A stretch of 50,130 bases of DNA from Marivita sp. (GTDB lineage Bacteria > Pseudomonadota > Alphaproteobacteria > Rhodobacterales > Rhodobacteraceae). The notes beneath the pieces are model-generated. The model was given only the letters and a program-made list of their open reading frames with translations. It did no database searches and had not been told where the DNA came from. The stretch covers positions 1 through 50,130 of the forward strand of contig NZ_JALEGT010000109.1 in NCBI RefSeq assembly GCF_022763305.1. Direction: 5' to 3'. Below, piece by piece: positions 1 through 50,130 of this stretch (the first letter of the stretch is position 1; the number at the start of each line of letters is the position of its first letter). Position numbers and translations under genes: made by a program.

Positions 1-2
1 AA

Positions 3-86
3 CGCATGTCACGCGATGCCCGTGTGCAGGCCATCGGCGGCGGGGCGAGCGAAGTCATGTTGGAAGAAGTCGCCAAGCGCATGTGA
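3..86 (+). CDS. Acyl-CoA dehydrogenase family protein, C-terminal end only
   Basis: The window opens inside a reading frame that ends in TGA at 84-86. The 27 visible residues contain RDARVQAIGGGASEVM followed by LEEVAKRM. This is the usual tail of acyl-CoA dehydrogenases, where the conserved R-D-x-x-x-x-x-I-G-G-G stretch contacts FAD across the dimer. Family members are about 380-400 residues, so nearly the whole gene lies outside the window. The substrate cannot be inferred. The call rests on this short tail alone. The bioY gene follows 48 bp later on the same strand, which may be chance or read-through. Confidence 0.65.
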   Translation, partial: RMSRDARVQAIGGGASEVMLEEVAKRM

Positions 87-134
87 GCTTACTATCCAAA
101 AAAGTAACAATCTACAGAAACAAGGACGAAAAAG

Positions 135-701
135 ATGAATCTGGAAACCACTCAAAGCCAAACACTCGCAAAACTTACCCAAGAGATCTCGATAATTCTC
201 GTCGGCACAATTCTTCTGACACTATCCGCCAAAATCGTGGTGCCGTTCTACCCGGTTCCCATGTCTACACAAACCCTGGTTGTCTTGGGTCTGGGCCTTT
301 TCCTGGGGCCGGTGCGCAGTAGTCTTGTTGTTGTGACCTACCTTTTTGAAGGTCTGCTTGGCCTGCCGGTCTTCGCAGGCACGCCTCCGGCTCTGGCCGG
401 ACCGGCGTATATTGCGGGTCCCACAGGCGGATACTTGGTAGGCTTCGCACTTGCGGCGGCCGCCGCCGGGTGGATTGTTCAAGCACTGCAAGGACTTCGG
501 CCTGCGTTCAGAGCATCTGTCGCGGTCTTTTTGGGTTCGATAGTCATGTATTGCGCAGGGCTGCTCTGGTTGGGTGGCTTTGTCGGCTATGGCGAAAAGT
601 TGCTGAACGCCGGTCTTTACCCGTTCCTTCTCGGGGATCTGACGAAGGCGACAATTGCTGTAGTTCTGTATACTGCTTACCATAATCGCCGCGCTGTGTG
701 A
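135..701 (+). CDS. bioY: Biotin transporter BioY
   Basis: This 188-residue, very hydrophobic protein has the BioY signatures: PVPMSTQT near residue 40, GPTGGYLVGF near residue 96 and PFLLGDLTKA near residue 165. BioY is the membrane substrate-binding (S) component of the biotin ECF transporter. It either works with the EcfT/EcfA energising module or takes up biotin on its own. No ecfA/ecfT (bioM/bioN) genes lie beside it here, so a solo BioY or a shared energising unit is likely. The ATG at 135 has a purine-rich stretch (AAGGACG) upstream. It is one of several vitamin-related genes in this window. No clear BioR box was found upstream. Confidence 0.93.
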   Translation: MNLETTQSQTLAKLTQEISIILVGTILLTLSAKIVVPFYPVPMSTQTLVVLGLGLFLGPVRSSLVVVTYLFEGLLGLPVFAGTPPALAGPAYIAGPTGGYLVGFALAAAAAGWIVQALQGLRPAFRASVAVFLGSIVMYCAGLLWLGGFVGYGEKLLNAGLYPFLLGDLTKATIAVVLYTAYHNRRAV

Positions 702-846
702 CTGCCAGCCCAAGACTGTATCAAACTGTTTCAGTCTCATACGGGCCTGGTCCAATGTAAGTTGAAATGGTCCGATGCCGGATTTGACAGGCACCGGACG
801 CCAGCCTGAGGTTTCCGGCGCCATGCGAGAGCAATGCGCAAAACTG

Positions 847-866
847 TGCGAACCAAATTGTTCGCA
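847..866. promoter_or_regulatory. 20-bp palindrome upstream of the MBL-fold gene, candidate operator
   Basis: TGCGAAC and GTTCGCA form a perfect 7-bp inverted repeat around the 6-bp spacer CAAATT. The site ends 21 bp before the ATG at 888. Its size and symmetry fit a dimeric repressor of TetR or GntR type. No cognate regulator lies next to it. Its position between two possible start codons (834 and 888) favours the later start, since an operator is more likely in a leader than in coding sequence. Function is inferred from symmetry and position only. Confidence 0.4.
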
Positions 867-887
867 ATCAATACCTGGTCGCACACA

Positions 888-1721
888 ATGAAAAGAAGCA
901 GCATGTTTTTCTCAGAGCCGGAGCCTTGCCGCGCGAAGGGAGTCGAATTGGCCCCTGGAATTCTGAGGATCGTCGCGAACAATCCCGGAAAGATGACCTA
1001 CCACGGGACAAATAGCTACATCATTGATACGCCTGATGGTCGGTTCATAATCGACCCCGGCCCAGCAGAAGACAGTACACATTTCGGGGCAATCATCGAA
1101 AATTTGGGGGCCAAACCATCTGGGATTCTGCTCACACACCACCATTCTGATCATTTTGGAGTCGTCCCAGCCCTGCGAGCACGGACAGACGCACCTGTTT
1201 ATGCCTCACGGGCATTCCCTGACGATGCATTTCGACCTGACCGGTTTCTGGAGGACGGACAGGTCATTGCCGGTCTTACCGTCCTGCACACACCTGGTCA
1301 CGCGAGCGACCACCTTTGTTTCGCGAGACCTGACGGAGTGCTCTTCACGGGCGACCACGTTATGAGTTGGAACAGTTCGATCGTCAGCCCCCCTGACGGA
1401 AACATGCACGACTACTGCGCGCAGCTACAGCGGCTGATTGAGCGCGACGATAGGATCTACTTTCCGGGGCACGGACCTATACTCCGGGATCCGCAACCTT
1501 ACGTCAAACGGTTGCTTTCCAACCGCATGCGTCGCGAGGCGGAGATCCTCGCCCACCTCTCAAACACCCCGGATTCGGTCCAGAATATCGCCGCTTCCGT
1601 CTACAAGAAAACCGACCCACAAATCGCAATGGCCGCAGGACGAAACGTTGCGGCGCATCTGGAGAAGCTGTTGTCTGAGTCGCGGGTGGTACAAGATGGC
1701 GGGGTCTGGAAATTAACATAA
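888..1721 (+). CDS. MBL-fold metallo-hydrolase
   Basis: This metallo-beta-lactamase-fold hydrolase carries the zinc motif THHHSDH near residue 80, then TPGHASDH, FTGDH and FPGHG, which supply the remaining metal ligands in the expected order. The C-terminal 60 residues resemble the winged-helix tail seen in LACTB2-like members. The substrate is unknown; relatives include thioester hydrolases and RNases. Starts at 834, 888 and 903 are all in frame. I chose 888 (277 aa) because a palindrome sits between 834 and 888, but 903 is possible. A strong rho-independent terminator follows at 1800-1833, so the gene looks like a single transcription unit. Confidence 0.85.
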   Translation: MKRSSMFFSEPEPCRAKGVELAPGILRIVANNPGKMTYHGTNSYIIDTPDGRFIIDPGPAEDSTHFGAIIENLGAKPSGILLTHHHSDHFGVVPALRARTDAPVYASRAFPDDAFRPDRFLEDGQVIAGLTVLHTPGHASDHLCFARPDGVLFTGDHVMSWNSSIVSPPDGNMHDYCAQLQRLIERDDRIYFPGHGPILRDPQPYVKRLLSNRMRREAEILAHLSNTPDSVQNIAASVYKKTDPQIAMAAGRNVAAHLEKLLSESRVVQDGGVWKLT

Positions 1722-1799
1722 GAAGGATTATGCGCAACATGAAATTCCCCTATTTTCAATAGGTTTCGCCCTCTACCACCTCCCTGTGGGCGAACCTCT

Positions 1800-1833
1800 G
1801 GCGGCACCGACGCGGTCGGTGTCGCCCCTTTTT
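1800..1833 (+). terminator. Rho-independent terminator after the MBL-fold gene
   Basis: A 12-bp stem (GGCGGCACCGAC at 1800-1811 pairing with GTCGGTGTCGCC at 1815-1826, one G-T pair) closes a 3-nt loop and is followed by CC and five T residues. It lies 79 bp after the stop of the MBL-fold gene. The next gene probably starts at 1930, downstream of the hairpin, so the hairpin separates the two transcription units. Confidence 0.85.
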
Positions 1834-1929
1834 AACGAGCCAGGAATAAGTTCAACCGAGATCAGATCACGGGAACGTCCCAGCCGAATAGGACTGAAGA
1901 ACCGAAGCAGAAAAGGCGGACACGAACCG

Positions 1930-2184
1930 GTGAGCATCGAAAAGGAAGAAGCGGTTCCGGTCGCGCGGCTTGTTGACGGTCGCAGTGATCGAACCGTTGG
2001 TTGGGTCTATCGCTGGAATACGTCAGAACTGTCCATCCTCTGGCTCGATCCCAAACGTACGGCACACCATATCGATCCCCCGTTAAGCCGGAACACGATT
2101 GCGAATGCAAAGACTGTCACCACCGATGAGGTTACTGACCTTTTGGAGGAGCTGTCGCTCAGGGGCTCAGCCGATCTGCTTTAG
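1930..2184 (+). CDS. Hypothetical protein, 84 aa
   Basis: I do not recognise this small acidic protein. The frame is open from 1786, but that stretch overlaps a terminator. The GTG at 1930 has GGCGGA about 9 bp upstream and begins a more ordinary sequence (VSIEKEEAVPVARLV), so I place the start there. The middle contains VGWVYRWNTSELSILWLD, which suggests a small beta-rich domain. No membrane segment or signal peptide is visible. Similar short proteins occur beside T4SS clusters, but no function can be assigned. Confidence 0.5.
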   Translation: MSIEKEEAVPVARLVDGRSDRTVGWVYRWNTSELSILWLDPKRTAHHIDPPLSRNTIANAKTVTTDEVTDLLEELSLRGSADLL

Positions 2185-2211
2185 CATCAAGGCGCTCCAA
2201 GACAGTTACAA

Positions 2212-2250
2212 AAATTCGAATTTGACCGCTCGACGATAGTATATTATCGT
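2212..2250 (+). promoter_or_regulatory. Promoter with two palindromes upstream of the secreted-protein gene
   Basis: TTGACC at 2222-2227 and TATCGT at 2245-2250 are 17 bp apart and look like a sigma-70 promoter. A perfect 12-bp palindrome, AAATTCGAATTT at 2212-2223, overlaps the -35 box. A second one, ACGATA-N6-TATCGT at 2233-2250, ends on the -10 box. Both are well placed for repressor binding. The stretch is much richer in A+T than its surroundings. The downstream gene starts at 2292. Confidence 0.45.
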
Positions 2251-2291
2251 AATCCTCAGATTCTGCATCACAGTCAATCGAGCTCTTGGAT

Positions 2292-3038
2292 ATGCGCAAT
2301 TTCCTTCGTAATTTTTTTCTCGCTGTCGTCGCGGGAACGGCCTCGCTGAGCGGAGGTGGAAACAGCGCGTCGGCGCAGACCTACCCGATCGATTGCGCCA
2401 TCCTGCTCTGCCTCTCCGGCGGCTGGCCGGCATCAGAGCCCTGTTCGCGGGCACGTGCAGAGTTCATACGACGGATCACGCCATGGCCTGTCGAGCCTCC
2501 CCTCCAGATCTGGCGTTGCCCCATGGGGGCCTCCTTCGAACCTGTAGACGACCCCGGTCGCACTCGGCGTGTCATTGACATCCTCTTCTCCAACGCTTCT
2601 ACCCTGCCCCAGAACCTCGCGGAATCTGACCCCGAAAAAGCTGGCGCCCTCTTGCCTGCCGTCGTGCGGTCGAAAGGCGTCGAGCCACTACCTCACCCTG
2701 ACGGGTTTGCGTTACATCTGATCCAGGACCGAGCCGACATCGACATCAGTGGACCGGAGTTCAACTTCATCCGCTCGATCCGTGTCTTCGATGTTCGGTA
2801 TGCGCGCCAACACGAATCCCGCGACAGCGATTGCAGCCGTTTCGAAACAGTCCTTCTCGGTTCCTATGGAATCCAGGGCGATTTTTACTGGTCTCGTTCG
2901 TCCGTCGCCGCGTTGCCCGAGGCGCATGTCGGCTTGGAACGTTGGGGCGATCATTGCCCCTCCATCTATCACCGCTCGGTGTTCGTCGACTGGCGAGACT
3001 ATGAGGGCAATTACGGGTTCGAGCAGGTGAACTACTAA
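2292..3038 (+). CDS. Secreted hypothetical protein associated with the T4SS region
   Basis: The protein is 248 residues when started at the ATG at 2292. It opens with a clear Sec signal peptide: a basic start, a hydrophobic core (FFLAVVAGTASL) and a likely cleavage after SASAQ near residue 29. A cysteine-bearing segment (CAILLCLSGGWP, then EPC) follows at the mature N-terminus, and a further RCPM motif lies near residue 77. Proteins with this start are familiar next to Rhodobacterales virB clusters, but I know of no assigned role. A promoter with palindromes lies upstream. Export to the periplasm is the only property supported here. Confidence 0.7.
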   Translation: MRNFLRNFFLAVVAGTASLSGGGNSASAQTYPIDCAILLCLSGGWPASEPCSRARAEFIRRITPWPVEPPLQIWRCPMGASFEPVDDPGRTRRVIDILFSNASTLPQNLAESDPEKAGALLPAVVRSKGVEPLPHPDGFALHLIQDRADIDISGPEFNFIRSIRVFDVRYARQHESRDSDCSRFETVLLGSYGIQGDFYWSRSSVAALPEAHVGLERWGDHCPSIYHRSVFVDWRDYEGNYGFEQVNY

Positions 3039-3178
3039 GACGTTGTCCTCTGCACCAAACCTGCATTAGAGACCGTGGATCGCAGCGTCCCATAACAATC
3101 CGCTGTTATCATTGCCCTTCGGTCCCACCGAGGCTTGATTTCGTCATACCATCCGAGGCGACAGCCCTTCGCCTCGTC

Positions 3179-3436
3179 TTAAATCCGGTGATCGAGTTCC
3201 GTCGCCGCCTCGGCCGCTGCCAGTAGCGTAACCGCATCGATCTGCAGAGCACGCGCGAGTACGATCAACTCAACTACGTCGACCCTACGCTCTCCGCTCT
3301 CCAGACGAGCGACGAAGGACTGGTGGCATCTGAGACGTAAAGCGAGCTCGGCCTGCGTTAAGCCAGCCGCCTTCCGCGCCGCAATCAAAGCGTCGCGAAG
3401 TGCCTCATGTCCCGAACTCCTGATCGTTTTCGCCAC
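3179..3436 (-). CDS. XRE-family helix-turn-helix regulator
   Basis: An 85-residue protein made almost entirely of a lambda-Cro/XRE helix-turn-helix: [19 protein letters not shown] is helices 1-2, [15 protein letters not shown] the recognition helix region, and [13 protein letters not shown] the closing helices. It has no effector domain, as in plasmid copy-control or HipB/antitoxin-type regulators. No toxin gene is adjacent. Two perfect palindromes (3438-3458 and 3463-3481) sit directly upstream of its start, which suggests autoregulation and possible control of divergent genes. Confidence 0.85.
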
Positions 3437-3437
3437 G

Positions 3438-3481
3438 TGTCACAAACCTCTTGTGACAGGGCTAATCTACTTTATAGATTA
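3438..3481. promoter_or_regulatory. Two palindromic operator candidates upstream of the XRE gene
   Basis: TGTCACAA-N5-TTGTGACA (3438-3458) is a perfect 8-bp inverted repeat that starts 2 bp upstream of the XRE start codon. TAATCTA-N5-TAGATTA (3463-3481) is a perfect 7-bp inverted repeat centred 24 bp further out. Both have 5-bp spacers. The first would block initiation of the XRE message and the second probably overlaps its promoter. The arms differ, so two different proteins may bind. Confidence 0.5.
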
Positions 3482-3592
3482 TCTAAAAAGTGGATAGTGG
3501 GCGTTTACATGATGATAGAGACTCCGAACTGCACGCCGCCGATACGGCCAGATTTCACAAGACGGCGGCCCTTCGAAAAGGTCGCGGCCAAT

Positions 3593-3913
3593 TCACTCGT
3601 CCATCAATTCCAGGAAGCGTCCGTAGTCCTGGCTCACCTCGCGCGCCTCTTCGAACGCCCGCGCGCGCTCAACCTCAAGGCACCGAAAGTAGCTCTGGAT
3701 GTCCCGCATGTAGATCTCAAAGTCGCTGCGGATGAGATCGACATAGTCCCGCGCGGCTTGAGAATCGCTTGGCACGAACGGCCTGGGCGGCGGCAAACAG
3801 GACGCGGCGGAGACTTCGCCTGCCAGGCACGCGACCAGAAGTATAGCTTGTGCCATGATCGACACGCACAACCTGAAGGCGTCCAAGCCCCTTATTTTCT
3901 TGATCAAATGCAT
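3593..3913 (-). CDS. Small secreted hypothetical protein
   Basis: The frame gives 106 residues from the ATG at 3913. An internal ATG at 3856 (87 residues) begins with a textbook signal peptide, MAQAILLVACLAGEVSAASC, so the true start may be there. The mature part is short and highly charged (RDYVDLIRSDFEIYMRDIQSYFRCLEVERARAFEEA). It is probably helical and has two cysteines. I do not recognise the family. Its place beside the virB operon hints at a periplasmic accessory role, but that is inference. Confidence 0.6.
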   Translation of the reverse strand: MHLIKKIRGLDAFRLCVSIMAQAILLVACLAGEVSAASCLPPPRPFVPSDSQAARDYVDLIRSDFEIYMRDIQSYFRCLEVERARAFEEAREVSQDYGRFLELMDE

Positions 3914-4057
3914 GGGAACCGTCTATTCGTCAATTGAGCAACAATCCGCTTGTCGCATCAAAAGTTTATCTTGTGCGCCAATACTATATGATCGTATGAC
4001 TTGGTTTCAACACCTGAAGCCTGGTCATTCGCCCTATTGGAGAACGTGATCCGGGTG

Positions 4058-4414
4058 ATGGACCTAGAAAAAGAAGCCCCGAATGTGGTCACCGAACCCA
4101 GATTCCGCGATCTGGTCGCCAGCGGCTATCGCGTCGAAGTTGTCTGCAAGGAAGACGCCTTCAAGAAAGGCCCCAACTGGCATGGGGTCTGGATCATGCG
4201 CGCTGTCAGCGACGATGGGATCGAGAAACTTCTGGTCACGGCCCGGACCCGAACCTCGCGCAACGACATCAAGATCCGCGAGATCAAGACCGTCACCGGG
4301 GTCATCTCCTTCCTGCAAGGGATCGGTTTCTCGCACGCCGACGTGCCTCTGGAAGAGGGCAAGCGGACGGTTCACAAACTCTCCAGCGAAGAGATGGCTG
4401 CCAGCCGGGCTTAG
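4058..4414 (+). CDS. Hypothetical protein preceding the T4SS operon
   Basis: The protein is 118 residues from the ATG at 4058. The frame is open back to a TTG at 4001 and also has GTG codons at 4046 and 4055. It looks like a compact cytosolic alpha/beta domain: [23 protein letters not shown], then [13 protein letters not shown] and [32 protein letters not shown]. No membrane segment is visible. The reading frame overlaps the start of the VirB1-like gene, so it is probably the first gene of that operon. The family is not recognised. Confidence 0.6.
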
Positions 4415-5078
4415 CGCCCTTTTCCTTTCCTACCTGGGCCTCCCGGCATCGGCAGACATGGTCCTGGTGATGGCGGGGGACGGTTCTCTTTCGCCGTCGC
4501 GCGCCCAGGAGCGGTTCGCGCGCAACTACAATGACGGGGTTGGCGTTGGCTCGACCTCAGAAGGGTTGCGCATCTTGGGCGAGGAGCGCCGCACTGAGCG
4601 ACGTGAAGGGGTGCGCGTCGCGGCGATGATCCCTCGCGCGCTCACACCACGCCCGGATATCCTCGCCGCGATCGAGGAGACCGGACTGCGCTATGCGAGC
4701 CACCCTGGGCTCCGTGCAGCCGATATCACCGTCACGGACTGGCTCCACCTCTATCGCGCCAATATCGAGATCGAGAGTGCGTACAATCCGCACGCCGTCT
4801 CCCATGTCGGGGCGGTCGGGCTCGGGCAGTTGATGCCCGATACAGCCCGCGCTCTTGCCGTCGACCCCCATGATTGGAAACAGAACCTCGACGGCTCCGC
4901 GCGTTACCTCGCCCTGATGTTGGCCGAGTTTGGCGACGCGCGCCTCGCGCTCGCCGCCTACAATGCCGGACCCGACGCCGTGCGCGAGCATTCCGGCATT
5001 CCACCGTTTCGAGAAACCCAAAACCACGTCCAGCGGGTGCTGGCCGTCTTCAACCGGCTGGAAGGAGCGTCCCCATGA
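4398..5078 (+). CDS. virB1: VirB1-like lytic transglycosylase
   Basis: This is a soluble lytic transglycosylase (SLT) domain protein that would cut peptidoglycan to let the secretion channel through. Visible SLT motifs are [15 protein letters not shown] (catalytic Glu), [24 protein letters not shown] and [12 protein letters not shown]. The start is difficult. No ATG precedes the hydrophobic signal-like stretch [20 protein letters not shown], so I place it at the CTG at 4398, which has GAAGAG just upstream and overlaps the preceding gene. The ATG at 4458 would remove the signal peptide. The stop overlaps the virB2 start (ATGA). Confidence 0.85.
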
Positions 5079-5365
5079 AGCCATTGACGAACCCCCTGAT
5101 CACCCTTGCCGCTCTCCTCATCGTTGCGGCAGAACCGGCCCTGGCCCAGAGCATCGACCTCTCACCGATTCAGAGCTTATTACAGGGCATCGTGGACGCG
5201 CTGACCGGACCGCTTGGCGTCGTCATCGCCACCCTCGCGGTCCTCGGAGTGTTCCTCAGCTGGTTCTTCAACATCATCGATCTGCGCCAAGCCCTCTGGG
5301 TGCTGGTGGGCATCGCGGGTGTTGCGGCCGCGCCGACCATCGTTGCCGCCGTCTTCGGGTCGTGA
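5075..5365 (+). CDS. virB2: VirB2-type pilin (TrbC/VirB2 family)
   Basis: A 96-residue protein with a signal peptide ([18 protein letters not shown]) and two further hydrophobic helices ([19 protein letters not shown] and [22 protein letters not shown]), the standard layout of VirB2/TrbC major pilin precursors. The processed subunit would insert in the inner membrane and then assemble into the conjugative pilus. Position right after virB1 and before virB3 agrees. It starts at the ATG overlapping the virB1 stop. A loop with D and R between the two helices is typical of the family. Confidence 0.9.
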
Positions 5366-5377
5366 GAGGAGGCGAAC

Positions 5378-5656
5378 GTGGCCGAACGATCGCCGCTCTT
5401 TCTGGGCCTCGTACGCCCGCCCAAGCTCCTCGGCCTGCCGATCATGTATGCCATGATCTGGCTCTTCGGGTCGGTGCTGCTCTTCGTGTGGGTGCAGCAC
5501 CTGGTTGTCCTGGGCATCGCGGCGGTTCTCTATCCGGTTCTCTGGAAAGCGGCGGATTGGGACCCGCGGTTCATCGACGTGATGATGACGTCTCTGCAGG
5601 AGACCCCACCGACGCGGAACCGGTCCATCCACGGGGGCGACAGCTATGCGCCATAG
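5378..5656 (+). CDS. virB3: VirB3 family T4SS protein
   Basis: A 92-residue inner-membrane protein starting at GTG 5378 with GAGGAGG upstream. It shows the VirB3 pattern: a short N-terminal segment (SPLFLGLVRPPKLLG), two adjacent membrane helices (MYAMIWLFGSVLLFVWVQHLVVLGIAAVLYPVL, residues 24-56), then a short hydrophilic tail with a DPRF motif. VirB3 works with VirB4 in the inner-membrane platform and is fused to it in some systems. Here the two genes overlap by 11 bp, so they are translationally coupled. Confidence 0.9.
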   Translation: MAERSPLFLGLVRPPKLLGLPIMYAMIWLFGSVLLFVWVQHLVVLGIAAVLYPVLWKAADWDPRFIDVMMTSLQETPPTRNRSIHGGDSYAP

Positions 5657-8021
5657 TGAAGCCCTGGGCGAGACCGTCGATGAACGCACCCTCATGCCGG
5701 ATTGGTATGCGCGCGAGAAGCGCCTCGCGCATATGCTGCCCTATGTCAGTCTCGTGGACGACCACACGGTCCGCACGCGTGCCAACGAGCTCTTCCAATG
5801 CATCCGCCTGAGCGGGGTGAACAGCTACACCACGGACGATACCTATCTCGACAAGGTGACGGCGCTCTTCGCCCGGATCATCGCGCAGCTCGGGCCGGAG
5901 TTCAGCTACTACGTGCACAAGGTCTCGAAGTCGATCACCCCGGACCTGCTCCCGGTCCGGGGCGACGGCTTCGCGGCGGCGGTGGATGATGCCTGGCGCG
6001 CAAAGCTCGCCTCGGCCGGTCTCCGGGACAAGACCCTCACACTCACCATCATCCACCGCCCGCCGCCCAGAAGCTTCCTCGGCTTCGTGAACCGATCTGC
6101 GCCGGAGCGGTTTAGGGAAGAGACTGCGAAACGGATCCGTCGTCTCAAGGAGGCGGTCGGCGTCTTCACCTCCGGCCTCGCCGAACTCAAGCCCCGCATC
6201 CTTTCAGCAGCCTCTGGCGAGCTTGTCGGTTTTCTCGGCGCGCTCAACACGGGCCGCGAACTGCCGCTCTATCCCGCAAACCGCTACGGGTTCCTCGCCT
6301 ATAACGTCGCCAACACCCGGGTCACGTTTCTCGAGGATCATTTCGAGCTATCGGACGGCGTTGTCGGCCACCGCTTCGGCAAGAGCTTCACCATCGGCGA
6401 ATATGCCGAAGGCACGACCTGCACCATGTTCGACATGCTGAACCTGCCGGTCGACATGATCGTCACCCATTCCTTCACGCCGATCAATTCGAACCTGATG
6501 GCAGGCCGGATAAAGCGCCAGAAGCGCCAGATGCAAGCCTCCCAGGATGCCGCGCTTTCACTCCTCGAAGCGCTCGACATCGCCCATGATGATCTCGAAG
6601 CCAAGCGCCAGAGCTTCGGCGCGCACCACATGGTCGTGACCGTTTTCTGTGACAGTCTCGACGAGCTGCAGACCCTCGGAGCCGAGATCGTGAACGCCGC
6701 CGCCGCCGAGGGCGTGAAGATGATCGGCGAGCGGATGGCGGCCAAGTCGCATTATTTCAGCCAGCATCCGGGCAACCAGCCGAAACGGGTCCGCGCCAGC
6801 GCTGTCACCAACCGCAACTTTGCGGATTTCGCGGCACTTCATCGCACGCAGCTCGGCAAGGAGAAACACCAACTGCCCTGGGGCCAGGAGATCACGCTCT
6901 TTCCGACGCCGGAACAGAGCGCCTACCGGTTTTCCTATCACGAGCAAGGCTCGCCGGAGAAGGAGCCCACTGGCGGACATACTCTCATTCTCGGCCGACC
7001 CGGTTCCGGCAAATCCGTCCTCTCGGCCTTCCTCATGACGCAAGCCCGCCGGGTCGGCGCGCGCATCTTCGTCTTTGATTATCGGCTCGGGATGGAGATG
7101 GCCGTCCGCGCCAATGGCGGGCGCTACGCCTCGATCAAGGCGGGACAGGCGACAGGCCTCAACCCGCTCTGGACCGAGATTGATGAGCGCGGCACGGCAT
7201 GGCTCTCGGATTGGCTCGCCTCGCTTCTTTATCGCTCGGATAAACCCCTGACCCCGGCCCAGACCAACCGCATCCAGGAGGTCGTTCGCCAGAACGCCAC
7301 TGCCGGTAACCCCGCTCTTCGGAACTGGAAGGATTTCGCCTCGCTCTTTGTCTCGACCGACGACAGTGGCGACCTGCACCAACGCCTTCTCGAATGGACT
7401 GAGGACGGCCGCTACGGCTGGATCTTCGGCCAGAGCTTTGAGGACACCTTCTCCCTCGATGGCGATGTCGTGGGGTTTGACCTGACCGGCATTCTCGACA
7501 GCGAGAGCGAGAAGGAGCGCATGGCGGTGCTCTCCTATCTTTTCCGCCGCATCGAGCGGGAGATCGAGGACCGTCGCCCCACCATCATCGTGATCGACGA
7601 GGCCTGGAAGGCGCTCGACAACCCGTACTTTGCCGAACGGCTCTCGAACTGGCTGGTGACCGCCCGGAAGCAGAACACGGTCGCGGTGATGATGACGCAA
7701 TATGCGAGCCAGTTAGAGCGCACGCGCACCGGCAAGACCATCGTCGAGGCGGTGCCGACCCAGATCCTGCTCCCCAACATCCGCGCTCATGCCTCGGATT
7801 ACGCGATGCTGAACCTCTTCGAGAAGGAACTCGACGTGCTCCTGAACACCGGCAGCGACAGCCGTCTCGCCCTCATCCGCGACGACAGCGGCTCCGTGGT
7901 GGTCGATGCCGACCTCTCCGCCCTCGGCCCCCTCCTCACCATCCTCGGCGGCATGGAGAAGGGCGAGGCTCTCGTCGGCCCCGGCTACCGCGACAGACCT
8001 GATTTCTGGAGGCTCTCATGA
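5646..8021 (+). CDS. virB4: VirB4 ATPase of the T4SS
   Basis: At 791 residues this is the normal size for VirB4, the cytoplasmic-face ATPase that drives pilus assembly and substrate transfer. The N-terminal CagE/TrbE domain occupies about residues 60-400. The ATPase domain has a Walker A GRPGSGKS near residue 450 and a Walker B TIIVIDEAWKAL near residue 645, followed by the conserved VAVMMTQYASQL and an arginine-rich C-terminal region. No truncation is visible. It overlaps virB3 by 11 bp and the downstream lipoprotein gene by 4 bp. Confidence 0.97.
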   Translation: MRHSEALGETVDERTLMPDWYAREKRLAHMLPYVSLVDDHTVRTRANELFQCIRLSGVNSYTTDDTYLDKVTALFARIIAQLGPEFSYYVHKVSKSITPDLLPVRGDGFAAAVDDAWRAKLASAGLRDKTLTLTIIHRPPPRSFLGFVNRSAPERFREETAKRIRRLKEAVGVFTSGLAELKPRILSAASGELVGFLGALNTGRELPLYPANRYGFLAYNVANTRVTFLEDHFELSDGVVGHRFGKSFTIGEYAEGTTCTMFDMLNLPVDMIVTHSFTPINSNLMAGRIKRQKRQMQASQDAALSLLEALDIAHDDLEAKRQSFGAHHMVVTVFCDSLDELQTLGAEIVNAAAAEGVKMIGERMAAKSHYFSQHPGNQPKRVRASAVTNRNFADFAALHRTQLGKEKHQLPWGQEITLFPTPEQSAYRFSYHEQGSPEKEPTGGHTLILGRPGSGKSVLSAFLMTQARRVGARIFVFDYRLGMEMAVRANGGRYASIKAGQATGLNPLWTEIDERGTAWLSDWLASLLYRSDKPLTPAQTNRIQEVVRQNATAGNPALRNWKDFASLFVSTDDSGDLHQRLLEWTEDGRYGWIFGQSFEDTFSLDGDVVGFDLTGILDSESEKERMAVLSYLFRRIEREIEDRRPTIIVIDEAWKALDNPYFAERLSNWLVTARKQNTVAVMMTQYASQLERTRTGKTIVEAVPTQILLPNIRAHASDYAMLNLFEKELDVLLNTGSDSRLALIRDDSGSVVVDADLSALGPLLTILGGMEKGEALVGPGYRDRPDFWRLS

Positions 8022-8185
8022 TCCGACCCCTCATCCTCCTCGCCGCGCTCGGCGTTCTCTCGTCCTGCGCCGGATATCGCGAACCCCAGGCCAACTGCTT
8101 CGCCTTCCGCGCCTCGCTCGACCGCGCCGAGCCGGATTGCATCTTCACACCCATCGGAAACCCGGAGGACAGCGTTGAGGTCTAG
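8018..8185 (+). CDS. Small lipoprotein, VirB7-like by position and form
   Basis: The ATG at 8018 overlaps the virB4 stop and encodes 55 residues. A short basic start and hydrophobic stretch lead to a lipobox LSSC at about residues 13-16, so the mature lipoprotein would begin at Cys16 and carry only about 40 residues, with two more cysteines (NCF and DCI). Size, lipobox and operon position match VirB7-type lipoproteins, which anchor VirB9 in the outer membrane. In classical systems virB7 lies beside virB8. The 3' end overlaps the start of the next gene by 11 bp. Confidence 0.75.
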   Translation: MIRPLILLAALGVLSSCAGYREPQANCFAFRASLDRAEPDCIFTPIGNPEDSVEV

Positions 8186-9329
8186 GGTCGCACATATCCT
8201 CCTGGCGGCTCTCCTGCCGGCGGCCGCGCTCGCCCAGGGCGTTCCCACCAACGATTCCGGGCTGACGGCCCGCGATATCGTCGAGACGGGCGACCGGGAC
8301 GCCGACCTCGCCGTCCAGCGTGAGAAACTCATCGTCGAAGAGTTGCTGACCGAGATCGAACGGGAACAGCTCGCCACGCTGCGCGCCATCCTCGACGCGC
8401 AGACGAGCTTCGGTGGCCAGGGGCTGCCGGGCATGGTCGCAGACCTCGAGGGTGGCGGCAGCGATCCGGACCGGTCCGCGGAGGCGGTCTATGGCTCCGG
8501 CGATGTCGATCCCAATCCGGGCGGCGCGGGTATGTTCGGGGATGCGGCCGAAAACATCGAGCAGCTGATCATCCGGGTCGCCCAGGAGACCCACGGGCAA
8601 CCCGGGGTCGGGCGGGCCGGTCTTTCCGTCGTGCAATGGCGCGCCCTCCTGCAGGCGCTCATCTGGCAGGAAAGCCGGTTCTCCATCGGCGCACGCTCGC
8701 CTGTGGGCGCCTTCGGCCTCACCCAGATCATGCCGGGCACCGCGAGCGATCTCGGTATCAACCCGGAATACTATGAAAGCCCCTACCTGCAGGTGACAGG
8801 CGGCGCGCGCTACCTCGCGGCGCAGCTCGCCACCTTTGACGGCAACATCGTCAACGCGCTCGCGGCCTATAACGCCGGTCCGGGCCGGGTGTTCGAATAT
8901 GGCGGCGTACCGCCCTTCAAGGAGACCCGGCACTACGTCAGGGTCATCCCCGAACGCTACAATCTCTACCTCGCGCGGATCGGTGGCATCGAGGCGCTCG
9001 GCACGATCGACCCTGCGCTTCTCGCCAATGCCCATCTCTCGCTCAGCGGATTCGGGGCCGCCTTTTACGGCAGCAATTCCCCCACCGCCATCCGGCAAGC
9101 CGCCTTGCGCGTCCAGGACATCGTCACCCGGATCGGCGGCACCGAGGACCTCCAGGAGAGCATGGCGCTCAATACCTATGCCCGCGCCGAACTAGTCCGG
9201 CTGATGGCCGCACGCATTCGCCTGAAAGCCGCACGGACCCGGCCGCTCAGTGCCGCGCAACTGGCCCAGGCCGCGGCCCGCATGGTCGAGAACGAATTCA
9301 TGGAGTTCACATTGGAGGATCTGGATTGA
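8175..9329 (+). CDS. Second lytic transglycosylase with a VirB5-like C-terminal tail
   Basis: A 384-residue periplasmic protein starting at TTG 8175 behind a strong GGAGGAC ribosome site. It has a signal peptide to AAALAQ (residue 21), a charged helical stretch (about 35-75), then an SLT domain: LIWQESRFSIGA (catalytic Glu), GAFGLTQIMPGTA, YLAAQLATFDG and [10 protein letters not shown]. The last 75 residues lie outside the SLT domain and align with the C-terminus of the next protein (LQESMALNT against LKESVDLNT; EFMEFTLEDL against RFMEFTLPEL). It appears to be a fusion of a muramidase to a VirB5-type tail. It may place wall cutting at the VirB5 site. Confidence 0.88.
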   Translation: MRSRVAHILLAALLPAAALAQGVPTNDSGLTARDIVETGDRDADLAVQREKLIVEELLTEIEREQLATLRAILDAQTSFGGQGLPGMVADLEGGGSDPDRSAEAVYGSGDVDPNPGGAGMFGDAAENIEQLIIRVAQETHGQPGVGRAGLSVVQWRALLQALIWQESRFSIGARSPVGAFGLTQIMPGTASDLGINPEYYESPYLQVTGGARYLAAQLATFDGNIVNALAAYNAGPGRVFEYGGVPPFKETRHYVRVIPERYNLYLARIGGIEALGTIDPALLANAHLSLSGFGAAFYGSNSPTAIRQAALRVQDIVTRIGGTEDLQESMALNTYARAELVRLMAARIRLKAARTRPLSAAQLAQAAARMVENEFMEFTLEDLD

Positions 9330-10156
9330 TGCCCCGCAGAATGTTCATTTCAGCACCACTTCGCACGTTGACCCTGGCCAGCGTCTTGGCGCTTTGCTCG
9401 CCTTTCGTGACCAATCCCCCCGTCCTGGCCCAGGGCGTGCCGGTCGTGGACACCCAGAACATCGCCCAAAACATCCAGCAGCTCCGGCAGATGATCGAGG
9501 ACGAGATCCTGCAAAACGAGCAACTCGTGCAGCTCCGCGAACAGCTTGCCACGCTTACGGAGCAGCTCGCCGAGCTACAACGAACGTATGAGGCGCTGAC
9601 CCGTCTGGCAGAGCTGCCCGAGATCATCCGGACACAGATGGAGGACGAATTGAACGGTCTCCTGGACCAGGAGTTCGGCGATATCATCGCCACCATTGAG
9701 GCGATCAAGACGGGGGATTTCTCCGGGCTCACCGGATCCGGTGCCAGCGAGATCGAAACCCAGATGGACCGGGTGCTGGCCGATCTCGGCTTCGACGAGG
9801 ACACGCTCTCGGAAATGGCGCGCAGCGGCAATCCCGGGGCCGAGCGCGTGGCGACACAGGCCACGACCGGCGCGCTGGTCTCGGCCGCCGCCCAGAACAG
9901 CTACGAGGATGCCGGGCAATCGCTCGAACGTGTCGACCGGCTCGTCGGGCTTATCGATGACATGGATGAGCTCAAGGAGAGCGTCGATCTCAACACGCGG
10001 GTGACGGCAGAGCTCGCCATCGCGCTCGTCGCCATGTGGCAGCTCGAAGCGATCCAGACCGTAGGAGATGGCACCGGCGGCGTGATCGATGCCGCCACCA
10101 TCGCCGAAGAACAACGCTTCATGGAGTTCACACTCCCGGAACTGAATGCGGATTGA
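9329..10156 (+). CDS. virB5: VirB5-like T4SS protein
   Basis: The protein has 275 residues and starts at the ATG overlapping the previous stop (TGATG). It has an N-terminal signal peptide (TLASVLALCSPFV, cleavage near VLAQ) and then a long coiled-coil region rich in Gln, Leu and Glu (about residues 35-95). A Gly/Ala-rich middle and a helical C-terminus ending in MEFTLPEL follow. Position between a transglycosylase and virB8, together with the helical architecture, fits VirB5/TrbJ-type minor pilus components. The paralogous tail in the upstream protein supports a shared docking role. The exact family is a judgement from architecture. Confidence 0.75.
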   Translation: MPRRMFISAPLRTLTLASVLALCSPFVTNPPVLAQGVPVVDTQNIAQNIQQLRQMIEDEILQNEQLVQLREQLATLTEQLAELQRTYEALTRLAELPEIIRTQMEDELNGLLDQEFGDIIATIEAIKTGDFSGLTGSGASEIETQMDRVLADLGFDEDTLSEMARSGNPGAERVATQATTGALVSAAAQNSYEDAGQSLERVDRLVGLIDDMDELKESVDLNTRVTAELAIALVAMWQLEAIQTVGDGTGGVIDAATIAEEQRFMEFTLPELNAD

Positions 10157-10163
10157 GGACTGA

Positions 10164-10823
10164 TTGTTGGACGAAGAAACCGCCATCATCGAGGAGGAAC
10201 TGGTCTACGGCGCGCTGAGACGGGAACGGCTCTGGCAGCGCCTGGGACTTTTCGGCCTCGGCTTTGGCATCCTGGGCTGCCTCAGCGCGGCCGCCGTGTC
10301 CATCCTCGATGTCGATCCGCCCCCTGTAGTGGTACCTTACGATCCCGCCACCGGCTTCGCCCTCCCCGAAGCCACCGTCGGGGCCACCACCGTCACCGAG
10401 AACCGCGCCATTATCGAGGCGGAGGTCTTCCGCTACGTGACCGACCGCGAGGTTTACAACCAGCTCGACAATGACGTGCGTATCCGCAGCGTGTTGCGCC
10501 GTTCGGACCGTGCCGCAGGGGCCTCACTGCGCCAGATCTGGAATTCGGCCAATGCCGACTATCCCCCGACCGTCTATGGACCCAACGCCCGCCTCGACGT
10601 GGAGATTCTCAGCATCAACCTGATCGGCAACAACCGGGCCACGGTGCGACTTCGCAAGCGCCTGACCTCGATCCAGGGGGTTCAGGCGGGCCTCTTCACC
10701 GCGACGCTCCTCTTCGAGTTCCGCCCCGAGGAGAGCCGCTCCATCGACCAGGTTTGGACCAACCCGTTTGGCTTCACCGTCGTCGAATATGCGATCCGCT
10801 CGGACAGATTGGAGAACCAGTAA
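10164..10823 (+). CDS. virB8: VirB8 family T4SS protein
   Basis: A 219-residue bitopic inner-membrane protein. It has a short cytoplasmic N-terminus, one membrane helix (LGLFGLGFGILGCLSAAAVSIL, about residues 26-47) and then a periplasmic VirB8 domain with FRYVTDREVYN, then NPFGFTVVEYAIRSD at the end, as in the family. VirB8 nucleates the core complex through contacts with VirB9 and VirB10. The start is TTG (10164 or 10167) after GAGGAC. The stop is immediately followed by the virB9 start. Confidence 0.93.
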   Translation: MLDEETAIIEEELVYGALRRERLWQRLGLFGLGFGILGCLSAAAVSILDVDPPPVVVPYDPATGFALPEATVGATTVTENRAIIEAEVFRYVTDREVYNQLDNDVRIRSVLRRSDRAAGASLRQIWNSANADYPPTVYGPNARLDVEILSINLIGNNRATVRLRKRLTSIQGVQAGLFTATLLFEFRPEESRSIDQVWTNPFGFTVVEYAIRSDRLENQ

Positions 10824-11615
10824 GTGCGTTTCACCAAAAAGAATTCAGAGAACGCCTTGCCAGCGTCCCACATACGTCAGAAGCGGCAGGGCAATAACAA
10901 TGCGAAACACACCGCACACGCCCGGGCGTTCGTCGCGGCCTTTTTGATGGTCTCGCTGTTTACGCCCCACGCGTCAGCCGAGGCGATCCCGCGCGGGGGA
11001 CCCAACGACCACCGCGTGCGGGTCGCGTCCTACCAGGAAGGCCAGGTCTACAGGCTGAACGTTTCCCTGACCCATGTCACGACCATCGAGTTCGGGACAG
11101 GCGAGAGCATCCGCTCAATCATCGCCGGCGACACGGAAGGATTTGAGATCGACGGCGTCCCAGGTGGTCGCGCCTTTGCGATCAAACCTGTCGCCCGCGG
11201 CGTCCATACCAACGTGAACGTCTACACCAACAGACGGAGTTACTATTTCAACGTGAACGAGGTCTCGAGCCCAACCTTCTATGTCGTGCAATTCCGCTAC
11301 CCGCAAGACAATCGCCGCTCGGCCGACGCCATCGCACGCGCCGCGCCAAACACCAATTACGGGGCCAGCGCACGGACGGAGTTCACGCCGACCCGGGTCT
11401 GGGACGACGGCACCTTCACCTATTTCGCCTTCCCACGGAACGCACCCGTCCCGGCGATCTTCCGTTACACGAACGGGCGCGAGCGCACGGTGAACACAGG
11501 CGCGGTCGAAGACGGTGTGATCCGTGTCTCGGGCGTGGGGCGCCAATGGGTGCTGCGTCTGGGCGAGGACGTGGTGTGTATCGAGGCGACGCCGCCCGCG
11601 GAGGCCGCCTCATGA
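10824..11615 (+). CDS. virB9: VirB9/TrbG outer-membrane core protein
   Basis: The protein has 263 residues from GTG 10824, which directly abuts the virB8 stop and has GGAG upstream. A long basic leader precedes the signal hydrophobic core (AFVAAFLMVSLFTPHASAEA, cleavage about residue 53). The mature protein shows the N-terminal VirB9 domain (VYRLNVSLTHVTTIEFGTGE) and the C-terminal beta domain (TYFAFPRNAPVPAIFRY and VSGVGRQWVLRLGEDVVCIE). VirB9 forms the outer-membrane ring with VirB7 and VirB10. A single Cys near the C-terminus could be redox-paired. Confidence 0.94.
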   Translation: MRFTKKNSENALPASHIRQKRQGNNNAKHTAHARAFVAAFLMVSLFTPHASAEAIPRGGPNDHRVRVASYQEGQVYRLNVSLTHVTTIEFGTGESIRSIIAGDTEGFEIDGVPGGRAFAIKPVARGVHTNVNVYTNRRSYYFNVNEVSSPTFYVVQFRYPQDNRRSADAIARAAPNTNYGASARTEFTPTRVWDDGTFTYFAFPRNAPVPAIFRYTNGRERTVNTGAVEDGVIRVSGVGRQWVLRLGEDVVCIEATPPAEAAS

Positions 11616-12988
11616 GTGACAACAACCCGGATCTCGAACAGCGTCTTGCTGCGCTCGAACGGGGCAACCCGCGCCACGGACCCGCCCCGAAACACCGCTC
11701 ACCGCTCCTCGCCCTCCTCCTCGCAGGGCTCATCCTGGCGGGCGGCTTGGTCCTCTTGCTGTTTTCGGGCCCGGGGGAAGAGGTCGCCCTGCCGACGGCC
11801 ACCCCGGACGAGTTCCAAACCGAGGGTGACGGGTTCGGAGAGATCGAACCCTTCGTGCCGCCGCCCGCCCCGGAACCCGAGATCGTTCTCGTCGAACCAG
11901 AACCCAACGCCGAACTTTTGGCGCAGATCGCCGCACTCCAGGCCCAGATCGAGGAACTGCGCGACGCGCCGGACGCCGGGGCGGACAGCGCGGCAGCGGA
12001 GGCGATCGATGCCCTGACCGCACGGATCGCAGCCCTACAGGACGCCTCCGAGAATGCTCAGGAACAATTCCAGACCGAACTCGCCGCACGAGATCGGGAG
12101 CTGCAACAGCTGCGTATGGACCTGGACCTCGCGCGGCTGGAGGCCAACAAGCCGGCACCCGCCCCGCTCGGACCCACCGACGAAGAGTTGCGCGCCCGCG
12201 AAGATGAGCGGATGCGACGTGAGGAAGAGGCGCGGCGGCTGGCCGAGCTGCAACGCCGGGCCGAGGAGGAGCGTGCCTTCCAGGAACGGCGGATTTCCTC
12301 CCCCGTTATCGCCTTCGGCGGAACGGGCGGCGCCAATGCGGGCGAGACAGAACTCACCGAACGCACCTTCGGCGAGGTGACAGACTTCGTGCTGAACGGC
12401 GCGTTGCCGAGCGCCATCACACAAGCCGAAGTCATCGCAAATCCCTCGAACACGGTCATTCAGGGCACGATGATCCAGGCCGTGATGGAGACCGCACTCG
12501 ACAGCTCGCTCCCCGGACAGACCCGTGCCATCATCTCCGAAGACGTCTTCAGCTATGACGGCTCACGGCTCCTGATCCCGCGCGGCTCGCGCCTTATTGG
12601 ACGCTACCGCTCCGGCATCGAGATAGCCCAGAAGCGCGTCACCATCGCCTGGGACCGGATTGTCCTGCCAAACAACCAGACCGTCCAGATAAGCTCCTTC
12701 GGGGGAGACGAGTTGGGCCGTTCGGGTGTCACTGGCTTCGTCGATACCCGCTTTGACGAGCGGTTCGGCTCAGCCGCGCTGATTTCGATCATTTCGGCCG
12801 CCCCGAGTGTGGCCGCCGCCCAGGTCGAGGATGAGACCACCGCGGACGTACTTGAAGATGTGGGCGATGACTTGGCCGATGCCACCGACAGCGTGATCGG
12901 TGAATATCTCTCCATTGGCCCGGTCATCTATGTCGATCAGGGTGCCCGCGTCACCGTCATGGTCGACCGGGATCTGGAGATTTTCTGA
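11612..12988 (+). CDS. virB10: VirB10/TrbI core channel protein
   Basis: The protein has 458 residues from the ATG at 11612, overlapping the virB9 stop. Architecture is typical: a cytoplasmic N-terminus, one membrane helix (about residues 30-50), a Pro/Glu-rich spacer and long coiled coil (about 90-225), then the C-terminal TrbI beta-barrel domain. Family motifs include VIQGTMIQAVMETALDS, DVFSYDGSRLLIPRGSRLIGRY and the AWDRIVLPN segment. VirB10 spans both membranes and senses ATPase energy to gate the channel. The coiled coil is long but still normal for the alphaproteobacterial branch. Confidence 0.95.
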   Translation: MSDNNPDLEQRLAALERGNPRHGPAPKHRSPLLALLLAGLILAGGLVLLLFSGPGEEVALPTATPDEFQTEGDGFGEIEPFVPPPAPEPEIVLVEPEPNAELLAQIAALQAQIEELRDAPDAGADSAAAEAIDALTARIAALQDASENAQEQFQTELAARDRELQQLRMDLDLARLEANKPAPAPLGPTDEELRAREDERMRREEEARRLAELQRRAEEERAFQERRISSPVIAFGGTGGANAGETELTERTFGEVTDFVLNGALPSAITQAEVIANPSNTVIQGTMIQAVMETALDSSLPGQTRAIISEDVFSYDGSRLLIPRGSRLIGRYRSGIEIAQKRVTIAWDRIVLPNNQTVQISSFGGDELGRSGVTGFVDTRFDERFGSAALISIISAAPSVAAAQVEDETTADVLEDVGDDLADATDSVIGEYLSIGPVIYVDQGARVTVMVDRDLEIF

Positions 12989-12989
12989 G

Positions 12990-13979
12990 ATGACGCTCTC
13001 CTACCTCCAGACCTCGCTCGATAAGCTGAAGGACGCCGCCCGCGATGACGCCATCGAGATATGCATCAACCCGGATGGCTCTTGCTGGGGTGAGTTCCAG
13101 GGGGACCACTTCATGCGAGCACTGGATCAGCGACTGTCGGTTACGGAGGTGCGCGATCTTGGCAACCAGATCGCCTCCTCAGCCAACACGACAATGAGCA
13201 AAGACAAGCCCATCGTCTCGGTCTCGATCACCTATCGTGATCGCCCGATCCGTGCCCAGGTCGTGACGCCACCTGCTGTGCTCGCGGGCATGTCGATCTC
13301 GCTCCGCTTTTTCTCGAGCCTGCCGCTCGATAAAATCGAACTCCGCTTCCTTTATGGCGAGGAACGCAAGCTCGACGAACTGCGCCAGGAGAAAAACCGC
13401 GCGCTGCGCGAGGTCGTCACCTCCGGTGACATCTACGCCGCCATCCGCTTCTGCGTCGAGAACAAGCTCAACATGATCGTCTCCGGCGGCACCTCGACCG
13501 GTAAGACCGTCGCGGCTCGGAAAATCCTCTCCTATGTTCCCGACGAGGAACGGATCGTCACTATCGAGGAAGCCGCAGAGTTGCTCCCGGCCCAGCCGAA
13601 CGCGGTGACCCTGATCGCCAACCGGGACGCTGAGTTCCAATCCGCCGATGTGCTTCTGACCGCAACGCTGCGCATGAGGCCCGACCGGATCATCCTCGGT
13701 GAGGTCCGCGGCAAGGAGGCGATGACCTTCCTAGAGGCGATCAACACCGGCCATGGCGGTTCGATGACAACCCTCCATGCCGAAACTCCGCAGCTCGCCG
13801 TCCAGCGTCTCGCCATCGCGGCGCTCAAGACCGAGATCCCGATGACCTACCAGGACATGGTCCAATACATCGAAAGCTCGATCGACGTGATCATCCAGGC
13901 GGGCCGCGAGGACGGCCAACGCGGCATCACCGAATTCTATCTCCCCGGGACCGAATTACAGGAAAGGTGCAAGGCATGA
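12990..13979 (+). CDS. virB11: VirB11 hexameric ATPase
   Basis: The protein has 329 residues from the ATG at 12990, directly after the virB10 stop. It is the hexameric traffic ATPase of the system. The N-terminal domain covers residues 1-140. The RecA-like domain has Walker A GGTSTGKT at about 167-174, the Asp/Glu box RIVTIEEAAEL, Walker B PDRIILGEVRGKEA and the His box GHGGSMTTLHAET. The end (FYLPGTELQERCKA) overlaps the next start by 4 bp. All catalytic motifs are intact. Confidence 0.96.
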   Translation: MTLSYLQTSLDKLKDAARDDAIEICINPDGSCWGEFQGDHFMRALDQRLSVTEVRDLGNQIASSANTTMSKDKPIVSVSITYRDRPIRAQVVTPPAVLAGMSISLRFFSSLPLDKIELRFLYGEERKLDELRQEKNRALREVVTSGDIYAAIRFCVENKLNMIVSGGTSTGKTVAARKILSYVPDEERIVTIEEAAELLPAQPNAVTLIANRDAEFQSADVLLTATLRMRPDRIILGEVRGKEAMTFLEAINTGHGGSMTTLHAETPQLAVQRLAIAALKTEIPMTYQDMVQYIESSIDVIIQAGREDGQRGITEFYLPGTELQERCKA

Positions 13980-14167
13980 AGCGGTTTGAGTACGACATCC
14001 TCTTCTGCAAGGTGAAGAAGCAGAAGGACTATGAAGACATGCGGCGCGCCCTGAACGAACGGGGCGCCGAAGGCTGGGAGGTGATCTCCGCCGAGGCGGG
14101 CGATTATGGCTATACCGCGTTCCTCAAGCGTGAGGTCGCGGACCGGCCGACGGAGACGGCGACATGA
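13976..14167 (+). CDS. DUF4177-like small protein
   Basis: A 63-residue cytosolic protein with GGAAAGG 8 bp upstream of its ATG. The pattern F-E-Y-D-I-L-F...GAEGWEVISAEAG..YTAFLKRE matches the short DUF4177 fold, where an aromatic-rich strand is followed by the G-x-x-G-W-E-V motif. The role of these proteins is unknown. It lies between virB11 and a secreted protein inside the T4SS operon, with 4-bp overlaps on both sides, so it is co-translated with the secretion genes. Confidence 0.75.
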   Translation: MKRFEYDILFCKVKKQKDYEDMRRALNERGAEGWEVISAEAGDYGYTAFLKREVADRPTETAT

Positions 14168-14568
14168 CACGTGCTCTCGCTCTCGCCTGTTCTTTCCTTC
14201 TTATGTCGGGCACCATCGCGTCTGCCGAGCGCAACCTGGTCCCGACGCTCGACAATCAACCCGATGTCTGCCCCGATCAGCCGCCCGAGCCGGATTGGAT
14301 GCGAGACACCGAGGCTCGCGACGCCTACAAGCGGCTCCTGGTCCAGCAAATCTACCGGTTTCAGAGCATGGGACGCATCGTCGACGCGCAAAGCTGCACC
14401 TGCGCCACCCGGTATCCGTCCTGGGAGGCCGCCGAAGCCGTCTATTTTGATCGCTATTCCGCGGCTGACTATTGGAGCGTGGTCGAGGCGACGTCAGACT
14501 ATCGCCGACGGGCGAACGATCTCCGAAAGCAGGCCATGCCGATCTGCGAAGCGGCCGGCAACTGGTAG
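14164..14568 (+). CDS. Secreted T4SS-operon protein of unknown function
   Basis: A 134-residue protein with a signal peptide (LALACSFLLMSGTIASAE, cleavage near residue 21). The mature part has four cysteines (VCPD, SCTC and PIC), is aromatic-rich (WEAAEAVYFDRYSAADYWSVVEATSDYRRRAN) and is probably helical, perhaps disulfide-bonded in the periplasm. It is coupled to the upstream small gene by ATGA and lies 6 bp before virB6. I do not recognise the family. The location suggests an entry-exclusion or assembly factor, but nothing in the sequence proves this. Confidence 0.7.
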   Translation: MTRALALACSFLLMSGTIASAERNLVPTLDNQPDVCPDQPPEPDWMRDTEARDAYKRLLVQQIYRFQSMGRIVDAQSCTCATRYPSWEAAEAVYFDRYSAADYWSVVEATSDYRRRANDLRKQAMPICEAAGNW

Positions 14569-14574
14569 CGGGTC

Positions 14575-15654
14575 ATGAGCGTCGTCGCGTATTTCGTGGA
14601 AACGGCCGAAGGCTATCTGGACTCGGCGGCGGAAACCCAGTTCGGGGCCGTGGCCGCCACGGTCGGAACGATGCTGGTCCTCGGAACGACGCTCGTGGTC
14701 ATCCTCGTCTGTCTCAACATGATCTACCAATACCGGTCCATGGACGGCCGGACCGCCTTCTGGCTCGCCGTGAAGATCGGCCTGATTGGTATATTTTCGA
14801 CCAACTGGGTCCAGTTCAACGCACTCGCATCCGCCATACTGAACGGGATAGACAGCATCGCCGGATCGCTGGTCGCGTCGGTCGGCGGCGGGACGCCAGG
14901 TCCGTCTGGGACTTTCGCCGAGGAATTCGATCAGCTCATCGCGGCGCTCGGGGATTACCTGAACGCAGCTGGCTCCGAGCTGAACTGGATGGCTGGCGCG
15001 CTTCTCGACACGCTCGGCGTTCTCCTGCTCTCGATCCTCGGAGGGCTGGCAGCCTTCATTGTCGTCGCCTCCAGGCTCATGATCACGCTTTTGATCGGGA
15101 TAGCTCCAGTGATGATCTTCCTGACCCTCTTCGAGGTGACCAAGGATTATTTCGCGCGCTGGCTCTCGGCGCTGATCTCCTTCGCGATCTACCCCATCGT
15201 CATCGCCGGCGTTTTCGCGACGATCACCGGGGTTTCGCGCGCATTGCTCGCCGAACTTGGTGATCCGGAGGGGGCTTCGAACATTGGCGCCCTCCTGCCC
15301 TTCTTCATGATGGTCCTCATGGCCAAGGGGTTCATCATCGCCACGCCCTTCATCGTCCGGTCGGTCTCCGGAAACATCATGATGCCGGCGCTTTCGGCGG
15401 GCTTTGGCGGAAGCTTCGCCTTCGCCCGAGGCTTGGCAGGAAGTCAGCAAGTCTATAACCGATACGCCATCGGAGGCGCGACAGGCGCCGAATATGCCGC
15501 GCTTCGGGCTAGGCAGTTTCTCGGCGTACAGGCGCTCCCGACCCGCCCTAATGCCGCGGGTGGTGCGCCGGCTGCACCTTCAGGCGACTCATCTGGCACC
15601 GGTGCACACATGCTTGCGCAACTGGCACGGCTAAGCAGGCTGGGTCGACGGTAG
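14575..15654 (+). CDS. virB6: VirB6/TrbL polytopic inner-membrane protein
   Basis: A 359-residue polytopic protein with several hydrophobic helices: about residues 22-45, 57-72, a large periplasmic loop, then 140-230 and 240-275. The conserved family stretch LLIGIAPVMIFLTLFEVTKDYFARWLSALISFAIYPI is at about residues 165-205. VirB6 forms the inner-membrane part of the DNA channel. It is the last gene of the operon, whereas virB6 usually sits between virB5 and virB8, so the order has been rearranged. The C-terminal 60 residues are low-complexity and hydrophilic. Confidence 0.92.
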   Translation: MSVVAYFVETAEGYLDSAAETQFGAVAATVGTMLVLGTTLVVILVCLNMIYQYRSMDGRTAFWLAVKIGLIGIFSTNWVQFNALASAILNGIDSIAGSLVASVGGGTPGPSGTFAEEFDQLIAALGDYLNAAGSELNWMAGALLDTLGVLLLSILGGLAAFIVVASRLMITLLIGIAPVMIFLTLFEVTKDYFARWLSALISFAIYPIVIAGVFATITGVSRALLAELGDPEGASNIGALLPFFMMVLMAKGFIIATPFIVRSVSGNIMMPALSAGFGGSFAFARGLAGSQQVYNRYAIGGATGAEYAALRARQFLGVQALPTRPNAAGGAPAAPSGDSSGTGAHMLAQLARLSRLGRR

Positions 15655-15986
15655 CGCAAACCGGACGAAGCAATTCTACCGGGAACAGGCTGTCCGCGGG
15701 CAAAATCTTTGCTGCCTGCTGGGATCATGACAAACAGCATGAATGGTTTTGCGTTGGTGGCATCGTGCTGCGTCTGGGGACGCCACACTGCTATAGGATC
15801 AGGCGCTAAGGCATCAGCGCCGGTGTTGCTGTCTGGGACGTCCGTCCTGTATCCCCTTCTCAGATCAAAGCGCGTGATTGCAAGCTTCCTATGAGAAATT
15901 GCCGGTAGCGGGCAGCAAATTGCAGCGATGTTTTAGTCGAAGCATTAACTTGTCACTTGACAATTTAAGAGGGTGGAGTATCTAAG
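15655..15986. other. Intergenic stretch after virB6
   Basis: About 330 bp without a credible gene. One small hairpin, GGCGCT-N8-AGCGCC at 15802-15821, could end virB6 transcription, but no T-run follows. The last 60 bp turn A+T-rich (about 15930-15970), which fits a promoter for the next gene pair. TTGACA at 15957 is present, but a matching -10 would overlap the start codon. Short open frames here have no coding character. Confidence 0.5.
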
Positions 15987-16256
15987 GTGCCAAGGAAGAA
16001 GCACACATCAAAGGAAATCGAGGCCGTCATCCAGGAGCTCGAAGAGCTGGGATGGAACCTTATTGAGGGCAAGGGGCACGCGTGGGGGATCCTCCGATGC
16101 CCGGCCAACGATAAGGATTGCCGCTGTGGCGAGTTTTGTCAGATGTCTGTCTGGTCGACCCCGAAGAATCCACAGCAGTTCGCGAAAAAGATCCGACAGA
16201 AGGCCCTGGCCTGCGTGAAGCTTCAGAAGAACGACGAAGGTAATGCCAATGGCTGA
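15987..16256 (+). CDS. HicA-like small protein with a four-cysteine cluster
   Basis: The protein has 89 residues from GTG 15987, with GGTGGAG 8 bp upstream. The N-terminal half (SKEIEAVIQELEELGWNLIEGKGHAWG) resembles the HicA toxin start: helix, G-W, strand, then a G-K-G-H motif where HicA has its catalytic His (here His31). HicA proteins lack the next part: Cys38, Cys45, Cys47 and Cys51 in CPANDKDCRCGEFC, a likely metal site, followed by SVWSTPKNP and a helix. The downstream gene overlaps by 14 bp, as in toxin-antitoxin pairs. A HicA-like dsRNA-binding fold is inferred from motif order. Activity is unknown. Confidence 0.7.
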   Translation: MPRKKHTSKEIEAVIQELEELGWNLIEGKGHAWGILRCPANDKDCRCGEFCQMSVWSTPKNPQQFAKKIRQKALACVKLQKNDEGNANG

Positions 16257-16812
16257 AGAATTCGAATTCGAACTGGTCTTTGCACTCCCCGACGGAGAGC
16301 ACGATGCGTTTTCGCTCTCTGACGCGATCTTCGAGGCGGGTTTTGAAGATGCGCTCGTGGGCACCGGTCACGCCGGTCTTCTGGGTGTAGAACTGGAACT
16401 TGAAGGGGATGAGGCCGAGAGCGCGATCCTTGAAGCGGCGCGGGCTCTGATCAAGGCGCTGCCGCAAGGCACAGTCCTGCGCGAGGTCCGTCCCGACCTG
16501 GTGTCTCTCGCGGATGTCGCCGAGAAGCTCGAGATAAAGCGACAGGCGCTCCAGCAGCGCAAGATGCCCCTCCCCGTTGCGGGTGGCCTCTACCGCATCG
16601 ATGAAATGATCGAGGTTCTGATGGAGGCCGCAAACCCGGCAAAGGGGCAGCGTCGTCCGCGCTTTAACCTGGCTTCCGCCGCGAAGTGGTTTCGTGCGGG
16701 CCCCGCGGCCCGCAGGGTGAACGCCCAGTTGACGATGCGTGAGATCGACCCTGCGACGATTGAGCGAGCCCCTCGACCAGAGCGCGACGACCCTGGCTTT
16801 CTTCACCCGTGA
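16243..16812 (+). CDS. Helix-turn-helix partner of the HicA-like protein
   Basis: The frame opens at ATG 16243; ATG 16249 is equally possible. The 189-residue protein has an acidic N-terminal domain (about 1-80: two similar beta-alpha units, FELVFALPDGEHDAF and GVELELEGDEAESAILEAARALI) and a DNA-binding segment LVSLADVAEKLEIKRQALQQRKMP followed by LYRIDEM (about 85-120). The latter resembles a MerR/excisionase-like helix-turn-helix. The C-terminus is basic and unstructured. The layout, acid domain plus DNA-binding domain overlapping a HicA-like gene, is what one expects of an antitoxin and autorepressor. No known family name can be given. Confidence 0.65.
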   Translation: MPMAEEFEFELVFALPDGEHDAFSLSDAIFEAGFEDALVGTGHAGLLGVELELEGDEAESAILEAARALIKALPQGTVLREVRPDLVSLADVAEKLEIKRQALQQRKMPLPVAGGLYRIDEMIEVLMEAANPAKGQRRPRFNLASAAKWFRAGPAARRVNAQLTMREIDPATIERAPRPERDDPGFLHP

Positions 16813-16882
16813 CAATGGTCGGCTCAAGGCCGTGGCCACAAGACACCATCGCGACATTCTTTCGTGTCGCCCGCATGGCGGC

Positions 16883-18907
16883 TCAGCCAAGCCCGAATTT
16901 CTCGCCCGTCTCGCTGACGTTTGCTTCCGAACCGGACATCTCCGCCTCCAACCGCTCGAGATCACTCACGGCGTCCTGAACTCGGGCGACGTCGTTTTCG
17001 GACGCAGCCTCCACCTCCAGATCTGCCTGCCGCCCGAACTCCATCTCCATCTGCCGCTGATCATCCGCAAGAACAGCGGCGCGGCCGCGCCGAGGCGCTT
17101 GAGCCGGACCGGACTCAAGGGGTGCAATCCCTCCGCCTTCTGTTAGCCCCATCCTGGCCTCGAAATCACGTTCCGTGAGACCTGACCCCCGCGGCGCCGT
17201 GGGCATCGCCCTGACGCTCAGGGGCAATTCCCCCATCGGAGGGACCGGCCCCGTCGGGAAGGGTAGCTCCCCCTCCTGGGCGGCATGGATGCCCTTGAAG
17301 AATGGGTCCTCGAAATACACCACGCGCTTGGCCCGGACCGGCATCTGGGCGTCCACGACGACGACGATCTCGTCGAGCGGCAGGCGCCGCGCCTCATCCT
17401 CGGGCAGGAGCGACACCTCCTCCGTCCGCTCCGATTGGCTGCGGCCCTCGAACGGGTTCTTCCCGACCGCGCGGGACCGCGTGACGACGGTTTTCGTGGT
17501 CTTGCCGACCGCCTTGCTCAGCTCCTCGACGGTCTTCTCGTCGGAGGGCGTCAGGTAGAGCTTGATCCCGGCGTTGCCCTGCAAGGCGCGCCGCGTGTTC
17601 TCGCCGTAGATCTCGTCGATGGCCGGGATGGTCTGGGTCACCACCGCGAGATGCCCGCGATAGGCGCGCAGCACCTCGATGCTCTCGGCCACGATCGGCA
17701 TCTTTCCGAGCCGGTTGAACTCGTCGAGCATGATCATAACCGGCCAGGGCTCGTCCGGACCCGGTTCCTTGTCCTGAAGCGCCGACAGCAGGTCCGAGAA
17801 GAAGAGCCGGATCAGAGGTGCGAGGGGTTTCACCATGAGGGGCTGGACGACGAGGTAGACGCTGAAGGGTTTCTTGCGGATCGTCCGGAAGTCGAAGTCC
17901 GAGGTCGCCGTCGCATCGTCGATCGCCGGGTTCTGCCATTGATCGAGGCCCGAGGTCATCAGGAGCGAGACATAGGATGTCAGCGTATCGTTGTTGGTGG
18001 ACGCCAGCCGTGTGAAGATCAGCCGCGCCGCGGCGTTTTGGACCTCATGGGCGCGCGCGAGATATTCCTTCTGCTTCTGCCCGCCCGAGGCGGCGATGCG
18101 GTATATCTCGCCGAGCGTCGGCCTGCGGCGTTGGAACGCGAGTAGCCCGGCCGCGACGAAGAGATCGATCCCCCCTTTGAGAAGCCCCTGAACACGGTCG
18201 TTGTCGTTCTGCAGGAAGAGTGTGGCCAGGAGCTGCAACTCCATCTGCTGGCGGGCCGGGTCTTTGAGCTCATAGATGCGCAGAAGTGGGTTGTAGCGAT
18301 GCGTCCGCCTGTCCTCCCAATCCGTGGGCGCGAAGCGGAACACTTCGTCACCCTGCGCCGCCCGGTGGCGGGCCGAGGCCTCGAAGCATTCTCCCTTTAC
18401 GTCGAGCACCACCGCTGAGCCCTGCCAGGTCAGGAGGTTCGGAATGACGAAGCCGGTGGTCTTGCCGCGCCCGGTCGGCGCTACGATCAACGCATGGGGA
18501 AAGGTCTTGGAACACAGGAACGGCGCACGCGAGCTTGGCTTTCCAAGCTTGCCGATCACAAAGCCCGTGCCCGGCGCGCCGAAGAAGCCGTTCCGCTTCA
18601 TCTCGCGGCGGGTCTGCCAATGGGTATAGCCGAACCGGGTGAGCGCCGAGCCCGACATCGCAAGGCTCATCATGAGGCCCGCCACCCCGGCCCCGCCCAT
18701 GATCAGGTTGATCAGGCGGAAGTCGTCGGGACGGGCGGCCCCGATGGCGCGGTAGTTCTGCACGATATAGAAGAAGTCGACCTCGGCCCGGAAACCCAGG
18801 TCCCGGAAACTGATCACGGCCGAGGCGATGACATAGCCGATCGCGATAGCGACCAGTGTGACCAGCGCGACGCCGAGGGCGAGGCGGCCCTTCCCTACCC
18901 CTCCCAT
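16883..18907 (-). CDS. virD4: VirD4/TraG coupling protein
   Basis: The protein has 674 residues. Two N-terminal membrane helices (about 10-35 and 65-90) lead into the cytosolic ATPase. Walker A VAPTGRGKT is at about residues 142-150, followed by VIPNLLTWQGSAVVLDVKGE. Walker B VMIMLDEFNRLG is at about 395 and the conserved VVTQTIPAIDEIYGEN follows. VirD4 brings the relaxosome to the T4SS channel. The C-terminal 120 residues are acidic and variable, as usual. Its start overlaps the relaxase stop, so the two are coupled. It is convergent with the HTH gene on the other strand. Confidence 0.95.
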   Translation of the reverse strand: MGGVGKGRLALGVALVTLVAIAIGYVIASAVISFRDLGFRAEVDFFYIVQNYRAIGAARPDDFRLINLIMGGAGVAGLMMSLAMSGSALTRFGYTHWQTRREMKRNGFFGAPGTGFVIGKLGKPSSRAPFLCSKTFPHALIVAPTGRGKTTGFVIPNLLTWQGSAVVLDVKGECFEASARHRAAQGDEVFRFAPTDWEDRRTHRYNPLLRIYELKDPARQQMELQLLATLFLQNDNDRVQGLLKGGIDLFVAAGLLAFQRRRPTLGEIYRIAASGGQKQKEYLARAHEVQNAAARLIFTRLASTNNDTLTSYVSLLMTSGLDQWQNPAIDDATATSDFDFRTIRKKPFSVYLVVQPLMVKPLAPLIRLFFSDLLSALQDKEPGPDEPWPVMIMLDEFNRLGKMPIVAESIEVLRAYRGHLAVVTQTIPAIDEIYGENTRRALQGNAGIKLYLTPSDEKTVEELSKAVGKTTKTVVTRSRAVGKNPFEGRSQSERTEEVSLLPEDEARRLPLDEIVVVVDAQMPVRAKRVVYFEDPFFKGIHAAQEGELPFPTGPVPPMGELPLSVRAMPTAPRGSGLTERDFEARMGLTEGGGIAPLESGPAQAPRRGRAAVLADDQRQMEMEFGRQADLEVEAASENDVARVQDAVSDLERLEAEMSGSEANVSETGEKFGLG

Positions 18908-21234
18908 CAGTGCGTCTCCCCGCGCTCGGTCTCGCCATCGACAAGATCGGCGCGGTGGAGCTCGAACTCGCGGTCGGCGATCTCCTCGACCACGGCGCGG
19001 GTCGCCTCGCTGTTGGCGGTGGCCGCGTCCGACTGCAGGTAGGTCTTCGCGGCGTAGAGCCGATCGAGACGGTCTTCGATCTGGGTCTTCAGCACGTCGA
19101 CATCCCCGTCCCGCAGCCGGTCGATCTGCGCCGCGTCGAGCTCGCGCTCGACGGCGTCGCGGTAGGTCAGTCGCTGACCGTCGTCCTGGAACGGCGACTG
19201 CAGATTGCCGGCCCGTTCATGGTCGACGACCCGCCGGATGTCCGGATCGGCGATCGGTGCCCCCTCGACAGCGTCCCCCTCGCGCGCGTCCGAAAGCCGC
19301 CCGTCGCGCAGGTCGAGCGCCACCTCCCGCAACTCGTTGTCGCGGCGGACCTGGTTGAGGGCCTCGGTGTCGCGCAGATCGGTGACGGAAGCATAGGTCG
19401 CGCCAAGCCCGCGGGCGATATGCGACGGCATATCGGGATAGCGCGCGCGGAACTCGTCCGTGACGGCATCCGCAACGGGGGTCCGCGCGTCGCGACCTTC
19501 CATGATCCGGTCGACTTCGCGGGTGATCTCGCGGGCCCGGGCCTCGTCGGTGATGCGCTCCCGGTAGGGCTCGGACCGGTCGATCACGTCGCCCGGGCGC
19601 GCGAGCAGTTCGGGATGCGCATCGAGGTAGCTGCGTTGCTCTTCTTCGATACGCCGCTCCGCGCGGGAGACGATCTCCCACTCCCGCGCCTCGATCTGGT
19701 CTTCGGTCAGACCTTCCGAACGCATGTCCTGGCGGATGGCGCGCTCCATGTCCTCAGTGGCGTCCCGATGATAATGGACCCTCTCCGTCACGGTGCGATC
19801 TTCCACGACACCGTCCTCACGCAAGACCCCTGCCCGCTCCAGCGCGACGCCGAGCTGGACATGGGCCCGGTTGAGGGTCTCGCGCGCCGTCTCCAGATCC
19901 GCGCGGCGCTCGAGGTTGAGACCGTCCCTCTCGGCCACCCGCGCCAGATCGTCAGCGATCCATTGCCGCTCGAGCGCGGCGTTCTGCGCGCCGGTTTCCA
20001 TCCGGGCGACCACCACGGACGAACTGATCCCGGTCCCGCGCAGCGCGGTGTCGACCTGCGCCCGCACCTCGGGGTCTCGCAACCGGTCGAGCCGGGCCGC
20101 ATCGATATTGGTCTCGGAATAGACCCCGCCCTCCGAGGGCTTTTCGGTCAATGTCACGGATCTGAGCCCTAGCGGCTGCATATGCGCGAGCCGCGACTGG
20201 ATCTCGTTGAGGCTGCGCTCGAGCCGCGGCCGTTCGGCCTCCGGCTTCGCATCGATCATGCCCTGGACGCGCGCGACCTGATCGGCATAACGGGTCCTCA
20301 GATCCTCGAACGATTGCTCCTCTGCCATGTAGACGCCTCCTTCCAAAGTCAGCTTGCCGCCCTTGGCCAGAAGCTCTCCCGAGCGGAACAGGGCATCGGC
20401 GATGTCCTCGCGGTTGTCCGCAGAGGCCTCAGCGGCAAGCGAGTGATAGATGATCCGGGTGTTTGCGATCTCTTCGAGGGCGCGATCAAGATCGGCCCCG
20501 ACCCGTGGCCGTGGCTCCGCGGCCCGCCCCTCAACCTTGGCCGCATAGACCTCGCGGGTGCGCGGCGGGTAGTGCACGACACCCCGATCGAGCCGCCGCG
20601 TGGCCTCCAGACGCACGCCGAACCGCTCGGCCTCTTCCACCATGGCGAGGCGGAAATCGTCGTAGTTGAACCGGTGATCGCGACCCAGGAAGAAGAACTC
20701 ACCCTCCTGCGACCGGCGATTCAAAACTATATGTGCGTGGGGGTGATCGCGATCCTCATGCACCGCGATGATGTAGTCGAAATGTCCCTCTTCGGACTGA
20801 AAGAACCGCTCGGCGACATTGGCGGTGATGTCGCGCACGTCCTCGCCCCGGGTGCCGATCGGATAGGACATCAGCATATGCGTCGTCTGTCCGAGCTTGG
20901 GCTTGAACCCCGCACTCCAGCGCTTGGCGAACCGCTCCGTCAGGTCCTTGATCTCCGATCCCTCAAGCCTCGTCTTCCCGTCCAGGAACCCGCTGCTGTC
21001 CACGATATGCGAGGACTTGGTGGTGAGGTAATCAAGCTGGTTCATGAGCTGGGATTTGGTATGCGTGCCCCCGCCCCGGATCGCCTTGAAGACCGCCGCA
21101 CGATGCCCCGCAGCGGCGCGCACGAGCTGCCTCTGCCGGGACGCCTGCAGCCCTTGCATCGAGCCCCGTATCCGGCTCCAGCCATCCCGGAAGATCTCTC
21201 CGGTGACGTCATGGACGGCATCATTCAGCCGCAT
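18907..21234 (-). CDS. virD2: VirD2-like relaxase (MOBP type)
   Basis: The protein has 775 residues. The relaxase domain is N-terminal: a likely catalytic tyrosine in QLDYLTTKS (Tyr69), motif II around TTHMLMSYPIGT (about 117-128), and the His motif HEDRDHPHAHIVLN (His159, His164, His166, His168) that binds the metal. It cuts at oriT and stays bound to the 5' end. The remaining 500 residues are rich in Arg, Glu and Asp, mostly helical, and have no recognised domain. Agrobacterium VirD2 is about 450 residues, so this is a long form. The start overlaps the accessory-protein stop by 14 bp. Confidence 0.9.
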   Translation of the reverse strand: MRLNDAVHDVTGEIFRDGWSRIRGSMQGLQASRQRQLVRAAAGHRAAVFKAIRGGGTHTKSQLMNQLDYLTTKSSHIVDSSGFLDGKTRLEGSEIKDLTERFAKRWSAGFKPKLGQTTHMLMSYPIGTRGEDVRDITANVAERFFQSEEGHFDYIIAVHEDRDHPHAHIVLNRRSQEGEFFFLGRDHRFNYDDFRLAMVEEAERFGVRLEATRRLDRGVVHYPPRTREVYAAKVEGRAAEPRPRVGADLDRALEEIANTRIIYHSLAAEASADNREDIADALFRSGELLAKGGKLTLEGGVYMAEEQSFEDLRTRYADQVARVQGMIDAKPEAERPRLERSLNEIQSRLAHMQPLGLRSVTLTEKPSEGGVYSETNIDAARLDRLRDPEVRAQVDTALRGTGISSSVVVARMETGAQNAALERQWIADDLARVAERDGLNLERRADLETARETLNRAHVQLGVALERAGVLREDGVVEDRTVTERVHYHRDATEDMERAIRQDMRSEGLTEDQIEAREWEIVSRAERRIEEEQRSYLDAHPELLARPGDVIDRSEPYRERITDEARAREITREVDRIMEGRDARTPVADAVTDEFRARYPDMPSHIARGLGATYASVTDLRDTEALNQVRRDNELREVALDLRDGRLSDAREGDAVEGAPIADPDIRRVVDHERAGNLQSPFQDDGQRLTYRDAVERELDAAQIDRLRDGDVDVLKTQIEDRLDRLYAAKTYLQSDAATANSEATRAVVEEIADREFELHRADLVDGETERGETH

Positions 21235-21814
21235 GGGCGAACTCCCTCAGAGCGGCAGTGGCGGAGAGCCGCATCCCATCCCGACGACGGCGCAAAAGCA
21301 GGTCGATCTCGTCAGCGGAATCGAGGATGAACCGCGCCAGCGCACGCATCTGCACGAGGCGCAGTTCGGACAACTCTGCGTTCGGCGCGGAGCCTTCCCC
21401 CTGCCCCTCCCGGCTGGCTTTCATCATCTGCTTGGCGACCTGCACGACGCCGTTGCCGACCTCGTGCAAGGAGGCCCGGTAGCGCGCCATCTCAGCCGCC
21501 AGATTCGCGTCCGGAACGAACGTTCCCCCCGCCGCCTGGATCAGCCGCCGGACCCCCTCCGTGCGGGTCTCGATCCCCGCCGCGGACAGCACCTCATCCA
21601 GCGCAGCAAGCTCTTCTGGTGTCAGCTTCACCGTCACCGCGGCCGTCGCCACGGCCGCATCCTTCTGGCGTTCTTCGTCCGCCTTCAACGTGTACTGGAT
21701 GGCCCGCGGCGTGACCCCGAACCGCTCCGCGAGCGCGGAAGTCCCCACACCTGCTGCGGCCTCACGGATAATCTCCGCCCGCTCCGTCTGTGTCAGTCTC
21801 TTGGTCCGGCTCAT
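21221..21814 (-). CDS. Relaxosome accessory protein, MobC/VirD1-like
   Basis: The protein has 197 residues. The first 60 form a helix-turn-helix (TQTERAEIIREAAAGVGTSALAERFGVTPRAIQYTLKAD). A ribbon-helix-helix-like part (VKLTPEELAALDEVLSAAGIETRTEGVRRLIQAA) occupies about 65-98. The C-terminus has the MobC-like stretch LAAEMARYRASLHEVGNGVVQVAKQM. Such proteins bind oriT and help the relaxase nick DNA. It is the first gene of the mobilisation operon, behind a good promoter at 21864-21891. The combination of two DNA-binding motifs is notable. Confidence 0.8.
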   Translation of the reverse strand: MSRTKRLTQTERAEIIREAAAGVGTSALAERFGVTPRAIQYTLKADEERQKDAAVATAAVTVKLTPEELAALDEVLSAAGIETRTEGVRRLIQAAGGTFVPDANLAAEMARYRASLHEVGNGVVQVAKQMMKASREGQGEGSAPNAELSELRLVQMRALARFILDSADEIDLLLRRRRDGMRLSATAALREFAHAAE

Positions 21815-21863
21815 ACGAAGAAAGCCCCCCTATTTCCTGCCACCTTCATTCAAGGTCGCCTTC

Positions 21864-21891
21864 ATCATACGAAACTATATTTAACGGTCAA
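21864..21891 (-). promoter_or_regulatory. Promoter of the mobilisation operon
   Basis: Read on the minus strand, TTGACC (21891-21886) and TATGAT (21869-21864) are 16 bp apart, close to sigma-70 consensus, and point into the accessory-protein gene that starts at 21814. Directly upstream of the -35 box lies the palindrome CAATATTATTG (21894-21904), a likely regulator site. The region is strongly A+T-rich inside a GC-rich setting. Confidence 0.6.
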
Positions 21892-22340
21892 TACAATATT
21901 ATTGCAGATTGCCCCCAGGCGACCTTGAATTCCGCTTCGAGCCGAGCACCGCAGGTGCGAGGCCCGGCCCGAAGGGCCCAGAAAACCCGACCATCTCCAA
22001 CCGCACCTCGGCCGCCCGTTGTCATGCCCGCGCCCGAGGGTCTGGCCGAACACGGACCCGTGTTCGGACGGAAGCGAGGGGCGGCGCATCCCTCCACCGA
22101 CGGGGCTGACGGACAGGGTCAAGGGCGGCCAGATTTGGCTCGGCCCAAATCTCTGCCGGAAAAACCGGCGGGCGTAGCCCGACTGTTATTCCGGATGGCC
22201 CCCTTGAGGCTGGCCGGCAGACCTGTTCCAGGCGATCTCTGATATCCCCCGTCAGGACCGCTTGCGGTCCTGACGCCTTCCCGGGGACGCCGGCCGAAGG
22301 CAGGGGTTCCCGGGTACAGCGCAGCCTTCCCTGAAACAGG
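21892..22340. other. Candidate oriT region rich in inverted repeats
   Basis: This gene-free stretch lies just upstream of the accessory-protein and relaxase genes, where oriT is usually found. It holds several inverted repeats: AGATTTGG-N6-CCAAATCT (22131-22152), GCCGG-AAAAA-CCGGC just after it, GGGC-GTA-GCCC, the 11-bp repeat at 22251-22274, and a TTCCCTG-AAA-CAGGGAA hairpin near 22327-22343. An imperfect match to the MOBP nick context (GATATCCCCC, compare ATATCCTGC) lies at about 22240-22250, beside the 11-bp repeat. No exact known nic sequence was found, so the site is inferred from position and structure. Confidence 0.5.
22251..22274. repeat. Perfect 11-bp inverted repeat with a 2-nt loop
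   Basis: GTCAGGACCGC (22251-22261) and GCGGTCCTGAC (22264-22274) are perfect complements separated by TT. No T-run follows on either strand, so it is not a typical terminator. Relaxases of the MOBP family recognise an inverted repeat a few bases from the nick, and this is the best such element near the relaxase gene. Confidence 0.65.
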
Positions 22341-22344
22341 GAAA

Positions 22345-22365
22345 GGGCCGCCCCTAGGGCGGCCC
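22345..22365 (-). terminator. GC-rich hairpin, likely terminator of the minus-strand accessory operon
   Basis: GGGCCGCCC (22345-22353) pairs with GGGCGGCCC (22357-22365) around a 3-nt loop. On the minus strand it lies 14 bp beyond the TAG at 22380-22382 and is followed by TTTCCCTG, so it probably ended transcription of the gene whose 3' remnant lies before it. The T-run is short. Confidence 0.5.
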
Positions 22366-22379
22366 ATCTTTGAGGCGGA

Positions 22380-22461
22380 CTATTCCTGCGGTTCCTTCGC
22401 GCTCGGCGGGAACATCACCAGCTCCTGGACCGCGACGGGGAAGTCGAGTTTGAGGCTGAAG
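22380..22461 (-). pseudogene. 3' remnant of a coding sequence cut by the IS3 element
   Basis: Immediately outside the left inverted repeat of the IS, the minus strand reads FSLKLDFPVAVQELVMFPP and so on for 26 residues to a TAG at 22380-22382, with normal GC-rich codon use. A hairpin follows. It looks like the natural C-terminus of a gene on the same strand as the truncated methyltransferase/helicase on the far side of the IS. If both belong to one gene, several hundred codons between them have been lost. The origin of the fragment cannot be proved from sequence alone. Confidence 0.55.
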
Positions 22462-22534
22462 TGTGCGTCGTCAGATAATTTGGGACATCAGAGCGTGCTT
22501 TCGTTTGGAGGCTCTGGCTCATCCTTGATTAAGT

Positions 22535-23524
22535 TTATGCGTTTTCAGTTTCGTGGCGCAAGCGCCGCTTGAGCATGGTTTTCCGTTTGATCTCCTCTCG
22601 CTGTTTCAGGATCTTCTCTGCGCGCCCGAAGTAGACGTCGGCGGGCGTCAGGTTTCCAAGGCTCTCGTGGTAGCGATGGTTGTTGTAATGTTCGACAAAG
22701 GTGCCGATCTGGCGCTCGAGGTCTCCGGGCAGGAAGTAATGCTCGAGCAGAACACGGTTCTTCATGGTCTGGTGCCACCGCTCGATCTTGCCCTGTGTCT
22801 GGGGGTGGTAGGGTGCGCCGCGGACATGATCCATGCCTTTGTCATCGAGGTAATCTGCCAAGTCCCCCGCGATGTAAGACGCGCCGTTGTCGCTAAGAAG
22901 TCTTGGCTTGGCGACAACGGCCGCGCAGTCACATCCTGAAGCCTCCAGCGCCAGATCGAGCGTGGCGGTCACGTCTTCGGCTTTCATCGTGGTGCAGAGC
23001 TTCCAGGCGATGATGTGGCGGCTGTAATCGTCCAGGATGGTCGACAGGTAGAACCAGCCCCAGCCCAGGACCTTCAGATAGGTAAAGTCAGTTTGCCAAA
23101 GTTCGTTGGGCCGTGTGGTCTGGTCCTTGAACTCATTGGACGCCTTCATCACGATATGCGCAGGTGCCGTGACCAGGTCTTCCGCCTTCAGGATGCGATA
23201 AACCGATGATTCTGAGACAAAATACTGCTTCTCGTCGGAGTATTTTACGGCCAGCTCGCGGGACGTCAGATCCTCATGTTCGAGCGCGAACTCGATAATG
23301 TCCGCCCGGGTCTCTTCCGGAAGGCGGTTCCACACAGACCCCGGATGGGGTGCCGTGTCCTCGAGCGCGTCAAGCCCACCCTCGGACCAGCGGTCATACC
23401 AGCGGTAATAGGTCGTGCGTGGAATGCCGAGCATGGCCAGCGTCTGACGGGCGGACAGATGCGAGGCTTCGACGGTGCGGATGATCTCCAGCTTTTCCGA
23501 TGCAGGATACCTCATGCCTCGCAC
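22535..23524 (-). CDS. IS3-family transposase OrfB (DDE integrase domain)
   Basis: The protein has 329 residues. An HTH_21/HTH_38-like part opens the protein (KLEIIRTVEASHLSARQTLAMLGIPRTTYYRWYDRW). The rve integrase core carries the DDE triad: Asp in ELWQTDFTYLK, Asp in LLSDNGASY and Glu in HPQTQGKIERWH, followed by the usual YNNHRYHESLGNLTPADVYFG. It is expressed as an OrfAB fusion by frameshift at the A7G run in orfA (23544-23550 on the plus strand as T7). All catalytic residues are present, so the element may still be active. Confidence 0.93.
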   Translation of the reverse strand: MRGMRYPASEKLEIIRTVEASHLSARQTLAMLGIPRTTYYRWYDRWSEGGLDALEDTAPHPGSVWNRLPEETRADIIEFALEHEDLTSRELAVKYSDEKQYFVSESSVYRILKAEDLVTAPAHIVMKASNEFKDQTTRPNELWQTDFTYLKVLGWGWFYLSTILDDYSRHIIAWKLCTTMKAEDVTATLDLALEASGCDCAAVVAKPRLLSDNGASYIAGDLADYLDDKGMDHVRGAPYHPQTQGKIERWHQTMKNRVLLEHYFLPGDLERQIGTFVEHYNNHRYHESLGNLTPADVYFGRAEKILKQREEIKRKTMLKRRLRHETENA

Positions 23525-23886
23525 TCCCCATCCCCGATCATGCTTTTTTTGAGCAGACGGTTTTCCAGGGTCAGGTCGGCGACGACTTCCTTGAGCGCGG
23601 TCGATTCCGAGCGCAGCTCCTTGACCTCAGGCGATGTCGCCTGGCGGGCGGTATCCCCGGCCAGGCGTTGCTTGCCCGCCTCGAGGAATTCCTTCGACCA
23701 AGTGTAATACAGGCTCTCGCTGATACCCTCGCGTCGGCACAGCGCGGCAATGCTCTCCTCGCCGCGCAGGCCCGCCAGCACGATCCTGATCTTCTCTTCC
23801 GCCGAGTAATGCTTGCGCGTCTTGCGCTTGATCCCTTTGACCAGCTTGTCAGCCGCGTCCTTCGATGTTCCGGATTTCTTGTTCAT
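23512..23886 (-). CDS. IS3-family transposase OrfA
   Basis: The protein has 124 residues with a helix-turn-helix (KHYSAEEKIRIVLAGLRGEESIAALCRREGISESLYYTWSKEFLEAG) that binds the terminal repeats. A leucine zipper-like coiled coil follows (EVKELRSESTALKEVVADLTLENRLLKKS). The run of seven A residues then G in the codons for LLKKS is the classical slippery site for -1 frameshifting into orfB, which overlaps the last 13 bp. Confidence 0.9.
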   Translation of the reverse strand: MNKKSGTSKDAADKLVKGIKRKTRKHYSAEEKIRIVLAGLRGEESIAALCRREGISESLYYTWSKEFLEAGKQRLAGDTARQATSPEVKELRSESTALKEVVADLTLENRLLKKSMIGDGECEA

Positions 23887-23937
23887 CTTCGCTCCTTGGT
23901 GGCTGCGATGAACCAGAAATCCTCCGTTACGAAAACC

Positions 23938-26900
23938 TCAAATCTGTCCCATAGGCGCTGACGTCAGACACTCGCCGTGCACGTCCGAGGTGCAGACCCG
24001 GAAGAAGGGTGCTGACACTTGAGCCGAACGATGCGTGCGTCCTAGCCCCTGGATTGCCGCATCGGCCCGCCAGCCGGGCTCCAGCAGATAGTGGCGCCGC
24101 CGCTTCTGGTTCTTCGCCGTCTTTGCGGCATGATAGGACCGGCCCGTCCCGCCCGCATCGGAGAAGATGAGGATGTCCTTCTCGCCATCCATGAAGGCGC
24201 GGGTTTCCGAGGAATTGCTGTTGGCGCTGCGCTTTTCGATAAACAGGGCCCCGTCGCTGGATTTCAGGGATCGAATGGAGCGCCCGGTTACTTCGGCCAC
24301 GGCCTCATCGCCGAAGGCCCAAAGGATCTGGTCGAGCGCGGCGGGAATAGGCGCAAGCGCCATCAGCTCCATCATCGCCGCATCGCGCAAGGCCTCGGCC
24401 TCGCGGGAGACGACCAGGGCACCGTTCGCATCCCGCAGCGGCTCGGCCACCATGTTTCCGTCGATCTCCACGAGCTTCTGGGCGTGGATCGGGAAAGCCT
24501 GTTCAAGATAGGACAGCACATAGTCGCGGGGCGTGAGCGCACCTTCCACCAGCTCGTCTTCGGGATCCATCGCCTCGAGGCGTCGTTTCAACAGGCTCTC
24601 GCCAGTCGAGACCACCTGGATGACGCAAGCATAGCCGTCCGCAACATCCTCTTCGATGGCGCGGATGACTGTCGGGGCTTTCATGCCCATCAGGAGGTGA
24701 TTGAAGAAGCGCTGCTTGGTGCTCTCGAAGCGCGACTTCGCCGAGGCTTTCGCGGCAGAGGCGTTCGTCTGACCGGAGGCATCATTGACGCCTGTCGCGG
24801 TCAGCGCCGCTTCGAGGTTTTGGTGGATTGTCCGGAAAGCCCCGGCATAGGCATCGTAGATCTCGATCTGGGCGGGTGTGAGCGCATGTTCGAGCACGTC
24901 GTACTCAACACCGTCGAAGCTGAGCACCCGCGCGGTGTAGAACCCGAGCGTCTTCAGGTCGCGCGCCACGACTTCCATCGCAGCAACGCCCCCGGCTTCC
25001 ATCGCCGAGACGAAGCTTTCGCGGCTCGGGAAGGGATATTCGGGCCCCTGGCCCCAGAGCCCGAGGCGGGAGGCATAGGCCAGGTTCTGCACGCTGGTGG
25101 CTCCCGTCGCCGAGACATAGAAGACCCGGGCCCGGGGAGCCGCGAGCTGCAGACGCAGCCCGGCGAGGCCCTGCTGGGAGGGTTTGACCCCCCTGCCCTC
25201 GTCGGACCCGGCGGCGTTCTGCATGGCATGGGCCTCGTCGAAGGCCAGCACGCCGTCGAACCCGTCGCCCATCCAGTCGAGAACCTGGCTGAGCCGGGTC
25301 CTCCCGCATTTGCCCGCCGACCGCAGCGTCGCATAGGTCACGAAAAGGATGCCGTCGCCCATCGGAATGGGTTGATCTGGCTTCCATTTGGAGAGCGGCT
25401 GGATGTCGGCGGGCGAGCCGCCGAGATCGGTCCAGTCGCGGATCGCGTCCTCGATGAGCGTGGTGGACTTCGAAATCCAAACCGCCTTGCGACGACCTGC
25501 GAGCCAGTTCACCAGGATGAGACCGGCGCATTCCCGGCCCTTGCCGCAGCCGGTACCGTCGCCAAGGAAATAGCCGAGGCGGTAGGCACACGCTTCCGGA
25601 TCATCGTCGGCGCGGGTCATCCGGGTCTGGTCCTGGTCAATGGTAAACCGCCCCGGCAGGTCGCGCGCGTGGGCATCGTTCGCCATGAGGATGGTCTCGA
25701 GCTGGGCCTCGGAGAGATGGCCCTCCTCGATCAGACGGCCGGGCAGGCGCAGATCAGCGGCGGCTTCGCCGTTGGGTGCCGGAGGGGCAACCGAGGCCAT
25801 GGCTATACTCTCGACCAGGGGGGTCGGATGTTCCCGGGCACCCTCAATCTCGATCCGCTGCGGACGATAGCGGGCATAGATGTCGGAGACGGGCGTGTTC
25901 TCGCGGGGGGTGTCGAGGCAGGTGAAGGCCAGCGGGATGGCGGCATGCGATTTGGGTTTGGCAGACGCCGCTTGGGCGATTGGGCGCTGACGTGCAACAG
26001 GGACACCGACCCGGCGCGACCCAGTCCGAAACTGCGCACCGGTTTGGATCGAGGGAGTGGCAGTGCGGGTTGCGGCGATATCATCGATGATTTGGCGCGC
26101 CGCGTCCAGATCGTCGACCATGGCACGGACGATCTCGATCTCCTCCTGCACCTTGTCGAAGACCATGAGCTGGGTTTCGACGGTGGTGCCGAGTTTGCGG
26201 TAAACGTGGCCCGGAATAGTGAGCGCGAGACGGGGCTTTGCGATGGCCGAGGCCCGTGCCCAATGGGCCGCGTCTCGTTTTGGCGAAAATCCCATCGGCA
26301 TGATCGCCGCGAGACGTCCGCCGGGTGCCAGCCGTTTGGCAGCGCCGATCAGATGTTTCGCCGCAATGTGCTTGTCGCGCGACCGATCGACCGATGAGGC
26401 GAAGGGCGGATTCATCACGATGACACCGGGAAGCTCGGGCACCGTCAGGAGATCATCAATATGTTCGGCGTCAAAGCCGGACACCTCGCCCCCGAACACC
26501 GCCTCGAGAAGCGCCCGACGGAAGGGATCGATCTCGTTCAGCATCGGTTTGCCACCCGCGCAAACTGCAAAACCAGCCAGCGCGCCGGTCCCGGCGGAAG
26601 GTTCGAGGACGGTTTCGCCGGGGCGGATGGCGGCAGCACGGATAGCCAGCGCCGCATAGGGCAGCGGCGTCGAGAATTGCTGGAGCCGGATTTGCTCTTC
26701 GGAGCGCCGGGTCTCCGTCAGGAGCCGTGAGGCGAGCAATCTGGCCGTCGCGAGCGCGTCCGAACCGCTGTCCCGCATGATCGCCGTCACCGTGGCGGCC
26801 TGCATCAGGTCATAGGCCATGCGCCACGACCACGCGCCGCCGGCATCGCTACCGCCGAAACTCTCGCGCATGATCCGAGCGAGCGATGAGCTCTTGAGCG

Positions 26901-26997
26901 GTTGCTTCTCAATCTCGCTGCCGATCAGGCGAATGGCCTGCAGAAGCTGTGGTTTCGATGGGAAATCGCGTGCGAGTGCCGGGCTTCGGTTGTCCAT
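23938..26997 (-). CDS. Methyltransferase/Strawberry-notch-type helicase, truncated by the IS
   Basis: At 1019 residues, the N-terminal third is an N6-type methyltransferase (LEPSAGTGAL at 131-140, MNPPF at 195-199). The rest is an SF2 helicase of the Strawberry-notch kind, with the P-loop variant GDGTGCGKGRE near 480, DEAH in VLAFDEAHAM near 590 and motif VI QGLGRTHRSAQ near 990. Full-length plasmid relatives run on for several hundred residues. Here native coding ends at codon GAG (23973-23971) and the last ten residues, from CLTSAP onward, plus the stop come from the IS repeat. The protein probably acts in anti-restriction or plasmid establishment. The loss may impair it. Confidence 0.85.
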   Translation of the reverse strand: MDNRSPALARDFPSKPQLLQAIRLIGSEIEKQPLKSSSLARIMRESFGGSDAGGAWSWRMAYDLMQAATVTAIMRDSGSDALATARLLASRLLTETRRSEEQIRLQQFSTPLPYAALAIRAAAIRPGETVLEPSAGTGALAGFAVCAGGKPMLNEIDPFRRALLEAVFGGEVSGFDAEHIDDLLTVPELPGVIVMNPPFASSVDRSRDKHIAAKHLIGAAKRLAPGGRLAAIMPMGFSPKRDAAHWARASAIAKPRLALTIPGHVYRKLGTTVETQLMVFDKVQEEIEIVRAMVDDLDAARQIIDDIAATRTATPSIQTGAQFRTGSRRVGVPVARQRPIAQAASAKPKSHAAIPLAFTCLDTPRENTPVSDIYARYRPQRIEIEGAREHPTPLVESIAMASVAPPAPNGEAAADLRLPGRLIEEGHLSEAQLETILMANDAHARDLPGRFTIDQDQTRMTRADDDPEACAYRLGYFLGDGTGCGKGRECAGLILVNWLAGRRKAVWISKSTTLIEDAIRDWTDLGGSPADIQPLSKWKPDQPIPMGDGILFVTYATLRSAGKCGRTRLSQVLDWMGDGFDGVLAFDEAHAMQNAAGSDEGRGVKPSQQGLAGLRLQLAAPRARVFYVSATGATSVQNLAYASRLGLWGQGPEYPFPSRESFVSAMEAGGVAAMEVVARDLKTLGFYTARVLSFDGVEYDVLEHALTPAQIEIYDAYAGAFRTIHQNLEAALTATGVNDASGQTNASAAKASAKSRFESTKQRFFNHLLMGMKAPTVIRAIEEDVADGYACVIQVVSTGESLLKRRLEAMDPEDELVEGALTPRDYVLSYLEQAFPIHAQKLVEIDGNMVAEPLRDANGALVVSREAEALRDAAMMELMALAPIPAALDQILWAFGDEAVAEVTGRSIRSLKSSDGALFIEKRSANSNSSETRAFMDGEKDILIFSDAGGTGRSYHAAKTAKNQKRRRHYLLEPGWRADAAIQGLGRTHRSAQVSAPFFRVCTSDVHGECLTSAPMGQI

Positions 26998-27109
26998 ATC
27001 GTCTGTCCTTTGAGTCAGGTTGTGGGTCCGACAGGACAGAAAGCCGCCTCAGCGCTTTCAAACGCGCGGAGGCGGCTCAAGGCTGAACAGATAGCGATGT
27101 TGCCGGCGG

Positions 27110-27766
27110 TCAGGAATCGTTCCCGGCGAAAAACTCGGCCAGAACCGGACTCGCCTCACTCTTCGCCGAGCCGAGGAGCTCGGACCCGGCGAGCGAGGCT
27201 TTCGACAGGCGCACGAGGCCGCCTGTCTCCTCGATGCGGTAGCAGCGACGCTTTTGCCCTCCGCGCCGGTAATGGGTGGCGGTCACGATCTGGCAGGTGC
27301 TGCCATCGGTCAGCGTTACCGGTGCGGCCAGTTTGATCTTGTCACCCTCGTCGTAGTCCGGGATCGCCGCCCAGTCGCGGCAGCGCTGACGCCAGGCATG
27401 GGCATAGCTGTCGGGATCCTTCAACTCGGAGAGCAATGCCAGAAGGCTGAGCGGCGCGCGCGACTCCACGGGCCCGGCGCTCTCCTCCATGTCCTTGTAG
27501 CCCCAGCAGCCCTCGTCATAGCGGGTGAGGAACACGGCGCCGAAGGTGATCGACCCGTCGGCATCGGTCACGTAGGTTCTGTCTTCAACCGGCGCGCCAT
27601 CGATGTTGGTGAGCCTCAAAGCTGCATACCAGGTCGACCCGAGTTTGGAGGCCTTGAGCAGCACTGTCTTGCGCGTATCCGTCTCGAACGTGCAAAGCCG
27701 GGCGATTTCTGCCTTCTCGTCCGCGTAGGTTTTGACGCGGCGGTCGGTGTAGAAGAGCCAACCCAC
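27110..27766 (-). CDS. DUF6927 family protein
   Basis: A 218-residue protein beginning MGWLFYTDRRVKTYADEKAEI, the characteristic start of the DUF6927 family found on alphaproteobacterial plasmids. Later segments (YDEGCWGYKDMEESAGPVES and WRQRCRDW) fit the family too. It is cytosolic with no membrane segment. Function is unknown. The start overlaps the stop of the upstream gene by 1 bp, and the gene lies between a hypothetical protein and the methyltransferase/helicase on the same strand, so it belongs to the anti-restriction/plasmid-establishment block. Confidence 0.75.
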   Translation of the reverse strand: MGWLFYTDRRVKTYADEKAEIARLCTFETDTRKTVLLKASKLGSTWYAALRLTNIDGAPVEDRTYVTDADGSITFGAVFLTRYDEGCWGYKDMEESAGPVESRAPLSLLALLSELKDPDSYAHAWRQRCRDWAAIPDYDEGDKIKLAAPVTLTDGSTCQIVTATHYRRGGQKRRCYRIEETGGLVRLSKASLAGSELLGSAKSEASPVLAEFFAGNDS

Positions 27767-28359
27767 TATGCCGCCCTCCGGTCATCGATTTCGATGAGCG
27801 CATCGAGCGGCACGCGGTAAGGCAGCATATCGTCGAAATCCTCGCAATTGCCGCTATTCTGCACGAGGGCGTGGGTGTCGGTGGCGTCCTTCAGGATCAC
27901 CCGGAACGTCCCGCCGAGACCGGAGGGCACGTCGTAGGTGCCGCCGATCAGGTAGTCAGCGGCGCGGCGCAGGAAAACGCAGATCGTGTGGCCATCGGTT
28001 GCCAGCCGGATAGTGTCGTGACCGCGGTCGATCAGCATCTGCACGTCATCGAGAATGTCGGTGTAGAACTGGCCCGTCAAATCGCGAAACGCCGCCTGCC
28101 GCGCCGCCATCCAATCCGGATCGCGGAACGGGTTGATGCCCTTGGCGAAGGCATATGTGGGATCGGCGCGTTCGGTGGTGACGATCCGCGTGGTCGAACC
28201 GTCGATGCCATTGGAGCGCAGATGCACACCAGTGCCGACGATCAGGATCAGGGCGGGTTTGCCCACCGGCCCGTTCCAGTTGGGAAGGAAGGTGGAGCAG
28301 CCGCGCGCATGCGCGATCTGCGCCGCGACGCTCGCGGCAGTGAAGCTAAGAAGGGACAT
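27766..28359 (-). CDS. Hypothetical protein in the anti-restriction block
   Basis: The protein has 197 residues from the ATG at 28359, with AAGGTAAATCCC-type leader sequence upstream. An in-frame start at 28407 also exists but would add an unlikely N-terminus. The sequence is soluble and alpha/beta-like, with GKPALILIVGTGVHLRSNG in the N-terminal half and DTIRLATDGHTICVFLRRAADYLIGG in the second half. I do not recognise a domain. It sits in a minus-strand series behind the ParB-like gene and is coupled to DUF6927. Confidence 0.65.
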   Translation of the reverse strand: MSLLSFTAASVAAQIAHARGCSTFLPNWNGPVGKPALILIVGTGVHLRSNGIDGSTTRIVTTERADPTYAFAKGINPFRDPDWMAARQAAFRDLTGQFYTDILDDVQMLIDRGHDTIRLATDGHTICVFLRRAADYLIGGTYDVPSGLGGTFRVILKDATDTHALVQNSGNCEDFDDMLPYRVPLDALIEIDDRRAA

Positions 28360-28429
28360 GGGATTTACCTGTAAGATGGAGGGAAGGGTGCGACCCGCGC
28401 CGGACATGCCGAGCGGGCCGCCTGCTCGA

Positions 28430-30403
28430 TCAGGCCGCTTTGGCGACCCCGGTTGCGTCTACGGGTGTCTCGGACTCGCCAGCATCAACCGGCTCGACAC
28501 CTGCCGTCTGCATCATCGGAGGACACCAGGCCGCGACCGCCGCGCGCTGCGCCTCCGTCAGCGTGGCGAAAGGCTCCGCAAAGAGCTTTTCGCAGAATTC
28601 GACGACTTGCTTCTTGGTCGAAGAGGCCAATGTCACCGCCTCTTGTGCGAGCCCCAGCTCCTCGCCGAGAATCTTCAGAAGCCAGGCCTTCTTGAAGCGG
28701 TTGAAAAGCGCCGCATTCGGCGTCCAATGCGCCCGTATGTCCGGCATGATCTCGACTTCGAAGTCATGCATCAAGCTGTCGCGCTGCCTGTCCCGTGCGA
28801 AACAGGATTGCGTGGTCGCGGCCGTAGCGTAGGCGACGAGTTTCGCCTTCTCGCCCGCGTCAAGGGCCCGGAAGAGCGCAAACTGGTCGGCAGGGGACTT
28901 CGCGTCATCGGCCCAGGAGAGGTTGAGCGCGTCATGCGCTGCCGCCACCTGTTCGAGCGATGTGCCGTCGATCTCGTCCATCTTCGCGTGGGTGCGATAC
29001 TCCTGTCGCGCGTCGACCTTGATCGCCTGGGTGACGCCCAAACCGCTGGTAAGCACATCCGTAACCAGCTTGAAGAGCGTGAGATCAAGCGTCGCCTCTG
29101 GATGCATCGCCATGGCCGCGCCGAGCGCCATTGCCCGTTCGGTCTTGAGATCCTCGGTGAGCGAGGCGGGATAGGTGATCTCATCGCCGTCTGCGGCGCC
29201 CTTGTCACTCGGTGCGCCGGTGCCTTTGCCAGACCGCTCTGTCTTGTCTTCAGGGCGCACCATCCCGACATGCAGGGAGATCTTGCCATGCGACCAGGAC
29301 GCGATCACGCCGGAGCTGGCAAGATCCTCGGTGCTATAGGCCTCCCGGAGGTCCCGCGCCTCGGCTTCCAGCGCGTCCACGCGTTCGTAGAGTTCATTGT
29401 ACGCCTCGTCCTCGAGTTCTTCGTTCTCCATCTCGTGTTCGAGTTTCTCAAGCTCGGCGGTGATCTCGTCGACGCGCCTCGAACCCTTCTCGTCGGGCTC
29501 GACCGGACCCGGATAGACCCGACCATAATCCGCCATGGCGGCATAGTCGTACTGAATGACCGCGTCGGCCCAGGCAAAGCCGATCTCTGCCCGAGCCTCT
29601 TCGGCGGCGGCGGCGAGTTTTTCCAGCAGGATCGTTTCGACCAGCGCGGAATCCTCGAGCACGGAATGCTCGTCCAGCAGATCGGCCGCGATGGCACCGC
29701 CGCGCGCCTCGTAGTCTTTACGCACGAAGGCCCCGATATCGTCGCTGACCTGGACACCGCGGGACTTCAGCGCGTTCCGCACGGTGTAGGCCTGGACATG
29801 GTTGTCCTCCTTGGTGAGCGCCTCGAAGACCTCGCGTTGCACCTCCTGGCTGGGATGATCGGCGAAAGCCTTCATCGTATCGAGCGTGATCGATTTGGCG
29901 CGGGCCGCGGCGCGGATGTCGGGATGGATGAGCCCATAGCGCAGACGGCCTTTGACAGCGGCGACCGTGGTACCGAAGGTCTTGGCGATGGTTTCCGGCG
30001 TCTGACCATCGACCTCCATCATCCGGGCGAAGGCCTCGAACTCGTCGATCGCGTTCATCGGGGCCTGGGTGATGTTTTCGGCGAGCGAGAGCGCGGTGGT
30101 CACATCACAATCTTCGGAGACCAGTCGGCAATCGATCTTCGTGCTGTTGGTGAAGCCCTTGGCGGCCTTGTCCGCAGCAAGTTCCAGCAGGGCCGCGTGT
30201 CGACGGCCACCGGCGAGCACCCCGAACTTGCCGTCGATCTTCTGGACGAGCAGCGGTTGCAGGAGGCCCAATACGGCGATGCTGGCCTTGAGATGCGCGA
30301 TATTCTCGGAGGCGTAGGTCTCGGGGGAATTGGTCCGTACGTTTGCGGGATGGGCGACAAGATCGCCGATGGCGACGGTGGTGGGTTTGAACGACTGAGT
30401 CAT
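28430..30403 (-). CDS. Long ParB/Srx-domain protein
   Basis: The protein has 657 residues from the ATG at 30403. It opens with a ParB N-terminal (sulfiredoxin-like) domain: VAIGDLVAHPANVRTN, LLQPLLVQKIDG, LAGGRRHAALLEL and ALSLAENITQAPMNAIDEFEAFARM. A KorB-like helical part (TPETIAKTFGTTVAAVKGRLRYGL) follows at about 135-160. A strongly acidic coiled coil lies around 330-370, and a C-terminal half has no known match. True partition ParBs are about 300 residues and pair with ParA, which is absent here. This long type accompanies anti-restriction genes on plasmids and may act as a regulator or nuclease rather than in segregation. Confidence 0.8.
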   Translation of the reverse strand: MTQSFKPTTVAIGDLVAHPANVRTNSPETYASENIAHLKASIAVLGLLQPLLVQKIDGKFGVLAGGRRHAALLELAADKAAKGFTNSTKIDCRLVSEDCDVTTALSLAENITQAPMNAIDEFEAFARMMEVDGQTPETIAKTFGTTVAAVKGRLRYGLIHPDIRAAARAKSITLDTMKAFADHPSQEVQREVFEALTKEDNHVQAYTVRNALKSRGVQVSDDIGAFVRKDYEARGGAIAADLLDEHSVLEDSALVETILLEKLAAAAEEARAEIGFAWADAVIQYDYAAMADYGRVYPGPVEPDEKGSRRVDEITAELEKLEHEMENEELEDEAYNELYERVDALEAEARDLREAYSTEDLASSGVIASWSHGKISLHVGMVRPEDKTERSGKGTGAPSDKGAADGDEITYPASLTEDLKTERAMALGAAMAMHPEATLDLTLFKLVTDVLTSGLGVTQAIKVDARQEYRTHAKMDEIDGTSLEQVAAAHDALNLSWADDAKSPADQFALFRALDAGEKAKLVAYATAATTQSCFARDRQRDSLMHDFEVEIMPDIRAHWTPNAALFNRFKKAWLLKILGEELGLAQEAVTLASSTKKQVVEFCEKLFAEPFATLTEAQRAAVAAWCPPMMQTAGVEPVDAGESETPVDATGVAKAA

Positions 30404-30551
30404 GGCATGTCCTTCTCGACGTGATTGAGAGGGCCGTGAGTTTCCGTGCGACCGATCCCCGGATCCGGGAACCAACAGGACAAGAGGCCCACTTTCCCTT
30501 TCGGAGGGTCAGCGGGCCTGTCGGTGATGTAAGGTTGGGGTGCGGCCTGCC

Positions 30552-30941
30552 CTACCAGTCGCGCGCCATCATGATGGTAAGAACGCGCATGGTGGTTTCT
30601 GGATTGTCGGGAGCCTCGGCGCCGTAGCGGAAGTCGGAACCGGCCTCGTAGAGGTCAATTTTCCAGAACACAGTCTCGCCGCGGATCGTCACCGCCCCGA
30701 AATCGTGCCAGCCGTCAGGGTCATTGTCGGGCTCGAATGTATCGAACGCACCGGTGGCCTTCACGGCTTCCGTCACGAAACCATCGCCGGCCTCGATCAG
30801 GGACTGGGTCACGACGAGGCGGCCCTGGATCGCCTGATCCGGGGCGATGCCCAGACAGGCAAACCTGCGGAAGGCATCGTTATGGGCGGCGATGACGGTG
30901 GCGTTCGGTCGGGGATACTCTGCGGGTTCGGCATGGCTCAT
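30552..30941 (-). CDS. DUF3768 domain-containing protein
   Basis: The protein has 129 residues from the ATG at 30941. It contains HNDAFRR near the N-terminus, then GDGFVTEAVKATGAFDTFEPDNDPDGWHDFGAV and FWKIDLYE, the hallmark order of DUF3768 proteins that are common on Rhodobacterales and Rhizobiales plasmids. It is soluble and acidic, of unknown role. It lies between ardC and the ParB-like gene on the same strand with 90-150 bp gaps. Confidence 0.8.
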   Translation of the reverse strand: MSHAEPAEYPRPNATVIAAHNDAFRRFACLGIAPDQAIQGRLVVTQSLIEAGDGFVTEAVKATGAFDTFEPDNDPDGWHDFGAVTIRGETVFWKIDLYEAGSDFRYGAEAPDNPETTMRVLTIMMARDW

Positions 30942-31031
30942 GGGGCTGTCCTTTCGGGATGTGTTGAAACCACCAGACCCAAAGCCAGCTTTTCCTTTCA
31001 CACGCCCTACCAGCCCGGACAGCCTCGGACG

Positions 31032-31955
31032 TCATGCGGCCTGTTCCCCCTGCCCCGCCTCCGACACGGCGACGAGATAGTCACAGGCACGCTGCGCGTC
31101 CGCCGCATGTTTGAAGATCGCCCGCTTGTCTGAGCGGAGCACCCGGACCCAGTTGCTGAGATAGGCCGCATTCAGCTCCAGCGTATGCGCCGAAAACCCC
31201 AGCTTCTGACCCAAAAACACCGTGCAGAGCTCGGCCACAATCTCTTCGCGGGCATATGCCGTGTTCCCGAACCGAGCGTCGCCATAGCTTCGGTTCAACC
31301 GATGCCGGGGTTTCGTCCAGTGACCCAGCTCATGACCCCAGACGGCGTAGAAATTCCGCGGGTTCTCGAAGAGCTCGATCGGGGGCATGTAAATCTTGTC
31401 GAGGTTCGGGACATAACATGCTTCCCGACCAGAGAAGCTGACATTGGCACCGATTGCCTCGAAGAAGCTCTGCATATGCGGGATCGGTGCGCGTTCGGGA
31501 TGAACTTCCGGTTCGGCCGCAGCGGGATGGAAGCGAGGGTCCAACCCCTCGATCTGATCGGCGTTGAAGACGCGGTAGGATTTCATGAAGGGGATGGTTT
31601 TGGGATCTTCGGTTTCCGCCTGGTCGCCGTGGGCGCTTTCGGCCTGCTCGCGCTCGGCCGTCCCGTAGTAGACGACCACCAACGATTTCGAGCCCTTGAT
31701 GACTTTCGCATCGAGCTCGTTCGCCTGCCTCAACGTCATCCAGTAAGGCGAGGCGTATCCGGCCATCATGGTGCGCATAGTCAACAGGAAGTTATTGACG
31801 CCCTGGTAGGGTTCGCCGTTCAGGCGGAGCGGCACGGAACTGCCGCCGACCGTCCATGGCTTGCGCCAGGGCAGCACGCCCCGGTCAATGATGTCGATGA
31901 GTTCGTTGGTGATCGACGCTGCAGCGTCGAACTTGCGTTTGCTAGACTTGGACAT
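31032..31955 (-). CDS. ardC: ArdC-like antirestriction protein (ssDNA-binding N domain plus zincin)
   Basis: The protein has 307 residues. The N-terminal ArdC single-stranded-DNA-binding domain (about 1-120) has ITNELIDIIDRGVLPWRKPW and NNFLLTM near residue 55. The C-terminal zincin-like metallopeptidase has the metal motif HELGHW, with a distal Glu in REEIVAELCTVFLGQ. ArdC shields incoming single-stranded plasmid DNA from host restriction. It is the most upstream gene of the minus-strand block, as expected for an early-expressed leading-region gene. Confidence 0.88.
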   Translation of the reverse strand: MSKSSKRKFDAAASITNELIDIIDRGVLPWRKPWTVGGSSVPLRLNGEPYQGVNNFLLTMRTMMAGYASPYWMTLRQANELDAKVIKGSKSLVVVYYGTAEREQAESAHGDQAETEDPKTIPFMKSYRVFNADQIEGLDPRFHPAAAEPEVHPERAPIPHMQSFFEAIGANVSFSGREACYVPNLDKIYMPPIELFENPRNFYAVWGHELGHWTKPRHRLNRSYGDARFGNTAYAREEIVAELCTVFLGQKLGFSAHTLELNAAYLSNWVRVLRSDKRAIFKHAADAQRACDYLVAVSEAGQGEQAA

Positions 31956-32382
31956 GAAATATCTCCGATGTTTGGGGAGCGCGCGGCAGCCGCGCGCGGA
32001 TCGGACAAGGGTGGTGAGCGACGCCGCGCGGGGGTACGGGTGCTGTCCGCATTCCCGCCAGACCCATCACTCCACCTCCGGATCCGACTTTCTCAAGGCC
32101 TGCTTTGACTTTCCGGAACCCGGTCATCCCGTGGTTGGATCGACCGTCAGAACGCGGACCGCCCGCCAGGAACCCGTCCTGATGCACCAACAGGAAGCCT
32201 TTCAGTGCGACGTAAGCGCTTCCCGCACACTTCGGCGGTGTCTCAGGGCAAAACCTGCTGATGGCGGGCAGATCGGGTTGCGGTGTCGGGCCGAAACCTT
32301 AGAAGGGCAGACGCGCGGGGCGCGTGCTATCTCGCGTGCGGCCCGGAACCGCTTCCCACCCTTAAACTCCCGGAGTATTTCA
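31956..32382. other. Intergenic stretch between the plasmid block and the vitamin block
   Basis: About 430 bp with no credible gene. A strong palindrome, GCGCGCGGC-A-GCCGCGCGC, sits at 31979-31997, 24 bp upstream of the ardC start. It could be an operator or a hairpin in the leader. Toward 32360 the sequence forms the leader of the Dabb gene (CGGAG at 32371-32375). This is the boundary between divergent blocks, and its composition stays GC-rich. Confidence 0.5.
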
Positions 32383-32700
32383 ATGATCCGCCATGTAGTA
32401 TTCTTCACTGTCCCAATCGACGGCAACCTCGACGCGGTTCGGAAGGGATTGCAGATCCTGACGCGGATTCCCCATGCGAAGCACCTCGAGATCGCTCTGA
32501 ACCGAAAGACGGATCCGGCCAGCAAGGAAGTCGATGTTGTCGTCTACGGAGAGTTCGTGGATGACGCGGCGCTGGCCGCCTACAAGGCGCACGAGATCTA
32601 CGCCGAATCCATCCGGCGCGTGAAACCCCTCCGCGAGATGCGCTTCGCGGTGGACTACGACACCTCTCAGGCCTTCGTAACGGCCGATGAAGAGGCCTGA
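32383..32700 (+). CDS. Dabb (stress-responsive alpha/beta barrel) family protein
   Basis: The protein has 105 residues from the ATG at 32383, with CGGAG 8-12 bp upstream. It starts MIRHVVFFTV and has LTRIPHAKHLEIALN and VYGEFVDDAALAAYKAHEIYAESIRRVKPL, the layout of a Dabb dimeric ferredoxin-like barrel (H-V-V-x-F near the start, H-x-x-Y late). Roles vary from heme or aromatic chemistry to stress. Its end overlaps the decayed pabB reading frame by 14 bp, suggesting that the two were once an operon. Confidence 0.8.
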   Translation: MIRHVVFFTVPIDGNLDAVRKGLQILTRIPHAKHLEIALNRKTDPASKEVDVVVYGEFVDDAALAAYKAHEIYAESIRRVKPLREMRFAVDYDTSQAFVTADEEA

Positions 32701-33190
32701 CCCCTCGAGGGTACCAGTAGAGGCCAAATCGGACGCTCACCGCCTCCTGCTGCGCGACGATTGGGCAGGCACCGAGATGCGGTTCACCGCACCTCGCGAG
32801 TTTATCTACGCCGACCATGTTGACGAGATGCCACGGGCCTTGGACCGCATGGAACGCGTGCGGACCGCGGGCCAATGGTGCGCGGGCTACGTGAGCTACG
32901 AGACAGGCTGTGGCCTTGATCCGCGCAATACAGTCCCTGCGCGCTGGAGGGACGTCCGCGTGACATCGACTGCGGGGCCATCGAATTCATAGATCCTTCT
33001 GGCCTGGTGCGCGGCAATGTCTCCATCCGTCCGCAACCTCGCCTTCCAAAAGGGCGATGAGGCCATTTTCAAAGTGTGAGGCGGCATCCTGTTCGATTCC
33101 GAGGTTCGCTCGGAATACGACGAATGCCTGCTGAAAGCCCGCTTCGCCTCTGGACCGGATCCAAAGTCTTGCCTGCGCACCGACGTCTGA
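32687..33190 (+). pseudogene. pabB: Decayed aminodeoxychorismate synthase component I (pabB)
   Basis: One continuous frame carries PabB-like N- and C-terminal parts broken by two stops. The first 101 codons (RFTAPREFIYADHVDEMPRAL and GQWCAGYVSYETGCGLDP) match the PabB start and end at TAG 32990-32992. After a short stretch comes FKV-stop-GGILFDSE, where the normal motif is V-G-G-G-I: a Gly codon has become TGA at 33077-33079. Then SEYDECLLKARF, the PabB C-terminus, runs to TGA 33188-33190. Only about 165 of the normal 380-470 codons remain, so the catalytic core is gone. The product would have supplied p-aminobenzoate for folate. Confidence 0.8.
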
Positions 33191-33363
33191 GCCCATAATC
33201 GTATGACGGTGGCTTTCGGCACATGTTAGCGTGCGTCATTCAAATAAGACACCCCGCACACTTGCCCTTAGGTAAGTCGACCCGTAAACACCTCCCAGCC
33301 GACACCACCCGCGTGCGGTCGCGCCCTCCGCGGCGGCCCGAAATAACCTCAGGAACTCCGCTC

Positions 33364-34416
33364 TTGCTCGACCAGATCGCGCTGCGCGCCGAACTCGCCG
33401 ATCACTACGATCTCGCCCCTTCAACCGACATCGCGCTGGCAAATGCTGACATTTTTGCCCGGATGGACCGTGTCGTGACGCCCCCCGACTGGGCAATCTA
33501 TGCGCCCTATGTCGCGGCGATCAACAAGCTCAAGAAAGAGCGGAACGCCGTCATTCTGGCGCATAACTACATGACGCCCGAGATTTACCACGGCATCGCA
33601 GATGTGGTTGGTGACAGCCTGCAACTGGCGATCGAGGCGACCAAGGTCGAAGTCGATGTGATCGTCCAGTGCGGTGTGCATTTCATGGCCGAGACGTCCA
33701 AGATCCTGAACCCCTCCAAGACGGTGCTGATCCCCGACATGGAAGCGGGATGTTCGCTGGCCGAAAGCATCACCGCCGAGGGCATCGCCCAGATGCGCGC
33801 GCAGTACCCCGGTGCGCCCGTTGTCACCTATGTGAACACAACGGCCGAAGTGAAGGCCGCGTCCGACATCTGCTGTACCTCTTCCAACGCGGTGCAGATC
33901 GTGCGCGGGCTGGACAGCGACACGGTCATCATGACGCCCGACAAATATCTGGCACAGAACATCGCCAATCTTGTGCCGGAAAAGAACATTGTCTGGTGGG
34001 ACGGGGCCTGCATCGTGCACGAACAATACACCGCACAGGACCTGAAGGATTTCCGCGAATGGAACCCCGGCACGCGCATCATCGCGCATCCCGAATGCCC
34101 GCCTGACGTGGTGGCCGAGGCGGATTTTTCCGGCTCGACCAGCGGGATCATCGACTATGTGACGCAGCAACGGCCGGAAAAGGCGATGCTGGTGACGGAA
34201 TGTTCGATGGCGTCCAACATCTCGGACGCGCTACCGGAAGTGGATTTCGTCGGGCCCTGCAACATGTGCCCCTACATGAAGAAGATCACGCTGGAAAAGG
34301 TGCTGTGGTCGCTCCACACGATGGAAGGCGCGGTCGAGGTCGACCCACAGGTCGCCGACAAGGCCCGTGTTGCCGTGCAGCGCATGATCGACCTCTCAGC
34401 CAAGATGGCCGGCTAG
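33364..34416 (+). CDS. nadA: Quinolinate synthase NadA
   Basis: NadA condenses iminoaspartate with dihydroxyacetone phosphate to quinolinate using a [4Fe-4S] cluster. Recognised motifs: AVILAHNYMTPEIYHGIADVVGDS, VQCGVHFMAETSKIL (first cluster Cys), CTSSNAV (second), ECSMASNI and GPCNMCPYMKKITLEK (third). The frame is open from 33223, but family proteins begin near LLLDQIALRAELADHYDL, so I choose TTG 33364 (AGGA about 9 bp upstream), giving 350 residues, the normal size. First gene of nadABC. Confidence 0.95.
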   Translation: MLDQIALRAELADHYDLAPSTDIALANADIFARMDRVVTPPDWAIYAPYVAAINKLKKERNAVILAHNYMTPEIYHGIADVVGDSLQLAIEATKVEVDVIVQCGVHFMAETSKILNPSKTVLIPDMEAGCSLAESITAEGIAQMRAQYPGAPVVTYVNTTAEVKAASDICCTSSNAVQIVRGLDSDTVIMTPDKYLAQNIANLVPEKNIVWWDGACIVHEQYTAQDLKDFREWNPGTRIIAHPECPPDVVAEADFSGSTSGIIDYVTQQRPEKAMLVTECSMASNISDALPEVDFVGPCNMCPYMKKITLEKVLWSLHTMEGAVEVDPQVADKARVAVQRMIDLSAKMAG

Positions 34417-34420
34417 GGCG

Positions 34421-35992
34421 ATGTTCCCGATCGAAACGGGTCGTGTCCTTATCGTGGGCGCAGGGCTGGCGGCGCAATATGCCGCGCTGAAACTGGCCCC
34501 GCGGCCCGTGCTGATGATCTCGCCCGAGGCATTGGGAACCGGTGCGTCTTCGGCCTGGGCGCAGGGCGGCGTGGCGGCGGCGATGGATCCGGCGGACAGC
34601 GCCGATGCCCATGCCCGCGATACCGTCACCGCGGGCGCGGGCACGGTCGATCCGGGTGTGGCGGTGTCGGTCACAGCCGAGGCGCGCGATCACATCCTTG
34701 ACCTGACCGGGCTGGGCACGCCCTTTGATCGCACCGCAGACGGCAACTATGTGCTCTCGCGCGAGGCGGCGCATGGCTTCGCCCGTGTGGTGCGTGTGCA
34801 GGGAGATCAGGCCGGGGCCGAGATCATGCGCGCCCTGACCGCACAGGTGCGCGAGGCGGATCATATTCAGGTGCTCGAAGGCGTGATGGCCACGGGGCTT
34901 GAGGTCTCGGGCGGCCGTGTCACCGGCGTGGCCGTCGCCCACTGTGATCAGGGGCAAAGCGCCAGCGTCACCCTGCGCGGCACCGCCGTGTTGCTGGCCG
35001 GGGGCGGATCGGGCGGGCTTTATGCCCTCACGACCAACCCGCCGCGGATCCGGGGGCAGGTGATCGGCATGGCCGCCCGCGCGGGCGCGCAGATCGCCGA
35101 CGCGGAATTCGTGCAGTTCCACCCGACGGCCATGGCCTGCGGGCTGGACCCTGCCCCGCTGGCGACCGAGGCATTGCGCGGCGAAGGGGCCACGCTGGTC
35201 AACCGACGGGGCGAGCGCTTCATGCTGGACGCTCACCCCGACGCCGAACTGGCCCCGCGCGACATCGTCGCCCGCGCAGTCTATGCCCAGACGCAGGCAG
35301 GGCTGGCCCCGGCACTGGACACCCGCACCGCCCTTGGCGCAAAGATCCTCAGCGATTTCCCAGCCGTCGCCGCCGCCTGCCAGCAGGCCGGGCTGGACCC
35401 GGTGACCCAAGTGATCCCCGTGGCCGCCGCCGCGCATTACCACATGGGCGGCGTGGCGACGGATGCAGACGGGGCCAGCACCCTGCCCGGCCTTTGGGCC
35501 TGTGGAGAGGTCGCCTCGACCGGGTTGCATGGCGCGAACCGTCTGGCCTCGAACGGGCTGCTCGAGGCGCTGGTCTATGGCCGCCGCTGTGCGCTGGCGA
35601 TCGACGCGGCCCTGCCCGCGCCCACGGTTGCCGCACCCGTCACCCTGCCCGACCTTCCCGCCGCCGAAACGCCCGACCCCGCGCTGGTCGCCCGGCTGCG
35701 ACAGGCGATGACCGATGGCGCGGGCGTGATCCGTACCGCAGATGGCCTGAACCGGACGCTGACCGAGATCGCCGCGATCGAAGCCGCGCAACCCGCTTGC
35801 GACGCGCTTCTCAACATGACGGCCACCGCCACGCTGATCGCCGCCGCCGCGCTGTTGCGCCGCGAAAGCCGGGGCGCGCATTTCCGGTCGGACTTTCCCC
35901 ACCCCGATGGCGCAACCGGCATACGGTCGCTGATGACCCTGACCGACGCGTTGGCGATCCGCGCGACCATGACCCGAAAGGAACCGGCATGA
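34421..35992 (+). CDS. nadB: L-aspartate oxidase NadB
   Basis: The protein has 523 residues. It oxidises aspartate to iminoaspartate for NadA. The N-terminal FAD site is VLIVGAGLAAQYAAL. Then come TGASSAWAQGGVAAAM, the active-site stretch AEFVQFHPTA, ERFMLDAHP, HYHMGGVATD and the FAD-binding GLHGANRLASNGLLEALVYG. All are intact. It starts 4 bp after the nadA stop and overlaps nadC by 4 bp. The codon use is strongly GC-biased, like the neighbouring nad and pan genes. Confidence 0.97.
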   Translation: MFPIETGRVLIVGAGLAAQYAALKLAPRPVLMISPEALGTGASSAWAQGGVAAAMDPADSADAHARDTVTAGAGTVDPGVAVSVTAEARDHILDLTGLGTPFDRTADGNYVLSREAAHGFARVVRVQGDQAGAEIMRALTAQVREADHIQVLEGVMATGLEVSGGRVTGVAVAHCDQGQSASVTLRGTAVLLAGGGSGGLYALTTNPPRIRGQVIGMAARAGAQIADAEFVQFHPTAMACGLDPAPLATEALRGEGATLVNRRGERFMLDAHPDAELAPRDIVARAVYAQTQAGLAPALDTRTALGAKILSDFPAVAAACQQAGLDPVTQVIPVAAAAHYHMGGVATDADGASTLPGLWACGEVASTGLHGANRLASNGLLEALVYGRRCALAIDAALPAPTVAAPVTLPDLPAAETPDPALVARLRQAMTDGAGVIRTADGLNRTLTEIAAIEAAQPACDALLNMTATATLIAAAALLRRESRGAHFRSDFPHPDGATGIRSLMTLTDALAIRATMTRKEPA

Positions 35993-36849
35993 ACCAGAGC
36001 GCAACAATGCCCCCCCTGCCCGACCTGATCCTTGAACCGCTGGTCCGCGCCGCGCTGATCGAGGATCTGGGCACCTACGGCGACATCACCACCCGCACCG
36101 TCATTCCTGCCGGCACCACCTATGCCGCGCGGCTGAATGCCCGCGAACCGGGCGTGGTTTCGGGTCTGCAAATGGCCGCGCTTGCGTTCCGGCTGGTCGA
36201 TCCCGCGCTGCAGATCACCACGCACAAGGTCGATGGCGACGTGATCGCGCCGGGCGACCTGCTGATGGAGATCACGGGCGACGCGGCCTCGATCCTGTCG
36301 GGCGAACGGGTCGCGCTGAACTTTGCCGGGCGCATGTCCGGCATCGCCACGCTGACCGCCGCCTTCGTGGCCGAAACGCGCGGCACCGACGCCCGCGTGA
36401 CCTGCACCCGAAAGACGACCCCCGGCCTGCGTATCGTGGAAAAACAGGCCGTTCTGCATGGCGGCGGGTTCAACCATCGCTTCGGCCTGTCCGACGCGAT
36501 CCTGATCAAGGACAACCACATCGCGGCCGCCGGTGGCATCCGCCCCGTGCTGCAATCGGTCAAGGCGCGGGCATCCCACATGATCCGCTGCGAGATCGAG
36601 GTCGACCGCCTGGACCAGCTGGCCGAGGTCCTGGACGAGGGTGGCGCAGACGTTGTTCTGCTGGACAACATGGACACGTCAATGCTGGCGAAGGCGGTGG
36701 ACATGACCGCCCGTCAGGTGGTGCTGGAGGCCTCGGGCAACATGAAGCTGGACCGCATCGCCGAGGTCGCGGCGACGGGCGTGGACTATATTTCCTCTGG
36801 CGCACTGACCCATTCGGCGCAGATCCTGGACCTTGGGCTGGACTTCTGA
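35989..36849 (+). CDS. nadC: Nicotinate-nucleotide pyrophosphorylase (carboxylating) NadC
   Basis: The protein has 286 residues from the ATG at 35989. It turns quinolinate and PRPP into nicotinate mononucleotide, completing the de novo branch with NadA and NadB. Motifs: EDLGTYGDITTRTV, SGIATLTAAFV, CTRKTTPGLRIVEKQAVLHGGG, NHRFGLSDAILIKDNHI and IEVDRLDQLAEVLDEGGADVVLLDNM. Length and active-site residues are normal. A 124-bp gap separates it from panB. Confidence 0.96.
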   Translation: MNQSATMPPLPDLILEPLVRAALIEDLGTYGDITTRTVIPAGTTYAARLNAREPGVVSGLQMAALAFRLVDPALQITTHKVDGDVIAPGDLLMEITGDAASILSGERVALNFAGRMSGIATLTAAFVAETRGTDARVTCTRKTTPGLRIVEKQAVLHGGGFNHRFGLSDAILIKDNHIAAAGGIRPVLQSVKARASHMIRCEIEVDRLDQLAEVLDEGGADVVLLDNMDTSMLAKAVDMTARQVVLEASGNMKLDRIAEVAATGVDYISSGALTHSAQILDLGLDF

Positions 36850-36895
36850 ATCGGCAATCTACCGCGCACAGATATGACTTTTTCGTATATACAAA

Positions 36896-36910
36896 CGCAA
36901 TATTATTGCG
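36896..36910. promoter_or_regulatory. 15-bp palindrome upstream of panBC, overlapping a likely -10 box
   Basis: CGCAATA-T-TATTGCG is a perfect 7-bp inverted repeat around one base. TATTAT (36901-36906) within it would make a good -10 box for panB, although the matching -35 region is weak (TTTTTC near 36879). The 12-mer CAATATTATTGC recurs at 21894-21905, next to the promoter of the mobilisation operon. Confidence 0.4.
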
Positions 36911-36973
36911 CTGCACTTGCGAAAAGAGCCCCAAGCAGGTATCCCCTCGGAAGCCTGTCTGAGGAGGACCGAC

Positions 36974-37801
36974 ATGAGCCAATCCGCCCCGCAACGCAGC
37001 CTGACCGCGTCCGACATTCGTGCGCGCAAGGGGGCCGATCCGCTGGTCTGCCTGACGGCCTATACGACCCCCGTGGCCCAGCTGGCAGATGCGGACTGTG
37101 ATCTGGTTCTGGTCGGTGACAGCGTCGGCATGGTGCTGCACGGGCTGCCCTCGACCCTTGATGTCACGATGGAGATGATGGTCATGCACGGCCGCGCCGT
37201 CGCCCGCGGGCTGAACCGCGCGCTGATGGTCGTCGACATGCCCTTTGGCAGTTACGAGGAAAGCCCGGCCCAGGCCTTCCGCAACGCCGCGCGGCTGATG
37301 GCCGAAACCGGGGCCGGTGCGGTCAAGCTGGAAGGTGGCGCGCATATGGAAGACACGATCCGTTTCATCGTCGAACGCGGCATCCCGGTCATGGCGCATA
37401 TCGGTCTGACACCTCAGGCGGTGAACGCGCTTGGCGGCTACAAGGTGCAGGGGCGCGGCGCGGATGCGGACCGGATCCTGGAAGACGCCCGTGCGGTGAC
37501 CCGCGCCGGGGCGTTCTCGGTCGTGCTGGAAAAGGTGCCCGCCGCTCTGGCGGATCAGATCACCGCGGGTATCGACATTCCCACGGTCGGCATCGGGGCC
37601 TCTTCAGGCTGTGACGGACAGATCCTGGTGATCGACGACATGCTGGGCCTTTTCGATGCCTTCAAGCCGAAGTTCGTCAAGCGCTATGGCGATCTTGCCA
37701 GCGACGCCCGCACCGCCATCCGCACCTACGCCCAGGAGGTTCGCGCACGCAGCTTCCCGGCCCCCGAACATGTCTTTTCGCAGGAGGAACCAGGCACATG
37801 A
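36974..37801 (+). CDS. panB: 3-methyl-2-oxobutanoate hydroxymethyltransferase PanB
   Basis: The protein has 275 residues from the ATG at 36974 (GAGGAGG upstream). It adds a hydroxymethyl group from methylene-THF to ketoisovalerate, the first step to pantoate. The metal-binding and active-site motifs are present: [58 protein letters not shown] and [24 protein letters not shown]. It overlaps panC by 4 bp. PanE or another ketopantoate reductase is not in the window. Confidence 0.97.
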
Positions 37802-38685
37802 AGATCATCCGCACCAAGGCCGAGCTGCGCGCCCTCACGCAAAGCTGGCGTCGCGCCGGGGACAGCATCGGCGTGGTGCCGACCATGGGCGCGCTGCATG
37901 CCGGTCATCTGAGCCTGGTCGACCGCGCCTGCGACGAGAATGACCGCGTGATCGTGACGCTTTTCGTGAACCCCAGGCAGTTCAACAGCCCCGAGGATCT
38001 TGCGAAATACCCCCGGACCGAAGACAGCGATGCCGAAAAGCTGACGCCCTATGGCGCGGATGTCCTTTATGTGCCCGACGGCCCGCAGATGTATCCCGAC
38101 GGCTTTGCCACGACGATTTCGGTGACCGGTGTCAGCGCGGGCCTGTGCGGCGGGGCGCGGCCCGGGCATTTCGACGGCGTGGCCACGGTGGTGACCAAGC
38201 TTTTCCTGCAATGCGATGCCGACCGCGCGTATTTCGGTGAAAAGGATTACCAGCAACTTCAGGTGGTGATCCGGCTGGCCGAGGATCTGGATCTGAAGAC
38301 CGAGATCGTCGGCTGTCCGACCGTGCGCGAGGACGACGGCCTCGCCATGTCGTCGCGCAACCTCCGGCTCGGGCCCGGGCCACGCGAAATTGCGCCGGTG
38401 ATCGCCCAGGTCCTGGACGACGCCGCGCGTGTCATCTCCCGCGGCGGACAAGTCGCGCAGGCCCTCGATAACGCCAGGGCGGCGCTGCTCACTGCCGGGT
38501 TCGACACGATCGACTACCTGGAGTTGCGCAGCGATCCCGACCTCAAGCTGATGAACAGGGCAGACCGCCCCGGTCGCCTCTTCCTGGCCGCCTGGCTCGA
38601 TGGCGTGCGCCTGATCGACAATGTCCCTGTCGCGGGTCTCGCAAGCGTCCCGGCTCCCGAAGATCACCCGCTCGAGCCGGCCTGA
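37798..38685 (+). CDS. panC: Pantothenate synthetase PanC
   Basis: The protein has 295 residues. It joins pantoate and beta-alanine with ATP. Family motifs: [76 protein letters not shown] and [10 protein letters not shown], all intact. It is coupled to panB by the ATGA overlap. It ends 16 bp before the convergent HPP/CBS gene, leaving no room for a separate terminator. Confidence 0.97.
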
Positions 38686-38701
38686 CCCGGGCCGCCGCCT
38701 C

Positions 38702-39853
38702 TCAGTCCTGGGCTCGCAAACCGGACCGCGCGAGGGCGGCGATGAGATCCGTCCTGGTGACGATGCCGACGATCCGGCCCTTTTCAAGGACCGGCACCGC
38801 ATCGACATCACCATCGGCCATCATCGGCAGGAGCACTCCGACCGGAGTCGCCGGTACCGCCCGAGGCCCGGCGACGCTCATGATGTCCTTGGCTCGGACC
38901 GGCTGCGTACGATCCTGGTCGATCAGGCGCCGAAACGCCGCGAGATAGCCACGGTCGAGCCGAAGCGCATCCTCGCGCGCTCGGTCGATCAGGTGAATCT
39001 GGAAGATCACGCCAAGATAATGCCCCTCGACCCCGGTCACCGGAAGCGATGTGAAGCGATGATGTCTGAACAGGTCCGCAATCTTTGACAGCGGAGTGTC
39101 TGGGCCAATGGTCACCAGATTACGCGACATGACGTCGGTCGCGAGAAGCGGACCTGTCCGGTGCGCGGCGGCCTGCAACTCGGCCGCGCCGATCAACCGC
39201 GCCAGGTCTTCGACACCCAGATTGAACGACTGGCGATACCGGTCCAGCAGCTCTTTCAGTTCTTCTCGGGACAGCCCGATGCGCTTGGCGGGATCGGGAT
39301 CTTCGGTGCGGTGGCGACTTGGCTCATCGAACTGGCGGAATGGATATCTGCGCCCCGTGAGCCGGGCGTAGATCGCAGCACAGACGACCAGCGCGAGGGT
39401 GCCTGTGGCGACGGGCGCGATCGCGAACCAGAGTCCAAGTCGCTCGACCGCCTCCGGGCTCATCGCCGCTGTCATGGCGACCGCACCCGCCGGGGGATGG
39501 ATCGCGCGACACAGGATGCCGACCGTAATCGTCAGCCCGACCGCAAGGGCGATCCGCAGGACAGGGTCAGCGACCGCGGAACAGACCACCACACCGACCA
39601 GTGCCGCGAGAGTGTTGCCCACCACCGCCGACCACGGCTGCGCCAACGGGCTGTTGGGCATTGCGAACAGCAGAACCGACGTCGCACCGAACGGGGCAAT
39701 CAGGTAAAGGCCGAGCGTCAGGTCGACCACGGGCGACAACAGGAATGCGCCCGTCACCCCAAGCCCGATCAGGGCGCCGATCCCGGCGCGAAGGGCCTCG
39801 GCTGGCGAGGGGCGGCCAATAACCGGGCCAAGCGAACGGAACAGGGACTCCAT
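38702..39853 (-). CDS. HPP-family membrane protein fused to tandem CBS domains
   Basis: The protein has 383 residues from the ATG at 39853. The N-terminal half (about 20-180) is an HPP-type domain with four membrane helices and the signature AIHPPAGAVAM. The C-terminal half has two CBS domains: VMSRNLVTIGPDTPLSKIADLFRHHRFTSLPVTGVEG and AKDIMSVAGPRAVPATPVGVLLPMMADGDVDAVPVLEKGRIVGIVTRTDLIAAL. CBS pairs sense adenylates. HPP proteins have been linked to nitrite or small-anion movement. It lies between the pan and thi genes and has no evident functional link to them. Confidence 0.88.
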   Translation of the reverse strand: MESLFRSLGPVIGRPSPAEALRAGIGALIGLGVTGAFLLSPVVDLTLGLYLIAPFGATSVLLFAMPNSPLAQPWSAVVGNTLAALVGVVVCSAVADPVLRIALAVGLTITVGILCRAIHPPAGAVAMTAAMSPEAVERLGLWFAIAPVATGTLALVVCAAIYARLTGRRYPFRQFDEPSRHRTEDPDPAKRIGLSREELKELLDRYRQSFNLGVEDLARLIGAAELQAAAHRTGPLLATDVMSRNLVTIGPDTPLSKIADLFRHHRFTSLPVTGVEGHYLGVIFQIHLIDRAREDALRLDRGYLAAFRRLIDQDRTQPVRAKDIMSVAGPRAVPATPVGVLLPMMADGDVDAVPVLEKGRIVGIVTRTDLIAALARSGLRAQD

Positions 39854-39957
39854 GACTGCTGCCTTGTCTGTTTTGCCTAAAGTTTCAGCAAGCGACGGCA
39901 GGCGCAAGCACATCCGCCCGGCATTGAACCGGGCGCTCAGCCTGATAAGCTGCCGCT

Positions 39958-40055
39958 CACCTAGGGGTGTCCCGACAAGGGGCTGAGATATCGCTGGCGA
40001 TTGCAGCGCGGTGACCCTTTGAACCTGATCCGGATCATGCCGGCGAAGGGACAGG
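39958..40055 (+). ncRNA. TPP riboswitch (THI element) upstream of nudix-thiD
   Basis: The conserved THI-box pieces occur in order: AGGGGTGT, GGCTGAGAT, GTGACCC, TTGAACCTGATC, CGGATCATGCCGGCG and AAGGGACAG. They fold into the five-stem TPP aptamer. The downstream gene starts at 40104, so the expression platform is only about 50 nt and likely works by hiding the ribosome site (GAGG at 40094). High TPP should lower expression of the nudix and thiD genes. Confidence 0.95.
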
Positions 40056-40103
40056 ATCGCAGCGCTCTCTTGCCCTTGCCGGCCTCAGCATGACGAGGCC
40101 GCC

Positions 40104-40553
40104 TTGCCATATCAACCGACAGACCCACGCCCGATCCCGGCGGCCATCGCCGTAGTCGTGCGCGACACCCAGGTGCTTCTCGTGCGTCGCGCCAATCCGC
40201 CCGATGCGGGCCTTTGGGGATTTCCCGGCGGCAGGATTGACCCGGGCGAACCCCTGTTCGACGCAGCCATCCGCGAACTGGCCGAGGAGACCGGCGTTTC
40301 CGCAGACCCGCTGCGGGTGATCACGGCGCTCGACGCCTTTGATCACGACGGCACCGGCACCTTGCGCCGCCATTTCATCCTGGTCGCCGTCCTGTGCCGC
40401 TGGACCGCCGGAGACCCGATTGCCGCAGATGACGCGCTCGAGGCCCGCTGGATCGAGATCACGGCGCTGAAGGAAGGCCACCTCCCGCTCAGCCGCGATG
40501 TGGCCGAGCTTGCGGATCACGCGGCCGCCCTGATGGCAGAGGTGCCGGCATGA
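40104..40553 (+). CDS. Nudix hydrolase in the TPP-regulated operon
   Basis: The protein has 149 residues from TTG 40104, with GAGG 7 bp upstream. The Nudix box is complete (residues 47-69, GGRIDPGE...REL.EETGV) and there is an N-terminal strand IAVVVRDTQVLLVRRANPP. The TPP riboswitch and the 4-bp overlap with thiD link it to thiamine metabolism. It could hydrolyse HMP-PP, TPP or a damaged analogue, as E. coli NudJ does in vitro, but the substrate is inference. The HMP transporters normal at this place are absent. Confidence 0.85.
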   Translation: MPYQPTDPRPIPAAIAVVVRDTQVLLVRRANPPDAGLWGFPGGRIDPGEPLFDAAIRELAEETGVSADPLRVITALDAFDHDGTGTLRRHFILVAVLCRWTAGDPIAADDALEARWIEITALKEGHLPLSRDVAELADHAAALMAEVPA

Positions 40554-41356
40554 TCCCCAATGTTCTGAGCATTGCAGGCACCGATCCCTCGGGCGGCGCG
40601 GGTATTCAGGCCGATATCAAGACCTTCTCCGCGCTTGGCACCTATGCCTGTTCGGTCGTCATCGCCGTGGTTGCGCAGAACACCTGCGGCGTGCGGTCGT
40701 TTCAGGCGCTCGATCCCGCTTTCGTGGCCGACCAGATCGACGCGGTCTTCGACGACGTGCGCATCGACGCGGTGAAGATCGGCATGATCGCCAACGCCGG
40801 GATCGACCGCGCGGTGTCCGACCGGCTGCGCCATCACGCGGCGCGCAACATCGTGCTGGACCCGGTGATGGTGGCGAAAAGCGGTCATGCCCTTCTGGAC
40901 CCGCCGGCGGTTTCGGCACTGCGCGAGGCGCTGGTGCCTCTGGCAGCAGTCATCACACCGAACCTGCCCGAGGCCGCCGTCCTGCTGAACCGTCCCGACG
41001 ACTGGACCGCCGTGACCATGACCGCCGCCCTGCCTGAACTCCTGTCTCTCGGGTCCGACTACGTTCTGCTCAAGGGCGGGCACCTGTCGGGCGCGGACAG
41101 TACCGACCTGCTGGCCGGCCCCGAAGGTACGCAGACGCTGCGCGCGCCCCGTATCACCACGACCAACGATCACGGCACGGGCTGTACCTTGTCCTCGGCC
41201 ATTGCCGCGCTGTTGCCCTATCACGACATGCCCGGGGCCGTGACCCGCGCCAAGGCTTATCTGCATGCCGCGCTGGCCCAAAGCGATGCACTGGACGTGG
41301 GTCACGGACACGGGCCGGTGCATCATTTCCACGCACTCTGGGCGTCAGACGGTTAG
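40550..41356 (+). CDS. thiD: Hydroxymethylpyrimidine/phosphomethylpyrimidine kinase ThiD
   Basis: The protein has 268 residues. It phosphorylates HMP twice to HMP-PP for thiamine phosphate synthesis. Motifs: SIAGTDPSGGAGIQADIKTFSALGTYACSV, VKIGMIAN, DPVMVAKSG, TPNLPEAAVLL, LLKGGHLSG and the anion-hole DHGTGCTLSSAIAA. Normal length. It can act on salvaged HMP, important here because ThiC is defective. Its end overlaps the convergent thiE end by 12 bp. Confidence 0.96.
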   Translation: MIPNVLSIAGTDPSGGAGIQADIKTFSALGTYACSVVIAVVAQNTCGVRSFQALDPAFVADQIDAVFDDVRIDAVKIGMIANAGIDRAVSDRLRHHAARNIVLDPVMVAKSGHALLDPPAVSALREALVPLAAVITPNLPEAAVLLNRPDDWTAVTMTAALPELLSLGSDYVLLKGGHLSGADSTDLLAGPEGTQTLRAPRITTTNDHGTGCTLSSAIAALLPYHDMPGAVTRAKAYLHAALAQSDALDVGHGHGPVHHFHALWASDG

Positions 41357-41979
41357 CGCGTCGATCCTGTCCCTCAGGGCGCGGGCGGCGGCCTTGGGGT
41401 CGGGCTGGCCGCAGATGGCAGAAACCACGGCGACGCCCTGCGCCCCGGCCTTCAGGACCTGCGCCACGTGCTCGGCCTTCAGCCCGCCGATCGCCACGGC
41501 GGGCACCGGGCTGGCCGCAACCTGCGCCGCCAGCCCGTCAAAGCCCACGGGGGCCTTGTGATCCGGCTTGGAAGGCGTGGCAAAGACCGGCCCGGCCCCG
41601 ATGTAATCGACCAGCGCCGGATCGACCGATGCCGCCAGCGCCGGCGTCTCGACCGAGAAACCCAGCACCATCGTCGCACCGATCCGGGCGCGGGCCTCGG
41701 CCACGGCCATGTCGCCCTGGCCGATGTGCAGCCCGTCTGCGCCAATCGCAATGGCGGCCTCCACGTCGTCATTCACGATCAGCACCGCGCCGGTCCCCGC
41801 CAGCGCCGCCTTCAGCATGCGGCCCGTCTCGATCATCCGTTCCGTATCGGCCGCTTTGTCCCGCAGCTGCACCACCGTCGCCCCGCCCGCCACAGCGGCG
41901 CGGGCCGTGGCGATCACGCCGACCCCGGCGCAGAGGCCGGGATCGAGCACGAGGTAAAGCGAGAGGTCGGGGCAGCACC

Positions 41980-41983
<4 letters not shown>
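41345..41983 (-). CDS. thiE: Thiamine-phosphate synthase ThiE
   Basis: The protein has 212 residues from GTG 41983, overlapping the thiM stop. It joins HMP-PP and HET-P (thiazole phosphate). Motifs: VVQLRDKAADTERMI, LIVNDDVEAAIAIGADGLHIGQGD, VLGFSVETPA, VDYIGAGPVFATPSKPDHKAPVGFDGL and VPAVAIGGLKAEHVAQVLKAGAQGVAVVSAI. These cover the diphosphate and thiazole sites. It is the last gene of the TPP-regulated minus-strand operon. Confidence 0.95.
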
Positions 41984-43474
<1,491 letters not shown>

Positions 43475-43616
43475 TGAGTGCCCGCAGGCTGTTCTGGGCG
43501 CGCGCAAATGTCAACGCACGATAAGAGGGGCCATTATCGTTACCGCTCCAGCGGATGATTTCGGCGGGGCGATCCATCTGTGCTGAACTGGCTGAACTCA
43601 ACCAAAGGAGTTCAGC

Positions 43617-44054
43617 ATGTCCCGCTTCGATCATACCGCCATCGTCAATTCGCGCCGCCGTCAGCGCAGCCTCGGCCACCACGCGCTGCGGGCCTATGCC
43701 CAGGAACGGGGGCGCTTCTTCAATGTCGTGGACCTGGTGAACAAGCTCGATGCCGAAGCCCGTGCCGACCGACAGGGGCGCACAGCAGACCTGCTCTGCC
43801 GCCTCGACTTCCTGATACTCGACGAGCTCGGCTATCTCCCCTTCGCGCAAACTGGCGGCCAGCTGCTGTTCCATCTCATCAGCCGGCTCTACGAGCGCAC
43901 CTCGATCATCGTGACGACCAATCTCGACTTCGGGGAATGGCCTTCGGTCTTCGGCGACGCGAAGATGACCACTGCGCTGCTCGACCGCCTGACCCATCAC
44001 TGCGACATCGTCGAAACCGGCAACGAGAGCTGGCGCTTCAAGACCCGAGAATGA
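43617..44054 (+). pseudogene. istB: Truncated IS21 helper ATPase IstB
   Basis: Residues from about 34 onward match IstB closely: [23 protein letters not shown], the Walker [77 protein letters not shown]. The first 33 residues do not match, and the Walker A (GTGKTHLA) and the N-terminal domain are gone. The ATG at 43617 with AAAGGAG before it may allow expression of a short protein, but it could not bind ATP normally. Confidence 0.82.
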
Positions 44055-44124
44055 CCGACACTCACGCTCCAAGGGGGTCATTTTTGGACGCCGATAAGGG
44101 GTCAAGATTGTGTGCCGATTGACA
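43617..44124 (+). mobile_element. Remnant of an IS21-family element (right end)
   Basis: The right end is clear. After the istB stop comes a typical IS21 terminal array with GGGTCATTTTTGGACGCCG and the outer end reading TGTCAATCGGCACAC on the minus strand (44124 inward). istA, the left end and the N-terminal part of istB are missing. The left limit is not resolved, somewhere near 43550-43640. A 9-bp inverted repeat, GCTGAACTC-N8-GAGTTCAGC, lies just before 43617 and may mark the junction. Confidence 0.8.
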
Positions 44125-44198
44125 GATAGCGTGCTCAGCAGGGCAAAGGACTCTAGATGAGAGCCTGCTTGAGAGAGGAACCGGAGTCTTTACTGAGA

Positions 44199-44251
44199 AG
44201 AACGGGCATGATACCCGTTCTCTAGTCAAGATCGGGTATGGTGCCCATTCT
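44199..44251. promoter_or_regulatory. Twin palindromic operators upstream of the MerR-like regulator
   Basis: AGAACGGG-N7-CCCGTTCT (44199-44221) is a perfect 8-bp inverted repeat. An imperfect copy, AGATCGGG-N7-CCCATTCT, lies at 44229-44251. The two start exactly 30 bp apart, about three helical turns, and share the spacer pattern YATGRTR. A possible promoter TTGAGA-N16-TACTGA (44169-44196) lies just before. The regulator start at 44266 follows the second copy, so autoregulation by a dimeric DNA-binding protein is likely. Confidence 0.65.
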
Positions 44252-44265
44252 CGGGGAGGGTCCCA

Positions 44266-44784
44266 CTGCGATACGTCCCGACACAAGTGGCGTCCGAACT
44301 AACTGGCCTTTCGACGGATAAACTTCGCGAGTGGACCAGTAGGCGTGCACTGATACCAGCCGATGTCCGACCAAAGAAGAAGGGTTCCCCTGCCAAATTC
44401 ACTTGGCAGACGATTCTAGTGTTGAGAATTGCGGTGCTTCTGCGTGAGAGATTCCATCTTGAACTGCAAGCGCACAGAACATCTTTCATCAATTTGCGGT
44501 CCGATCTGCGAAAGCGATCCTTCATTACATTGTGGGGACATCGGGTGGCTATGACCCCGGACCAATGGACGATCCTTGATGAGGAAGACCTGATAGCACA
44601 AGATGATGCGCTACTGATCCGCCTTGACCCACACTTGCGCGTACTGCGAACTGGGTTTGCGCTCCCTGATGTCGCCGCAGGCCGCGGACAACTCGACCTC
44701 TTTTCTCTGGCGAACCTGCACCGCGCTGAAGGCTCGAAAGCACCAGCCAAAGCAGCTGAGTCTGACCAGAGGCGTTCTGCATGA
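44266..44784 (+). CDS. MerR-like helix-turn-helix regulator of the methyltransferase module
   Basis: No ATG suits this frame. The domain starts at RYVPTQVASELTGLSTDKLREW, so I place the start at CTG 44266, with GGAGG 6 bp upstream (172 residues). GTG 44287 would cut into the helix-turn-helix. Residues 5-55 look like a MerR/excisionase winged helix (LTGLSTDKLREWTSRRALIPADVRPKKKGSPAKFTWQTILVLRIAVLLRERFHLEL). The C-terminal half (ITLWGHRVAMTPDQWTILDEEDLIAQDDALLIRLDP) is unknown. It lies behind twin operators and ahead of the DNA methyltransferase, as a control protein would. Confidence 0.65.
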   Translation: MRYVPTQVASELTGLSTDKLREWTSRRALIPADVRPKKKGSPAKFTWQTILVLRIAVLLRERFHLELQAHRTSFINLRSDLRKRSFITLWGHRVAMTPDQWTILDEEDLIAQDDALLIRLDPHLRVLRTGFALPDVAAGRGQLDLFSLANLHRAEGSKAPAKAAESDQRRSA

Positions 44785-44799
44785 GGGCTGGCGGAAATC

Positions 44800-44854
44800 T
44801 GCCAAAGTCGATTTGGCAAACCCCTTTGTTAAACTTGTTTGTTCCTGTTATGTT
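44800..44854 (+). promoter_or_regulatory. Promoter and palindrome upstream of the methyltransferase
   Basis: TTGTTA (44826-44831) and TATGTT (44849-44854) are 17 bp apart and form a good sigma-70 promoter for the methyltransferase start at 44888. Upstream of it the palindrome TGCCAAA-N5-TTTGGCA occupies 44800-44818. A close copy, TGCCAA-N6-TTGGCA, lies inside the regulator gene at 44391-44408. A hairpin TCTCGC-TTG-GCGAGA follows the -10 at 44854-44868. Confidence 0.5.
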
Positions 44855-44887
44855 CTCGCTTGGCGAGACTTTAGATGAGCAATAGCT

Positions 44888-47800
44888 ATGAGCGCGGAAT
44901 CGATGCAGAATTGGCTGGAGAGGCTCGGCTACAATGCTGAACCTGCCGTCTTGCATCGTCGCGGCGATGACGTTCCCGAAACTCATCCATATGCACTTGA
45001 ACTCAAGACCCTCCTGAGACCGGAAGGTCCAATACGTGCTCACGCGGTCTTTGACGTGGAGGGGGTGCCTACCGTCGTGTTCGTAGGAGAAGATGGAGAT
45101 CCTCTTTCGTCTCAAGCGCTCGACGAAATCCGCAAACGTGTTTGGAATCAAAATCTTGCTACTATAGTCATTGAAATCAAAGGCGACACAGCCCTAGCTG
45201 TGCCTGCCCGAAAGCTGCGTAACGCAGGCCAACAGCTTATCCTTGATGACGCCCGACCGGACGGTCCTTTCTCTGCGCTCGACATAGCCTCTGCCAATGT
45301 CTCCCGGCGCGTTCCCAACTGGTTTGATGTAAAGGCGCGAGTCGACCGAAAGTTGCTCGCGAACCTCTCCGTTGTCGTCTCACAGCTTGCCGATCAGGGC
45401 CTCTCGGGAGCATCGAAGGATCACGATCGCCGTCATCTGGCCGAGCTGCTTATGGGCCAGATTCTGTTCGTCTCCTATTTGGAACATCGCGAGATAGTCG
45501 GCGCCACTTACCGCGATCGCCGCCAAGTCTCTCAACTCCATCATCTGATCGCCGAGAAAGATCGGGCTGGACTCAGAACACTGATTGACGCGCTTCGATC
45601 GGATTTCAATGGCGACTTCATGGGAGATGATCGCCACGATCCCTGGACCAAACTTACGGATGACGGCTTTAACCTGATCAATCGCTTTCTACAGCGCACT
45701 GATATGCGAACCGGCCAAGGTGATTTTTGGAACTACGATTTCAGCTATATTCCGGTCGAGTTACTTTCTGGTCTCTACGAGTCTTTCTTATCGGATGAAC
45801 AGCAGGCTAAGGACGGCGCGTATTACACGCCACGTCACCTTGCTATGCTCGCGGTCGACCAGGCGTTCACGAATTCATCCGACCCACTCTCTGAAACGAT
45901 TTTTGACGGTGCATGCGGCTCCGGCATACTCCTGACCACGGCCTATCGTCGGCTGATCGCGCTGTCAGAAGCACGCGAAGGGCGTCAACTGAGTTTCCGC
46001 GAACGCGCAGACCTGCTCCGAGGTCGTATTTTTGGCGGCGACATCAATTTTATGGCCTGCCGTGTCACAGCGTTCAGTCTCTATTTGTCGCTCCTGGAAG
46101 GCCTAAATCCTGCCGACATCATGGAAGCGCAGGAACGAGAGGGGACGAAACTGCCGTCATTGAACGGCTCAAACCTTACCTATGGTGAGGACGCAGCAGA
46201 CTTTTTCCGCGATGATCATGCTTTCAGCGGTAAGCGCTTCTCGCTCATTATCTCGAATCCGCCATGGGCCGAACCTGAAGGCTCCTCTAAGACGAGCGCA
46301 GACGCTTGGGCAGAACGTGCCGAAGCTCCATTTGTGCGCCGCCAGATAGCCGGCGCGTATGCGTTGCGCGCGATAGACTTTCTGCAGGCGGGGGGGCAAA
46401 TCTGTCTCATCTTGCCAATTGGGCAGTTTCTCGGACCGTCCAGTACGGGGTTCGTTTCGCATCTGCTAGAACAGTATCAGCCGTCACGATTGATCAATTT
46501 TGGTGATCTCCAGGGACTTCTTTTCCCCACTGCAGAGAATACCTGTCATGTCTTCCTTGGCATTGTACGGCCAGAACGGCTTCCGAGCAGAATCCCCTTC
46601 GATGAGAATTTCGAATACTGCGTGCCTAAAGCAGATATGAGTCTTGCTCTTGGCCGGCTGACAATGCAGTCCGCCGACAAACATCATCTTCAAACGCGCT
46701 CAGTGGCGGAAGACCCCCAACTTCTCGTGACTATGATGTGGGGCGATGCAAACGACCTTTCAATTTGGGCGCGTCTGTCCGCACACGGCACATTTTCTGA
46801 TTTCTGGCGCGGACCTCACGAATATCGTCGCTGGATATACCGAAAGGGGATCCATCTAAACGACAGGAGTCGCGAGCCGGTCAACGCCGGACCGCTCCGC
46901 GACAAGCCGTTTATACCGATAGCTGCGCTGAGCGCTGGTTCACCTGTCTTGCACTCAGACTTACTTACATCGTGGCCAAAGGGCCAGGACACTGTTGTCG
47001 GTCTAAACGAGTCGGTGCTGAGTGTATTCGATGGCCCGCGCGTCTTGTTCCCGGATGGGTTTTCTAGGGAGCAGTTAAATGTCCGAGCGGTCTACTATGA
47101 TGGACCCGCAGCTTTTACCCACAGCATCGGCGTGATCTCCGGACCGAAGGAGGACGCTGAACTTCTCAGCTTCGTTGCCGTATATCTACGCTCAAGTCTT
47201 GCGCGCTACTTCCTGATGATGCGTGGCTGGAAGATGCTGTGCGAACGCAATGGTGTTCACCTCAAGGACGTCGAGACGTTTCCGTTCTTTATGCCGGAGA
47301 ATGCTCCCGACGGGGCAGTTGCAGCCGAAGCGCTGTCGAGCGTCTCTCGCCATGTGTCCGAAATCACCGAACTCCCTGAACTTGAACAAAGCGCGCGCTA
47401 TGAAGAATTGAGGCCAAAGCTGGATCGGGCAGTGTTTTCCTATTTTGGCCTTGGCTCCGAGGAGCAGAAGCTTGTCCGTGAAACAGTCGATGTTTTCATG
47501 CCGTCCATCCGGCCACGTGGTTTCAAGAGCCTCGACACACCAGCACAGCACACTGCTCAGCGCAGTGACTTCAAGACTTACGCTCGTGCACTTGCAACAT
47601 CACTTACGGATTGGCGAGCCAAAACGCATGGCAAGGGACGCTTCCACGTCGATGTGGTAACCAGCGATCCTAGGCGAGCTGGTCCATCTGGAATCGTTCG
47701 CATCTCATACAAGGAGAAGCCTACCTCGGCGCCCGTCGTGGAGACGCAAGTAAGCGATGCGCTTGTCCTGCAAACACTCGAGCAATTGCGCATTTCAGGT

Positions 47801-47995
47801 CTGAGAGCCATTCCTCTAGGAGATTCCCTGACGCTGGTCCCGGATGCCCATATCTGGATCGATCAATCGCTTTACCTCGTGCGACCGCTTACCAAACGCA
47901 ACTGGACCATACGGCAAGCACTCCGTGATGCTGAACAAATTGTAAGAACGGTACAAGCCCGCGCTGCATCCGGAAAACGGGGAGTGTCCGCGTGA
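44888..47995 (+). CDS. N6-adenine DNA methyltransferase, large (type IIG/BREX-like architecture)
   Basis: The protein has 1035 residues. Residues 1-130 form an unassigned alpha/beta domain (VPTVVFVGEDGDPL, VWNQNLATIVIEIKGDTALAVPARKL). The methyltransferase core is at about 300-520: DGAYYTPRHLAMLAVD, motif I FDGACGSGILLTTAYRRL and motif IV ISNPPWAEPEGS. Residues about 620-850 look like a target-recognition region. The C-terminal 130 residues end in LYLVRPLTKRNWTIRQALRDAEQIV. It is not a plain type I HsdM. GC content is visibly lower than in the vitamin genes, suggesting separate acquisition. The stop overlaps the nuclease start. Confidence 0.85.
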   Translation: MSAESMQNWLERLGYNAEPAVLHRRGDDVPETHPYALELKTLLRPEGPIRAHAVFDVEGVPTVVFVGEDGDPLSSQALDEIRKRVWNQNLATIVIEIKGDTALAVPARKLRNAGQQLILDDARPDGPFSALDIASANVSRRVPNWFDVKARVDRKLLANLSVVVSQLADQGLSGASKDHDRRHLAELLMGQILFVSYLEHREIVGATYRDRRQVSQLHHLIAEKDRAGLRTLIDALRSDFNGDFMGDDRHDPWTKLTDDGFNLINRFLQRTDMRTGQGDFWNYDFSYIPVELLSGLYESFLSDEQQAKDGAYYTPRHLAMLAVDQAFTNSSDPLSETIFDGACGSGILLTTAYRRLIALSEAREGRQLSFRERADLLRGRIFGGDINFMACRVTAFSLYLSLLEGLNPADIMEAQEREGTKLPSLNGSNLTYGEDAADFFRDDHAFSGKRFSLIISNPPWAEPEGSSKTSADAWAERAEAPFVRRQIAGAYALRAIDFLQAGGQICLILPIGQFLGPSSTGFVSHLLEQYQPSRLINFGDLQGLLFPTAENTCHVFLGIVRPERLPSRIPFDENFEYCVPKADMSLALGRLTMQSADKHHLQTRSVAEDPQLLVTMMWGDANDLSIWARLSAHGTFSDFWRGPHEYRRWIYRKGIHLNDRSREPVNAGPLRDKPFIPIAALSAGSPVLHSDLLTSWPKGQDTVVGLNESVLSVFDGPRVLFPDGFSREQLNVRAVYYDGPAAFTHSIGVISGPKEDAELLSFVAVYLRSSLARYFLMMRGWKMLCERNGVHLKDVETFPFFMPENAPDGAVAAEALSSVSRHVSEITELPELEQSARYEELRPKLDRAVFSYFGLGSEEQKLVRETVDVFMPSIRPRGFKSLDTPAQHTAQRSDFKTYARALATSLTDWRAKTHGKGRFHVDVVTSDPRRAGPSGIVRISYKEKPTSAPVVETQVSDALVLQTLEQLRISGLRAIPLGDSLTLVPDAHIWIDQSLYLVRPLTKRNWTIRQALRDAEQIVRTVQARAASGKRGVSA

Positions 47996-48705
47996 CAGCA
48001 GCCGACGATTGGTTTGCGGCATTCCCCATTCAGCCAGCGACCGAAGCCGTTGAAGCGCTTTGCCAAGCATGGACCGAGTTGGCTGAACGGCCACGGCCTG
48101 ACTTCAACCCCAAAACTAATGAAGCAGCGCTAACGAAGCGACTTAAGGTCTACATAGAAAATTACACAGCACGCGAGCGTGGCCTACTCGGCATGTGGGC
48201 AGCTGAGGATATCATTGGCGAGATAGATCCTGCGACGGGCGCAATGATCGAAGAACGCCGAACCGATATTGTCTATGGCTGGAACGACTCCACCCAGGAT
48301 CTAAAGTTCGTCTTCGAGTTTAAGCGCCTAGGAAGGCAGAAACGACACCGAGACCACTATCTACGCGAAAATGGCTTGGCTCGTTTTGTCACTGGAATTT
48401 ATAGTCGGCGTCAAGCAGTTGCTGCCATGGTTGGTGTTCTTCTTGATCCCGAGCCGGATGTAGTTCCCCCCATTCGGGAAATGCTGAGTCAGGAAGAAAT
48501 GGTCGCCGAACTCAAGCTCCGGCCTGCTGCGGACGGCTTAGCCGTTATCCAACCATCCGCTTTGTTTAGCGCCGCCGACTTCGACACAGAGCATGAGAGA
48601 GACCCCACCTTGGCGCCCTCTCACGGCCACATACGTGTTGCCCATTTCTTTCTGCCGTTCGGGTATCCGACGACGACGAAAAAGCCGAAAGGTCCAAAAG
48701 TATAA
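47992..48705 (+). CDS. Probable PD-(D/E)XK nuclease partner of the methyltransferase
   Basis: The protein has 237 residues from GTG 47992, overlapping the methyltransferase stop by 4 bp. The core RRTDIVYGWNDSTQDLKFVFEFKRLG (residues 84-109) has the PD-(D/E)XK pattern: Asp on a strand (TDIVY), about 15 residues, then E-F-K (FVFEFKRL), with an upstream Glu in NYTARERGLLGMWAAEDIIGEID. An Arg-rich helix RQKRHRDHYLRENGLARFVTGIY follows. Restriction endonucleases of this fold are often this small. No specificity can be read from sequence. It could instead be a repair nuclease. Confidence 0.7.
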   Translation: MTAADDWFAAFPIQPATEAVEALCQAWTELAERPRPDFNPKTNEAALTKRLKVYIENYTARERGLLGMWAAEDIIGEIDPATGAMIEERRTDIVYGWNDSTQDLKFVFEFKRLGRQKRHRDHYLRENGLARFVTGIYSRRQAVAAMVGVLLDPEPDVVPPIREMLSQEEMVAELKLRPAADGLAVIQPSALFSAADFDTEHERDPTLAPSHGHIRVAHFFLPFGYPTTTKKPKGPKV

Positions 48706-48753
48706 CAACAAGGGACCGAGGATGAGGAGCGGGCCGGCGGTAATGGACATTTT

Positions 48754-48800
48754 GTAGGCTTCGTGCTACATAATCAGTAAATCTGTAGCGCGAAGGCTTC
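48754..48800. promoter_or_regulatory. Operator candidate upstream of hipBA
   Basis: Two 16-bp inverted arms, GTAGGCTTCGTGCTAC (48754-48769) and GTAGCGCGAAGGCTTC (48785-48800), match at 13 of 16 positions when one is reversed and complemented. They are 15 bp apart, ending 5 bp before the hipB start. The A+T-rich spacer (TACATAATCAG) could hold the -10 box. HipB-type repressors bind such paired sites. Confidence 0.55.
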
Positions 48801-48805
48801 AAATT

Positions 48806-49141
48806 ATGCCGACTCCACACCATCCCTCTGTTGCCGTGCGACGCACGCTCCGCAAGTTGGGGTCAGACATCCGCGACGCACGACGTCGACGCAAACTGCC
48901 CATGGCGGTCGTGGCAGAACGCGCCTTCACGTCCCGCTCGACCCTTCAGAAGATCGAGGCGGGCGACTCGAACGTCGGAATCGGGATTTACGCCTCTGTT
49001 CTGCAAGCTCTCGGCCTGCTGGATGGCCTTGGCGGCATCGCTGACATCAGCCGTGATGAAATAGGTCAGTCTCTCGCAAGCGCAAACCTACCCCGACGGG
49101 TTCACCTCAAAAACAAGTCAGGGCGGTCCTCCCGTGAGTGA
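48806..49141 (+). CDS. hipB: HipB-like XRE-family antitoxin
   Basis: The protein has 111 residues with an XRE helix-turn-helix: VRRTLRKLGSDIRDARRRRKLPMAVVAERAFTSRSTLQKIEAGDSNVGIGIYASVLQALGLLDGL. The C-terminal tail is polar and basic. It overlaps the HipA start by 8 bp, the usual antitoxin-first order. A paired inverted repeat lies directly upstream. It should bind that operator and neutralise the HipA kinase. Confidence 0.85.
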   Translation: MPTPHHPSVAVRRTLRKLGSDIRDARRRRKLPMAVVAERAFTSRSTLQKIEAGDSNVGIGIYASVLQALGLLDGLGGIADISRDEIGQSLASANLPRRVHLKNKSGRSSRE

Positions 49142-50130
49142 TATAGAAGTTCATATCGATCTTCATGGACAAACCCGACCGATCGGGATCGCCCACGCCA
49201 ACCTAGTTCGCGGGAGCGAAACCGTTGTGTTCGAATATATCGAGGGCTGGCTCAATGACCCTGAGCGCTTCTCAATCGAGCCCGCCCTCGCATTGACACG
49301 CGGCGGCTTTGCACCACCGCAAGGCCAAGCCATTTTCGGATCACTCGGTGACTCAGCCCCGGATACCTGGGGGCGTCGCTTGATGCAGCGTGCGGAGCGT
49401 CGACTCGCTGACCGCGAAGGCAGACAGGTCCACACACTTACGGAAACCAATTACTTGCTCGGCGTAGCTGATGAGACCCGCCTAGGTGCACTGCGCTTTC
49501 GACGCGTGGGCGCAGAAGAGTTCCAAGCTCCCATTCGGGCGGGCGTTCCAGCCGTCATCGAACTCGGCCGCTTGCTACAGGTCACCGAACGCATCCTACG
49601 AGACGAGGAGACCGATGAGGACCTGCAACTAATCTTTGCGCCAGGATCTTCACTCGGAGGCGCGCGCCCTAAGGCGTCGATCATCGACCAACATGGTCAT
49701 CTGTCCATCGCGAAGTTTCCGAAAGAAACGGATGAATACAGCATGGAGACCTGGGAGGAGATCGCGCTTCGGCTTGCCGAACGTGCCGGGATCAACACCC
49801 CCAGTCACGAACTCGTCGAGGTCGCCGGTAAGGCCGTGCTCCTTTCGAGGCGTTTTGACAGGGAGGGCAACAAACGAATTCCGTTCCTTTCCGCCATGTC
49901 TATGACCGGTTCGAGAGATGGGGAACGCGGTAGTTACCCTGAGATCGTCGACGCTTTGGGAGGGCAAGGCGCGCATGCAAAGACGGATGCCGCTGAGCTC
50001 TACAGGCGCGTTGCTTACTGTGTTCTGATCTCGAACGTGGACGACCATCTCCGTAATCATGGGTTCCTATGGGCGGGAAGGGTGGGCTGGACACTCTCGC
50101 CAGCTTACGACTTGAATCCAACGCCAGTCG
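49134..50130 (+). CDS. hipA: HipA-like kinase toxin, cut by the window end
   Basis: The frame opens at GTG 49134 and runs past the end, so about 332 residues are visible of about 430. The N-terminal subdomain has ALTRGGFAPPQGQAIFGSLGDSAPDTWGRRLM. The Gly-rich loop is APGSSLGGARPKASI. The catalytic loop is SNVDDHLRNHGFLW and the metal site is SPAYDLNP. HipA phosphorylates a translation factor (GltX in E. coli). All kinase motifs seen are intact, so the pair is probably active. Confidence 0.88.
   Translation, partial: MSDIEVHIDLHGQTRPIGIAHANLVRGSETVVFEYIEGWLNDPERFSIEPALALTRGGFAPPQGQAIFGSLGDSAPDTWGRRLMQRAERRLADREGRQVHTLTETNYLLGVADETRLGALRFRRVGAEEFQAPIRAGVPAVIELGRLLQVTERILRDEETDEDLQLIFAPGSSLGGARPKASIIDQHGHLSIAKFPKETDEYSMETWEEIALRLAERAGINTPSHELVEVAGKAVLLSRRFDREGNKRIPFLSAMSMTGSRDGERGSYPEIVDALGGQGAHAKTDAAELYRRVAYCVLISNVDDHLRNHGFLWAGRVGWTLSPAYDLNPTPV

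Follow-up and report, generated by a model that had tools for sequence, protein, structure and literature searches.

A putative mobile restriction-modification unit of Marivita sp. combining a large adenine methyltransferase with a small, separately encoded PD-(D/E)XK-type nuclease

What kind of system is formed by a large adenine methyltransferase whose gene is followed directly by that of a small nuclease-like protein? The question is raised by positions 44199-48705 of the window, i.e., the whole 50,130-nucleotide stretch of Marivita sp. DNA that was analysed, where three genes on the plus strand, spanning about 4.5 kb, encode first a MerR-like regulator, then an N6-adenine DNA methyltransferase (MTase) of 1035 aa, and last a protein of 237 aa (Table 1). 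An earlier note on this DNA had pointed out the three same-strand genes, and we find the same layout. The neighbours that it named are also present: HipB-like and HipA-like genes lie on the 3' side and an IstB (IS21) remnant on the 5' side; the HipB-like gene is outside the system. The lower GC content claimed for the region holds against the 4 kb to the left (54-55% in the trio region, 64-71% in the flank), but the right flank (55-59%) and the opening 4 kb of the window (54-57%) are low as well, which makes the step one-sided. Our reading is that the locus encodes a restriction-modification system of two subunits, compact and mobile, and we give a probability of about three in four to the full proposal: a self-contained mobile system in which a large MTase would work with a small separate PD-(D/E)XK cutter, under a MerR-like protein regulating itself at tandem palindromes.

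Table 1. Features of the locus and its immediate neighbours (window positions).
Feature	Position	Strand	Basis
IstB remnant of an IS21 element	43617..44054	+	IstB_IS21 140 bits, profile 112-235 of 238
Palindrome O1 (AGAACGGGCATGATACCCGTTCT), candidate operator	44199..44221	.	Conserved pair
Palindrome O2 (AGATCGGGTATGGTGCCCATTCT), candidate operator, 30 bp from O1	44229..44251	.	Conserved pair
MerR-like regulator, 172 aa	44266..44784	+	Presumed CTG start, by homology; 5' gene in 34/37 loci
N6-adenine DNA MTase, 1035 aa	44888..47995	+	Pfam N6_Mtase 50.7 bits, Eco57I 46.1 bits, both over cut-off
MTase motif I DGACGSG, residues 340-346, presumed SAM binding	45905..45925	+	Invariant in set A2
MTase catalytic motif NPPW, residues 457-460	46256..46267	+	Invariant in set A2
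PD-(D/E)XK-type nuclease partner, 237 aa, GTG start	47992..48705	+	Conserved residues; start overlaps MTase TGA (GTGA)
Nuclease D92 (48265-48267), E109 (48316-48318), K111 (48322-48324)	48265..48324	+	Invariant in 25 sequences of set A6
HipB-like HTH gene	48806..49141	+	HTH_31 30 bits, cut-off 27; couple_hipB below cut-off
HipA-like gene, cut by window end	49134..50130	+	HipA_C 139 bits

The MTase had been recognized from NPPW and motif I, and this assignment is borne out by the Pfam matches and by the invariance of both motifs across the 26 sequences of set A2 (the window MTase and those of 25 of the 40 loci, with near-copies, cut loci and the broken locus L030 excluded). Positions N457 and P459 of NPPW are invariant in set A5 as well, which, like A3, A6 and A8, is a hand-picked diverse set. 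The C-terminal region of the protein presumably recognises the target; regional identity between close MTases of A2 gave no clear swap of recognition regions. By eye, the pattern at the N-terminus resembles the N-terminus of L105, a type IIG-like protein from Thermus. We dropped the idea that this N-terminal domain arose by decay of a PD-(D/E)XK nuclease: such an origin remains speculation, because the hhalign probability is only 0.3% against L105 and 0.5% against the partner nuclease. A search with PF13588 found no match in the genome of the locus and yielded no loci for comparison; it matched four of 14 control genomes.

The 237-aa protein looks like a PD-(D/E)XK-type nuclease, a fold assignment made from sequence only. 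Seven residues (E44, D92, E109, K111, F132, M146, H218) are shared without exception by all 25 sequences of A6, from which L041, L052 (a near-copy) and L072 (a near-copy of L102) are excluded; among them, E44, D92, E109 and K111 have the order and a suitable spacing for the PD-(D/E)XK signature, and the 24 relatives are 15-47% identical to the window protein. The E, D and E-x-K residues were also invariant in a first set of 15 sequences, relative to which 11 of the 25 are new, most of these 11 having been found by the profile of that first set. Five plasmid nucleases outside A6 (L104, L106, L107, L108, L110) all keep D..E-x-K when inspected by eye. The nuclease call, weak in the earlier note, can now be made firmer. 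Neither the protein nor its 24 relatives match a PADLOC family or, significantly, an NCBIfam model; the family has no significant match in Pfam, and PDB sequence searches with the nuclease returned no relative, only chance-level matches. As had been noticed, its gene overlaps that of the MTase, and a 4-nt stop/start overlap occurs in 36 of 39 loci, the nearest start codon being picked by script. Set A1 holds the window nuclease and those of 27 of the 39 nuclease-bearing loci; L027 was excluded for an internal stop, and L001, L002, L003, L010, L011, L013, L014, L015, L023, L028 and L029 as copies or near-copies.

The three genes keep occurring together as a unit, more than chance would explain. 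Among 41 close loci, 39 have a relative of the nuclease and the remaining two end inside the MTase, while the regulator is present in 34 of the 37 whose sequence covers the 5' region. Searches of 398 Pseudomonadota genomes with the nuclease profile and with the MTase profile, run separately, picked the same seven genomes, some of the genomes searched having supplied rows to the profiles; the partner gene adjoins the MTase in all seven genomes found by the MTase profile, and the MTase lies directly upstream in 15 of 15 found by the nuclease profile. On plasmids, the two genes adjoin in 17 of 19 records, hand-picked from 62 matching ones; in the other two the MTase is matched but the nuclease is absent. 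MTase and nuclease diverge together (r = 0.94 over 26 loci, shared descent ignored). The co-occurrence of three genes proposed earlier therefore holds for close relatives, and the MTase-nuclease pair for distant ones; the regulator is less constant, a relative of it having been found in 8 of the 15 genomes of two draws. The trio is mobile and was transferred as a unit, an aligned segment (44198-48677) that holds the three genes being found again in a different genomic context. Phage records gave no match to the MTase or the nuclease.

The open frame of the regulator extends from 44254 to 44784, with its first ATG, GTG or TTG codon being the GTG at 44287. Its similarity to Pfam MerR is below the threshold (17.4 bits, cut-off 28.2), and its relative in L055 exceeds that of MerR_1 (25.8 bits, cut-off 21.6). 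A pair of palindromes of the O1/O2 type precedes the regulator gene in most close relatives, usually 30 bp apart: after removal of near-copies, which kept 25 of 35 upstream regions, the pair beats shuffles (p <= 0.033) in 22 of the 25, with a spacing of 30 bp in 18 of these 22. No further O1/O2-like site with fewer than three mismatches was found in the genome, which suggests that the MerR-like protein may be a dedicated autoregulator acting on this pair; a search for a sigma-70 promoter at O1/O2 gave no match. The MTase-nuclease pair does not depend on the MerR-like gene, since the latter has no counterpart in three of 37 close loci (L018, L025, L040) and its profile was silent in seven of the 15 genomes, one of them on a cut contig.

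In the mechanism that we propose, the large MTase, a relative of the MTases of type IIG and BREX systems, would modify its recognition site in host DNA. The small PD-(D/E)XK protein, presumably made by coupled translation with the MTase, would cut invading DNA that lacks the modification, probably working as a subunit with the MTase. The MerR-like protein would bind both palindromes of the tandem pair in front of its own gene, at its promoter, and so set the level of expression, like C proteins elsewhere. If instead the 237-aa protein were an independent restriction enzyme that reads its site itself, with the MTase only protecting, the trio would be an orthodox type II system. Separate modification and cutting genes are the ordinary type II layout, which the trio fits, and its nuclease diverges about as fast as its MTase (mean distance 0.33 versus 0.30), as expected if the nuclease carries its own specificity. 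We nevertheless hold this to be unlikely, while leaving it some real weight: orthodox type II MTases are far smaller than the ~1000 aa seen here, the trio's MTase fits a type IIG model over almost the full chain, and the nuclease persists with an intact triad where the MTase is broken. In one lineage of plasmids (12 records sharing an identically truncated MTase match, one of which was examined), the catalytic half of the MTase has been lost by a natural deletion, which occurs in Pseudosulfitobacter, and in L030 the nuclease frame is open beside an MTase split over three frames. An independent cutter without a working MTase should be lethal unless silent; the nuclease in these loci may simply not be expressed, and the frameshifts of L030 may be sequencing errors. 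The one lineage and L030 together give a hint of MTase dependence.

The label that PADLOC would attach to the locus, a single-chain type IIG enzyme with the third gene as an unrelated hitchhiker, draws on the near full-length match of the MTase to PDLC03623 (REase_MTase_IIG, 851 bits), on the match of all 14 MTases of A5 to the same model, and on a D147-x-K149 pair that is nearly invariant in the closer set A2. This pair is, however, missing from several rows of A5, where no D, E or K upstream of motif I is invariant; the 26 sequences of A2 share no invariant E-x-K, K98 of IEIK being variable; and the partner gene stands beside the MTase in every genome found by the MTase profile. The distant plasmid relative L105 has its own PD..ESK N-terminus (16.7 bits against HSDR_N_2, below the cut-off of 25) and no partner gene. 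Taken together, these observations leave the single-chain reading very little room. Somewhat less remote, yet still improbable, is BREX-like or methylation-only exclusion, in which the MTase would mark self and block phage without cutting and the small protein would be an accessory in another step. The MTase does have weak similarity to PglX and mad2, but at 28.1 bits against 400 for the PglX equivalog and 28.8 against 720 for MAD2 it is far under the curated cut-offs, no other gene is common to most loci, and invariant E, D and E-x-K residues would be needless in a non-catalytic accessory.

The proposed two-subunit system can thus be set beside known ones. Because the 41 loci reveal no fourth gene common to most of them, neither HsdS or HsdR nor BREX genes recur beside the trio, and the transferred unit consists of three genes; the earlier exclusion of type I and BREX is sustained, and the same lack of a recurring fourth gene separates the trio from MADS. 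The MTase belongs to the family of type IIG enzymes (PDLC03623, PDLC03603), with which it shares the N6_Mtase/Eco57I domain and a chain of ~1000 aa. These enzymes have nuclease and MTase in one chain, whereas the trio's nuclease, judged by conservation, is a separate downstream gene with a conserved triad, the difference from single-chain type IIG that had been put forward from the sequence. Since no conserved nuclease triad was found in the MTase chain, the "type IIG" label does not appear to fit. The description of the module as little described applies to the partner and not to the MTase, which has a PADLOC model. The trio shares with separate-gene type II systems an MTase gene beside a nuclease gene. 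An adenine MTase with a separate restriction enzyme gene is also the layout of the Alw26I/Eco31I/Esp3I family (TIGR02987), from which the trio's MTase is distant (15.1 bits, cut-off 353.5). Compared by description only, type IIH systems like AhdI share an elaborate MTase, a separate PD-(D/E)XK nuclease and a small control protein; AhdI has M and S subunits where the trio has a single MTase chain, and an XRE-type C protein where the trio has a MerR-like one. We found no description of this trio in the literature within reach, which excluded REBASE and most subscription papers.

More tentatively, and at slightly less than even odds, such loci may form a distinct restriction class on plasmids and integrative elements of Pseudomonadota, with type-IIG-like MTases that would have passed their nuclease function to a small obligate partner unable to cut without the MTase chain, so that loss of the MTase would be harmless and not lethal, and with an interchangeable 5' control gene, MerR-like here and encoding some other small DNA-binding protein in other loci. 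At 4.5 kb the trio is small, and it is mobile and easily tested. MTase-dependent cutting can be probed directly in the lineage that lost half of its MTase by natural deletion but kept the nuclease intact, and the operator pair gives access to the way in which such systems become established in new hosts. PADLOC recognises only the MTase and files it as a one-chain restriction enzyme. If our reading is true, MTases now listed as single-chain type IIG would have their missing half in a nuclease family that Pfam, PADLOC and NCBIfam do not significantly match; defence surveys would misdescribe such loci, and many "type IIG" census calls would miss the true nuclease.

The three genes pointed out at 44199-48705 in an earlier note were confirmed. 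They probably form, with about three chances in four, a mobile restriction-modification system composed of a DNA methyltransferase (MTase), a separate PD-(D/E)XK nuclease and a MerR-like regulator, a reading drawn from sequence comparison. As noted earlier, this trio has HipBA and IS21 neighbours, with an IstB remnant of an IS21 element on its left and HipB- and HipA-like genes on its right. The lower GC content proposed for the region holds against the left 4 kb (54-55% in the trio, 64-71% on the left), but not against the right flank, which is also low (55-59%). Further left, a 200-aa ThiC-like gene (42783-43382, minus strand) covers just the final ~100 positions of the ThiC model; its counterpart in the related locus L002 is a 577-aa open frame, which indicates a large internal deletion in the window copy, or an assembly effect.

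Coordinates of the trio, its candidate operators and a deleted relative (window positions, except for L057)
Feature	Position	Remark
Tandem palindromes O1, O2	44199-44221, 44229-44251	palindromic sequence
MerR-like regulator gene	44266-44784	
MTase gene, 1035 aa	44888-47995	
Third gene, 237 aa	47992-48705	GTG start overlapping MTase stop
Deletion fusion locus	L057 5881-8177	Pseudosulfitobacter pseudonitzschiae plasmid p2

The MTase matches the Pfam models N6_Mtase (50.7 bits) and Eco57I (46.1 bits), both above cut-off, and its DGACGSG and NPPW motifs do not vary across alignment A2 (the window MTase and 25 relatives, 55-89% identity). NCBIfam gave far sub-threshold matches only, including MAD2, BREX PglX and the Alw26I/Eco31I/Esp3I family. 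Relatives with a solved structure include type I M subunits, BrxX, BsaXI, BpuSI and MmeI, and these matches fall within about 240-592 of the protein or profile, in and just before the MTase domain, bar one at chance level. The PADLOC family for single-chain type IIG enzymes (PDLC03623, REase_MTase_IIG) spans residues 4-1028 with 851 bits, and is matched by 14 of 14 members of the diverse alignment A5 (the window MTase and 13 relatives, 21-61% identity). A single-chain enzyme would carry its nuclease site in the MTase chain, and none was seen by conservation in A2 and A5. A5 has no invariant aspartate, glutamate or lysine ahead of motif I, and A2 has no invariant E-x-K, IEIK at 95-98 being replaced by IEVT, IELR and others; D147-x-K149 is almost invariant in A2 and missing from several A5 rows. 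As far as conservation can tell, the MTase is not type IIG by the single-chain test, and the PADLOC label does not fit it. In some distant relatives (L053, L100, L110) the MTase is split into catalytic and C-terminal pieces in adjacent frames, resembling separate M and recognition subunits, or perhaps reflecting a frameshift.

The third protein (P0003) has no match in Pfam, PADLOC, NCBIfam or PHROGs, and only chance-level matches in the PDB. Among the 25 nucleases of alignment A6, no PADLOC family was matched and NCBIfam returned just five single-member matches with unrelated names (E 0.04-0.11); Pfam scans of 28 and 15 nuclease members likewise gave single-member matches only (E 0.068 or worse). 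A match of one member to PDDEXK_9 (E 0.15) was not counted as evidence. The PD-(D/E)XK signature consists of E, D and E-x-K, in the order and spacing of the nuclease relatives. Alignment A3 (the window nuclease and 14 relatives, 17-51% identity) has nine invariant columns: E44, T48, D92, E109, K111, F132, M146, H201 and H218. A6, which adds 11 sequences to A3 and drops one (15-47% identity), keeps all but T48 and H201, although it is not wholly blind to A3, most of the additions having come via the A3 profile. The nuclease-like character first proposed is thus upheld by the invariance of E44, D92, E109 and K111, and because these residues are conserved among relatives, the protein probably adopts a PD-(D/E)XK fold. 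By eye, D..E-x-K is also retained in five further plasmid relatives. F132, M146 and the near-C-terminal H218 lie outside the usual signature. Plasmid records label 13 of 16 nuclease relatives (matches H61, H63-H74) as "Fis family transcriptional regulator", a name unsupported by the conserved residues or anything else here.

The co-occurrence of the trio across genomes was borne out. In 41 loci, brought in mainly through the MTase together with a search of the window's own genome, a nuclease relative lies 3' of the MTase in 39 (in the remaining two the contig stops within the MTase), with the 4-nt stop/start overlap in 36 of these. On the 5' side, 34 loci have a regulator relative; of the remaining seven, four are cut and three (L018, L025, L040) have no such gene even though their upstream sequence is long. 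No fourth gene is common to most loci, the next clusters reaching at most 8 of 41. Because these loci were fetched mainly via the MTase, a bias-free test of linkage was needed. The nuclease profile A3 detected 7 of 398 Pseudomonadota genomes, and a separate search with the MTase profile A5 (E <= 1e-30) detected the same seven, not all of them blind: G000 and G194 contributed rows to A3, these two and G155 to A5, G323 holds a near-copy of the window system, and G016, G193 and G328 have no rows in either. In a second draw, of 385 Alphaproteobacteria, the nuclease turned up in 10 genomes, 8 being both new and blind. Each of the 15 distinct genomes has an A5-type MTase immediately 5' of the nuclease on the same strand, in two pieces in two of them (L100, L101); these searches score the best candidates per genome only, so misses are possible. 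The MTase is matched in 62 plasmid records; 19 were examined, and 17 of these have the nuclease 3'. The remaining two hold a Thermus plasmid protein that bears a PD..ESK stretch at its own N-terminus, and a short Anaerococcus MTase (372 aa). Divergence of the nuclease tracks that of the MTase (r = 0.94, 26 loci), a correlation that shared descent alone would also produce.

The regulator is less constant. Its alignment (the window protein and 11 same-position proteins, 14-84% identity to it) has W23 as sole invariant residue, and the regulator profile A8 found a relative before eight non-contributing pairs (L050, L054, L062, L072, L075, L098, L100, L102). Of the 15 genomes, 8 have a regulator relative ahead of the pair (G000, G323, G155, G016, G328, G559, G645, G688), G328 having given A8 a row and G323 being recognised by sequence; it was not found in G194, G193, G640, G468, G481, G677 (cut contig) and G446. 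In place of a regulator relative, the preceding gene encodes an HTH_11 protein (L049, in G194), a sub-threshold HTH_3 protein (L061) or other small proteins (L059, L063, L064; two ribbon-like by eye). Since the regulators before the pair vary or are missing, MTase and nuclease make up the constant core, whereas the control gene is exchangeable; failure to find the regulator in about half of the drawn genomes slightly lowers our confidence in the main reading. At the homologous start codon, 35 rows show CTG in 13 (including the window and near-copies), TTG in 9, ATG in 6 and GTG in 4, with 3 unplaced; the window's rare apparent CTG start at 44266 follows a Shine-Dalgarno-like GGGAGG.

The centres of O1 and O2 are 30 bp apart. 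After removal of near-copies from 35 upstream regions, the two-palindrome score exceeded 300 dinucleotide shuffles (p <= 0.033) in 22 of 25 (failing: L019, L016, L028), and 30 bp was the best spacing in 18 of these 22. The arms covary between loci (AACGGG/CCCGTT, ATCGGG/CCCGAT), paired changes that fit a conserved protein-binding palindrome. Scanning the whole genome with the operator pattern, itself drawn from these loci, gave fewer than three mismatches at O1 and O2 only, and three-mismatch matches at control level. The conserved pair and its absence elsewhere in the genome suggest that the MerR-like protein is a dedicated autoregulator at O1 and O2. No sigma-70 promoter match was found at the operators.

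The unit aligns to G323 over 44198-48677 (95.5%) and to Parvibaculum (L024) over 44184-48689 (82%), that is, the operators and three genes through the last nuclease codons; nothing else in these 18-20 kb loci aligned to the window. In G323 it is flanked by conjugation-type genes on one side and an integrase-like gene on the other (named by eye), and the neighbour clusters in 5-8 of the 41 loci are coupling protein, TrbE-type ATPase, relaxase and integrase genes (one representative of each scanned). Against Pseudooceanicola pacificus, identity steps from 91% in the flank (36216-43173) to 99.6% (43169-50130), a step that suggests recent transfer or exchange. The pair is also present on two viral-collection contigs, one of them with the regulator; phage records hold none. 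TIR-domain and SIR2-family genes are annotated close to two plasmid copies (L055 11235-12362; L064 10788-11140), suggesting defence islands.

The proposal of a restriction-modification module is supported, with the qualification that the MTase was already known to PADLOC; in the part of the literature covered, no description of the pair was found. The system would work like type II restriction-modification, with a type-IIG-like MTase. Nuclease activity may depend on the MTase. In a Pseudosulfitobacter plasmid lineage, a natural in-frame deletion fuses the regulator's start (its first ~42 residues) to the MTase at about residue 536, taking out motif I and NPPW, yet the nuclease stays open with RRTDI..VFEFK; in L030, an open nuclease lies beside an MTase spread over three frames. 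However, a silent promoter would equally explain survival with a broken MTase, the Pseudosulfitobacter lineage (12 records with the same truncated match extents, one examined) is one count only, and the broken frames of L030 could stem from a sequencing error. The L027 nuclease has an internal stop. In our working model of the restriction-modification system, the MTase would methylate host adenine at its own site and the nuclease would cut invading DNA without the mark, while the regulator would balance the two and may delay or limit their expression on entry.
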